Shown piece by piece: positions 1 to 51,315 of a stretch of DNA of 51,315 nt (position 1 is its first letter; every line of letters starts with the position of its first letter). This stretch comes from Candidatus Thorarchaeota archaeon (lineage in GTDB: Archaea > Asgardarchaeota > Thorarchaeia > Thorarchaeales > Thorarchaeaceae). The notes under the pieces were generated by a model. It searched no databases. It was given only the letters and a program-made list of their open reading frames with translations, and was not told the origin of the DNA. Made by a program: the position numbers and the translations under genes. The stretch covers positions 1 through 51,315 of the forward strand of contig JAUWOA010000006.1 of NCBI GenBank assembly GCA_030612365.1, given 5' to 3'.

Positions 1-1269
1 GACCAAGTTGCAGCCTATTATGAGGATAACATCTACATAGATGAGGCCCCAGTGATAGGTCTCAATGCGCTGAGAATTGTTAGAAACCTTTGTCCGGTCA
101 TCCCGCTCTTTGCAGAGAGGTGGCTCTCAGTCTACACTGACGGCAATTATCAAGGCTGGATCGATGAGAGGAGTGGAGGAGCTTACAGTGTTTGGAATCC
201 GGTAACCCTCACGCCCAACAGCGCAGAGGTAGACGAGCTAATTGTAGCTGTTCTTCCTGAATTCTTTGGCAATTATTTCACCTCACTTAACCCGTTCCTG
301 TCAGGTGAGCCAATAGATAGTGATTGGCTCTTCAGAAACCAGTTTAATCCGTACATGCTTATCTACGACTCGCCAATCGCCACAACTCCCAACGGAAATG
401 CCGTGCCGAGAGCTTCTACTTCTTGGACAATGTACTACAGAGGTGTAGTGACAGACCTTCGCAGTAACCAAACGCGTGCAAGATTCTATTGTGATCCCAA
501 TGCAAATTGGACTGACGGAACACAATTGGACGCTCAGGACTACAGGTTCACTTACGAGTATTACTCCAACAACTCACTCACAAACTTCACAGGCCCAGTG
601 GAGGAAACCAGAGTCACAGGCGATTTCATTGTTGGAGTCACGATGAATAGTCGATTCATGTTTGGCTACAGAGAGCTTGGAGCATTACCGATTCTACCAC
701 AGCATATCTGGAACGACAAGGATCCTCGTGCATGGAATCCCACTGTTGAGGAATTCCTTGGTTCCGGACCATTTGTGGTTTCATCATTCGTGCAGGGTGC
801 AAATCCGGAACTCGTTCTGACTAAGAATCCTGGCTACTATCCTGTTGTAGATACGGAACCTCCAACGCTGCTGAGCCTTGCAATGATTCCTGAGAACCCG
901 ATACCTGCAGAAAGCGTTGTTATTCGCGCTCATGTTGATGATAGAAGTAAGATCGATAGTGTCAATCTTACCTACATCTACGAGGTTGGTACGATTAACA
1001 TCACCGACTCAGTGATGATGACGGAATCTGCATCCGGATATGAAGGTACGATTCCTGCACGCGTGACAGCTACTCGCGTTATCTTCGAGATTGTTGCGAT
1101 CGATGTATGGGGCAACTCAGCTGTAATAGCAACGGGCTCATACATCCGAGAAACCACGAGCGGTAGCGATACGTGGCTGGGAGATGCATTAATGGTCCTA
1201 GGCATCATTGGTGCAGGAGCACTTGGAATCGTCGCCATCGTGTTTCTAAGAAAACGAAAACAAAGCTAA
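1..1269 (+). CDS. Extracellular solute-binding protein, SBP_bac_5 (peptide/nickel type), C-terminal part, membrane anchored; 5' truncated by the window
   Basis: Frame open from base 1 (DQVAAYYEDNIYIDEAPVIG...); ANWTDGTQLDAQDYRFTYEYY and LPILPQHIWNDKDPRAWNPTVEEFLGSGPFVV are SBP_bac_5-like; C-terminal TM plus RKRKQS. Confidence 0.8.
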   Translation, partial: DQVAAYYEDNIYIDEAPVIGLNALRIVRNLCPVIPLFAERWLSVYTDGNYQGWIDERSGGAYSVWNPVTLTPNSAEVDELIVAVLPEFFGNYFTSLNPFLSGEPIDSDWLFRNQFNPYMLIYDSPIATTPNGNAVPRASTSWTMYYRGVVTDLRSNQTRARFYCDPNANWTDGTQLDAQDYRFTYEYYSNNSLTNFTGPVEETRVTGDFIVGVTMNSRFMFGYRELGALPILPQHIWNDKDPRAWNPTVEEFLGSGPFVVSSFVQGANPELVLTKNPGYYPVVDTEPPTLLSLAMIPENPIPAESVVIRAHVDDRSKIDSVNLTYIYEVGTINITDSVMMTESASGYEGTIPARVTATRVIFEIVAIDVWGNSAVIATGSYIRETTSGSDTWLGDALMVLGIIGAGALGIVAIVFLRKRKQS

Positions 1270-1270
1270 C

Positions 1271-2869
1271 TCACTGAGAGGGCGTCTTCCGAATCCACCA
1301 TATAATAGCGATGACAAGTGCCACGACTGCTACGCCAGCGACTGCAACGGTAGGCCCATAGACGCTGAAGAAGTCATTTGGCCATATCTCTGTCAGTGCG
1401 TTCCCAGCGGCTTGCCATGAATCTGCAATGCCTAGCAAATGCGCCGAAATTGTATTCAGGTCAGTTCGAAGGTGCTCGAGAGCGTATTCCATATCGCCTG
1501 TCGAGTTGTAGAAATCAGCAATATGCCAGAATGTGCCAAACCCAAGAGAACCACGAAACGTCAGATTTCCCGGATTGATCAGACTGGAGTTGTCTGCTAG
1601 CACTTCGAAGTGTGGAAGTGCTTGCTCGCCTGCGGCAGTGAAATCCGTCAAATCAGTATCAGGCATCAAGGCAGGAAGTCGTTCTAATGCAGTCCTATAG
1701 GACAAGTATTGAAGAGTTGTCTGGGCTTCCAAACCCAGCCCTATGAAGTGAAGCAAAGACGTCTTGAACTCCCGTTCATTCTGAATGCCATCGAACACAG
1801 ATAGGAATAAACTGAGCCCCTCCACAGTCATGTCAGAGCTCATTGCGCGGAATCCTTTCTCACCAAACTGCCATATGTAAGCGCTTGCTGCGTCCGGACT
1901 GTAGCTTGACCCGACTCCTAGGAGCCGGTCTCTTATGTGAGGGCCCAGCAATGAGCTCGGGTCATCAACTGGATCACCACCGGGTTTGATCAGTACGCTG
2001 ATGTAGTATCGACTAGACCAAGCCCCATTCAGCTCGAAGTATGATATATTGTACTCATAGCGACCATCATCGGGGTATCCGAAATCCTCGCCAAACGAGC
2101 CAACTCCAGGATCCAGAATCGTTGCAAGCCTGCTCGTATCATTGTATCCTGTGATGAGGATACCGTGTCCGCCGCCTGTCAATCCTTGATTCCGAAGAAT
2201 GTCATAATCTTGAGGAGGCAGCCAAGAAGGGTCAACACTGGCAATCAAGGGATAGCCATCGTCAATCGACTGCCGCATCAAATTGAAGGCAGCAATCTGC
2301 CCATCTAGAAGCTGAGCATTGATTCCCTGAGATGCCCAGAGCTGAGTCTGAAGCTCCGCTCCTGTTAACCCGCCGTCCAAGTAAATGCTGAGGTTGAGTC
2401 CGTAGAGGTCGGTTGCGAGCTTTGTGGGTTCAATCTGTTGATAAATCGCTCCCGGAAACATAAGCATCGTATCATTATACCGGATGTATGCGTACGAGAA
2501 GCCAACGGTAGAAAGAGCAAACAAATCATGTAGTTCTACCGGTGCACCGGCATGCTGCATTGCCATTGCTGTGGCCGCCCAAGCACAGAAGCCGTTGATC
2601 TCTTGCCAGACATAGGGAACTTCAGATAGAAGTCCATCACCTTCGTAAGCTAGTTGGGAGCTCTGAAGCACGCTGGTCGGGCTTGCTGCTAGCGGGTTCG
2701 CAGCGATTGGAAAGGCCGCAAGGACCAAGATTGCCATGAAGATGAGAGCTGAGTATCGCAAGTGAGTATCCCCAGACTTGATTTCATAAGGTAACATCAT
2801 AAGGGTGTCGATGGGGGCGGTGAAGGCACATCCCTTTGGACCCTCACCAGGAATCGACCCCCTATTCAT
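1271..2869 (-). CDS. Secreted/membrane-anchored C39-like cysteine peptidase domain protein (true start probably near 2800)
   Basis: Signal-peptide-like N-terminus, EINGFCAWAATAMAM (Cys), GGGHGILITGYND (His), ILDPG; C-terminal TM VAVAGVAVVALVIAIIWWIRK. Confidence 0.65.
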   Translation of the reverse strand: MNRGSIPGEGPKGCAFTAPIDTLMMLPYEIKSGDTHLRYSALIFMAILVLAAFPIAANPLAASPTSVLQSSQLAYEGDGLLSEVPYVWQEINGFCAWAATAMAMQHAGAPVELHDLFALSTVGFSYAYIRYNDTMLMFPGAIYQQIEPTKLATDLYGLNLSIYLDGGLTGAELQTQLWASQGINAQLLDGQIAAFNLMRQSIDDGYPLIASVDPSWLPPQDYDILRNQGLTGGGHGILITGYNDTSRLATILDPGVGSFGEDFGYPDDGRYEYNISYFELNGAWSSRYYISVLIKPGGDPVDDPSSLLGPHIRDRLLGVGSSYSPDAASAYIWQFGEKGFRAMSSDMTVEGLSLFLSVFDGIQNEREFKTSLLHFIGLGLEAQTTLQYLSYRTALERLPALMPDTDLTDFTAAGEQALPHFEVLADNSSLINPGNLTFRGSLGFGTFWHIADFYNSTGDMEYALEHLRTDLNTISAHLLGIADSWQAAGNALTEIWPNDFFSVYGPTVAVAGVAVVALVIAIIWWIRKTPSQ

Positions 2870-5117
2870 CTGATCGCTTAACTGTTGAAGCTAGGAAAAA
2901 TGCTCCTTCAGACCCAGTGTTGACCACGAAACTGCCTAGCCACGACGGAAGAGGAGGTTCTTCGCCTGCGTCAAGCATGTCCTGCCATGCTTCGTCTGTA
3001 AGCCGGTCATTCATTGGCTGAGCGAATTCGTAGTACGAGAATGTTCCCCCACGAGTGATAACCACTTGTCCTTCGATGTACACAGCCACATAGATGATCA
3101 TTGGATTGCCAACAGCTTCCTCAAGTACAGTCATTGTGTTGGTGTCAGTATGCACATCTGCGATGACTGCCATGTTTTCGTCAACATCGGATACTAGCTG
3201 GTCATCAGCCGGTCGAGATGCTATGTAATCCAATGTTGCGCCGCTGTTCTCTATGATTAGAACCTCCGTTTGGTTTAAGGACTGCCCGCTCAATTCCTTT
3301 ACAGAGATTGTTTGAAGGGACCTGAGGAAATTGCGCAAGGAATCGAGTCTGGAACTTGTTGCTTGAGTCAATAGAGAACGGCTTTCCAGACCAGACTGCA
3401 TCATGCGGCACAGGGAAGCGAGCCGTGCATAGAGCCGGGGGGCGGGTTCAACATAACCTATTGTGGGCGGAACTGGCGCGGCTGTCGCCGTCCAAGTGTA
3501 AGATTGCTTCGCGTAGAGTATTGTGTCATGGCGCAATTCAGTCCATGAACCAAGCGCAGTCATAAGCTGCTTATCGATCCAAGCCTCACTCTGCATGAAA
3601 GATGGATACCCCTCTCCAGGGTCTGTCAGGAGAGGAAGCAGAGAATACAACCAGAGGTAGTACAGGTTCTTCGTCCACTCCTGCGCAGAGATGTTGTCAG
3701 TTACGTTCCAGAGCATCTCCATCTGCTCAACGTAGTTAGCATAATGCTTTTGATCATCAAGAAGATCCCACGCTCTATCTGAACCAAGGGCAGCCATAAC
3801 ATCAAGCCCCTTGGGCATCACGCGAGGTGTCAACTGCGTTCCGACGTATATGTACACGAGTTGACCAAGGATGTAGCTATCTGGGATGAACCTCTGACCC
3901 ATAAACCTGAGGCCCTTAGTCTGGTTGAAGTCTTCCGTGTCGTTCAGGAGCGTTGAGAGAATCAACGGGTCTCTGAAAGTAAGGGCTTCTTGAATGAATT
4001 CATGAAGAAGTACATCGTTATCGAATTCCTGTAACTCGACACTTTCGCCGTAGATTTCATGAATCAATGACAGGTACTCTGATGGCAAGAGATCGTCAGC
4101 TGCTCCCACGAAGAACACGGTAGGTTGATAGATTGCATCCCAAATCTCGTATCCGATGCTTCCTCCAGGAAGGCTCGATACTTCATCTTCAAGAGCAAAG
4201 GACAGCAGAATAGCCTGGGCAGTTTCGTTCAATCCGCGATTGTTTGGCATTGTGTCACCATCAGGAACCAGGTGAAATGCAACTCGTCCGAACCACATCA
4301 TGGCCTTGAAATAGCGTCCCAGCAGGTCAGTACGAGTATAGTGTCCACGTGGAACATACTGGCTGAAGTCTTCATCATATCCCATGAACCATTGGTCTGA
4401 GAACCCTTCGTGCGCTTCTATCAATGACAGGACCTGAGCAACAGCATCCTGCACCTCTCCGTGAACGGTCGTCTGGTTGTCAAGAAGGCTAAGCGCTACA
4501 GAGAAGAATATCACATTTCTCAGAGCCGCATCCTGCCATCTTCCCTCTGGTGGATCGAGATACTGAGCATATGATGAATCCACAAGTGATTCCGTCAAAT
4601 TGCCAAGTAGGCTCCAGAATGAGTATGTTTCGGCTTCACGAAGTGCAAGGTCGTACAGAACGTGAAATGCGTGCAGAACGGCGTCTGATGAAACAAAGCT
4701 TGGCAGATCGTTGTCGTCATTGTCCGAAAGAATCTCATGTATCTGCTTGAATTCCGATTGGGGCACAGCCACAAACCCGTTGCTCTCGATGAACTGACGG
4801 TCTTCCATAGTTAACGTCGGAAAGAGACCTAGGTTTGCGATGTTGGTGAGACCTGGAGAAATCGAGTACTGCGGAGCGTTGGGAGTGAACGCTTCATCGT
4901 ATGGAATGAAGTCCGCGAAGTCATTCTCCACAGTGTCAGTAATCGTGAAAATTAGAGCATTCGGGTGTGCGGCTGGACCCGCAGGATTCCAGACACCACC
5001 CAGATAGCTCAGGGCCAATACAAGACTAGCTGCAAGTAGAGTGGCACCCAAACCACCTGCTAACATCTTGCGCTTTGTCTGACTGTCAATAGCACGGATA
5101 GGAACGGCAGGATTCAT
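2862..5117 (-). CDS. DUF3160 family secreted/membrane-anchored protein
   Basis: 751 aa; N-terminal TM; FVAVPQSEFKQIHEILSDNDDNDLPSFVSSDAVLHAFHVLYD is DUF3160-like. Confidence 0.75.
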   Translation of the reverse strand: MNPAVPIRAIDSQTKRKMLAGGLGATLLAASLVLALSYLGGVWNPAGPAAHPNALIFTITDTVENDFADFIPYDEAFTPNAPQYSISPGLTNIANLGLFPTLTMEDRQFIESNGFVAVPQSEFKQIHEILSDNDDNDLPSFVSSDAVLHAFHVLYDLALREAETYSFWSLLGNLTESLVDSSYAQYLDPPEGRWQDAALRNVIFFSVALSLLDNQTTVHGEVQDAVAQVLSLIEAHEGFSDQWFMGYDEDFSQYVPRGHYTRTDLLGRYFKAMMWFGRVAFHLVPDGDTMPNNRGLNETAQAILLSFALEDEVSSLPGGSIGYEIWDAIYQPTVFFVGAADDLLPSEYLSLIHEIYGESVELQEFDNDVLLHEFIQEALTFRDPLILSTLLNDTEDFNQTKGLRFMGQRFIPDSYILGQLVYIYVGTQLTPRVMPKGLDVMAALGSDRAWDLLDDQKHYANYVEQMEMLWNVTDNISAQEWTKNLYYLWLYSLLPLLTDPGEGYPSFMQSEAWIDKQLMTALGSWTELRHDTILYAKQSYTWTATAAPVPPTIGYVEPAPRLYARLASLCRMMQSGLESRSLLTQATSSRLDSLRNFLRSLQTISVKELSGQSLNQTEVLIIENSGATLDYIASRPADDQLVSDVDENMAVIADVHTDTNTMTVLEEAVGNPMIIYVAVYIEGQVVITRGGTFSYYEFAQPMNDRLTDEAWQDMLDAGEEPPLPSWLGSFVVNTGSEGAFFLASTVKRSDE

Positions 5118-5281
5118 GCTCTCTTCATGGAATCATTTGCACTTAGTACCACAGATTAGAACAATAATTTTCGTGCGATACAGCAAGTAGAACAGCAAAC
5201 AAGCAAGTACTATCTTCGATATGGGTCAGTGCATGATGCTCAAAGGACAACAGATTAATCTAGTAAGCGCCTCAGCGATAC

Positions 5282-5749
5282 TTGGTTGGGCATCCATTGG
5301 GAAAGAATTCGCTGGAAACTGAACTGGAACCGGACCTGCGAGGCAATACTCTTCGTGTGTATTGGTACATGCTTCAGCAGGGCCAGCCCGTCGGCGTGAG
5401 AGAGGTCCAAAGGGCAATAGGAATGTCAAGTCCATCGGTGTCCAGTCACCATCTGAACAAGCTCGTTGACATGGACTTGATCGAGAAACAACCAGACAAC
5501 TCGTATGAACTCAAGAGAATTGTCAAAGTGGGCATTCTCCGGAACTTCGTGGCCTACCGCGGTGTCCTTCTACCACGCTATTCATTCGTGGCGCTTTTCT
5601 TCACTGTCTACACTATCGCCTACATTGCACTAACAATGGTAGTTCCGATAGGGCTCTTTGATAGATACATCGCGATAGCCGTAGGTATCGTGGGGGCGCT
5701 ATTTGCATGGTTCGAAACTTACAGGCTGTGGAAGATCAAGCTCACGTGA
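5282..5749 (+). CDS. Winged-helix transcriptional regulator with C-terminal transmembrane helices
   Basis: VREVQRAIGMSSPSVSSHHLNKLVDMDLIEKQ wHTH followed by two hydrophobic segments. Confidence 0.7.
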   Translation: MVGHPLGKNSLETELEPDLRGNTLRVYWYMLQQGQPVGVREVQRAIGMSSPSVSSHHLNKLVDMDLIEKQPDNSYELKRIVKVGILRNFVAYRGVLLPRYSFVALFFTVYTIAYIALTMVVPIGLFDRYIAIAVGIVGALFAWFETYRLWKIKLT

Positions 5750-5828
5750 GTTTCGTTGCTGGGCTGAAAGGCAACGTTTATCCAACAAGTGCAACGAAAC
5801 GGATTCGTACTCTCGGAGCGGCTTTGGC

Positions 5829-6903
5829 TTGAATTATCATCTTGTACTAACAAGACGCTGCAATCTGAATTGCGTCTACTGCCACGGTGGTGAAGAAACC
5901 GGCCCACAAGCAGAAGTCCAGTACTCGCTGGACGACTTGGCAGCCTTTCTAGAACAAGACGATGACGTTCAACTCATGTTCTACGGGGGTGAACCCACAC
6001 TCAGGATACCATTGATGACAGAAGTGATGGACCGATTCCCAAATGCTCGATTCATGTTGCAGACCAATGGCATTTTGCTCAATAAAATTCCAGAGGACTA
6101 TGCAAGACGAATCCACTCCGTGTTGGTGTCAATCGATGGTCCCAAGGATGTAACTGATGGCTACAGGTCCAAGGGCGTCTACGAGAGAGTTCTTGAGAAT
6201 GTACGTTGGCTCCGTGAAATCGGGTTTGATGGCGATATCGTGGCAAGGATGGCAGTGTCGCAAGAGAGCGATATCTATCGTGATGTACACCATCTTCTCA
6301 ATCTTGAAAATCCCGGGTTTGATCACGTTCATTGGCAGCTCAACGTGATTTGGGATGCAGAGGGAAACTGGAAAGACTTTGATAGTTGGGTAAAAGAATC
6401 ATACAATCCGGGGATCACTCAACTTGTAAAGGAATGGGTGGCCGGAATGAAAAGCGGAAAGGTTGCGGGAATCGTACCATTCCTCCCAGTTATGCACACG
6501 ATCCTGACTGGTGAACCTTCGGTGCGGCTCTGGTCTTGATACTTTCGCGATTCATGTCGATGGCTCAATCGGTGTATGTCCGATTTCTCCTGATCGGGAG
6601 TTCTCGATTGTTGGAAACATCAGGAATACGAGTCCAAAAGACCTGAGAAATGTCATGATGGTTAAAGATCCCTGTCCATCCTGTGAGGTGTACGATATCT
6701 GCGGAGGAAGATGCCTCTTTGTGAACAAGCAGCGTTTGTGGGGACAAGAGGGCTTCGACAAAGTATGTGATACAGTTAAGCACATGATATCCGCTCTTCA
6801 AACGGAAACATCTACGGTCCGACAACTCATGAAATCTGGTGTCATCTCAGTTGACAGCTTCATCTATCCTGAGTTCAATAACGGATGCGAAATAATACCT
6901 TAG
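5829..6903 (+). pseudogene. Radical SAM/SPASM protein (AF1577/TIGR04084-like), split by an apparent frameshift near 6511-6539
   Basis: LNYHLVLTRRCNLNCVYCHGG (CxxxCxxC) in the first ORF, probable TTG start at 5829; RCGSGLDTFAIHVDGSIGVCPISPD...CPSCEVYDICGGRC continues in another frame (ORF 6511-6903). Confidence 0.7.
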
Positions 6904-7352
6904 AGCGGTTCTTCTTCTTCCACTTCCTCGTTGAAGATCTTCCTCATGAGGACAATTTCTTCTCCAAACCGCTTCTGCCGGGTCATTTCCTTGTAGCCAA
7001 CGCGGTCATAGAATCTCTGTTGTTCTTCGACCCGACCATAGACCTCCAGCTCGATGCAGGTTGCATCCATGCCTTCCATGAGACTCTCGGCATGCTGAAC
7101 TAGCATTGTGCCGATTCTGCGATTGCGGAAATTGGAGGACACAGCTAGTCGCTCTATGACACCAATCTGACCTCGTAGAGTGACGCGCATTGTCCCAACT
7201 ACTTGGTTCCCGACAAGAGCAACGTATTGATTGCCCATCTGAATGTGTCGAGATATCTTGCCCAAGTCCTCATTAAGGGCTGCAGGAGGCCTTGAGAGCT
7301 GCTTCTTCACAGGCTGATATGCATCATTCAGGATACTCTTAATGAGGTCCAC
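6900..7352 (-). CDS. GNAT family N-acetyltransferase
   Basis: VIERLAVSSNFRNRRIGTMLVQHAESLM and FYDRVGYKEMTR. Confidence 0.8.
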   Translation of the reverse strand: MDLIKSILNDAYQPVKKQLSRPPAALNEDLGKISRHIQMGNQYVALVGNQVVGTMRVTLRGQIGVIERLAVSSNFRNRRIGTMLVQHAESLMEGMDATCIELEVYGRVEEQQRFYDRVGYKEMTRQKRFGEEIVLMRKIFNEEVEEEEPL

Positions 7353-7567
7353 TTCGGCAAGTTCGGCTCGACGAATCTTGACCTCAGCATAGTTGTATAT
7401 TTCTGGAAGCCTCCAGTAATTTGGTTCTCAATCCATAACATGCACTGGCAGACATAAATGATTTGGACAGGCAGCAAATCGGATATCCTGAGTTATTTGT
7501 GACCAAGAGAGGGCAAGAATCTGACCAAATAAATCAAATACGCAGGGCACGCTTTTCTAAGCCAGTT

Positions 7568-7870
7568 ATGACAAGTCACTCCATTGCTCCAATCCATACT
7601 CAGGACAAGGACTGGGTCAAACAGATTGTCGCTGAGCAGTGGGCGTCATCCATTGTTGTCACACGAGGTCAGGTTCACAAGCCAGCGAATTTGCCTAGCT
7701 TCGTATGCTGGAAAGGGGAGGAGAGAGTAGGTCTGCTGACCTATCGAGTTGTGAAACAGGAATGCGAAATCATCATTCTGAATAGCTTTACTGAACGAGA
7801 AGGTGTGGCAACTGACCTACTGCAAGCTGCTGAGAAAGCAGCGCTGCAATCTGGCTGCGACAGACTGTGA
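7568..7870 (+). pseudogene. N-terminal half of a GNAT acetyltransferase interrupted by the integrated element
   Basis: MTSHSIAPIHTQDKDWVKQIVAEQW...ATDLLQAAEKAALQSGCDRL ends exactly in the 14-bp direct repeat; the C-terminal half resumes at 19913. Confidence 0.85.
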
Positions 7871-7879
7871 GTGATAACC
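7866..7879 (+). repeat. attL core TGTGAGTGATAACC
   Basis: Exact match to 19908-19921. Confidence 0.85.
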
Positions 7880-7939
7880 CAACAATTACACCATGACTAG
7901 GTATTTATGCAGGTTCTTCGTGGTACTTGATGAACAAAC

Positions 7940-9130
7940 ATGCCAGCCAAGAAGAAGATCAGGAAGGCAAGACCTCTGCATCCTGACTACCGGAAATACA
8001 TTGAGGAACAAGTCCATCTGAAGCCTGTGACTGTTGCAGGGCAGAAGAGACTGCTATCGAGAATGCCTGAGCCCGACAAGTTGACTGCCGCCTGGTGGAG
8101 AACCAGAGTCAAACGGGTATCGCCCGCTACCTCAAGGTTGGAGTCTCTTGTCATTCGCCAAGCGTTGAGGTTCCTGGGTCGAGAAGACCAGGCGGCAGAG
8201 ATCAAGGCGGTCAAACTGAAGAGGCGGGAAGACACTGTCACAGTGGAAGACCTCTATACACGGAAGGAGTTGGACACAATTCTCGGTGCCTCTCTATTGC
8301 TGAGAGATCGCGCTATGCTTCAGGTGCTCTATGAGTCTGCAACCAGGGCCGACGAGCTCCTATCAATGACCTTCAAGAACGTTGAGTTTTTTGACGATGG
8401 TACAGCCAACATCATCATCAAGGGCAAGACTGGCACGAGAAGCATTCCCCTCTCAGTGTCCGTCCCGGCTCTTCAAGAGTGGCTGAAACATCATCCAATT
8501 GGTGAGGGATCTATCTGGGTCCAATTACGAAGACCCTACAAGACCCTGACCACAAGCGGGCTCTATCTCGTGACGAAACTGATCCTCAAAGCGGCTGGCG
8601 TGACTGGCAAGAAGAAACTTGTCCATATGTTTCGTCACACTCGGATTACCGAGTTCGTCAGGCTTGGGATTCGCGGTCAGACATTGCACAAACTGGTTGG
8701 TTGGACCAAGCGGAGCAACATGGAAGCAGTCTATGTTCATCTGAGCACTGCGGATGTAGTCAACGAGGTCAGGTCGAAGGTTTTCGGTCTTGAGTCCGGC
8801 GAGGATAGATACGAGCCTTATCTGAAACTTCTCAAATGCCCAAGATGTGAAACAACCAACGAAGAGCATGCACGATACTGCGCCAAGTGCAACATGCCGA
8901 TCACGGCTGATGCTCTGGTCAATGAACTAGAGAAGAAGGTTGACCTTGAAGCCAAAGTCAAACAACTGGAAGAAACAATTCAGGAGCGTGTGGATGAGTC
9001 CATGGAGAGAGTTGTGCAAGCGTTCACATCCGCGATTCAGAGCATCGAGGACACAAAGACACTCAGGGATCTGGCAGTGGTGTTTGCCAGGAAGATGAAA
9101 GAAGAGTCCGCATCGACCGACTCAGAATGA
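7940..9130 (+). CDS. Tyrosine recombinase/integrase with C-terminal zinc ribbon and coiled coil
   Basis: YESATRADELLSMTF (Arg), KGKTGTRSIPL, HMFRHTRITEF (HxxR), GWTKRSNMEAVYVHLS (Tyr); CPRCETTNEEHARYCAKC. Confidence 0.92.
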   Translation: MPAKKKIRKARPLHPDYRKYIEEQVHLKPVTVAGQKRLLSRMPEPDKLTAAWWRTRVKRVSPATSRLESLVIRQALRFLGREDQAAEIKAVKLKRREDTVTVEDLYTRKELDTILGASLLLRDRAMLQVLYESATRADELLSMTFKNVEFFDDGTANIIIKGKTGTRSIPLSVSVPALQEWLKHHPIGEGSIWVQLRRPYKTLTTSGLYLVTKLILKAAGVTGKKKLVHMFRHTRITEFVRLGIRGQTLHKLVGWTKRSNMEAVYVHLSTADVVNEVRSKVFGLESGEDRYEPYLKLLKCPRCETTNEEHARYCAKCNMPITADALVNELEKKVDLEAKVKQLEETIQERVDESMERVVQAFTSAIQSIEDTKTLRDLAVVFARKMKEESASTDSE

Positions 9131-9291
9131 TTCGTTTCAACTTCGGGACTTTCGTCAACAACTCGCGTTTTCGGGGTTTCTGCATGCTCGTTACCCCTAG
9201 TGCAGCTATCAGCAGACGTGCAGAGATTTCAGGTCCCAGAAACTAGAAGTCCTCTAGTGCTGTTTCTATCATGGTTAGATTGACACTCTTG

Positions 9292-9350
9292 GCAAGAAGA
9301 TGAGCAAAGAATCCATATCGATCGAGTCAGAGTGACTCGTCTTCAATCCT
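9292..9350 (+). pseudogene. Degenerate copy of the 3' end of an integrase gene
   Basis: aagatgagcaaagaatccatatcgatcgagtcagagtgactcgt resembles the integrase tail aagatgaaagaagagtccgcatcgaccgactcagaatgattcgt. Confidence 0.55.
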
Positions 9351-9536
9351 AGTGTATTGTTGATCCTGCCGCTCAATCGCCGAACGTCAATAGGAGTGAT
9401 CTGAGGAATGACTACAAGTCACTTCGCAGCCCTGCACCATGGATAGCGACCAAGAACATGCATAAGTCTGGTTTTTCAACAAGAATACAGCAAAGACCAT
9501 CTAAGGTGGCCTTCGGCAGGAATGGAGAAGGGTCCC

Positions 9537-9821
9537 ATGAAGGACATGTATCTCTTCAGCATGCGGAATCGGCGGACGGATCTCTGTCTGCTCTACGCAA
9601 TCCGTCAGGCTCGGAGGAAGTTCGGGCCTACTGCACTGCACAAACACGACGAGAGATGCGACCACAGTTCTGCGTGCGAATTGTGCAAGTTCAGCCAAGC
9701 CATTGGCGATGAAACTGTTCTGATGCAGTACTGCTTCATATCTATGGCCGTTGAGGAGGGTTTTACTTTCACTGCGGCTTACAGTTTGGCCCGCGAGATT
9801 CTGAGGGAAAACACCAAGTGA
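9537..9821 (+). CDS. Small Cys/His-containing protein of unknown function
   Basis: MKDMYLFSMRNRRTDLCLLYAIRQARRKFG...HKHDERCDHSSACELCKF; in-frame ATGs at 9522 and 9537. Confidence 0.55.
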   Translation: MKDMYLFSMRNRRTDLCLLYAIRQARRKFGPTALHKHDERCDHSSACELCKFSQAIGDETVLMQYCFISMAVEEGFTFTAAYSLAREILRENTK

Positions 9822-9869
9822 CAGAGAGCGGAACCTTCATTAGTTTCTGTGTCCAAGTACCACGCGATT

Positions 9870-9885
9870 CAACCTCTTGAGGTTG
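9870..9885. repeat. Inverted repeat CAACCTC-TT-GAGGTTG
   Basis: 7-nt perfect arms read from the sequence. Confidence 0.6.
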
Positions 9886-10210
9886 TTTCGAGGTGGGTAA
9901 CACCCTGATGGATTCAGCCAGCGCTGATCTGTTGGCTGGTCTATCTTCGACAGGTCTTCAGGCTTTTGGTCAGCCACACCAAGAGGGCCTGTCACTACTT
10001 CTCGAGGCCGTTTCGGAAAGGCCCCAGAAATTTCTTGTTTCACTACAAAGTACCTGCCGGCGCTTAGAAATAATGTAATATTGACAGAGTACGGAAAGAG
10101 TGATGTTTTACAGTTTCCTAAGTAATTCGCCTTAATTCGCCTCGAGGAACTGTAAGATCTACACCTAACCTCAGCTACTGAACTACATGGAGTTCAGAAG
10201 CCACAGAGCG

Positions 10211-10640
10211 CAGTTTCAGACTGTTTACAGAGTGTTCTAGGAACTGTTTACAGAGTGTTTTAAGAACCATTGAAAAACTGTTTTCCATTCGTGAAAAAAC
10301 ACCTGTTTCGGTTCTAAACTGTTCTACAAACAAGAGAAGTGTTATGAGGCCATCTCTCATTGTTTGCAGGGTTATGAGGGGGCTCGAATCTTCTACAGAT
10401 GCCTGTTTTAATACAATTCTCCGAAACGATTTGGTGTTTTCGAGGTGTTTTTCCAATCAACGGAAAATCAGTAGACTTGTTAGAGTCTATGCAGAGGCCG
10501 TCTTCGAGGGGCCAAATGGACTTCTGCAAACAATATTCAGTCCGTGAAAGAACACCACAACTGTTTCCAAATCTCTAGAAATGAACTGTTTTTCGTAGAG
10601 AGTTCGTGACAAGATTGTTTACAAGACTACTTGAAGTGCT
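10211..10640. repeat. Cluster of (A)CTGTTT repeats including two 23-bp tandem copies at 10220-10265; candidate iterons/replication origin
   Basis: ACTGTTTACAGAGTGTTCTAGGA and ACTGTTTACAGAGTGTTTTAAGA, plus CTGTTT/CTGTTC near 10278, 10303, 10319, 10403, 10561, 10586 and TTGTTT near 10615. Confidence 0.5.
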
Positions 10641-10870
10641 CTCAGTCCCGAGAATTCAATCATTTGTTTCTAGAGAGATGAATAGACTGATCTTGCGTAG
10701 TTTCTCAGCCATATCTATTAGGCCCTAATATCATTCACTAGACAGTGGTATCTTCTTACCTTCTGCACTTGTATTGATCAGAACGATTTCAAATTGGAAA
10801 ATAAAGAAAGCGCAGCCAGTACAATGAGCTCAATTCACGTCGGATGATACTGGCCGGACCCTTCAACGTT

Positions 10871-10884
10871 CCGGTCATGACCGG
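10871..10884. repeat. 14-bp perfect palindrome CCGGTCATGACCGG
   Basis: Self reverse-complementary. Confidence 0.6.
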
Positions 10885-10938
10885 GCTTCCACCTTGGCAC
10901 CCTTTGTGACCAAATCGTTGGCAATTACCACCTTGAAA

Positions 10939-10959
10939 CAACCTCCAAGAAAGAGGTTG
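10939..10959. repeat. Inverted repeat CAACCTC-N7-GAGGTTG
   Basis: Same 7-nt arms as 9870-9885. Confidence 0.6.
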
Positions 10960-11360
10960 AGTCATGTGCGATAGGAATAGGACAATTAATCAATGTTTTG
11001 AAAAGTCAAATCAAGTCTCCAGGAGGTGTTTCGAGGTTTTCCTCTCACATCTGTCTAAGAGAATATACTCAAGCAGTGCCATATCATCGAGTATGTCATG
11101 ATCCTCGAGAGGCGAAGGACTTAGCTAGAAATGGTCCATTTGGAGAAAAATACGAAGATTCTTGTCTTTCTCTAAGATGATGGTCTAAGTAAGAGGTCTG
11201 TAGACTCATTAGGACGCAGGGAGAAGCGATTTGAATCTCTGAGCGTCTGAGGACTCTCCGGCCTAAGTAGAACGGTTGAACATGAGCAGAGAACACGTCA
11301 TATGATCTTGTTTCCAAAGTCGCTCATGTTTCTTCTTCAAGGGCTGGCACATGCCGACTC

Positions 11361-11672
11361 TCACTCGTGTTCTTCGATTGTCACAATGTAGTAGGTCGGC
11401 TCCAGGTCAGTCCACATGGTCGTGACGAAACGGCCTGTGTCACGATGCCGTGTCAGGTGATCTATGAATCGTGATATCGGTTTCTCTTCACCTGGTTTCC
11501 ATATGCTCACTCGGACCAGCTTGCCAACAAGCCGCTCCAACTGATACGCAATCCAAGCAGACTTTGGAATCCGAATGTAGATCCTCCGATAGTGATCGTG
11601 TATGCTTGCCTTTACTGGGAATTGAATCTTCATCCTGGTGAAGCTCCTTGTGGTTGTGGTAATTATTACCAA
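11361..11672 (-). CDS. Small protein of unknown function (probable start MKIQFPVKASIHD...)
   Basis: 103-aa ORF with coding-like composition; only minus-strand gene of the element. Confidence 0.5.
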   Translation of the reverse strand: MVIITTTTRSFTRMKIQFPVKASIHDHYRRIYIRIPKSAWIAYQLERLVGKLVRVSIWKPGEEKPISRFIDHLTRHRDTGRFVTTMWTDLEPTYYIVTIEEHE

Positions 11673-11739
11673 TGTCTGCAGATAAACTCATCCAAGAAGT
11701 CAAAAGGCGCCAAATAGAAGTCAATCAGGCTCTGCGAAA

Positions 11740-11831
11740 TGTTACATATTCCTAAATAATTATTTCCTATAATATATTACATTAGTTTCGGAATAAGGGT
11801 GTTTAAAAGGAAAGTAATACCCTGACCAAGT
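11740..11831 (+). promoter_or_regulatory. AT-rich promoter/operator region upstream of the element operon
   Basis: Strongly AT-rich stretch including palindrome AATAATTATT, directly upstream of the RHH gene. Confidence 0.4.
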
Positions 11832-12071
11832 ATGACCGAAAATACTGGTCAAATACACCAAACAGATCACAGGCCTGCAAAAGGCCGAACATCTATACTA
11901 GTCCTAGTGAGCCCGAAATTCAAGACCTTCCTCGAGGATACTGTCAAACAGATTGGATATTCCACAATGTCCGAGTTCATCAGAGACGCTATTCGAAGAA
12001 GATTGGAGGCCCTGGGATTCGATACTGATCGCTTGTTACTGACATCAGGAGTTGAGGAAACGATTGAGTGA
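11832..12071 (+). CDS. Ribbon-helix-helix (CopG-like) DNA-binding protein
   Basis: TSILVLVSPKFKTFLEDTVKQIGYSTMSEFIRDAIRRRLEAL. Confidence 0.75.
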   Translation: MTENTGQIHQTDHRPAKGRTSILVLVSPKFKTFLEDTVKQIGYSTMSEFIRDAIRRRLEALGFDTDRLLLTSGVEETIE

Positions 12072-12252
12072 TCAAGAGATCATTCAAACTCAAGATAAAA
12101 TAAAAAATGCGCTGGTCGGCAGCAGCATGACTGAGGACTCTAATCCATTGACTGCTTTCTTCCAAGTCGTTTTGGAAGAGTTGAGAAAAAGATTGACTCC
12201 TGAAGAGTACCAGGATTTGCTCAAGGATTGTCAGGAGGTGAAACCTCGATAG
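12052..12252 (+). CDS. Small hypothetical protein
   Basis: Overlaps the preceding gene in a collinear operon; TAFFQVVLEELRKRLTPEEYQDLLKD. Confidence 0.5.
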   Translation: MRKRLSDQEIIQTQDKIKNALVGSSMTEDSNPLTAFFQVVLEELRKRLTPEEYQDLLKDCQEVKPR

Positions 12253-12488
12253 TAGGGGAGTGGGAAATGATGATAGATGGATATGATCCTTTTACAACGA
12301 CTAAGGCACGTGTGATGGTCCACGTCCGACGCAGGAAGGACATGGAAGAGATCTTGCGGCCACTATTGAAGAGATACCCAGGAGCGACAGTGACCGAGAT
12401 GCGTCCGAATGTCCGCGAGCCTCTTGAGGGCGGATACCACATTATCATCTATCTGAAGAAGTCAGACCTCGAGGGAGGCGGTGCGTGA
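12228..12488 (+). CDS. Small hypothetical protein
   Basis: TKARVMVHVRRRKDMEEILRPLLKRYPGATVTEM; stop overlaps next start. Confidence 0.5.
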   Translation: MSGGETSIVGEWEMMIDGYDPFTTTKARVMVHVRRRKDMEEILRPLLKRYPGATVTEMRPNVREPLEGGYHIIIYLKKSDLEGGGA

Positions 12489-12727
12489 TGGCCAACAGGG
12501 AACAACCCGATGATTTGATCCACCGCATCAAATTCGAGCTCTTGAATGCAGGTCTCGATATTCAGAAGCTCCACATCGATCTGCATCCAAGTGTTGTGAT
12601 TGTCGTGAGGCCAGTTCAATTCCTGGAAGGCGAGATATGGAACAGACTCATGGCGTTCTTGCGGAGATTTGGCTTTCGTTGGTTCAGAGAGGAAGGAGCC
12701 TGGAAGAGGGGAATGATTGAATCATGA
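12485..12727 (+). CDS. Small hypothetical protein
   Basis: 80 aa; overlapping start/stop with both neighbours. Confidence 0.5.
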   Translation: MMANREQPDDLIHRIKFELLNAGLDIQKLHIDLHPSVVIVVRPVQFLEGEIWNRLMAFLRRFGFRWFREEGAWKRGMIES

Positions 12728-14727
12728 CTCATACACGCGAAGAGATTCAAGAGGTTCTTGACAAGTGGCGCGACGGTGAACATCCAGATCCAACAACCAC
12801 GTTAGAAACCGAAGAAGTGCTGACGTGGTATTATGGACGGGGAGGCTATACCAAGGCCGACGTTGAGACCGCAAGACGTCTTCTGGTGTCAGTGCAGAAC
12901 TCTAAACCACAATGGACTAAGACCGCTGTGAGTCCATTCAAAACTATATACCCTGTGACCCTCCACAAAAAAACCAAAAATATGTCCAAGCTAAACGCTG
13001 CTCCGCTAAATAAGTCGATTTCTGGGAAATCTGTGGAGGGTGTCGGGGAATATAGTTTTGACGAGTTGACCCTGGATGAAGTTGTTGACACTCTTGGACT
13101 CACAATCGTCCACGATACAACAAACAAGAAGATCGTACTAGTATGCGGTGTGTTGAATTACACAAATGAAGACCAACAGAATATTGGATTCAGTTCGGGA
13201 AGTAGTACAGGGAAGAGCTATATCTGTCTTGAGATTGCAAAACTCTTTCCTGAAGAGGATGTGCAAAAACTAGGATATGCAAGTCCACAGGCATTCATTC
13301 ATGATTTTGGTATTCTGACAAATGAAACCGGATTGCCGCTGGTGACACGAGACAAATTCGTTTCTGACAATATTGAGGTTTGGGAAGAGAAAAACCCAAG
13401 ACCGGAGCAACATGGGGAAAAGACAGAGTGGAAGGAGAAGCGCACGAAAGAAACTTCCAAGATGAAGGGGATTTGGAATGCAATTCAAAAGGTCTATCGG
13501 GTTGACCTGCATCAGAAAATTCTCATATTCTTGGATCAACCACACGACCTACTTCTTACACGTCTTCGCGCATTACTGAGCCATGATGATAAGGTGATTA
13601 GGGCAAAGATCACTGATAGAAGTCCTTCGGGCGGCCACAGGACAAAGGCCGTTGACCTTGTTGGTTTTCCTTCAGTCTGGTTCTTGACAACGCATTTCTC
13701 ACCTGACGAGCAGGAACGCTCGAGGATGGTGATGCTCAGCGCAGAAGTCACCCAGGAGAAGATCAAAGCAAGTCTCGATATGGTCAGCAAGAGATTAGCA
13801 GACCGTGACGCATTTCGGAACAACATAGATAGCAATGAGAAACGCGCTGAACTCAAGGCACGAATCCGCGCAATCAAAGAGGCAGGTATCGAGGAAATCG
13901 TCATAGCAGATGAGGACCGAGAGAAAATCATCACTACCTTCAAAGAAGAACACCTATATCTTGCGCCGCGTCAACAACGAGACTTCCCACGACTGCTCGC
14001 AATCATCAAAGGTCACGCATTATTGAATCTCTTCAATCGAAAGAGAGAGGGCAATCAAATATGGGTAAATGAAAACGATATCAAAGCAGGAAAGACACTC
14101 TATGCTGAGATTGCGGAGTCGAATGAGTTGGGTCTTCCGCCTGTTATTTATGGCGTGTGGCTCAACATCATCAAGCCGTCCTTCGACATGGGTGATGGAA
14201 TTCGGATAAGTGCTGTGGCATCCAACTACTACAAACGCTACAGAGAACGGATTGGCGGAACCCGCCTTGATAGCATGATTGACATTCTTGTTGAGGTTGG
14301 TCTTGTTGTCCGGATATCAGATCCGGATGATAAGCGGCGGGTATTACTCTGGTCTCCGGATATGGAACTTCCGAAGCCGACCTTGGATACGAAGGAAAAG
14401 ACAGAGGCCATAGCTGCGAAGGCAAGCGGACCCAAGAAACGAAAGAAGAAGAAACCTAGTGACCCTCAGACTAGACCACTTCAAGGTGATGCGAGAAGAA
14501 AACCACTTCCGCGTGTTGTGTCACAGTTTGAAAACTGGCTGGCCGAGCTGCCCAACGCTGGTGTTCGTGGATTCAGGGAGTTGGATATCAAGAAGGTCTA
14601 TGGCAAGGAGTATTCTGAACGATTCCTGAGATATGGAGAGAAGGGTTGGATTGTTCAAAGGGAAGGAACAACGATCTGGTGGGTCTCTGATACAGGTAAG
14701 GCCGCTCTGAGGGGGGTGGATCCCTGA
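12724..14727 (+). CDS. P-loop ATPase with C-terminal winged-helix-like region; putative replication protein/helicase
   Basis: Walker A GSSTGKS, hydrophobic strand plus acidic residue KILIFLDQP, basic linker KKRKKKKP, wHTH-like segments SNYYKRYRERIGGTRLDSMIDILVEVGLV. Confidence 0.6.
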   Translation: MTHTREEIQEVLDKWRDGEHPDPTTTLETEEVLTWYYGRGGYTKADVETARRLLVSVQNSKPQWTKTAVSPFKTIYPVTLHKKTKNMSKLNAAPLNKSISGKSVEGVGEYSFDELTLDEVVDTLGLTIVHDTTNKKIVLVCGVLNYTNEDQQNIGFSSGSSTGKSYICLEIAKLFPEEDVQKLGYASPQAFIHDFGILTNETGLPLVTRDKFVSDNIEVWEEKNPRPEQHGEKTEWKEKRTKETSKMKGIWNAIQKVYRVDLHQKILIFLDQPHDLLLTRLRALLSHDDKVIRAKITDRSPSGGHRTKAVDLVGFPSVWFLTTHFSPDEQERSRMVMLSAEVTQEKIKASLDMVSKRLADRDAFRNNIDSNEKRAELKARIRAIKEAGIEEIVIADEDREKIITTFKEEHLYLAPRQQRDFPRLLAIIKGHALLNLFNRKREGNQIWVNENDIKAGKTLYAEIAESNELGLPPVIYGVWLNIIKPSFDMGDGIRISAVASNYYKRYRERIGGTRLDSMIDILVEVGLVVRISDPDDKRRVLLWSPDMELPKPTLDTKEKTEAIAAKASGPKKRKKKKPSDPQTRPLQGDARRKPLPRVVSQFENWLAELPNAGVRGFRELDIKKVYGKEYSERFLRYGEKGWIVQREGTTIWWVSDTGKAALRGVDP

Positions 14728-15110
14728 TGGTCTATCTCACTTACCGCTGGCGAAACGGGAAGAAACATGGCCCCTATGGCATGAGTGGCCGAAAATACCT
14801 CGGACCTGTGATCGTTGAAGATGATCTTGTCTATAGCAAGATTGACGGTTCATGCTTGGGTCAATTGACACGCCGCGCAGAGATTCCGAAGGAAACAGCA
14901 AAGGTTTCAGAGTCACGTCTCACAGACATTAAGGCCGCGATCCGGAGTCTGTTCTGCATTCCGCTTCTGACCCATCAAAACGTTGACGATATCAAGTTCG
15001 AGTTGAGATCGCAGTTCTCTGGCGAGGCGGTTGAAGAGGCAATATTGGACCTGGTGAGGAAAGGCATTCTCAAGCGAGTCAGCCTTGGAAACTACAGGAT
15101 GGTGGTCTAA
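14727..15110 (+). CDS. Small protein with HGPY...YLGP N-terminal motif and winged-helix-like C-terminus
   Basis: MVYLTYRWRNGKKHGPYGMSGRKYLGPVIVEDD; paralogous to 16798-17022. Confidence 0.55.
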   Translation: MVYLTYRWRNGKKHGPYGMSGRKYLGPVIVEDDLVYSKIDGSCLGQLTRRAEIPKETAKVSESRLTDIKAAIRSLFCIPLLTHQNVDDIKFELRSQFSGEAVEEAILDLVRKGILKRVSLGNYRMVV

Positions 15111-15469
15111 TGCTGAGAGAGACCTACATCGCCATGATGGACCAAGTCGAGGGACACAAGATCGTGGTGACACGGTACTATCCGAGAGGAATCGCCCGTG
15201 TCCATTTCGATGAATGGTTGTCGGTCCTGGCACCGAGTAGAGCGCTCCTCAAGGCTGGGAAGACAGGAATCATCACGTGGGATGCTTTCAGCAGACGGTT
15301 CAGGGCTGAGATCTTGGGTTCACCGGAGGCGGTTCTCACGCTCAAGAGTGTTGCCAAGCTTGCAGAGAGTCAGGACGTCTATCTGATCTGTTGGGAGCGA
15401 GAACCCCCCTGTCATCGATTCCTTCTGCTGGACCTGGTCCGGAAGAGGTCTTGGGAGGCCGTGAGATGA
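15110..15469 (+). CDS. DUF488-like protein
   Basis: DVYLICWEREPPCHRFLLLDLV resembles the DUF488 CHR motif. Confidence 0.6.
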   Translation: MLRETYIAMMDQVEGHKIVVTRYYPRGIARVHFDEWLSVLAPSRALLKAGKTGIITWDAFSRRFRAEILGSPEAVLTLKSVAKLAESQDVYLICWEREPPCHRFLLLDLVRKRSWEAVR

Positions 15470-16041
15470 AATACAAGACTGTCGTGATAGATTTCCCTTG
15501 GCCCTTGAAAGGTGGGGGAAATGTTCCGAAGACGATGCAAGGAACCCTCTTGTCGACAAGGTTGGCATATGATACAATGCCTGCTGAGGATATCAAACAG
15601 TTCCCGATTGATGATTTTGCTGCAGAGGAGTGTCTGTTGTTCATCTGGGTGACGAATGGTAAGATGAGCAACGGATATCCGATAATACGATTCGGTTTCG
15701 AGCTCCTCGAGGAGTGGGGTTTCCTATATCATCATGTCATAACATGGGGAAAGACCAATCCTTTCACTTTTTGGTCACCCATAAGGTCTGCCACTGAGCA
15801 TGCACTATTCGGATATCGTGGGAAGTTACCGAAATCCTATGGGGTCATGCCGAGCATCTTCACAGCTCCCAATCGTCGCCATTCAGAGAAACCTGCACGA
15901 TTCTATCAATTGCTCAGAAGCTGGACGCCAAAACCACGAATAGACCTGTTTGCCCGACGAGCACATGAGGGTTTTGATGGTTGGGGCGATGAGTATGTTG
16001 GCGAAGGGCCGCTAGTACAATATATGGAGGCCGAGAGATGA
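15466..16041 (+). CDS. MT-A70 family adenine-N6 methyltransferase
   Basis: VVIDFPWPLKGGG (DPPW-like), HHVITWGKTNPFTFW, TEHALFGYRGK, HSEKPARFYQLLRSW; ATG at 15466 overlaps the upstream stop. Confidence 0.85.
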   Translation: MKYKTVVIDFPWPLKGGGNVPKTMQGTLLSTRLAYDTMPAEDIKQFPIDDFAAEECLLFIWVTNGKMSNGYPIIRFGFELLEEWGFLYHHVITWGKTNPFTFWSPIRSATEHALFGYRGKLPKSYGVMPSIFTAPNRRHSEKPARFYQLLRSWTPKPRIDLFARRAHEGFDGWGDEYVGEGPLVQYMEAER

Positions 16042-16790
16042 AAGAACCTACCGTCATGGATATGTCTGATGGACTGAGAGTTGTAGACTTGTTCTCAGGA
16101 CTAGGTGGGTTCTCTGCTGCCTTTCTCGACAGAGGATGGAAGGTCTATCGGTACGACAATGATCCGCAGTTCGAGAGGATTCCATGCACACTGCTCGTTG
16201 ATGTGATGGACATGAAACCATCCGACCTTCCCGATGCCGATATGATTCTTGCCTCGCCGCCATGTGTCCACTTCTCATGTGCTGCAGCTTGGAGGTATTG
16301 GGAGGATGGAAGACCAAAGCCAGAGGTTCAAGAGTCAGTCAATCTCGTCAATCACGCACTCGCACTCATTGAGGCAAAGGCTCCACGATACTGGGTGCTA
16401 GAGAATCCAGTGGGTCTGTTGCGGAAACTACTCGGTCTGCCAGCAGTAACAACATACTGGGCAGCTTGGGGAATGCCGTATCTGAAGCCTACAGACCTCT
16501 GGGGGATACTCCCTGCCCTTGAGTGGCCGACTCCGAGGAAATGGGAGGACATGGGAAAAACACACGGGAAACATCTTGGTGTGCAAGAGAACGACAGCCA
16601 AGTGACACAGCGTATCATGTCATGGTATCCCAAGAACGAGTCGTTCGCAGCTATTGCTCCGAGAGCGCCGGCATTGAGGGCACTAATTCCGTACAGATTC
16701 TCTGAAGCACTGTGTCTAGCTGCGGAACATGGTGGAGGGCAGATACCACTGACGCAATACATGAGCACAAATGAAGTGAAAGGAGAGTGA
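16038..16790 (+). CDS. C5-cytosine DNA methyltransferase-like protein
   Basis: RVVDLFSGLGGFSAAFLDRGWKV (motif I), ILASPPCVHFSCAA (motif IV), YWVLENPVGLL (motif VI). Confidence 0.8.
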   Translation: MKEPTVMDMSDGLRVVDLFSGLGGFSAAFLDRGWKVYRYDNDPQFERIPCTLLVDVMDMKPSDLPDADMILASPPCVHFSCAAAWRYWEDGRPKPEVQESVNLVNHALALIEAKAPRYWVLENPVGLLRKLLGLPAVTTYWAAWGMPYLKPTDLWGILPALEWPTPRKWEDMGKTHGKHLGVQENDSQVTQRIMSWYPKNESFAAIAPRAPALRALIPYRFSEALCLAAEHGGGQIPLTQYMSTNEVKGE

Positions 16791-16797
16791 GTCTTAG

Positions 16798-17022
16798 ATG
16801 GTCTACGTCGTTTATAGGTACGATAGGAATGGCAAGCTGAAGGGTGGTCCCTATGCTGTGAGGAGTATCAGGCCGAGCGGTGGCGGGGATCCCATCCAGG
16901 AGTATCTCGGTCCCGCTATAGTTGAACCAGACGGTACGATCATCTCCAAACGGACAGGAGAGATTCTCGGTCGGCTCAAAGGTCATGGTGAAACCTGTAG
17001 TGAAACCATGGAGGTGTCATGA
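16798..17022 (+). CDS. Small protein, paralog of the 14727 N-terminal domain
   Basis: MVYVVYRYDRNGKLKGGPYAVRS...QEYLGPAIVEPDGTIISKRTGEILGRL. Confidence 0.55.
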   Translation: MVYVVYRYDRNGKLKGGPYAVRSIRPSGGGDPIQEYLGPAIVEPDGTIISKRTGEILGRLKGHGETCSETMEVS

Positions 17023-17226
17023 GTGACACGCAAGGCCGAGCTGTTAATCCCATCTGCTAGGGTTGCCTTGAAAGGTAAGAGGTTCATAAAAGCTCGGAGG
17101 CTAGCAAAAATATTGGAAGTCAGTGCGTCACTTGCTGGGCAATGCCTTTGGAGAATGCCCGAATGGGTCTTGTGGAATAAGCAAGCGCATGGAAACCGGA
17201 CTTGGGAACGGAGGCTATCTGATTGA
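17023..17226 (+). CDS. Small basic winged-helix-like protein (GTG start)
   Basis: KARRLAKILEVSASLAGQCLWRM; collinear operon, stop overlaps next start. Confidence 0.45.
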   Translation: MTRKAELLIPSARVALKGKRFIKARRLAKILEVSASLAGQCLWRMPEWVLWNKQAHGNRTWERRLSD

Positions 17227-17507
17227 CTGAAAGACCTGCCACTGATACTGTCATTAGGAGGATCATAGAACGGCGGCTTCGGCTCGGCGGTGGCGACTGC
17301 CAGATTGGTGTCCGCTCTGTGGCAAAGGCTGCTATACACGAGCTCGGGCTTGAGGAGTCTATGAGTGGACGGGCTTTCATGTATGAGAGTGTGGTCCGAA
17401 TAATAGGGGAGTACGACTCCGAACTATGTGTTCTCAGATCAGGGGCTCATTACGAGGATATGGCCCTAGCACCATTGAGCTTGCACATCTATCAAGTGAG
17501 GGGATAG
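17223..17507 (+). CDS. Small hypothetical protein
   Basis: 94 aa in a tightly packed operon. Confidence 0.45.
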   Translation: MTERPATDTVIRRIIERRLRLGGGDCQIGVRSVAKAAIHELGLEESMSGRAFMYESVVRIIGEYDSELCVLRSGAHYEDMALAPLSLHIYQVRG

Positions 17508-17509
17508 AC

Positions 17510-19465
17510 TTGAATTCAATAGATGAACGAATGAGATCAGTGGAAGAGAGCATCGCTCTCTCAGAGAGGGCAATTGCCCAGCTTCAGCAAGACTTGAGAG
17601 AAAAAGAAGAACGACTCAGACAGGCGTTTGCAGAGGCCATGCAGTACATTGAATCGAGCACTATTGACCTGGACGAGTTGGATTCGTTCATTAGTGAGTG
17701 GACCAAGCGGCCCTATGCGATCATTCCCCGGAAGGAACGAGAGTGGCTTCTCATAGTGCCCAAGTGCTTCAAGCTGCACTTCGGCTGGTTCGAGCGTGAG
17801 GAGGGTGCCTACAACGTCTTTGTCGTCAACCCCTATTTTGATTTGATTCAACCGATCCCTCCGCAGCTCAAGGAGGAACTGGACCTCTCGAGACCGTTCG
17901 ACGGGATCCTAGTCGACCAGGGCAGGCTGATCATCAAGCGTCCCGACAGGGACCCTATCAAGAAGGTCCAAAAACACTATCAGAGGTATCTGGCACAGAA
18001 ACCGATTGATGACCGTACTCTGAGAGTGAAGAAGGGTCAAGAATTCAATCTGATAGCTGCTCTCATTCGAGATGGGATCCTTCCATTCGTACCCAGGCCC
18101 GTTGTTCATGAGGATATCCAAGACCGACACTGCAGGTTCACTCTCAGGGATTATCAACAGCGCGACTTCGATAGGTTCCTGGAGCTCGGTGCCTGTGGCA
18201 TTTTCTATCCGATGGGTATGGGAAAGACTGTCATGGGTCTTGAGGCTATGTGCCAGCTCAAGGGACGGAAGCTTGTCCTTGTGCCCTCAGTGATGCTCAG
18301 AGAACAGTGGCTCGAGAACATTCGCGAAAACACTGACCTGAAACCGGATGAGTACCTGGTCCAGGTGTATCACAAGAACTACGTTCCGAAGCTCATGAGA
18401 GAGGAGTGGACCTTGGTGATTTATGACGAATGCCACAGACTGCCTGCGAACACATTCCTCCAGCTCTCCACTCTTCACACTAAGTACAGACTCAATCTGA
18501 CTGCTACTCCCTTCCGTGAGGATGGAAGGATTGACCTAGTCTGGGCGTTGAGTGGAATGCCGCTCGGTGTCAACTGGACGTACTTCCTGGAGAGAGGTCT
18601 CATCATTCAGCCTGAGATTGTGGTCTTCATTGAGAGCGATATCAAGGCAAAGACTGAGCGTTGTGACGAACTCCTGGCTCGAGAGGGAAAGACGATTATT
18701 TTCTGTGATTCATTAGACCTTGGTCGCAGACTCTCGAAGAGATATCAGATCCCTTTTATCCATGGCAGCACTCCTGCAAAGGATCGCATGGTCACAATCC
18801 GCAAGTCAGAACAGGTAATAGTGAGCCGTGTGGGGGATATGGGGATCTCAGTCTCAGACCTGGAGCGTGTTATCGAGTTCGACTTCCTCTATGGTTCCAG
18901 GTCGCAGGAGATGCAGCGCATGGGCAGGCTGTTTCATGGTGCCTACAAGGGAGAACACAATGTTCTCATGACTGTCGAGCAGTACATCAAGCACAGAAAG
19001 CGACTCTATGGAGTCTATGAAAAGGGCTTCAAGGTGAATATTGTCCGTGGCCCTGGAGTTCCTGCCGACCTCTCTATACATGACAGAGGACGCGCTCGTT
19101 CTGTGAAAGTTCAGGACTTGAGACCGTTCGCACGTCAGGCAGCTCGAGAGAAGTCTCCTTCAAGAAAGGTTCAGTTTCCTGCAGAGGACACAAGCCAGTT
19201 TCCGCCTCTTGACGAGCGACGAGATCTCGACAGAGAACTCATCCTTGAGATTCTGGGTTCGGACTATGTTGTGAACCAGGGCGGTGTCGAGATTAAGACA
19301 ATCAGGGCAATCCTCGACCACAATCACATCAAGTACAGGGCATGGTATACGATCCGTGACCTGGTCAAGAGGATGTACGATGCCTACGACATTGCGGGAC
19401 GGACGATTGGAAGGTCACGCATCTACTTCTTGCCTCCGAGCAAGACTCAGGAGGCCGAGAGATGA
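17510..19465 (+). CDS. SF2 DNA helicase, XPB-like, with N-terminal coiled coil (TTG 17510 or ATG 17531 start likely)
   Basis: FYPMGMGKTVMGLEA, VIYDECHRLPA, LNLTATPFREDGR, QEMQRMGRLFHG. Confidence 0.85.
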   Translation: MNSIDERMRSVEESIALSERAIAQLQQDLREKEERLRQAFAEAMQYIESSTIDLDELDSFISEWTKRPYAIIPRKEREWLLIVPKCFKLHFGWFEREEGAYNVFVVNPYFDLIQPIPPQLKEELDLSRPFDGILVDQGRLIIKRPDRDPIKKVQKHYQRYLAQKPIDDRTLRVKKGQEFNLIAALIRDGILPFVPRPVVHEDIQDRHCRFTLRDYQQRDFDRFLELGACGIFYPMGMGKTVMGLEAMCQLKGRKLVLVPSVMLREQWLENIRENTDLKPDEYLVQVYHKNYVPKLMREEWTLVIYDECHRLPANTFLQLSTLHTKYRLNLTATPFREDGRIDLVWALSGMPLGVNWTYFLERGLIIQPEIVVFIESDIKAKTERCDELLAREGKTIIFCDSLDLGRRLSKRYQIPFIHGSTPAKDRMVTIRKSEQVIVSRVGDMGISVSDLERVIEFDFLYGSRSQEMQRMGRLFHGAYKGEHNVLMTVEQYIKHRKRLYGVYEKGFKVNIVRGPGVPADLSIHDRGRARSVKVQDLRPFARQAAREKSPSRKVQFPAEDTSQFPPLDERRDLDRELILEILGSDYVVNQGGVEIKTIRAILDHNHIKYRAWYTIRDLVKRMYDAYDIAGRTIGRSRIYFLPPSKTQEAER

Positions 19466-19866
19466 CAGTCAAACCCTATATTCTAGCTCTGCTCGAAGGC
19501 GATCCCATTAGGGGCAAGACCAAGGTTGTGCACCAATTGTTCTTGATTGCGAAGGATATAGTCAAAGAGAAGACCGATTTCAAATTCTTTCCCTATCAGT
19601 TCGGTCCTTATTCTACTGTAGTCGCACAAGAATTTAATTCTCTGATTGATCAGGGTCATGTGAAACACTCCAAGTCTGGTAATACTTTCATTTTCGAACT
19701 GACCGACTCAGGAAGAGAGCTTGTAAGACAACAAGACTTGGATATACAGATTGTGGAGAAGATTCAATCCTTGAAAGAGGCGACTGCAAATCACCGAGTC
19801 AAAGACATGCTTGATATCATTTGGGCCAAGTATCCCGAATATTTGGTAAATGCAAGGATATTCTGA
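19462..19866 (+). CDS. YwgA-like / winged-helix protein
   Basis: HQLFLIAKDIVKEKTDFKFFPYQFGPYSTVVAQEFNSLIDQGHV. Confidence 0.5.
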   Translation: MTVKPYILALLEGDPIRGKTKVVHQLFLIAKDIVKEKTDFKFFPYQFGPYSTVVAQEFNSLIDQGHVKHSKSGNTFIFELTDSGRELVRQQDLDIQIVEKIQSLKEATANHRVKDMLDIIWAKYPEYLVNARIF

Positions 19867-19907
19867 TAATCTTAAAGACTTCCCTAGTCATTGCTTATTT
19901 GTCCGGT

Positions 19908-19921
19908 TGTGAGTGATAACC
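19908..19921 (+). repeat. attR core TGTGAGTGATAACC
   Basis: Exact match to 7866-7879. Confidence 0.85.
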
Positions 19922-20095
19922 ACGAATGACAATCTTGATGCACTACGCTTCTACCAAAGGCGGGGCTTTACAATCACTAACGTTCACACTGATGCTCTGA
20001 AAGAGTCACGCAGACTGAAGCCGGAAATTCCAAAAACAGGGCTCTACGATATCCCCATGCGCGACGAAATCGAGCTGGAAAAGAACCTTCGCTGA
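19913..20095 (+). pseudogene. C-terminal half of the GNAT acetyltransferase interrupted by the element
   Basis: VITTNDNLDALRFYQRRGFTITNVHTDALKESRRLKPEIPKTGLYDIPMRDEIELEKNLR completes the 7568-7870 fold. Confidence 0.85.
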
Positions 20096-20102
20096 AATAC
20101 TG

Positions 20103-20399
20103 TTACCTAAAGGGCCCGATTCTCATTGCCCAGACAGCATCTTTTGAGAATCCCCCAGGCAAGATCAATGCAATAAGACCCATCAAGACTAGGAGAACAC
20201 CAAGAAGCAAAGCAAGAATCACATAGCCTCCGTAGTTTGACACAATGATTGCCGAACCCGTATAGGCAGCAACTAGCACCACGCTAAGACCAAGAACGAT
20301 GCCACCGACAACAATGGCGATTCCCGAAATGAAAAGAATGCGACCTACGCGCTTCAGCCTTGGCCGAGCTGGTGAACCTGTGTCTGTTTCTTCTTCCAT
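20103..20399 (-). CDS. Small membrane protein
   Basis: Two to three hydrophobic segments. Confidence 0.6.
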   Translation of the reverse strand: MEEETDTGSPARPRLKRVGRILFISGIAIVVGGIVLGLSVVLVAAYTGSAIIVSNYGGYVILALLLGVLLVLMGLIALILPGGFSKDAVWAMRIGPFR

Positions 20400-20521
20400 T
20401 TATTTCCCCTCGTGTACTATCTTAGCCCCTACCGAGATAAAGATTGAGTTCTAGTGAAGGCAGGTTACAGCATCTTTAATACAGGTCAGGAACAATATTT
20501 CAGACACTCGGAGGAGTAGAC

Positions 20522-20668
20522 ATGCCTGAAAAGGAAGACGATGAAATTGTTGATTCTCAGAAGCTCTCGAGCCGTGATAAGAAGGAACTCAAAGAAGGCC
20601 TGTGCGTGAATTGCGCGATTTTTGCGTTCATATTCATGTTTGCAGCAATGATTGCGCTCGTCCTCTAG
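20522..20668 (+). CDS. 48-aa single-pass membrane microprotein
   Basis: MPEKEDDEIVDSQKLSSRDKKELKEGLCVNCAIFAFIFMFAAMIALVL; not in the supplied ORF list. Confidence 0.5.
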   Translation: MPEKEDDEIVDSQKLSSRDKKELKEGLCVNCAIFAFIFMFAAMIALVL

Positions 20669-21059
20669 AAAACGGAGAAGCACTGGTGTGACGTTTCTAA
20701 TCGACCCTCCACTGCTGATAATATTCGGTTATGTGTCCTTCATCATAGGAAACGCTCTGAAACACAAGACGCAGCTTCCGATATCGAAAGCTTTGGTTAT
20801 ATTCAGCCTCTGTACCATAATATTCACGAGCAGTTCTCTTTACCTCAATATGGGGTATGTTGATTTCTTCTGGCTGCCATTTGTGCCTGCTGTGGCGTCC
20901 GGCAAAGACCTCATGATAAACTCAGGCATCTTTTCGTTCGAATCCACAAACACAGCAGGACTCATTGATGCGCTTGCATTCCTACAGATAGCGATCTATC
21001 CGATTTGGATCTATCTTGGAGTGAAACTCTACCGTTACAGACATACTGAGCGTATCTGA
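20652..21059 (+). CDS. Small multi-pass membrane protein
   Basis: LLIIFGYVSFIIGNAL, ALVIFSLCTIIFTSSSLYL, ALAFLQIAIYPIWIYLGVKLY. Confidence 0.6.
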   Translation: MRSSSRKRRSTGVTFLIDPPLLIIFGYVSFIIGNALKHKTQLPISKALVIFSLCTIIFTSSSLYLNMGYVDFFWLPFVPAVASGKDLMINSGIFSFESTNTAGLIDALAFLQIAIYPIWIYLGVKLYRYRHTERI

Positions 21060-21110
21060 CAGAGGCTCAGAAAAAAGGGGGTGTGGGACCCAAAGGGCCC
21101 CAAGCTGATT

Positions 21111-22511
21111 CTAATCTTCTTCCTCCTCGTCGTCACCAAGTCGCTTTCCTGGCTTGAAGCGAGATGTCTTCCTGTCAACGGAAAGCCGCCCTGGTTGCTC
21201 TCCCGAGAGGTCATGTCCAGGCTTGCCCTTCGAAATACCCTCAGCCCGCTCACTCGGCCATGACTCACCAGGAGCTGGAGCCCGCTCGGCTATCTCCTCA
21301 TCTACTTCTCCGGCCTCGAAAGTTTCACCCTCCTCCTTGGCTCTGTCGATTATGCGATCAACTCGTTGTACGCGCAAGTAGTACAGACTTGTAAAAATCG
21401 CAACCAATGGGAAAGCTATGAGTTTTGCAATGTCCTTGAATAGGAATGCAGCATCGGAATCTGCTATGAGTTCGGTTTGGAACCAGCCGGCCAGAATCGA
21501 GGTCGGTGCAGCAGTGGACACAGATATGATACTGTCAACGAAGAAGAAACCACTAGCCAAGAAAAACGTGAGTAGCGGCCCAAGATCCCGCAGACGAGAT
21601 CGCGACTCCTCCACGGCTTCGGTCACAGTTCTACCAATGCCACTCATCGCGTAGGCCAGAAAGAAGAGGGACATGCCTATGTCTACCGGGGTCAGTCCAG
21701 AGGCGCCGGTCCTACGAATCACATTAACCAGGAAGTACCCCGAGTACAATGCAATGAATACAGTCAACAGAGCCACATTTAGAGCTGCACCCTTCTTGGC
21801 GTATTTGAGAAAAGCGAAGATGGAGATCAACGCAAACAGTCCTAACATGCCAAAGGCAAGGTAGAGATACGGCAAGTGGGTATTGATATTTATTAGATAA
21901 TCAGGAAAGGTGGCTCCAACAGCGTCGCCCAACCCGAAGTAGTTGCCTGGTAAGAGAACCAAAGCGAATATCGCTTCAGCTGCTATTATGACAAGTCCAA
22001 TCACGAGTATAATGAAGCTACCAATGGTTATCCCCCAACCGCCCTTCTTTGGCTCTGCAATAGTGGCAATCCTCAAACTGGTTCTAGATGATAGATACGC
22101 TTGGAACGCAATCCAGCCAACCCAACAGAACATGGCAAAGAAGATCATGGGACTGTTACCGAAGAGCCTGGCCATGAACACTGAGATTGCAAAGGATATC
22201 GCAAACCATGAGATGCCTATCATCTCGTTCCACCTGCCGCGACCCCTGCGTTTTATCCACAGTTTGTCCAACCCAAGTCCGGTGAGTATCGTACCAATCA
22301 TGAAGTAGATAGTGCCAGTGGCGCCTGTGTAGGCAAAGAAGTTCACCAAAAGTTCCTCGGTGGGTGTACCTACAAATTGCGTCATCAACCATGATACGAA
22401 TAGACCCAAGAATGTGGTGGCAACGAAAATGGTTACATATGCAACAAATCGCTTGGTCTTGAAGAAGACCCCTAGTCCAGAAAACATATCGCTTAGAATC
22501 GGGATTCCCAA
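21111..22511 (-). CDS. Multi-pass membrane protein with acidic C-terminal tail
   Basis: About ten TM segments; tail GKRLGDDEEEED. Confidence 0.7.
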   Translation of the reverse strand: MGIPILSDMFSGLGVFFKTKRFVAYVTIFVATTFLGLFVSWLMTQFVGTPTEELLVNFFAYTGATGTIYFMIGTILTGLGLDKLWIKRRGRGRWNEMIGISWFAISFAISVFMARLFGNSPMIFFAMFCWVGWIAFQAYLSSRTSLRIATIAEPKKGGWGITIGSFIILVIGLVIIAAEAIFALVLLPGNYFGLGDAVGATFPDYLININTHLPYLYLAFGMLGLFALISIFAFLKYAKKGAALNVALLTVFIALYSGYFLVNVIRRTGASGLTPVDIGMSLFFLAYAMSGIGRTVTEAVEESRSRLRDLGPLLTFFLASGFFFVDSIISVSTAAPTSILAGWFQTELIADSDAAFLFKDIAKLIAFPLVAIFTSLYYLRVQRVDRIIDRAKEEGETFEAGEVDEEIAERAPAPGESWPSERAEGISKGKPGHDLSGEQPGRLSVDRKTSRFKPGKRLGDDEEEED

Positions 22512-22755
22512 AGCAGAAACCTCCCTTACGCTGTTCTTTCTAGGTCAACCTATGGTTTTAAGCTTTGCATTGACAAAGAGAGAATATCGAAAGAAATCCT
22601 ACCGCCGACAATACTTGCGCACCTCGCTGACCTTAATAGACTTCAAGCGAATGTTAGATACAGTGGTCATGTAGCTGGTAGGGCCTAGTTCTGCAAAATG
22701 CCCTCGATACAAACTCCCCCTCCTACCATAGCCCTGCCAGCTCTGGCCACACCTT

Positions 22756-23613
22756 TTACACTTCTTCGAACTCTTCAGTTTTGAGTGTCAGCTTTCTAGG
22801 ATTTGCTAGTAGGCTAATCTCATGCCTGTGTTGCAGTGGAATGTCCGTTCCTTTCTGCCATTTTTTGATACCTTTCTCCAGCCGCTTGAATATCTCACCG
22901 CGGTAAGCTATCACAACGGAAAAGCATTGCAGAATCCTGCAGAACCATTCGTTCTCAGCCAGAACAGAGTCCTTCACCTTTACAACGAACTCCCCGCCGA
23001 TGTCACCCCACTTGCTATCGATCTCTGCCACAGTCTTGCCGCTGGCTAGACGCACGACCTTGAAATCATCGCCCATGGTTGCGCGCTTGCCTTCGATTCT
23101 AAAGACTTCGAACGTTTTGTTTGGCCCAAGGATGTAGAACGCGTAGTTCTCAGTGGCCATGGCACCGCGTCGAACTTGCCTGATGTAGGTGACGACTTCA
23201 GTTTCTCTTGAAACCACAGCGAATGCTAGCATTGGCTTATCAGAAACATAGCTATTCGTGTACTCATCTGCCACCATCTCTTCGATTGTTGCAACCCACG
23301 AACCGCGGGCTGTGAAAAGCTTCAAGACAAGACGACGCAACAGCTCATCTTCCTGTTCGTGCCATACTGATTTCCGTAGGATAATGAACCCAATCCGCTC
23401 CATCTTGGATAGCTTCTTCTCGCCACGCTTCGTCTTTGCTTCCTTTATCTTCCCGATTATGTCAGCGTCCCTGGTGAACTGGCGGCTCTTAGCTCTCCAG
23501 ACTTCATACTGGCGTATTCCGACCTCTTCACCATGAAATCCTGTACTGTAGAGATCCTGTGACAGAATTCGGAACACAGGACCAACCTTTCGATCATCTT
23601 CATTCTTTGGCAC
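22756..23613 (-). CDS. Protein with a LURP-one/tubby-C-like (LOR) region
   Basis: ASGKTVAEIDSKWGDIGGEFVVKVKDSVLAENEWFCRILQCFSVVIAYR resembles LOR C-termini. Confidence 0.45.
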   Translation of the reverse strand: MPKNEDDRKVGPVFRILSQDLYSTGFHGEEVGIRQYEVWRAKSRQFTRDADIIGKIKEAKTKRGEKKLSKMERIGFIILRKSVWHEQEDELLRRLVLKLFTARGSWVATIEEMVADEYTNSYVSDKPMLAFAVVSRETEVVTYIRQVRRGAMATENYAFYILGPNKTFEVFRIEGKRATMGDDFKVVRLASGKTVAEIDSKWGDIGGEFVVKVKDSVLAENEWFCRILQCFSVVIAYRGEIFKRLEKGIKKWQKGTDIPLQHRHEISLLANPRKLTLKTEEFEEV

Positions 23614-23643
23614 GGTTATTTTCCCTCTATTGGTTCAATTACA

Positions 23644-24468
23644 ATGACTAGCAAGAAGTCACATAAAAAGTCATCATTTGGGGGAAATGCTTTTGAGGCA
23701 GTCTGCATTTTAGGCATTTCATCGTGGGATGTGAGCAATCAAATGGTTTCTTTGCCTCAAGTGATTTTCCTAGCCGTTTACTTGGTTATTATGGGTGTGT
23801 TCATCGCACTGATGACCATAGGCTATCGTAAGATGCCTGATGAGAAGAAAGGATACCTTCGATGGATACTGCTTTCAAATGTGATGCTTGCTCTTGGTGA
23901 CTGCCTGCATCTGGCGGGATCTATCGTCGGTTACAATACGGGCACTGACTTGGCTATTATTGAGTTGCTTGGTCTTGAAGTCCAGCTCGGTATAGTAGGG
24001 ATGATGGCAACATCAACAACGATGTCAGTCTATTTCCTGTTTCTTATCTTCTACAACACGCGCAAGTATCAAGACGGCACATTCACACACCTTGATTACG
24101 CGCTCATTGCCCTCTTCGTCGTTAGAATAGCACTCATATTCAATCCGGCCAACATCTGGTTTACGTCCCAACTTCTGCCTGGTGAGTACAACTATACAGC
24201 GTGGCTTCGAAACATTCCGCTTCTGATTCTCGGGGTTGCTTCAGTCATCTTAGTGTGGCGCAATGCGAAAGCCTCTCAAGAGAAGAAGATGGTGTGGGTA
24301 ACCTATGCGCTCATGACAACTTGGGTGTCTTATGCGTTCACTGCGTTCCTGCCCTTAGATGTCATGATGAAGGCGACCATATACATGATACACACAGTAG
24401 CGTACTTGGTTGCTGTCTACTACATCTATCGCTCCGAATTCCATGTAGCATCCGAAGCCAACACATAG
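23644..24468 (+). CDS. Seven-TM-like membrane protein of unknown function (true start may be internal)
   Basis: About seven hydrophobic helices from MVSLPQVIFLAVYLVIMGVF. Confidence 0.65.
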   Translation: MTSKKSHKKSSFGGNAFEAVCILGISSWDVSNQMVSLPQVIFLAVYLVIMGVFIALMTIGYRKMPDEKKGYLRWILLSNVMLALGDCLHLAGSIVGYNTGTDLAIIELLGLEVQLGIVGMMATSTTMSVYFLFLIFYNTRKYQDGTFTHLDYALIALFVVRIALIFNPANIWFTSQLLPGEYNYTAWLRNIPLLILGVASVILVWRNAKASQEKKMVWVTYALMTTWVSYAFTAFLPLDVMMKATIYMIHTVAYLVAVYYIYRSEFHVASEANT

Positions 24469-24525
24469 CTGGTGGATATGCACAAGCTTCATATCGGGGA
24501 TTCCTTGAGCCATGCCGCATAGACA

Positions 24526-26127
24526 ATGATTGAGAATCTTCTGATCATGATTGGCGGTCTTGCTCTCTTCATGTATGCAATTACGCTGCTGCGGGAAACC
24601 CTTGGCAAGATATCTGGAAAACGAGTGGCGAAAATCCTTGAGAAAACCACTGACAGTCCAGTAAAGGGAATGGGTGTAGGAACCGCCGCAACGCTGATGA
24701 CTCAAAGTTCAAGCATCACTGTGCTAACATTGATCGGTTTTGTTAACGCCGGGATGATGACGTTTAGACAGTCAGTCCATGTCATGTTAGGATCGGAGAT
24801 AGGCACAACGATAACCGCTCAGCTTGTATCGTTTAAAATAGGCATAGGCTTCGCCTGGCTGCTGATCGCAATTGGATTCTTCACGACTATGTTCCTGAAG
24901 AATGAAAACGCCAAGATGGTTGGGCGAGTGATATTCAGCCTAGGTCTCTTGTTTCTCTCAATGGATTTCATGAAGAATGGCGCCTCCGAACTGGGACAGA
25001 GTCAATTCTTTGTTGACATGATTATCGCATTCGGCGTGATCCCGATTTTCGGCATCTTAATCGGTGCAGCGATTGCTGGAATCACCCAAAGCAGTTCAGC
25101 CACAACGAGCTTGGTTATCGCGATGAGCATGGCAGGTGTTATTGGCCTTCCTGCAGCAATAGCTCTTATCATGGGAGCCAACATCGGCACTTGTTTCCTA
25201 GAGAACATGGCAGCCATAGGTGCAACAACTCCAGCAAAAAGAACGGCCATAGCGCAGACGATTATCAATATCATTGGAGTTGCTGTATTCTTCCCGTTCT
25301 TCGAACAATTCGCTGATGTAGTCGCGCTCACATCGAATGACCTTCCTCGGCAGATTGCGAATGCTCATACCATCTTCAATGTCACTGTAAGCTTCATGCT
25401 AATCCCTTTCGTGGGGCTCATTGTCAAGTTGTGTGAGAAACTCATTCCTGACAAAGAAGGAGAGATCATTGGAACACATTACTTCGATGACGAAATGCTT
25501 CACATACCACAGGTTGCCCTGCTCGAGGCTCAAAGGGAGATGATTGCAACTGGCGAGCTCACTGTGAAGATGATAGATTTGAGCAGGAAAGCTTTGCTCC
25601 ACCGTGATTTGGAGGCGGCAAAGAAGGTCATCAGGTACGAGGACAAGGTTGATGACAGCTGTAGGGCTACAGAGAAGTTTATCGACAAAATAAGAGAAGA
25701 AGAGCTGAACAAAGCCGACGCCCTGTGGCGCATGAAACTGCTGGCGATTCTTGTGGACATAGAGCGTGTCGGAGACCTCACATCCAACATAGCAGAATTC
25801 GCAATCGACCGATTGACTGCCGAGATTTCATTCTCAGCCGCTGCTGTCATAGATATGGAAGATATGTTCAAACTTGTTGAAGAAACATACGACACATCGA
25901 TAGATGCGTTGCGAACAAGAAACAAGGATGTAGCTGAGAGAGCAATCCTGCTAGAAGACAAGGTGGATGAGCTTGAGAGAGAGCTACGGGAGGGTCACGA
26001 GAAGCGGTCAGCCGCAGGTGTATGCATGCCTCAAGCTGATAGCGTCTTCGTGGAAACCTTGAGGAATCTGGAGCGGGTTAGTGATCACGCAGATAACATC
26101 GCAGCAGATGTGCAGATGAAGTACTGA
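24526..26127 (+). CDS. Na+/phosphate cotransporter (NptA/PNaS family) with C-terminal PhoU-like domain
   Basis: GTAATLMTQSSSITVLTLIGFVNAG and AGITQSSSATTSLVIAM QSSS repeats; helical PhoU-like C-terminus. Confidence 0.9.
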   Translation: MIENLLIMIGGLALFMYAITLLRETLGKISGKRVAKILEKTTDSPVKGMGVGTAATLMTQSSSITVLTLIGFVNAGMMTFRQSVHVMLGSEIGTTITAQLVSFKIGIGFAWLLIAIGFFTTMFLKNENAKMVGRVIFSLGLLFLSMDFMKNGASELGQSQFFVDMIIAFGVIPIFGILIGAAIAGITQSSSATTSLVIAMSMAGVIGLPAAIALIMGANIGTCFLENMAAIGATTPAKRTAIAQTIINIIGVAVFFPFFEQFADVVALTSNDLPRQIANAHTIFNVTVSFMLIPFVGLIVKLCEKLIPDKEGEIIGTHYFDDEMLHIPQVALLEAQREMIATGELTVKMIDLSRKALLHRDLEAAKKVIRYEDKVDDSCRATEKFIDKIREEELNKADALWRMKLLAILVDIERVGDLTSNIAEFAIDRLTAEISFSAAAVIDMEDMFKLVEETYDTSIDALRTRNKDVAERAILLEDKVDELERELREGHEKRSAAGVCMPQADSVFVETLRNLERVSDHADNIAADVQMKY

Positions 26128-26163
26128 ATGGTGTGCAGACGAAGAGCAATTAGCTGTCGACAT

Positions 26164-27630
26164 TCAGGACTTCTTGTCGAGCTTCCGCTTGATGTCTTCA
26201 TGGTCATGCCCCAAGATGCCCGGACGCGTCATGCGCTCAGGAGTGAGCACGTGATCTAATTCCCCCTCAGAAAGCAATCCTTCCTCCAGTACGAGCTCAC
26301 GTATCGGTCTTTTGGTTTCGAGCGCCTTTTTGGCAATCCTGCTTGAGGCTTTATAGCCAATGATTGGTACGAGAGCCGTAACCAAGCCCACGCTCTTGTA
26401 AACCTTGTTTAGACCATCCATGTTTGGTTCTATTCCTATAATGCACTTCTCCGCGAGAATTGGTATTGAATTCCTCAGCAGCTTTAAAGCTTGGAAAAAG
26501 TTGTATGTAATCAGAGGCCCAAAGGCATTCAGTTCAAGCATCCCGCCCTGAGCGGCGAGGGATATGGTTGCATCATGTCCCATCACTTGATAAGCACATT
26601 GCAAAGTCATCTCAACAATAACGGGATTCACCTTACCGGGCATGATTGAAGAGCCAGGCTGAACTGCAGGCAATGTAATTTCATGGAAGCCCCCAATAGG
26701 CCCTGATGACAGGAGCAGAAGGTCTCCACACATCTTGCTCAGATTAGTGGCAAGGACTCTGAGGAGACCCGAGGCGTGGACGAATTCATCGTTGTTCTGT
26801 GTGTCGTCAATAAGGTTCTCAGATGTCTTGAGATTCTGCAGACCAGTCACTTCACGCAAGTACTTATCTGCGAGCTTGATGTATTCCGGGTCAGCGTTGA
26901 GACCGGTTCCAATTGCTGTTGCTCCAATGTTGTGAGTTTCCAGAGTATCAATGGCCCAGCCTATCCTATGCAAATCACGTTTGAAAGGGCCAGCCCAAGC
27001 TCCGAACTCCTGTCCTAGCGTAATGGGCACTGCATCCTGCATCTCTGTTCGACCAAGTTTGAGGAGGTCCTTGAAGGCCTCAGCTTTCTCTTCAAGAGCA
27101 TTCACGAGCGCTTCAACATTGGTCGATAGGGCGTTCAGACCAAAGATTGTGGCAATCTTCGTTGCGGTTGGATACACATCGTTGGTCGACTGACTCATGT
27201 TGACATGATCGTTCGCATTAATCGGAGCCATGGTGTTCCGCGGTTCGCCAAGAATCTCATTGGCTCTTGACGCGATGACTTCGTTAACGTTCATATTCGT
27301 TGAAGTGCCAGCCCCGCCTTGAAACGCATCCACAATGAACTCATCATGAAATTCACCCCCGAGTATCTCATCGCACGCTTGGATTATCGCATTTCCGTAC
27401 TCCTTGGTGAGGTCTCCAAGGTTCATGTTGGCAAGGGTGCATGCTTTTTTCACCATGGCAAGAGCATTGATGAGAGTCGTGTATTGATGCAGACTTACTC
27501 CTGAAACGTGAAAGTTCTCAGACGCGCGCAAAGTCTGGACTCCCCAGTATGCATCTGTGGGGACTTGTCTAGAACCTAGAAGGTCACTTTCGTCTCTGTA
27601 CTTCATTGGCTGCTCTGTCATTAGGGCCAC
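26164..27630 (-). CDS. aspA: Aspartate ammonia-lyase / class II fumarase family
   Basis: VPTDAYWGVQTLRASENFHVSG, GSSIMPGKVNPVIVEM signature. Confidence 0.85.
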   Translation of the reverse strand: MALMTEQPMKYRDESDLLGSRQVPTDAYWGVQTLRASENFHVSGVSLHQYTTLINALAMVKKACTLANMNLGDLTKEYGNAIIQACDEILGGEFHDEFIVDAFQGGAGTSTNMNVNEVIASRANEILGEPRNTMAPINANDHVNMSQSTNDVYPTATKIATIFGLNALSTNVEALVNALEEKAEAFKDLLKLGRTEMQDAVPITLGQEFGAWAGPFKRDLHRIGWAIDTLETHNIGATAIGTGLNADPEYIKLADKYLREVTGLQNLKTSENLIDDTQNNDEFVHASGLLRVLATNLSKMCGDLLLLSSGPIGGFHEITLPAVQPGSSIMPGKVNPVIVEMTLQCAYQVMGHDATISLAAQGGMLELNAFGPLITYNFFQALKLLRNSIPILAEKCIIGIEPNMDGLNKVYKSVGLVTALVPIIGYKASSRIAKKALETKRPIRELVLEEGLLSEGELDHVLTPERMTRPGILGHDHEDIKRKLDKKS

Positions 27631-27732
27631 CTTCTGTCAACAAGAATGTCGACAGCACTGTGCAGATTCACTGCCCAGATTATGAAGATTGTGAAATGAC
27701 TGGGATTTTATGAATGACGATATTGGAGCAAG

Positions 27733-29328
27733 CTAGAAGCCAGCAGCCTGACCGTCCTTTCTGAAATCAGAGCCAGCAATCCAAGCATCTCGCAAACGGA
27801 ATATGGCCTGACCGCCGCCAAAGCCCGACATGGTTTCATGAACTAGCTTATGTCCACGACTGCGTAGCTCATTCTGAATCCCAGGAGGGATGCCATTCTC
27901 AAGAGCTACCGTATTCATCTCCTGATTATGATTGAAACGTGGATGGTCCAATGCTTCCTGAGGACCCATTTGATGATCAATGACGTTGCTTACAAACTGA
28001 GCATGAGCTTGTGCTTGGTGCGCTCCGCCCATTATTCCAAACACTCCGAAGAGATTGTTGTCCCTGTACAGCGCTCCAGGAATGATTGTATGAAACGGAA
28101 GCTTTCCTGGCGCATAGCAATTAGGGTGCTTCGGGTCAAGTAAGAATAGGTTCCCACGATTCTGAAGTTTTATTCCATAGCCTGGGACAACGAGCCCGCT
28201 CCCGAACCCCATGTAAAGGCTGTTGATGAACGACACTGCCATTCCATCACCATCGGCTGCTGCAAGGTAGATCGTATCTGGACCAATTGCGATTCCAGAA
28301 CTTGGAGCCTCCATTGCCTGTTCCGGAATGATGCGCTCAGCTCGCTTCTTCGCATACCTTTTCGAGAGAAGATCATCCAAGGGAACATCATAGAAATCGG
28401 GGTCTGCGTTGTGTTGATACAGGTCAGCATAGGCAAGCTTCTTGGCCTCTATCATGGTGTGGTAGCGCTCTGCATCTAGGGGCGAGTATTTCCCAAAGTC
28501 GAATGATTCCATGAGATTCAGCATTGCGAGAGCGGCAAATCCTTGTCCATTTGGCGGATGTTCGTAGACCTCGACACCTCGATATGACGTGGATATTGCA
28601 TTAGTTTCAACAGTCTTGTGCTTAGCGAGATCATCTAGAGTCAGGAACCCGCCATGGTCTTGCACCGTCTTCACGATTGCTTCACTTATGGCGCTCCCGT
28701 AGAAGGCGGATATTCCTTCAGCAGCCACGGTTTCAAAGACCTTCGCTAGGTCCTTGTTGAACATCATTTCTCCTGCTTCAGGAGACCTTCCACTGATACT
28801 GAATATCTTACGTGCCGCTTCATTCCCCAGAACTTGGATTACGAGACTCCACACTTCAGAGATAATTGGTGAAACGGGAAACCCTTCGCGAGCGTATTTG
28901 ATTGCAGGTGACAGAACATCTCTCAGCTCCAATGCGCCATACTTCTCGATAATGTATCCCCAAAGATGCATGGCTCCAGGAACTGTAACTGGGGGTCCAC
29001 CTCGAACAGGCATATGCTTCCAATCTTTCTCAAGCAGCTCATCCAAAGTCGTCATTGTCCCCGCCCGGCCTGAGCCATTCACAGAGAGCGGTTTCTTCTT
29101 CCCGGGTAGATGAATTAATACAAAGGCGTCTCCGCCGCATCCAGTACTGAAAGGCTCCACAATGTCAAGCACAGCGGCGGTCGCGATTGCTGCATCAACA
29201 GCATTTCCTCCATTAGATAGAATCTCAAGCCCGGCCTGAGTTGCCAGAGGTTGCGAGGAAGCTACTACACCATTCGCAGCCACAATTTCAGAACGACCAG
29301 TCGCACGACGCCAGAACACCCACATCAC
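27733..29328 (-). CDS. Gamma-glutamyltransferase family protein
   Basis: GGNAVDAAIATAAVLDIVEPFSTGCGGDAF, PPNGQGFAALAMLNLME, DTIYLAAADGDGMAVSFINSLYMGFGSG. Confidence 0.88.
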   Translation of the reverse strand: MMWVFWRRATGRSEIVAANGVVASSQPLATQAGLEILSNGGNAVDAAIATAAVLDIVEPFSTGCGGDAFVLIHLPGKKKPLSVNGSGRAGTMTTLDELLEKDWKHMPVRGGPPVTVPGAMHLWGYIIEKYGALELRDVLSPAIKYAREGFPVSPIISEVWSLVIQVLGNEAARKIFSISGRSPEAGEMMFNKDLAKVFETVAAEGISAFYGSAISEAIVKTVQDHGGFLTLDDLAKHKTVETNAISTSYRGVEVYEHPPNGQGFAALAMLNLMESFDFGKYSPLDAERYHTMIEAKKLAYADLYQHNADPDFYDVPLDDLLSKRYAKKRAERIIPEQAMEAPSSGIAIGPDTIYLAAADGDGMAVSFINSLYMGFGSGLVVPGYGIKLQNRGNLFLLDPKHPNCYAPGKLPFHTIIPGALYRDNNLFGVFGIMGGAHQAQAHAQFVSNVIDHQMGPQEALDHPRFNHNQEMNTVALENGIPPGIQNELRSRGHKLVHETMSGFGGGQAIFRLRDAWIAGSDFRKDGQAAGF

Positions 29329-29517
29329 CTAAGCCCTATCATCCGGTTGTCGAAATCAGTGTGTGTATCATCAGGTGGATTAATGGCTAAAATCTCCTCG
29401 CGTAGATTGCTAATCGTGGCGATACAACTTGAATGTACCGAAATCAAAGTCGTATGATAAAAGGTTATCAAGGAAGCTGCTTCAAGACTTTGTCCTGTAA
29501 AGGACCGTGACATCGGA

Positions 29518-30819
29518 TTGGAAGCAGCCTCATTAGACAACGGCACGAATGGAAGTAATGCCTCGAAGATTGCGTGGCTATCCTTGCTATCTGCATTGAA
29601 TAGATTGAGCAGATCATTCAACATAATTGTGCTACCACTCTTCGTTCTTTCGATAGGCTCAGACGAGGCATTCTACGGACTGATGGTCGCAATGGCGGGA
29701 TACGCCCAATCTGTAGTGCTATTCCCTGCAGGAGCATTCAGTGATAGGAAAGGAAGGGGTCCGGTAATCCTTTTTGGAGGAGTTTTCTCAGGCATCATAA
29801 TAATATTCCTACCTTTTGCGACAGATCCCACATTGATACTCATCCTCTTTGCAGCCACCGGAATAGGTGCAGGTTTTAGGTTGTCATCGGTCACAGCTCT
29901 AATCGCAGACGCCACAAAGCGAGGAGATGAGCGTACAAAGTCCTACGGGTATACAATGGCTATCGCTACCGTAGCAGCCATTGCGGGATCATTCTTGGGA
30001 GGATACATTCTCGACGAAACTGCACTTCCCGGCATAAGCCCAGTATTGGTCAGATATATGATTTTGTTCTTCATCATGGGGACGCTTAGAATTGCATCTG
30101 GTATCGTTGGTTTCATGGCAGAGCGATGGCTCAAAGCCAATGATATGCTCAATAGCAATGAAGTCGTCGACACATCTATTGAGAGAACCCAAGATGCGAA
30201 AAATGATACAAAAACTACTGCCTTATTCGGAGTCAGCCGAATGATTATGGGTTTCAGTTCGGGTATGGTTGTACCCTATATGATCCTCTGGATTATTGAT
30301 GCGTTCAATCCCAGCGAAGTTGTACTTGGTAGCCTCCCAGCAATTGCAAATGTGACACTTGCATCGGGAGCACTTTTTGTTGGTGTAATGAGTGAAAGAA
30401 CTGGAAAGCTGAAGATGATCACAAGCTTGTATATTCTAGCGCCTATTCTAACAATTGGAATCGTATTCTCTCCACGACCTGAAGGTTTTCTACTTATGGC
30501 AGTATTCTACATAGCTAGACAAGCTGTTGCAAACATGGCACAACCTGCCAATAATTCACTATTCATGGGTGAGATAAGCCAGAAGAGACGTGGTCGCTCG
30601 TTTGCACTTACGAGGATAATGTGGACAGTTCCACGGCAGACTGGAACACTCATAACAGCAGTAATGCTTAGTCTAGGAATATTCTCAAGTATGACAGCCT
30701 TTGGTGTCATTGTCTTTCCAATCGCAATGACTCTCTACCCAATCAGTGTGATTCCAATGTATTTCGCAGTTAAGAGAAATCGTGAACTAGTCAGAGCAGA
30801 AACTACTGAGGGCTTGTGA
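29518..30819 (+). CDS. MFS transporter
   Basis: About twelve TMs, GAFSDRKGRGPVILFGG. Confidence 0.88.
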   Translation: MEAASLDNGTNGSNASKIAWLSLLSALNRLSRSFNIIVLPLFVLSIGSDEAFYGLMVAMAGYAQSVVLFPAGAFSDRKGRGPVILFGGVFSGIIIIFLPFATDPTLILILFAATGIGAGFRLSSVTALIADATKRGDERTKSYGYTMAIATVAAIAGSFLGGYILDETALPGISPVLVRYMILFFIMGTLRIASGIVGFMAERWLKANDMLNSNEVVDTSIERTQDAKNDTKTTALFGVSRMIMGFSSGMVVPYMILWIIDAFNPSEVVLGSLPAIANVTLASGALFVGVMSERTGKLKMITSLYILAPILTIGIVFSPRPEGFLLMAVFYIARQAVANMAQPANNSLFMGEISQKRRGRSFALTRIMWTVPRQTGTLITAVMLSLGIFSSMTAFGVIVFPIAMTLYPISVIPMYFAVKRNRELVRAETTEGL

Positions 30820-30870
30820 AGGCACCATCAGGATATCTTTCCATGAACTCTTCTCTGAGGATATCCATTA

Positions 30871-31371
30871 TCAAGAGGCCCTTTCGTTTTCCATCAATAA
30901 CTCAGTTTCGCGGAGGATACCAACATGTTTGAATCCGATCTTCTCAAACACGTGAATCGCCCATTCATTGTCTTCCATGGTGTCAAGATAGATACTGTGT
31001 AGCCCGAGGATGTTGAATCCTACACCGAGCAATACTAGCATTGCATCCGTCCCGTATCCTTTTCCCCTCTTTTCTGGATCATGGATTGATATTCCAACCT
31101 CTGCTCGATTGTGGGGGAGTATGATATCTTTCAATCGGGCGATACCAAGGAAATCGTTTGTTTCTTTTTCTGCAACCGCCATTACGAGATGTCCGTCTCT
31201 CCAAGGATTCCGAGTTGAAGCCTCTTGTAACCATTGCTCCATATACCTCTTAGACCTGGCTATTGAAGGACCCAAGAATTTCCTCAGTTCGAGGGTGTTG
31301 TAGAATCTCAAAATGCTATCTAGGTCTAACTCCTCAAGTGCACGAAGGCGGACAAGATTCCCTGTGTACAT
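30871..31371 (-). CDS. GNAT (RimJ/RimL-type) acetyltransferase
   Basis: EVGISIHDPEKRGKGYGTDAMLVLLGVGFNILGLHSIYLDTMEDNEWAIHVFEKIGFKHVG. Confidence 0.88.
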   Translation of the reverse strand: MYTGNLVRLRALEELDLDSILRFYNTLELRKFLGPSIARSKRYMEQWLQEASTRNPWRDGHLVMAVAEKETNDFLGIARLKDIILPHNRAEVGISIHDPEKRGKGYGTDAMLVLLGVGFNILGLHSIYLDTMEDNEWAIHVFEKIGFKHVGILRETELLMENERAS

Positions 31372-31478
31372 ACCCTTGCCAATATCAGTTCCACTGATAA
31401 AAGTGGTTCATCAAAGCCGGAATCCTTAAGATTCCCCAGATGGTTCAGTTCTAGATATCTCATTGAGGTGAAAATTGA

Positions 31479-32222
31479 ATGTCAATTGCTTCATTGAAAA
31501 CTCCACTTGGTGTCTTGCGTGTCTTAATTATCCTGGCGATTTTCATTTCCACTGCACTTCTTATAATCATGATAAATCAAGGTACGCCCAACTGGAATTT
31601 CCTAGCTACATCAGCGATGATTGTCAGTCTAGCTTTCGTGAACTATATGGATAAAAGAACGACAGAGAAGTGGTCCCGGTTCGTTCTACTCATGTTCATT
31701 GCAATGTTGATTTGTTTTGTAGGAGACCTCCTCATGGCATCAGTATTTCACATCACCCCAGATCCATTGATCAACGGTGTTCTCATGTTTGCACTGGGGC
31801 ACGTGGTTTATCTGCTGGCTCTCAAAGATCGCTCGCCCTTACTTCTAAGAAGCGAATCTCCCAAACTAATCACACGAAATGTGAGCATCTGGATTGTCAG
31901 TATTGTGATTGTTATTGTCCTGTTCGTCCTGACTCTGTATAACCCAGCTGAAATGGTCATTAGTATGGGCTTGTTTGGCTATGGGATTCTCCTGACCACA
32001 GTTCTGGCATTCAGTTTATCAAAGTGGTTTGATGACTATCCTAAACTCTTCGTCATCTGTCTTTTTCTTGGGTTTCTGCTGTTCTTCATTTCAGATTACA
32101 TAATCGGATATCGCACATTGACGGACCCTACTTTTCTCAGTGGTACAGAGGCAGTTGGTGTGACCTATCTTGGCGGTCAACTTCTAGTTCACATTTCATC
32201 CTTATTCGGCAGTGAGGCTTGA
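31479..32222 (+). CDS. Multi-pass membrane protein, YhhN-like
   Basis: Seven to eight TMs; LLICFVGDLLMA and FISDYIIGYR. Confidence 0.6.
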   Translation: MSIASLKTPLGVLRVLIILAIFISTALLIIMINQGTPNWNFLATSAMIVSLAFVNYMDKRTTEKWSRFVLLMFIAMLICFVGDLLMASVFHITPDPLINGVLMFALGHVVYLLALKDRSPLLLRSESPKLITRNVSIWIVSIVIVIVLFVLTLYNPAEMVISMGLFGYGILLTTVLAFSLSKWFDDYPKLFVICLFLGFLLFFISDYIIGYRTLTDPTFLSGTEAVGVTYLGGQLLVHISSLFGSEA

Positions 32223-32401
32223 GATAAACACAGTGGATATACCGCGCCTGCATATGTGTTCGACCGACCACACGACGCTAGAATATGTACTTCGCCTAGG
32301 CCCTACCTGTCTGTGCCGGATATCCTGCTTTTTTCCAATGCTTCAGACCATCCAGCATAACACCGATATTCTGGAAACCAGCCCTTGCAGGAATGCTTGC
32401 A

Positions 32402-33547
32402 CTATCGAACCCATTCCTGCAAAAGCCGAACGGCCCGATTCAATCTCAATGAATGAGCATAAGCAAGAACATGCGTCTGATCATCAGTTGCTTCCAATTG
32501 TAACGCAAGCTCGCCGGATTGAGCCAAGGACACGAATTTCAGGATAGCATCGTGTGCTTCTTTTGGAGTAAATGTCAGAATTTCTGCCAATTCTGAAATT
32601 CCGCACAATGCATCGTAAACGACTCTAACGAGAGCCAGAACCTTGAGTAGTAACGTTTCATTTCCGTAGAGAGATGGATTAGTGATTAGCTCTACAAGCG
32701 AACACCTAGCTTTCTCTGAACTCGCCGCACGAAATAGCTTGATGCTTCCGTCCAGCAGTTGCGCCATGCCGGACTCTAGATGATCAGCGAGGCTCCGTAT
32801 TAGGTTCAGAGCATGTTCTGCATTCTCATCGAGGGTTAATTCCACATCTGCTCGTCTGATAGGCAATTGAGCACGCTTCTCATCGATGCTCATGTTCGTG
32901 CCCGCATCGTATACAGTGTGCCTGTCACCATCCACAGGTTCTACACAGCCTGACAGAATAGAGAGAAGGTCGCAACCACAGCAGTTGCATATTGTTGCGC
33001 CGACAAGGGCACGTTCAAGCTTGCCAAAGACATTCATTACTTGGTCGCGGTTCTTCACTCGCCTCATGTTGATACGTCCGTCCTGAAGAACGGTGATGTT
33101 CATCTCATCAACGTCCGCTCGACCGTATCCAAGATCACGGCTGCACTTGACTAGGTCAAACTGCGATTGCAGGCAATTCATCAGATCGCAAAGCGTTCGA
33201 GGGTCAAACACTGCAAACCGCATACTCTCGCCGGGCTCGACGCCATTATGCAGGCTGAGCTCAGCCATCACTCTGTCATTCGTATCCTTGCAGGGCTGGG
33301 TGAAGAGAACTCCCCCTTCGGGGAGCTCCGGCGCAATTCCCATGCGGGGAGTGGAATCCCCGTTAATCATTGCCTCAAGCTCCGCCCTCAAGTTGCGGTA
33401 ATCAAGGAGCCCAAGAATCGGACAATCATCTAAACCAAGCTGCCCAACAACTAGGGCCCTGGCAAAACCTGTGCAAGCAGCCCGACCGCAAAGCCCACAG
33501 TTGACTTTCGGGGTGCGCATCCATGCCTTAACCCAGATACTACTCAT
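32402..33547 (-). CDS. Fe-S (4Fe-4S) cluster domain protein
   Basis: TPKVNCGLCGRAACTGFARALVVGQLGLDDCP N-terminal four-Cys motif; internal ATICNCCGCD. Confidence 0.65.
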   Translation of the reverse strand: MSSIWVKAWMRTPKVNCGLCGRAACTGFARALVVGQLGLDDCPILGLLDYRNLRAELEAMINGDSTPRMGIAPELPEGGVLFTQPCKDTNDRVMAELSLHNGVEPGESMRFAVFDPRTLCDLMNCLQSQFDLVKCSRDLGYGRADVDEMNITVLQDGRINMRRVKNRDQVMNVFGKLERALVGATICNCCGCDLLSILSGCVEPVDGDRHTVYDAGTNMSIDEKRAQLPIRRADVELTLDENAEHALNLIRSLADHLESGMAQLLDGSIKLFRAASSEKARCSLVELITNPSLYGNETLLLKVLALVRVVYDALCGISELAEILTFTPKEAHDAILKFVSLAQSGELALQLEATDDQTHVLAYAHSLRLNRAVRLLQEWVR

Positions 33548-33675
33548 TCAGACTTGCCTCGGCTCTTTCGAGTTGCGTTCTGCCATTGTTTAACATTGTG
33601 ATATGAACGGATAGGGTGGGCTTCGTCAGTTTTATTAGACAGGCGCAGTTCGCGTGTGAAGAGTGTTGGGTCATG

Positions 33676-34233
33676 GAGCGAATGCGTCAACGTCTGAAAT
33701 GGGATCAACGGTCTGAACTTGCAAAAACAGTATTCTTGTTTGTTGTAGTGATAGGCGGCACTCTTGCGGGTTACGGCGTTTTCATGTTAGGGATGGGGAC
33801 AACGACGCCGCTCGTGGTTGTCACTAGTGAGTCGATGACCCCAACCTTGGAGGTGAATGACCTCCTAGTCCTGCAGGGGCGAGCTCCCGAGGATATCGCT
33901 GTAAACGACATCATTGTTTTCCGGGCCAGCTGGTACACTGAAGCCCCAATTGTGCATAGGGTCGTATCCATTGAAGAAGTAAATGGCACTTACAGGTACT
34001 ACACGCGCGGGGATAATAACCCATCTCAGGATTTCGGCTATCGTACTTACGAGGACATCGTCGGTGTGCTCGTCTGGAGAATCCCTCAAGTCGGAGGAAT
34101 CAGTATCTTCCTAAGAACCTGGCAAGGGATGCTATTCATGGCAGCTGTATTCATTGCAATCCTTGTTGTTCCTGAATTCATCTGCAAGGGAAGAGAGGAT
34201 GAAGAGGTTGACGAGAATCAGCCGCCTGAGTAG
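33676..34233 (+). CDS. Signal peptidase I, archaeal (S26B) type
   Basis: VVVTSESMTPTLEVNDLLVLQ (Ser), IVHRVVSIEE (His), YTRGDNNPSQDFGYR; start estimated at MERMRQRLKW. Confidence 0.88.
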   Translation, partial: ERMRQRLKWDQRSELAKTVFLFVVVIGGTLAGYGVFMLGMGTTTPLVVVTSESMTPTLEVNDLLVLQGRAPEDIAVNDIIVFRASWYTEAPIVHRVVSIEEVNGTYRYYTRGDNNPSQDFGYRTYEDIVGVLVWRIPQVGGISIFLRTWQGMLFMAAVFIAILVVPEFICKGREDEEVDENQPPE

Positions 34234-34355
34234 AGCTGCATAGATGTCAGTCCAAACATACCTCCGACCATGCTGCCAGGGAAAGTAGCGAGAGCGATGA
34301 TGCATGCAACGCTCACAACAACCAATGTCTTGGCGGAGCGCGACATGTCCTTCAT
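34218..34355 (-). CDS. 45-aa membrane microprotein
   Basis: MKDMSRSAKTLVVVSVACIIALATFPGSMVGGMFGLTSMQLYSGG, read on the minus strand; not in the supplied ORF list. Confidence 0.4.
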   Translation of the reverse strand: MKDMSRSAKTLVVVSVACIIALATFPGSMVGGMFGLTSMQLYSGG

Positions 34356-34494
34356 TATCCTCTTATGGCATTCAAAGGTCCTTTTCTTATTTACGGAAGG
34401 TAATGCGTAGTGCTACCCATGTGCAGCTGTGAGAAGAAATCGTAACAAACACGCCCATTCGTAGAGATTCATTTATCAATACGAAGAGGAATGC

Positions 34495-35265
34495 GTGGCC
34501 GATCCAGCAAGAATGAGAAAATGTGGTATGTCTTCAAGGGCTCAGAAGTACAAGAACATGATTCCAGTCGTTATCGTGTGGATAGTCCTAGCGATTATGG
34601 CGGCTCTACTTTGGCAATACGACCCTAACAACGCCATTCTGGCTATGTCAGTGCTAGTTATCCTAATCATTGTGGTCCTACTGGGTTGGGGCGAAAGCTT
34701 CAGTGAGATTGTTGAGGACATAATGGAAACAGTTGGTCCGCAAGTGGATGAAGAACCTGACAAAACCAAGCCCAAAGCAAAGCCCAAGAAGAAGAAAGCA
34801 TCGAAACCAGCTAAAAAGCCCGACAAGCACGAGGAGAAACATGTACCCGAAGTTGTGCAGCCGAAAGTCGAGCTGAGCCAACTGCCAATCGAAACCATTG
34901 AAGGTATTGGAGAAACCTATGGCTCTATGCTTCGAGATGCAGGCATCGATTCAGTTCAGGATTTGCTCGGAACGAGACCGGAGAGAGTTGCTGAGATTTG
35001 TGATGTGGGCTCCGAAGTCGCAGGCAAATGGGTTGCCATGGGGCGCTTTGCGTGGATTGATGGTATCTCAGAGGAGGATGCGGAAGCCATTGTATTCGCC
35101 ACAGGTATCACAACCCTAGATGATCTTGCGGCGGCAGACCCAGAAGCCCTACTCAGGAAGGTGAAGTCCGCCTTAGCGTCCGAGGAGTTCAGAGTGCCTG
35201 CAGGCTATACGTTCGATCTCAAGAAGGTTCGCGACTGGGTTGCTGCGGCGAAAGACCTGATTTGA
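34495..35265 (+). CDS. Membrane-anchored helix-hairpin-helix protein
   Basis: Two N-terminal TMs, charged KPKAKPKKKKASKPAKKPDK linker, IEGIGETYGSMLRDAGIDSVQDLLGTRPERVAEI and ISEEDAEAIVFATGITTLDDLA. Confidence 0.75.
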   Translation: MADPARMRKCGMSSRAQKYKNMIPVVIVWIVLAIMAALLWQYDPNNAILAMSVLVILIIVVLLGWGESFSEIVEDIMETVGPQVDEEPDKTKPKAKPKKKKASKPAKKPDKHEEKHVPEVVQPKVELSQLPIETIEGIGETYGSMLRDAGIDSVQDLLGTRPERVAEICDVGSEVAGKWVAMGRFAWIDGISEEDAEAIVFATGITTLDDLAAADPEALLRKVKSALASEEFRVPAGYTFDLKKVRDWVAAAKDLI

Positions 35266-35331
35266 CACCGAGCGGCTTGAAAAGGAAAGAACTGGTGCAG
35301 AGAAGATGGACTGCACCAGAATCCGTTAAGT

Positions 35332-35718
35332 TCATGCTTTCTTGAATTTGACTTCATAGTATGAGTAGAGGAAGAGGAACAGCAGGAATAGGGTCAAGCC
35401 CACTTGCATGTATGCTGCGACTGATAGGATTGCTACAGCAATTGAATACAAGATGACAAACAGGCCAATCACTAGAAATGTGAGATTCATTAAGACAACG
35501 AGCTCAACATTCTCCCAAGATGATGCTCTATATGCGAGTAGATTCCCAATACCATATCCTAGAAACAGAGCTCCAATGTAACGATCGGCAAACTCCTCAT
35601 AGGGGAAAGTAAACATGCTTGCATGGATATCAGGAATCAGCAACATGACAAGTCCATACACAATGGCAACAAGACCATCGATAAGGAACGACATTCTAAG
35701 AAACTTCGAAATCTCCAT
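35332..35718 (-). CDS. Small four-TM membrane protein
   Basis: 128 aa, hydrophobic helices. Confidence 0.65.
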   Translation of the reverse strand: MEISKFLRMSFLIDGLVAIVYGLVMLLIPDIHASMFTFPYEEFADRYIGALFLGYGIGNLLAYRASSWENVELVVLMNLTFLVIGLFVILYSIAVAILSVAAYMQVGLTLFLLFLFLYSYYEVKFKKA

Positions 35719-35778
35719 AATCTAACCACCGACCCCTCTCCAAAAGGGGCCAAGAGGACTCATCGAGCTTTGATAAGA

Positions 35779-35881
35779 ATCTTGCGCGGAACACGCCCCT
35801 TGATGGTCTAGTATCAGTAGATTCACAAGCACTATTCAGGAAGGTGAAGTTCGTCTTAGCGTCCGAGGACTTTACTGATTG
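35779..35881 (+). pseudogene. Degenerate fragment homologous to the 3' end of the helix-hairpin-helix gene 34495-35265
   Basis: ARNTPLDGLVSVDSQALFRKVKFVLASEDFTD* versus TGITTLDDLAAADPEALLRKVKSALASEEFRVP. Confidence 0.6.
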
Positions 35882-35963
35882 AAGAGATGATTCATAGGGC
35901 CCAAAGATTGATTACAAAGGTCCGTCAATCAAATGGCAACAAGAACATCTGCGCGGTGATCGA

Positions 35964-36095
35964 ATGAGTTTGACATTATTTGGTAGCATGGCCCTCTTGC
36001 TAGCTGCTTTGGCTTTCATCTCAATAGTCTGCGGAAAGAAAGAGGAAGAACCAGAGCCTGAACCGGAGTCTGAACCAGAGCCGGACACAGACTAG
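35964..36095 (+). CDS. 43-aa membrane microprotein with acidic Glu/Pro tail
   Basis: MSLTLFGSMALLLAALAFISIVCGKKEEEPEPEPESEPEPDTD. Confidence 0.5.
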   Translation: MSLTLFGSMALLLAALAFISIVCGKKEEEPEPEPESEPEPDTD

Positions 36096-36108
36096 TAGCT
36101 CTTGGGAC

Positions 36109-36360
36109 CTATCCGCCGCCCACTGGCGGAAATATAACGACTCGGTCCCTATTCGTCAGAGTAGACGACAAATCAGATGTCTGGCTATCATTCACAAATA
36201 CAATCCGAGCTTGTTCCGGAGTGAAGCCGAGTTGCTCTATAAGATCGGAGATTGTCGCCCCATTGAACTCAACTTCAAAGAATTCGCCAAGCTCATTATC
36301 AGGGGGAGCGAATTTGCGGAGAGTTGCATAGAGCTTTGCAAAGATCTTCATGCACCCCAC
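36109..36360 (-). CDS. MoaD/ThiS-family sulfur carrier ending in GGG
   Basis: MKIFAKLYATLRKFAP...LTNRDRVVIFPPVGGG C-terminal. Confidence 0.8.
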   Translation of the reverse strand: MGCMKIFAKLYATLRKFAPPDNELGEFFEVEFNGATISDLIEQLGFTPEQARIVFVNDSQTSDLSSTLTNRDRVVIFPPVGGG

Positions 36361-36678
36361 CTAGTAGTAATCAACGTCAACATCCTTTCGAGTGTAACCG
36401 TGGCCCTTGAGATGCTGACCTCCGCATAGCAAGACCATATTGAAAGGAAACATGCCCAGTCTGTCACCATCAGACAGTATGTTGCTGGGCTTGACAAGAG
36501 TTCCATTCAGGAAACAGTCGCCCAAATCGCTTGATTTCAATCCGAGTCGCTGCACAAGTTGAGCGAATGTTTCGTTCTCAATGAATTCATACTTCAGGAC
36601 TGTATCTTCGTTTGGTCGGGCTCCGGAAATGAGGGACCGCAGTTTCCCATACAGGTGTATCTCGAGCATCATTATCAA
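36361..36678 (-). CDS. MoaD-like ubiquitin-fold protein with C-terminal extension beyond GG
   Basis: LEIHLYGKLRSLI...ILSDGDRLGMFPFNMVLLCGGQHLKGHGYTRKDVDVDYY. Confidence 0.65.
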   Translation of the reverse strand: MIMMLEIHLYGKLRSLISGARPNEDTVLKYEFIENETFAQLVQRLGLKSSDLGDCFLNGTLVKPSNILSDGDRLGMFPFNMVLLCGGQHLKGHGYTRKDVDVDYY

Positions 36679-36787
36679 TTCTCGGGCTTTTCACAGATAA
36701 GGTGTTTCATCAGAGCGTACTCTCAAGCAAATGAGCAAAAGAAGAAGCGAGGGAGCCGGAGCTCCCTCAAAGTTGCTCGATATTCCA

Positions 36788-38581
36788 TCACATATCCTTG
36801 AAGACTGCATCAATCTCCTCGTCAGAGACCTCAAACACAACGTTGTGGGGCGGTAGTGGTTCTGTGTGGAAGAACTCCGGAAGACGATCATCCTTCGCTG
36901 TGAAACCAGCACCCTTGTTGAAGGCACGTTCATTCTTGAGAATGGCCATTCCGTACTCGCCAATATCAATGTCTTTTCCAAGGAAGCCATTGACTGTGTC
37001 GAGCATCCCATTGAATCCGCTATCGTCGTCCAGAACGCAGAATGCGATAAACAGACAATAACCCGTAGAATCGATGTATGCTGTTGTTGCCTGGAAGGTG
37101 CGCGACAGCTCAGCCTTGTCTATGGCTTTTGGATCGGTGACCTTTCCTTTAATTCCAACAATCTCAGCCGCTATCGTGTATCCGGCCGTGTGATCGGCAC
37201 CCATTGTGGTTGTTGCATACGTGACTCCAATTCCTCGGATAGGCCTCGGATCGTATGCAGGTAGAGCTTGACCCTTCACTACTGGAATCCTGCAAACTCC
37301 CAGAGTCTCTCCTGCAGTCAATGCGCCAGAACACACCAAAGCACCCTTTGCTGATTCAGGATGATAGCCGTTCTTCAAAAGCTCAATTGCGGCGGATCCA
37401 TCTCCGAAGTCAATCAAACCAGATTCCATGAACATGGCGATTGCATTGCCAGCTTCAATGGTGTCAAGACCCAAGTCATTGCAGATACGGTTCATCTCAG
37501 CCACATCGTGCAAAACACCAATACCCAAATTCGTGCCAAGCGCCCATGCGGTTTCGTACTCAAGTGGAGACACGTGGGCTTTCCCGGTCTTTTCATAGGG
37601 TACTACATTGGAGCATGCTATGACACACCCAGGATGGCATGCATGCCCGTACTTGCCTTCAGCCTTGTCCCCGAACTTCTTGCGGGTTTTATCAACGAGA
37701 TCGTGAACTGCCTCACCAGATATCTTAGCAGCATCCTCGAATCGTCCAGTCCTGAAGCCTCGTGTTGGCAAGGCACCAGCCTCGTTCAGTATATTCTGAA
37801 GGACATTCGTGCCATAGTTCTTCAATGCGCCGTAGGGTTCACCCTTTTCATTGTTCAATCGCCCTGTAAGGGCATGGTTGTCGAGTGCGTCCTTGAAGGC
37901 TTTCCGCCCTTTTTCAAAACGGTCTTTATCTTTTGCTTCAGGCCTTGAGCCGCTTGATGCGTCCGAGATGATGGCTATAATACGCTTTGAGCCAAGAACT
38001 GCACCAAGACCACCACGACCAGCGTAGCGGCCAGGATCGGTATTCTCAACATTGTTTCCAAAGACCCCAGCACCCTTGTGAAGACGCTGGCCCGCAATCC
38101 CACATCCTATGATGCCCGGCTTGCTGGGATAGGCTTTCCAAATCTTGCCTATTAGTTCGTAGAGGCCCATTCCGGCATAGTCGTTTGTCTTCTTGACCTC
38201 GCACGTATCCTTGCCAATGTAGATGCTATACCAGTCCTTCGTTTCAACTGGCGGTGCACCTTCAATGATGACACCTCGCAGGTCAAGGTAACCAAGCCTT
38301 GTAGCGGTGAGTCCGCCAGCATTTGCCTCTTTGATGCCTCCAGTGAGAGGAGACTTCCCACCCACACTCAAGCGGCCTGAGGATGGTGCCATTGTTCCAG
38401 CAAGAAGCCCTGGCGCTATTACGAACTTGTTCTTCTCACGAAGCGGATGACACGTTGGATCAACCTCGTTATGTATTACTGCTGAAGTGAACGCACGACC
38501 AGCAAGGGTCTCGTACTTCTTCGGCAGGGTCTCCCACTTGTGACCTAAGTCACTCATATTAATGCGCAATACCTTACTCAT
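36788..38581 (-). CDS. Tungsten-type aldehyde ferredoxin oxidoreductase
   Basis: FVIAPGLLAGTMAPSSGRLSVGGKSPLTGGIKEANAGG, GRGGLGAVLGSKRIIAI, GIGVTYATTTMGADHTAGYT. Confidence 0.93.
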   Translation of the reverse strand: MSKVLRINMSDLGHKWETLPKKYETLAGRAFTSAVIHNEVDPTCHPLREKNKFVIAPGLLAGTMAPSSGRLSVGGKSPLTGGIKEANAGGLTATRLGYLDLRGVIIEGAPPVETKDWYSIYIGKDTCEVKKTNDYAGMGLYELIGKIWKAYPSKPGIIGCGIAGQRLHKGAGVFGNNVENTDPGRYAGRGGLGAVLGSKRIIAIISDASSGSRPEAKDKDRFEKGRKAFKDALDNHALTGRLNNEKGEPYGALKNYGTNVLQNILNEAGALPTRGFRTGRFEDAAKISGEAVHDLVDKTRKKFGDKAEGKYGHACHPGCVIACSNVVPYEKTGKAHVSPLEYETAWALGTNLGIGVLHDVAEMNRICNDLGLDTIEAGNAIAMFMESGLIDFGDGSAAIELLKNGYHPESAKGALVCSGALTAGETLGVCRIPVVKGQALPAYDPRPIRGIGVTYATTTMGADHTAGYTIAAEIVGIKGKVTDPKAIDKAELSRTFQATTAYIDSTGYCLFIAFCVLDDDSGFNGMLDTVNGFLGKDIDIGEYGMAILKNERAFNKGAGFTAKDDRLPEFFHTEPLPPHNVVFEVSDEEIDAVFKDM

Positions 38582-38650
38582 TCAGAATCAATACCCCTAG
38601 ATGTTTTCTAGAAAACCAATACTCCCTAATACCCGTTGTGCTTTGCCTAG

Positions 38651-38662
38651 CATATCGATATG
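38651..38662. promoter_or_regulatory. 12-bp palindrome CATATCGATATG between divergent AOR and KBL-like genes
   Basis: Self-complementary; located in the divergent intergenic region. Confidence 0.3.
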
Positions 38663-38819
38663 AATCATTATGCATATCGCATTGATTGGTCCAGAATCCC
38701 GTCGGCATAAGTCGAATTTCGCGGAAACAAAGCGTTCATATAGCTGAAAAATCCGGCCCCGCGTAGTATGACCCGAACATGGGTCGTTAGATTGTGATTA
38801 CGAAATCAAGGTGACAATA

Positions 38820-40007
38820 ATGCGAGACCCAATAGGCTGGATGAGAACCGAGTACAACAAGCTAGTCGAGCAGAACTTCGACTGGAAGATCAGAGAACTT
38901 CAAGGCCCAAGCACCCCCAAGGCAATAGTGGACGGTCAAGAGGTCATCATGCTTTGCAGCAATAACTACCTCAACTTGAGCAATCACCCCAAGATGAAGG
39001 CGGCCGCGCTGAAGGCAATTGAAACTCATGGCGTTGGTTCTGGTTCCGTGAGAGCGATTGCTGGTACGATGGACCTTCACTTGGAACTTGAACGCAGGTT
39101 AGCTAACTTCAAGGGTGCGGAAGCTTCACTGACGTACAGCGCGGGATTCGCTACCAATGAAGGATTGATACCACAACTCGTTGGCAAGAATGATGCAATC
39201 ATCTCCGATGAGCTGAATCATGGCAGCATAATTGATGGTGTTAGACTCACGAAGGCAAAGCGCTTCGTCTTCAAACACTGCGACACCGATGACTTGGCGC
39301 GTGTTCTGAATGAAGCAGAAAAGGAGAAACCGGATAAGATTCTGGTAATCACAGATGGTGTTTTCAGCATGGACGGCGACATAGCCCCACTGGACAAGGT
39401 TGTCGAAGTCGGCAAGGAACATGGCGCAATGATCTACGTCGACGATGCACACGGCGAAGCAGTCCTGGGCAAGGGCGGAAGAGGTATTGTGTCACACTTC
39501 AATCTCACTCATCACGACGTGCACTTCGAGATGGGTACATTCTCCAAGGCGTTCGGCGTCATGGGTGGTCATGTTGCAGGGAGCCGAGACATGGTGAACT
39601 ACGCTCTAAATAAGAGCAGGTCGTGGCTCCTCAGTGCGTCACATCCCCCAGCAACAGCGGCAGCATGCATCGCAGCGATCGATGTGCTAGAAACCGAGGA
39701 AGAGCATGTGAAGACTCTGTGGAAGAACAGAGAGTACTTCGTGAAGGGACTCCAACAGATGGGCTTTGACACAGGCTTTAGCCAAACACCGATTGTTCCA
39801 GCTATGACTGGTGAGAGCTCAAAGGCCGCAGCTCTGAGCGATGGCCTCTACAAGGAAGGCATTCTTGCACTGCCGATAGTGTTCCCGATGGTCGCCCGCG
39901 ATAAAGCTCGAATAAGGAACATGATGAACTCCGGTCTCAGCATAGAACAGCTTGACATCTCACTCGCAGCCTACGAGAAAATTGGCAAGCAATTGAGCAT
40001 CATCTAG
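38820..40007 (+). CDS. kbl: Glycine C-acetyltransferase / 2-amino-3-ketobutyrate CoA ligase-like, PLP-dependent (GTG at 38811 is an alternative start)
   Basis: SNNYLNLSNHPKMKAAALKAIETHGVGSGSVRAIAGT, FSMDGDIAPL, YVDDAHGEAVLGKGGRG, TFSKAFGVMGG. Confidence 0.85.
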   Translation: MRDPIGWMRTEYNKLVEQNFDWKIRELQGPSTPKAIVDGQEVIMLCSNNYLNLSNHPKMKAAALKAIETHGVGSGSVRAIAGTMDLHLELERRLANFKGAEASLTYSAGFATNEGLIPQLVGKNDAIISDELNHGSIIDGVRLTKAKRFVFKHCDTDDLARVLNEAEKEKPDKILVITDGVFSMDGDIAPLDKVVEVGKEHGAMIYVDDAHGEAVLGKGGRGIVSHFNLTHHDVHFEMGTFSKAFGVMGGHVAGSRDMVNYALNKSRSWLLSASHPPATAAACIAAIDVLETEEEHVKTLWKNREYFVKGLQQMGFDTGFSQTPIVPAMTGESSKAAALSDGLYKEGILALPIVFPMVARDKARIRNMMNSGLSIEQLDISLAAYEKIGKQLSII

Positions 40008-40179
40008 AAGCATATTCCAACCCCTTCAAGGAGTTGGGCCGGGAGATTCTGCCGTAAGGTGGGAAACTCCCGGGCTTGCTTTTCATTTTTCCGTTTTCAT
40101 TCCAAGCAGACTCAACACAAGACTGCTTAGCAAACCTCAAATGGATGGATAAGTCACGAAGTGGTGGAATCCGAGTATA

Positions 40180-40707
40180 ATGACCAACTATCTGCACGAC
40201 ATTCCATCGGGGCCAGACCCACCTCGCGAAATCTACGTCATAGTCGAGATGACGCGAGCAAGCAAGAACAAGTACGAGTATGATTCTGACCACAACCTCT
40301 TCAAGCTTGACCGTGTTTTGTACACGTACGCTCCATTTGATTATGGCTTCATTCCACAGACGCTTGACCACGACCTAGACCCACTCGATGTTGTCTTGTT
40401 GATTAATGAACCAACCTTCACATCATGTGTGGTCCACGCGCGACCTATTGGTGTAATGAAGATGAACGACGCAGGAAAAACCGATGATAAGATCATAGCA
40501 GTCCCAATCAACGATCCTTATTACAGAGAAGTCGAAAACATCAGAAACCTCTCAAAAAGCTTGATTGATGAGGTAAAGCACTTCTATGCAACCTACAAGA
40601 TCCAGGAGAAGGGAATCGTGGAGGTCAAGGAATTCAGAGAGCTGGAAGATGCATACCAAACAATAGACAGATGCATCAAGGATTACAAGAAAGGAAGCAT
40701 CTCTTGA
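40180..40707 (+). CDS. ppa: Soluble inorganic pyrophosphatase
   Basis: NKYEYDSDHNLFKLDRVLYTYAPFDYGFIPQTLDHDLDPLDVVLL. Confidence 0.93.
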   Translation: MTNYLHDIPSGPDPPREIYVIVEMTRASKNKYEYDSDHNLFKLDRVLYTYAPFDYGFIPQTLDHDLDPLDVVLLINEPTFTSCVVHARPIGVMKMNDAGKTDDKIIAVPINDPYYREVENIRNLSKSLIDEVKHFYATYKIQEKGIVEVKEFRELEDAYQTIDRCIKDYKKGSIS

Positions 40708-40858
40708 ACCAGATTGCATTCAAATACTGCAAGAATCCAAATCGCCCATATGCCGAATAGGATAGCATGTAGTGCGGTCTTCTCCGACTTCGATGTCATC
40801 CTACTGACTGCTTGCCATGCAAGGATGGAAAGGGGGGACCCCCCGAATTCATGCGTTT

Positions 40859-41146
40859 CTATTTCAGTTTCTCATAAGCAGCGGCTGCTTCTTTCAACTC
40901 TGTAATCGGAGTGAATCGAAACTCCACCTCAGGAGTGTAATAGGCAACCATGCCCGCTATCTGATCAGCGCTATCAGCTTCGTACAACTGGAAGCCTGCA
41001 GTACCGTCAAACATTACGTATGCCTTCGATAGCGACTTCGGAAAGAGCTCCGGCTTCTTTTTCCGAACCTCTCCAAGCTTCTTCCATTTAGCCTGCACTG
41101 CGTCTAGGTCCTTAGGATCGTATTCCCAGATTGCGATGTATTTCAT
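40859..41146 (-). CDS. DUF3303-like protein
   Basis: MKYIAIWEYDPKDLDAVQAKWKKL...GFQLYEADSADQIAGMVAYY. Confidence 0.6.
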   Translation of the reverse strand: MKYIAIWEYDPKDLDAVQAKWKKLGEVRKKKPELFPKSLSKAYVMFDGTAGFQLYEADSADQIAGMVAYYTPEVEFRFTPITELKEAAAAYEKLK

Positions 41147-41268
41147 TTTCTCGCCTCATGCTATTTGCTATCAAGTATGCCCGGATGCATAAGAGTTCTC
41201 CGCCCTTTTGATTAAACGAGCAACTCACAACGCCCCCTGCGTGAGCATGGGACTATGTTGCCAGGTCG

Positions 41269-42432
41269 TTAGTTGAGCGGGTAGATTCCAAATGTCAGCA
41301 GCACGTAGAGCATCATGACAAAGACAGCAATCATTGCGATGGACTCCAGAGCGTTCACCTTGGAGTCATCCGCGATAAACCGATGCAGAATAAACATAGT
41401 CGGGAATGCAAAGAACAACAAAACAACCGAGAACAGATCAATTGGAATCACATCAACGTGGCCGAGAATTAAGCCACCGATTACTCCAGCAGCAAGGCAC
41501 GTGTAGGCAAAGACTACAAAGAAGACTTGCACGATGCCGCCGAACGCATTGGACAGCGCGATTTCTATCTCATCCTTCATGTGGCTGGAAGCGACTATGA
41601 TGTACTCTGGAGTACCTGCAAATACGACCAGGAGAAGAGCGGCATAAAGGAAGTTCAGATTCAGCGTATGCTCTGCGAAATGCGCGAAATTCGCAAGTGC
41701 CTCACCACCAATTAGCGCGCCAAGTGAAGCCAGAATCAGGAATATGGCCAGTGTTCTTTGGGACATGGGTTCGTGATATACCTTGCCCGCCATTATGTGG
41801 TCGTCCGATGTCGGGTCAATCTTTCCATAGTATTTCGTGACGCGATATAGATAGGCGATGAACACGGCCAGAAGAACTGCTCCAAACATTATGAGTTCAC
41901 CCCAATTGAGGAATCGAGGCAACGCAGGATTCTCCAAGGAGAACACGAAGACTATCAACATCGAGAGGCCAACCGAGAGGCTAATGACAGACCCCATGGA
42001 GAGCAGGTCACTACCAACCCACATAATCGCATCAGGCAACTTGTAGTCCCCGTGCTTGTCTTTTGGTAGCATGAGTGTGTAAATCGCAAATACAATGGAG
42101 TTCATGAAGATGGTAGCAAGAGCAAGCACCCAGGCAAGCTCGTACTGCTCAGCAAGAATGAGGAATGTTATTACTGAGAGCTCAGGTATCGTGCTCGCGA
42201 TGCTAGCATAGATACCAGCCACATAATCTGTTAGATGATATCTATGCGCGAGACCTTCAACCGAGAGAACGAATGCCTCACACGACCCTGCAATCAGCAG
42301 GACACCGCCTAAGAGCTCTACCCAAGGTGTGATACCTTCAAGCCCGTGAACGCCAAGTGCGTCCATTGCCATGAATGAGAGAACCAGTGCCATTCCAACC
42401 AGATAGGCTAACTGCCAGAGCTTGAGCTTCAT
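41269..42432 (-). CDS. Sodium/calcium exchanger (CaCA) family protein
   Basis: ASIASTIPELSVITFLILA and FAGTPEYIIVASSHMKDEIEIALSNAFGGIVQ; ten to eleven TMs. Confidence 0.75.
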   Translation of the reverse strand: MKLKLWQLAYLVGMALVLSFMAMDALGVHGLEGITPWVELLGGVLLIAGSCEAFVLSVEGLAHRYHLTDYVAGIYASIASTIPELSVITFLILAEQYELAWVLALATIFMNSIVFAIYTLMLPKDKHGDYKLPDAIMWVGSDLLSMGSVISLSVGLSMLIVFVFSLENPALPRFLNWGELIMFGAVLLAVFIAYLYRVTKYYGKIDPTSDDHIMAGKVYHEPMSQRTLAIFLILASLGALIGGEALANFAHFAEHTLNLNFLYAALLLVVFAGTPEYIIVASSHMKDEIEIALSNAFGGIVQVFFVVFAYTCLAAGVIGGLILGHVDVIPIDLFSVVLLFFAFPTMFILHRFIADDSKVNALESIAMIAVFVMMLYVLLTFGIYPLN

Positions 42433-42590
42433 GCTTCATCCTCCAGAGGCACGAGGGGAAGGAACGGCCAAATAAACCTCACCCTCGTCAATCCTATGAA
42501 AGAAAAATTGTCGTGAGTATGCAAACCGAAACTGACTAAAAGCCAACTCCACGTAAACGGAATGCTTTCTGAATAGGGTAGGAAACAAGC

Positions 42591-43244
42591 ATGATCAAGA
42601 AGCTTCGGTGTAATACCATTATTTTTGACTTCGACGGTACACTGGCTGACAGCATGTCGTTCTTAGCGAACATAGGTATTCATATCATGAAGAAGTACTA
42701 TGATATTGATTATGACGAGGCAGCAGAGAGATACAAATCCACAACGGGCCTACCCTATGAGCATCAAATTAGCCTTAACTTCCCAGGCTATGAACAGAAC
42801 GAACGCGCTATCGAAGAGTTCGAAAAGCTGAAGATTGAGAGAATCTTCGAGCAACAACTGTTTCCGGATGTTGTGGAAACCCTCACTCAATTGAATCAGA
42901 TGGACATCAGCGTCTTCGTTTCATCCTCTACCTATCAGCCAATCATTGCTGAGTATTTTGCCAAGAGGGAACTCTCAACATGTTTTGTAGAAGTTGTCGG
43001 ATACAGGCCCGGCTTCGAAAAGGGTAAACACCACTTCGAACACATCAAGGCAGAACACGGCATCCGGCTTGGTGACACCCTATTTGTGGGAGACTCGTTG
43101 AAAGACTACGAGCGGTCCAAGGATTATTGTAAATTCGTTGGTCTTGAAGGCATGTTCAAAGAGAAGGACTTCCGGCGCGCAGGACATAAGGGACCAATCA
43201 TTCAACAAGTGTCAGAATTGTTGGCCATGATCGAACCCCTGTAG
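42591..43244 (+). CDS. HAD family hydrolase
   Basis: TIIFDFDGTLADSM, DTLFVGDSLKDYERSKDY. Confidence 0.88.
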   Translation: MIKKLRCNTIIFDFDGTLADSMSFLANIGIHIMKKYYDIDYDEAAERYKSTTGLPYEHQISLNFPGYEQNERAIEEFEKLKIERIFEQQLFPDVVETLTQLNQMDISVFVSSSTYQPIIAEYFAKRELSTCFVEVVGYRPGFEKGKHHFEHIKAEHGIRLGDTLFVGDSLKDYERSKDYCKFVGLEGMFKEKDFRRAGHKGPIIQQVSELLAMIEPL

Positions 43245-43260
43245 TTTCGTTTCAACTCTG

Positions 43261-44247
43261 TTAGCTGGTTGTGTCAGCGATGGATGGACGGCCAAGCGCC
43301 TGATACATTCGTTCAATAGTTTCTCGGATATGACCAACCATATGCGCGGGGACCGTCACAAGATTCCTCTCTGGCAAATCCTCCAAGACCTCAGCAATCT
43401 TCTCCAGCGAATTCTTCTTCATCTGAAGGCAAATCGCACCATCATATGCTGGGAGGATAATCTTGTCAGGATGCTTGTCCTGCAGTTGTTCAACCAACCC
43501 AACTTCTGTTGCTATGATGAAGGTCTTGGCGGATGACTCCTCAACGGTCTTCACCATCCTGCCAGTGGAAACCACATAGTCAGCCACATCTTGGACCTCA
43601 GGGGGACATTCAGGGTGTGCAAGAACAACCGCATCAGGATACTCCTCCCTTAGCAATGCGATTTGGGCCACATCGAACATTCTGTGAACATAACAATGAC
43701 CCTTAGGTTCTATGTCTACAATCTCAACGCCTGTCTGTCTTCTCACGTACTCAGCCAGATTCTTATCAGGACCGAACAGGACCTTGTCGACTCCCAAGCT
43801 TTCTACTATCTCTACTGCGGTGCTTGATGTACATACAATGTCGCAAGATGATTTCGTTTCCGCGGTTGTGTTGACGTAAACAACCACAGGAGCGCCAGGA
43901 TGTTCCTGCTTCCTCGCCCGCACCTTATCAGGAGAAACAAAGGAAGCGAGCGGGCACAAAGCCTCAGGTGCAGGAATGTAGACTGGTGTATCTGGGGAAA
44001 GAACAGCAGCCATTTCCGCCATAAATTTGACTCCACAGAATACCACAAGATCGTATCCTTTCGCTTCGGCAGATTTTACCGCCAGCTGCAAGGAGTCCCC
44101 AACAAAGTCTGAAACCTTCTGAATCTCAAGAAGCTGGTAGTTATGCGCTATGATCAAAGCATTTCGTTTCTTCTTCAGCTCTAGAATCCGGTTCTGCAGA
44201 GCGACTAGTTCGCCTTCCAAGAATGAACACCACCTTTGCGAAGCCAT
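43261..44247 (-). CDS. nadA: Quinolinate synthase NadA
   Basis: ALIIAHNYQLLEIQKVSDFVGDSLQLA, VLAHPECPPEVQDVADYVVSTGRM. Confidence 0.93.
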   Translation of the reverse strand: MASQRWCSFLEGELVALQNRILELKKKRNALIIAHNYQLLEIQKVSDFVGDSLQLAVKSAEAKGYDLVVFCGVKFMAEMAAVLSPDTPVYIPAPEALCPLASFVSPDKVRARKQEHPGAPVVVYVNTTAETKSSCDIVCTSSTAVEIVESLGVDKVLFGPDKNLAEYVRRQTGVEIVDIEPKGHCYVHRMFDVAQIALLREEYPDAVVLAHPECPPEVQDVADYVVSTGRMVKTVEESSAKTFIIATEVGLVEQLQDKHPDKIILPAYDGAICLQMKKNSLEKIAEVLEDLPERNLVTVPAHMVGHIRETIERMYQALGRPSIADTTS

Positions 44248-44391
44248 TTGCCAGATTTTAACACAATCTCAACCGGCAAAATGGAGCCAATGCTTCTGGA
44301 TGTCAGGTTGATTTAAGTGCAACAACCTTCTCGCACTGAGAATTAAGAGATATAATAGTGCACTGCTCAGGCAGAACTGCGCGTAACCAAA

Positions 44392-46542
44392 GTGATGTTC
44401 ATGGGTATCGACAAACAGAAGATTCCGAAGACGGATATGCCGATCATAAGGAGCCAGTTCAAACAGGCAGCTGCGGACGCGGAAACTGCTCTCAAGGAGA
44501 AGTCGATAGGCAAAGGAGAAGGCCCATTCGGTGAGCCAAGAGAGTTGTTGGCATTCGCCATTCTTGAAGCGTCGGGTGAGCTAAGCCAGATGACTTCAAC
44601 TGCTCAGTCTATCGCAGACAGACTGATGGATGTGTTCAGGGATGTTTCGCCCGAAATCTCAGTCGCAGATTATTTAGAAAGCGCCACTCTGTGTTTGTAC
44701 GGCTTCATCCTGGGAACTTACAATGAAGAAGACTTCAGATATATCTACAGATACTCTCTATCTAGGATTCGAAACCATGCCTCTATCGAGAGCTGGTTGA
44801 GAAAAGCCATTGTGTTCTATGGCCTCTGCAAGAATTTGAGGGGCCGCGACCTTCTCGATGAATTCAGGCATTGGATACGGTACTTGGGTGCGTCGGCATG
44901 CAATCACAATCTGCTGGTCGAAGTATGTGCTGCTTTCGGAGAAGACATTCGGAGCGTGGTTGCTGAGCCAGATTTTCGATTTGTCGATTCTCTACAAAGG
45001 CACCCTCAATACTTGGAGGAGGCAATGGAAGGAAAATCATACCTGGATGTGCGAAATGCGACGAAGGACTGGCTTCAAGACGTGATGTCAGAAAGATTGC
45101 TACGAATATACCAGAAGCGGATGTACAAGCTTGCTCAGGACGATATCAAGCAAGACGCTAACGTTGCAGAAGCCTTCGATGCCGTAAGATCCACCTTCAA
45201 GAAGGCAGGATTTAGGAGCGATAGAAAGGGTGTGTTTCCAGTCAGGCTGCAGAAACTAAGCACCCCACCTCCGGCGGAAGCGGTGGATCCCATTGTCTTT
45301 GAGATGATACCACAGAAGCTTCGCGTGAATCTTTTGCCATCAGTCGCATACTCGACTAAGACCAAGACTGTGGAGATAATCTTCCTCGGAGGGCCTCGAA
45401 TTGGCCGAAGTGGCATTTTGCTGAAGACAGATACTGGAGGTGTTTTGCTGGACTACGGATTATCTGTGGCAAACCAGCGCATACCTGAATGGGTGCCAGA
45501 ACTGGAGATGATTGATACGGTCCTGATCAGTCATGCCCATCTGGATCACGTCGGGGGGCTGCCAGTTCTCTACGACAATTACGATGGAAAGTGGTGTTCC
45601 ACCGGCGTGACCGGGGCGATAGCTATGTCGCTTCTTGAGGATGCACTCAAGGTGGGTACTCCGCTACCTCCAAGAAGAAGGGACCGATGGGATAGCATCT
45701 CCAAGTTCCGTCAAAGAAACATAGACAAGATAACCAAGAATCACGTACGCCTAGAAGTTGGAAAAAGCAGTGAAGTTGGCCCTGGAATTGTAGTCACGCC
45801 CATAGATGCAAGTCACATACCCGGAAGCGCAAGCTTCCTCCTTGATATCGAAGGGGTCAAGATTCTGTATACTGGCGACTTCAACACAGATAAGTCGGTC
45901 CTCTTTCCTGGAGCGAATCTTCCGACCAACAATGATGTCACTATCTTCGACGGCACATATTGGGGTAGGCAGGATTTCAATAGAGCAGATGTAACAGCAC
46001 ATGTTGCCGAGGTAATCGAAAGCCATGGCCCTGTTATTATTCCAAGCTTCGCAGTGGGGCGTACACAAGAAATGCTCATGATCTTGGAATCAATAGGAGT
46101 AACTAAGAGCAAGAATGTCATTGTGGCCGGGCTTGCTGAAAAAGTAACCAAGCTTGTGGGTGTCAAGGGTCACTGGCAGGGAATGAAGAAAAACAAGGTA
46201 GCGCTAGAGAAAGATGACATCCTTGTTGCAGGCAGTGGAATGATGAGCGGAGGATTGGCCAGGTATCATTTCAAGGAACATAGCAGAAATCCTGAAGCCG
46301 CGATTATCCTCTGCGGCTACTTGGCACCTAGAACTCCTGGGTGGAACCTTCTAAATGGCTTCGAACCGCACAAATGCCACGTTGAGTATGCGCGGCTAAG
46401 TGCGCACTCTTCTGCATCTCATCTGCAGCAGTGGGTAAAATCCTGCAGCGGCAAGAAGATTATGGTACACACACCATCGAAAAAAGTTCCGAGAGGTATT
46501 ATGATGCCGGATTACAAGCAAAAGATAATACTCTCTACGTAG
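44392..46542 (+). CDS. MBL-fold beta-CASP nuclease with a ~300-aa N-terminal helical extension
   Basis: TVLISHAHLDHVGGLPVL, SFLLDIEGVKILYTGDF, SFAVGRTQEML; N-terminal part unassigned. Confidence 0.82.
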   Translation: MMFMGIDKQKIPKTDMPIIRSQFKQAAADAETALKEKSIGKGEGPFGEPRELLAFAILEASGELSQMTSTAQSIADRLMDVFRDVSPEISVADYLESATLCLYGFILGTYNEEDFRYIYRYSLSRIRNHASIESWLRKAIVFYGLCKNLRGRDLLDEFRHWIRYLGASACNHNLLVEVCAAFGEDIRSVVAEPDFRFVDSLQRHPQYLEEAMEGKSYLDVRNATKDWLQDVMSERLLRIYQKRMYKLAQDDIKQDANVAEAFDAVRSTFKKAGFRSDRKGVFPVRLQKLSTPPPAEAVDPIVFEMIPQKLRVNLLPSVAYSTKTKTVEIIFLGGPRIGRSGILLKTDTGGVLLDYGLSVANQRIPEWVPELEMIDTVLISHAHLDHVGGLPVLYDNYDGKWCSTGVTGAIAMSLLEDALKVGTPLPPRRRDRWDSISKFRQRNIDKITKNHVRLEVGKSSEVGPGIVVTPIDASHIPGSASFLLDIEGVKILYTGDFNTDKSVLFPGANLPTNNDVTIFDGTYWGRQDFNRADVTAHVAEVIESHGPVIIPSFAVGRTQEMLMILESIGVTKSKNVIVAGLAEKVTKLVGVKGHWQGMKKNKVALEKDDILVAGSGMMSGGLARYHFKEHSRNPEAAIILCGYLAPRTPGWNLLNGFEPHKCHVEYARLSAHSSASHLQQWVKSCSGKKIMVHTPSKKVPRGIMMPDYKQKIILST

Positions 46543-46564
46543 ACATGAAAATCATTTCAGGCGC

Positions 46565-48490
46565 TCACGCAACAACCTCAAGGACTGCATCCAACACTAG
46601 TTTCTGTACGACGAACCTCATTGCAGGAAGACTAACCCTCAACGACTTAACGACCTCATCAAGAGGCTTCGTACCATCACAAAGATTAACGAACTTGATA
46701 ACGACCTCACCATATGCCTTTCGAGTTTCCGCGTCTACATCTCCTATTTTCCTCAAATGGCTATCGTCCTTAATCTCAACTTTGAAATCAATCCAGCCAT
46801 ACTGCTCAAGAATCTGAAGACATCCAAGAATATGATCCCGCGGGAGGTCAAGGCTGCGGACCAGTCCACCCACAGTTTCGTTTCCTTCTATAGCCGATTT
46901 AACAGCTACGACGGCTGCTCCTACATCGCGATTCTTGAAAGGCAATGCTCTGCCGGCTTCTCGCGACCTGACGATGTAGTCCAGACTGACAGGTTTCAAT
47001 GGGGCCTTTGAAAGAATGGTGAATACAGAAGGTTCGAAGATGGTCGTATTTCCATCCCAATCATCCCATGTATCTGAGTACATCGTTTCAACGTCAGCCA
47101 GTAATGAAGCCATAGTCCTCCTATGTTCATCCTCTTGACTGTCATTGGTGACAACTAATGCCAGCACGAAATGATTTGACTTTTCGACCATGACTATATT
47201 GTCTTCGTGTTCAATGTTCTCAAGGGCATCAGTCTTGCTGTCGGCGCCCTCAGAGTCTCCGTCGATTCCGCTAAAAGAATCCAGTGCAGAGATTAAGGAA
47301 GTAACTGCGTTAGCGTCAATGAGTTCAGTAGAGTAGTCCAGATGATAAGAGGATTCAAACATGCCCTCCTTTTGCACAATAAGGAGTAGGTGAAGAATGC
47401 GGGCAGGGTCAGAAAACACTGAAACCGCTTCTGCATCGGCTTCTGAGGCTATTGATGACACATCTCTAGTTTCCCCCCCGGTTGTTGTGACTGTAGAAGA
47501 GGTGATTGAATCCTCCTGATCCTCTGAATAGGGAACCGTTTCATAACCACTTTCCGTGGCATCAATCCTCGTTTGAACGGCCTCAACTTCTTCAGTCCGC
47601 CGCCGCACGGTGATCATCTCACTCACCGGCAAGTCAGGTAACTGAACGCCCACCGTTTTCGCAGCCACTTCAAGCATAAGGCGAATGAATTCCTCTCGCC
47701 GGGTCTTATCAGTAGCGACCATTTGGAAAGTCGGTGCACCAAGTAGTCGTTTGATCTTATCACTCTGCATTGATTCGGGAAGGTCCTGTTTATTCGCGAT
47801 GATGAATAACGGAACCGCAGGTGCTTCCTTCTTGATGTTGCGAAGAAGCGACTTGGTCTGCATCACATTCCTGAAACTAGAGTCTGTGATGAGGAAGATG
47901 ACATCAGTGCCCTGAAAATAAAACGCCCATAGGTCCTGAAAAACGGCCTGTCCGGCGAAATCCCAAATTGTGACGAGGAAAGTTCCGAACTGTATGGTTT
48001 CAGACGAGTCCACAGCGACGTTGATTGTGGGTACATAGCCCCCTGGTGCGGGTTCCCGTCCAAATAGAAGTCTCAGCAGCGTACTCTTGCCAACACCACC
48101 AGAACCCACGAATGAAATCTTAAAGCGCGTGAAGATAAGCTCTCCAAGAATATCCTGTAGATTATCCTTGACGTACCCGATGCTTTGACCGCGAAGGGCC
48201 GTTTCTATTCGCGCTGCACCCTCTCGTGCCTTGTGATTGATTACTCGGTCCTCATCTCTGCCGTCCGTGACAAGCATGAGAATGAGGTCATCACCGACCA
48301 TGTGGTGGAAGACTTTGTGTTCACCGGCAAAGATAGGTGTGTCTTCTGAAAGACCCTCAGTAATCAGCAGGTCTTTGAATCCGTGAATGAACTCAACGAT
48401 TTCGCTCTCACCAAAGTCTATCTTCCAGAAACGTGTTGATGCCACAATGGCGCCTGTGTCTTTTTCAATCAGAAGGACATTGTGAATCAT
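46565..48490 (-). CDS. Arf/Rag-like small GTPase in a longin-GTPase-longin-winged-helix multidomain protein
   Basis: GSGGVGKST (48080-48106), YVPTI, WDFAGQ, NKQD, MVATDK; longin-like segments on both sides; wHTH repeats at the C-terminus. Confidence 0.82.
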   Translation of the reverse strand: MIHNVLLIEKDTGAIVASTRFWKIDFGESEIVEFIHGFKDLLITEGLSEDTPIFAGEHKVFHHMVGDDLILMLVTDGRDEDRVINHKAREGAARIETALRGQSIGYVKDNLQDILGELIFTRFKISFVGSGGVGKSTLLRLLFGREPAPGGYVPTINVAVDSSETIQFGTFLVTIWDFAGQAVFQDLWAFYFQGTDVIFLITDSSFRNVMQTKSLLRNIKKEAPAVPLFIIANKQDLPESMQSDKIKRLLGAPTFQMVATDKTRREEFIRLMLEVAAKTVGVQLPDLPVSEMITVRRRTEEVEAVQTRIDATESGYETVPYSEDQEDSITSSTVTTTGGETRDVSSIASEADAEAVSVFSDPARILHLLLIVQKEGMFESSYHLDYSTELIDANAVTSLISALDSFSGIDGDSEGADSKTDALENIEHEDNIVMVEKSNHFVLALVVTNDSQEDEHRRTMASLLADVETMYSDTWDDWDGNTTIFEPSVFTILSKAPLKPVSLDYIVRSREAGRALPFKNRDVGAAVVAVKSAIEGNETVGGLVRSLDLPRDHILGCLQILEQYGWIDFKVEIKDDSHLRKIGDVDAETRKAYGEVVIKFVNLCDGTKPLDEVVKSLRVSLPAMRFVVQKLVLDAVLEVVA

Positions 48491-48590
48491 TTGTCATTGG
48501 CCTCATTCATTCAGCACGGGTCTACAGCATTTATTGGTCTTTAGATGCTTCGCTTACAAGGGTCTTAGAAATACTAACTGTAAATGAAGA

Positions 48591-50306
48591 TTACGGGGAG
48601 GTAATGTTCGCGAATTTCAGCTTGATATAACCTCTGCGGTACAGCTCGGAAAACACAGTAATCAGGATTGCTTCATCGATGCCAACCTGTGATGCAATAC
48701 TCTCAATACTGCGATTGCCATCAGCGAATCCAAGAATCAGCTCGGAGTGTGAGTACAGGCTTAGCACTTGGGCATTTGGTTGCTGAACGACTTCTGGGAT
48801 ATCACTTGGGATAATCAGCAATTTCGTGTCAATTGCGCCCATTCTCTTCAGGTAGTGCAGCGCGCCAAGAACCATTCCTGGCCCTTTTCCAATCACCAGT
48901 TGCGAAAGCGGTGTCTGTCCATCGATGCTTTTCCAAACTGCCTCCAAGAACTTGCCCATCAAGTCAGACCGAAACCAAAGCCAATCAGGCTCCTTTATCC
49001 GAGTTGGACAGGTTCGGTCAGACCAATTTTCAGGGGGAAGAGTTGCAAGAAGCTTGATCATGAAAGGACCGTAAGAATACAGGTCCTTTGAGTCCTCAGT
49101 CTCCTCAGGCATTTCATCGAAGTAGATGTCTGGCAGGATTGAGAAGCGTGACCTCACCAATTCCGGATCTTCTCTATCGCCTGTTATCAAGGTGAAAATA
49201 AGGGTCTCGCGCTCCAAAATCGCGTATTTCAGCTCGCCAGCCCGAAACAGGGATGTTTCAGTGCGGCCGCTGTCATACAAATCGAACTGAGAGATTGCCG
49301 CAACGACATTGGGAGCTCGTCTTAGATACTCAGAATCCGATTCGTAGAAATAGGAAAAGTGTGGGGTCCCTGTCATCTTATCTATAACAAAGAATGCTTG
49401 GTGTCCTATGTCAGGACCTTCTTCCACGGGAGCAGGAGAGCCTTCTTCAGTGCTCAGATGGTCAACCACCCATGTTTCTCGAGCCAGTTCTGGATGCATA
49501 TCCGTGAATCCAGACATCGCCAATACGGAAAGTAGCAGGTCCATAGAGCCACTAGAAACCGAATCGCAAAGATCAATGTCTAGAAGGAGTTCTAGCCTGC
49601 GGGCGAACTCAAGCTCTTCATCGGATCCAGGAACAACTAGGATTGCTGCCTTGGAGTTGGCCCGTATCCTCTCGATGACCTCTCCCAGATCATGAGTTGA
49701 AGGCAATGGCGGAGCAACCACGAATACAAAGACATTCACCTGTTTCAGATAATCAAGCCATTTCGCCTTGGGAACTTCTGCTGTTTTATGCTGCATCACA
49801 ATAACATTGTACGGTCCAATTGAAACCGGTCTTGTATAAGGAGAGGATTTGTCACTTAGACGTTTTATGAGCATCGCCACGGCCGAGCCCGACCTGTTTT
49901 CAGAAGCGGGCGAAGAAGCTGAGAAGAAGCAGATAGATAGACGCTTCTTCAGGCTACCGGCAACTATGTCATTGAACGATTTTCTTGCAGCTCTTCTCGA
50001 TGTTTCCGACGCCAGCGTTTTGAATGCTTCATCCAGCTCTTGCATGGCAGTGATATCATCAGCCGAGATTTCAGATGAACTGGCGAACCCTGCAATCAAG
50101 GTCACCTTGTCAACTTGAACGAGGCAAACACTCCAGCCATCCACTTCAAGCTGTATGCACTTGTCAAGGGTTTCTACCTCGGCTAACTCGAAGAATTTCT
50201 GAATCACAGACTGAAGGACGTCCTCACTCGGAGCTTTTTTGATGAAAGATATGGAAGCTAGCACCTTTGTACCCCGAAGGTCATACAACGCAGCAGCTTC
50301 AAACAT
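48591..50306 (-). CDS. Paralogous longin-like / degenerate GTPase-like / longin-like / winged-helix protein
   Basis: Same domain order as 46565-48490 but no GKST, DxxGQ or NKxD; GNRSIESIASQVGIDEAILITVFSELYRRGYIKL wHTH. Confidence 0.65.
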   Translation of the reverse strand: MFEAAALYDLRGTKVLASISFIKKAPSEDVLQSVIQKFFELAEVETLDKCIQLEVDGWSVCLVQVDKVTLIAGFASSSEISADDITAMQELDEAFKTLASETSRRAARKSFNDIVAGSLKKRLSICFFSASSPASENRSGSAVAMLIKRLSDKSSPYTRPVSIGPYNVIVMQHKTAEVPKAKWLDYLKQVNVFVFVVAPPLPSTHDLGEVIERIRANSKAAILVVPGSDEELEFARRLELLLDIDLCDSVSSGSMDLLLSVLAMSGFTDMHPELARETWVVDHLSTEEGSPAPVEEGPDIGHQAFFVIDKMTGTPHFSYFYESDSEYLRRAPNVVAAISQFDLYDSGRTETSLFRAGELKYAILERETLIFTLITGDREDPELVRSRFSILPDIYFDEMPEETEDSKDLYSYGPFMIKLLATLPPENWSDRTCPTRIKEPDWLWFRSDLMGKFLEAVWKSIDGQTPLSQLVIGKGPGMVLGALHYLKRMGAIDTKLLIIPSDIPEVVQQPNAQVLSLYSHSELILGFADGNRSIESIASQVGIDEAILITVFSELYRRGYIKLKFANITSP

Positions 50307-50386
50307 TCAGTTCATTCTCCTCTCTTAACAGCCTAGAAGAACTGTATTGCGGAGTTATTAACTCATCAGGGATATCTATCCACGAA

Positions 50387-51315
50387 TCAGTGTAATCTGC
50401 TACGCCTTCTGAGGAATTCATCCATTTTTAGCAGGCCCCTTGAGAGCCGCTGGTAATCTGAATTAAGCCAACTGCTTTCGTAATGGCATTCTGAAGATCC
50501 TCCGCCTGAAGGAATCATCGGCAAGTCTGAGATGGCCTCTGACACGTTAATTGGGGGCGGGTAAGCGGCTGACGTCACCCTTACGTCTTCTCGCCGACGA
50601 CCTCTTATGACGGGGGAAAATGAAGGAAGTGGCAACTCCAGACTCCTGCCTGTTCTGTTGGCGAGGACAACCAAGCGCCTACGTCTCTGAGGAACACCGT
50701 ATTGTTCTGCGTTCAACTGAAAACACTGACAACTGTATCCAAATGATTCCAGAGACTCGATTGCATTGCTTAGCACCTTGCCCTTCTGCATGTACCGCAT
50801 TCCAAGAACATTCTCGATTACGGCATAATCTGGCATGAACTCACTAACTATCTCCAGCATAGGAACAATTAAGCTGTTTCTCATGTCAGCCGGGTCTCGC
50901 TTTCCCGCCGTTGAGAAGCCTTGACACGGAGGGCCCCCTGTCACTATTCGAAGTGTTCGTCCTCCAAGCACACCCTCAATCGACTGCTTCAAGGATTCAT
51001 ACTGGACTTCATCAGCGATGTCAGCTTGGACAACAGTAGCATCTGAATGATTGTATTCCAGAGTCTTGCACATGTTGGTGTTGATATCTGATGCTAGGAC
51101 GACGCAGTGCCCAGTCTGCGAAAGGCCTTCTGATATGCCTCCCGCCCCTGCAAATAGATCAACAACTAGGCCCGCCTTAATTGTTTCTCCAATTGCTCTT
51201 GCCATTAATGGCGGCACAGCATTGCCAATCTGTTTCCTTATTGAGGTCGCACTGCCGAAGAATCTATACTCGTCCGGAAACGATTGAAGTCGTGCTGCCT
51301 CTCGATGACTTATCA
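50387..51315 (-). CDS. C5-cytosine DNA methyltransferase with permuted motif order (5' end outside window)
   Basis: Open frame from the window edge: ISHREAARLQSFPDEYRFFGSATSIRKQIGNAVPPLMARAIGETIKAGLVVDLFAGAGG; then GGPPCQGFS, IENVLG, VPQRRRRLVVLA. Confidence 0.88.
   Translation of the reverse strand, partial: ISHREAARLQSFPDEYRFFGSATSIRKQIGNAVPPLMARAIGETIKAGLVVDLFAGAGGISEGLSQTGHCVVLASDINTNMCKTLEYNHSDATVVQADIADEVQYESLKQSIEGVLGGRTLRIVTGGPPCQGFSTAGKRDPADMRNSLIVPMLEIVSEFMPDYAVIENVLGMRYMQKGKVLSNAIESLESFGYSCQCFQLNAEQYGVPQRRRRLVVLANRTGRSLELPLPSFSPVIRGRRREDVRVTSAAYPPPINVSEAISDLPMIPSGGGSSECHYESSWLNSDYQRLSRGLLKMDEFLRRRSRLH

Follow-up and report, generated by a model that had tools for sequence, protein, structure and literature searches.

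Thorarchaeota are close archaeal relatives of eukaryotes, and one of their genomes carries two adjacent genes that raise the question of whether an intact GTPase and a GTPase-like protein lacking nucleotide-binding motifs can be the unlike halves of one switch. The genes encode proteins of 641 and 571 amino acids (hereafter 641 and 571) and lie in a window of 51,315 nt (the whole stretch of DNA that was analysed), which is contig C50 of a 2.3 Mb genome. The closest public matches to the window are Thorarchaeota genomes, with protein identities of 87-91%. Both genes are on the minus strand, head to tail; that of 571 comes first and is followed, after a gap of about 100 nt, by that of 641. The features of the locus are as follows.

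46565..48490, minus strand: 641, candidate active subunit, longin - Arf-like GTPase - linker - longin - winged helix-turn-helix (wHTH) - wHTH (ORF; Arf PF00025, E 3e-18; ortholog set)
48176..48490, minus strand: 641 longin 1, residues 1-105 (AF2 b-b-a-b-b-b-a, pLDDT ~70-90; 80% against 571 longin 1)
47645..48136, minus strand: 641 G domain, residues 119-282, with GSGGVGKST, WDFAGQ and NKQDLP (motifs in 26/26 orthologs; dN/dS 0.025)
47408..47620, minus strand: 641 low-complexity linker, residues 291-361 (pLDDT <50 at 291-360; dN/dS 0.49)
47081..47404, minus strand: 641 longin 2, residues 363-470 (AF2 secondary structure; within module A3, see below)
46568..47053, minus strand: 641 tandem winged helices, residues 480-641 (AF2; 98% against 571 winged helices)
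48591..50306, minus strand: 571, putative partner, longin - predicted pseudo-GTPase - longin - wHTH - wHTH (ORF; AF2 pLDDT 83; ortholog set)
49992..50306, minus strand: 571 longin 1, residues 1-105 (AF2 E4-9 E14-20 H28-44 E50-55 E58-64 E69-75 H82-101)
49497..49952, minus strand: 571 predicted pseudo-GTPase domain, residues 119-270 (AF2 Rossmann order; hhalign against 641 G domain; motifs; dN/dS 0.21)
49113..49406, minus strand: 571 longin 2, residues 301-398 (AF2; dN/dS 0.085)
48609..49079, minus strand: 571 tandem winged helices, residues 410-566 (AF2; top PDB match of the shared module is NPRL2, E 0.0024)
50387..51315, minus strand: C5 DNA methyltransferase, C-terminal part, permuted, gene exceeding the window (PF00145, E 1e-41)
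44392..46542, plus strand: 716-aa beta-CASP metallo-beta-lactamase protein, convergent to 641, conserved neighbour (22 nt from the 641 stop)

Of the two proteins, 641 has an intact G domain. The Arf family matches residues 121-254 with 66 bits (Pfam cut-off 22), and GxxxxGK[ST], DxxG and [NT]KxD are kept in every ortholog of the motif table; the three motifs as found here are invariant in the 26 orthologs, with the exception of one serine in G1. The protein thus has the P-loop, the DxxG with catalytic glutamine, and the NKxD of a small, Arf-like GTPase, and its G domain is strongly conserved among close relatives. The mean pLDDT of its AF2 model is 67; both longins and the winged helices are modelled fairly and the G domain poorly, so that the assignment of this domain rests on sequence. 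When searched against the PDB with Foldseek, the model matches small GTPases, adaptor longins, MglB and GATOR1 chains, the last identified at the level of the complex.

The middle domain of 571 lacks the P-loop and NKxD of a small GTPase, and the protein has no Pfam match above cut-off. GxxxxGK[ST] is found in none of its 27 orthologs and [NT]KxD in one. The position of the latter is taken by PGSD or a close variant, within a strongly conserved VVPGSDxxLE, and the domain has acquired conserved residues of its own. A pseudogene is ruled out by open frames, conservation and dN/dS, which in close relatives is 0.18 overall, 0.21 in the middle domain and 0.085 in longin 2, the most constrained part; these low values show that 571 is under selection and not decaying. 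In the AF2 model of 571, residues 4-101 form a longin, and residues 121-264 follow the succession of strands and helices seen in G domains; after a disordered linker come the second longin (304-397) and a pair of winged helices that reaches to residue 564. Rag/Gtr chains are its top Foldseek match (6.7e-7), in agreement with the likeness to Rag-type assemblies proposed in a preliminary description of this DNA that was made from the sequence alone. Membrane trafficking, of which the longin domains had likewise been said to be reminiscent, gains no direct support from these results. These are followed by SEA, GATOR1 and KICSTOR chains (at complex level), MON1-CCZ1 and FUZ-INTU, and matches to adaptor and COPI longins and to the AAGAB pseudo-GTPase were also obtained. 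For both proteins the TM-scores of these matches are low, since multi-domain models fail to superpose as wholes. Given its homology to GTPases (hhalign) and its matching fold (AF2, Foldseek), the middle domain of 571 is very probably a pseudo-GTPase.

This homology extends along the proteins. The ortholog profiles of 641 and 571 align end to end (553 columns, 98.5%, E 1.9e-15). When single domains were compared by hhalign, longin 1 gave 80%, the winged helices 98%, and the middle domain of 571 against the G domain of 641 72-82% (E 1e-5 to 3.5e-5); comparisons across unlike domain types all gave 1.1% or less. Longin 2 gave only 0.6%; its assignment comes from where it lies in the proteins and from the predicted fold, not from sequence. 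That the likeness is a chance one, as might be seen with any Rossmann fold, was excluded by controls, in which the profile of the 571 middle domain gave at most 1.3% against HAD, NadA, C5 methyltransferase (MTase), metallo-beta-lactamase (MBL) and exchanger families. Most other small GTPases of the same genome are also unmatched by this profile, which does find a longin-GTPase paralog on contig C151 (46%) and gives a weak match of 18% to another GTPase. This pattern suggests that the dead domain most likely derives from the longin-Arf-like subfamily. Both longins of both proteins have the b-b-a-b-b-b-a longin/roadblock fold in the AF2 models, and longin chains are among the Foldseek matches; none of these domains reaches the cut-off of a Pfam longin model. 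We regard the order longin - G-fold - longin - wHTH - wHTH as virtually certain in both proteins. The preliminary description had portrayed 641 as a GTPase with all its motifs, set between longins and ending in wHTHs, and 571 as a protein of the same order with a GTPase-fold middle devoid of G1 and G4; both portrayals hold, and structure prediction, one of the checks it had proposed, gave 571 longin and GTPase-like folds.

Orthologs of 571 occur in 37 of the 47 genomes of the class Thorarchaeia. (A raw listing gave 38; genome G008 was left out, its match being the homologous C-terminal half of 641.) The two genes had been expected to stay together and do so: at 33 of the 37 loci 571 immediately precedes 641 on a shared contig, three are at contig ends, and at the remaining one, in G020, 571 is apart from 641 and is followed by an integrase-like frame. 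Two genomes, G035 (a single contig) and G008, have 641 without 571, which implies that 641 can do without its partner. Outside the class, the 571 profile yielded single-domain matches only and no full ortholog. Synteny in the class is high overall, and the NadA and HAD genes near the pair are likewise syntenic; the adjacency of 571 and 641 is therefore weaker evidence than it would be in fast-shuffling genomes. Joint absence of the whole cluster was discarded as a sign of a functional unit, as most genomes without the cluster are also without the neighbouring NadA gene, and the absence may be an assembly gap. A mobile or viral origin was rejected, no relative of 571 being found among viral contigs.

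The C-terminal half of each protein belongs to a separate and widespread module resembling NPRL2/NPRL3, an aspect absent from the preliminary description. A joint profile of the C-terminal halves of 641 and 571 plus stand-alone proteins (module A3) matches 219 of 228 Asgard genomes. For 12 genomes that lie at the margin of the class or beyond it, matches were listed one by one; most span the longin part only, and full longin-wHTH-wHTH matches occur in several genera. In Thorarchaeia, stand-alone longin-wHTH-wHTH genes are found as tandem pairs encoding proteins of about 280-300 aa, one of these pairs being in the same genome (contig C30). Other Asgard archaea encode a di-longin-like protein beside a small GTPase. 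Among PDB sequences the best match of A3 is NPRL2 (E 0.0024), covering the second winged helix only, and Pfam NPR2 (PF06218) is above cut-off in none of the 228 Asgard genomes. In a tree of C-terminal halves, that of 641 groups with the stand-alone pair (92/89) and that of 571 is on a very long branch; constraining the two halves to group together was not rejected (p-AU 0.34). An origin of the pair through tandem duplication in place is thus neither shown nor rejected by these sequences.

How does the pair relate to known systems? Among the closest are fusions in the Asgard archaeon MK-D1, of which the part of the published account available here (PMC10933270) describes GTPases that are fused with a longin or a roadblock domain or are flanked by both, and one operonic Rag-like pair with predicted dimerisation via the roadblock domains. 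As in those fusions, an Arf/Rag-type GTPase has a longin on one side and a second longin/roadblock-type domain on the other, the genes are neighbours and a heterodimer is proposed; compared by description, the present proteins have the flanked GTPase of the Asgard longin-GTPase-roadblock proteins (PMC10933270, in part). They differ in that one subunit is apparently dead and each carries two winged helices, neither of which that part of the account mentions for MK-D1. The preliminary description, which knew of no system with such a fusion, therefore went too far, and the pair appears, on that part of the account, to be a variant on already reported Asgard fusions in which the dead subunit and the winged-helix tails are new. 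In the collection of papers that was searched, none joins Asgard with pseudoGTPase. An "NPRL2-like longin domain" is an annotated class of Asgard signature proteins (PMC9834061).

Rag/Gtr proteins are similar in having unlike subunits and a roadblock/longin-type domain after the G domain, but both Rag subunits bind nucleotide and they are without an N-terminal longin or winged helices. Against the Gtr1_RagA profile 641 falls just short (21.8 bits, cut-off 22) and 571 has no match. NPRL2 and NPRL3 of GATOR1 (the SEA complex) also form two unlike subunits, and their order of a longin followed by tandem winged helices is found in both AF2 models; however, they are without a G domain. With curated cut-offs unreached, 641 and 571 were not filed as NPRL2 or Rag. 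The tri-longin Rab activators MON1-CCZ1 and FUZ-INTU resemble the pair in having several longins per chain and in being heterodimers, and they were matched by 571 in Foldseek (weak PF19036 matches occur in 3 of 27 orthologs of 571). Unlike the present proteins, they have three longins, no middle Rossmann domain and no winged helices. The SRX domain of SR-alpha with SR-beta, and Arf1 with the adaptor longins, likewise combine a longin fold with an Arf-family GTPase, but as separate chains instead of cis fusions, and with no pseudo-GTPase subunit.

We consider it plausible, and on balance probable, that 641 and 571 are unlike subunits of one GTPase switch, a heterodimer joined via longins in which one G domain is live and the other dead. 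The subunits would pair most likely through longin 2, giving a pseudo-symmetric complex, by analogy with Rag subunits, which pair via roadblock domains, and with NPRL2/NPRL3, which pair via longins. Longins are known to pack on Arf-like GTPases, SRX on SR-beta and adaptins on Arf1; each longin 1 might similarly pack onto its own G domain and gate exchange or hydrolysis. The dead G domain would serve as an unchanging surface for docking or regulation, leaving a single site to switch. The tandem winged helices, which are nearly neutral (the two winged-helix halves carry net charges of -1 and -3), may be scaffold surfaces and not classical DNA readers. In G035 and G008, 641 is perhaps a homodimer.

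The neighbourhood of the pair invites a different explanation. A C5 MTase gene lies on the same strand directly upstream of 571, with a gap of about 80 nt in the window, and adjoins 571 in 28 of the 31 loci having enough upstream sequence (gap usually 60-90 nt). It was not taken as truncated, since the gene exceeds the window; full copies (e.g., 410 aa, L009:2873-4102) are circularly permuted, with motifs IX-X before motif I as read from the sequence. Upstream of it is a 744-aa Eco57I-type N6 MTase, which abuts 571 in G006, where the C5 gene is absent. The preliminary description did not mention that these two genes are usually next to the pair. One PADLOC model, MTase_II (1036 aa), covers both MTases, and together these neighbours suggest a link with DNA modification. 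The pair might then serve DNA modification or defence, the MTases marking DNA and the winged-helix GTPase and pseudo-GTPase sensing or reading it and switching by GTP, possibly with involvement of the beta-CASP nuclease. We consider this unlikely. Conservation is class-wide and apparently vertical, as opposed to patchy mobile defence; the beta-CASP, NadA and HAD neighbours are syntenic too; G039 and G040 keep 571 and 641 without either MTase nearby; and the winged helices are not basic. PADLOC matches of 571 and 641 themselves are marginal (E 0.008-0.01, with no stretch passing), and the lack of a 571 relative in viral contigs also argues against a defence role.

It might also be that 571 is a transient regulator that acts on 641 or on further small GTPases, a GAP- or GEF-like platform comparable to MglB, NPRL2/3 or MON1-CCZ1, its dead G domain being an effector-like face and not an obligate half. 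Longin and roadblock dimers do act as GTPase platforms with GAP or GEF function (PMC3521125 and the available part of PMC10933270), the matches of 571 to GATOR1 chains, MON1-CCZ1 and FUZ-INTU would fit, two genomes have 641 without 571, and the genome has about 20 further GTPase matches that are possible clients. Nevertheless, co-linear architecture and near-constant adjacency fit subunits of one assembly better, and a purely regulatory 571 seems rather improbable. That the two proteins act independently as wHTH transcription regulators with a sensor domain, adjacent through synteny only, is highly improbable: weak Pfam matches to HTH_47, MarR and TrmB type families would agree with it, but the winged-helix halves are neutral to acidic, the top PDB sequence match is NPRL2 and not a DNA-binding regulator, and 571 and 641 remain adjacent where the upstream MTases have been lost.

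The reading of 641 and 571 as a live/dead heterodimer can be taken one step further. The pair could be a living relative of a stage at which the Rag heterodimer and the NPRL2/NPRL3 GAP were one assembly, with switch and regulator fused in cis and the longin-wHTH halves homologous to NPRL2/NPRL3. We regard this as distinctly unlikely; were it true, NPRL2/NPRL3 would have their archaeal counterparts in the stand-alone tandem longin-wHTH-wHTH genes of Thorarchaeia. A nutrient-signalling ancestry and a connection with DNA methylation are both to be read as leads and not as findings.

If the subunits pair, the archaea most closely related to eukaryotes would possess a small-GTPase heterodimer of which one half is live and the other dead, and its longin, G and winged-helix modules would be those of eukaryotic Rag/GATOR1 nutrient signalling and Rab activation. 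Npr2 and Npr3 consist of a longin and tandem winged helices, a fusion that has been placed in the eukaryotic stem if traced to LECA (PMC3521125). Because longin-wHTH-wHTH genes occur in Thorarchaeia as well as in some other groups of Asgard archaea, an older, archaeal origin of this fusion becomes directly testable.

Upstream of the gene for the 571-aa pseudo-GTPase protein, two genes for DNA methyltransferases are kept as a pair across Thorarchaeia, one for an N6 enzyme of the Eco57I type and one for a C5 enzyme with circular permutation, and both enzymes are covered by a single PADLOC model, MTase_II (1036 aa). In the Thorarchaeia genome G020, the position downstream of the 571-aa gene where that of the 641-aa GTPase is expected holds an integrase-like frame (L031:1-655). 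The neighbouring beta-CASP/MBL protein resembles aCPSF1 and type VII Cas14 models in its catalytic part only; for the 320 aa at its N terminus, Pfam gives nothing informative, with one match at E 0.18.

44392-46542, beta-CASP/MBL protein, 716 aa
50387-51315 (window; C-terminal part of C5) and L009:566-4102, N6 and C5 DNA methyltransferase pair
L107:3496-5274 (G000:C151, same genome), longin-GTPase paralog
L111:3315-4653 and L112:3271-4748, small GTPase gene and adjoining longin-2-like gene
L113:3428-5125, L114:2140-3942 and G000:C30:12257-14022, tandem stand-alone longin-wHTH-wHTH genes

In the paralog, the second longin and the winged helices are replaced by a long acidic tail, apparently disordered. 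In other Asgard lineages, a 256-265-aa protein encoded next to a small GTPase gene matches the profile of the second longin of the 571-aa protein and, weakly, PF19036 (FUZ/MON1/HPS1 longin). Most Thorarchaeia genomes carry stand-alone longin-wHTH-wHTH genes in tandem, with a layout resembling that of NPRL2/NPRL3.
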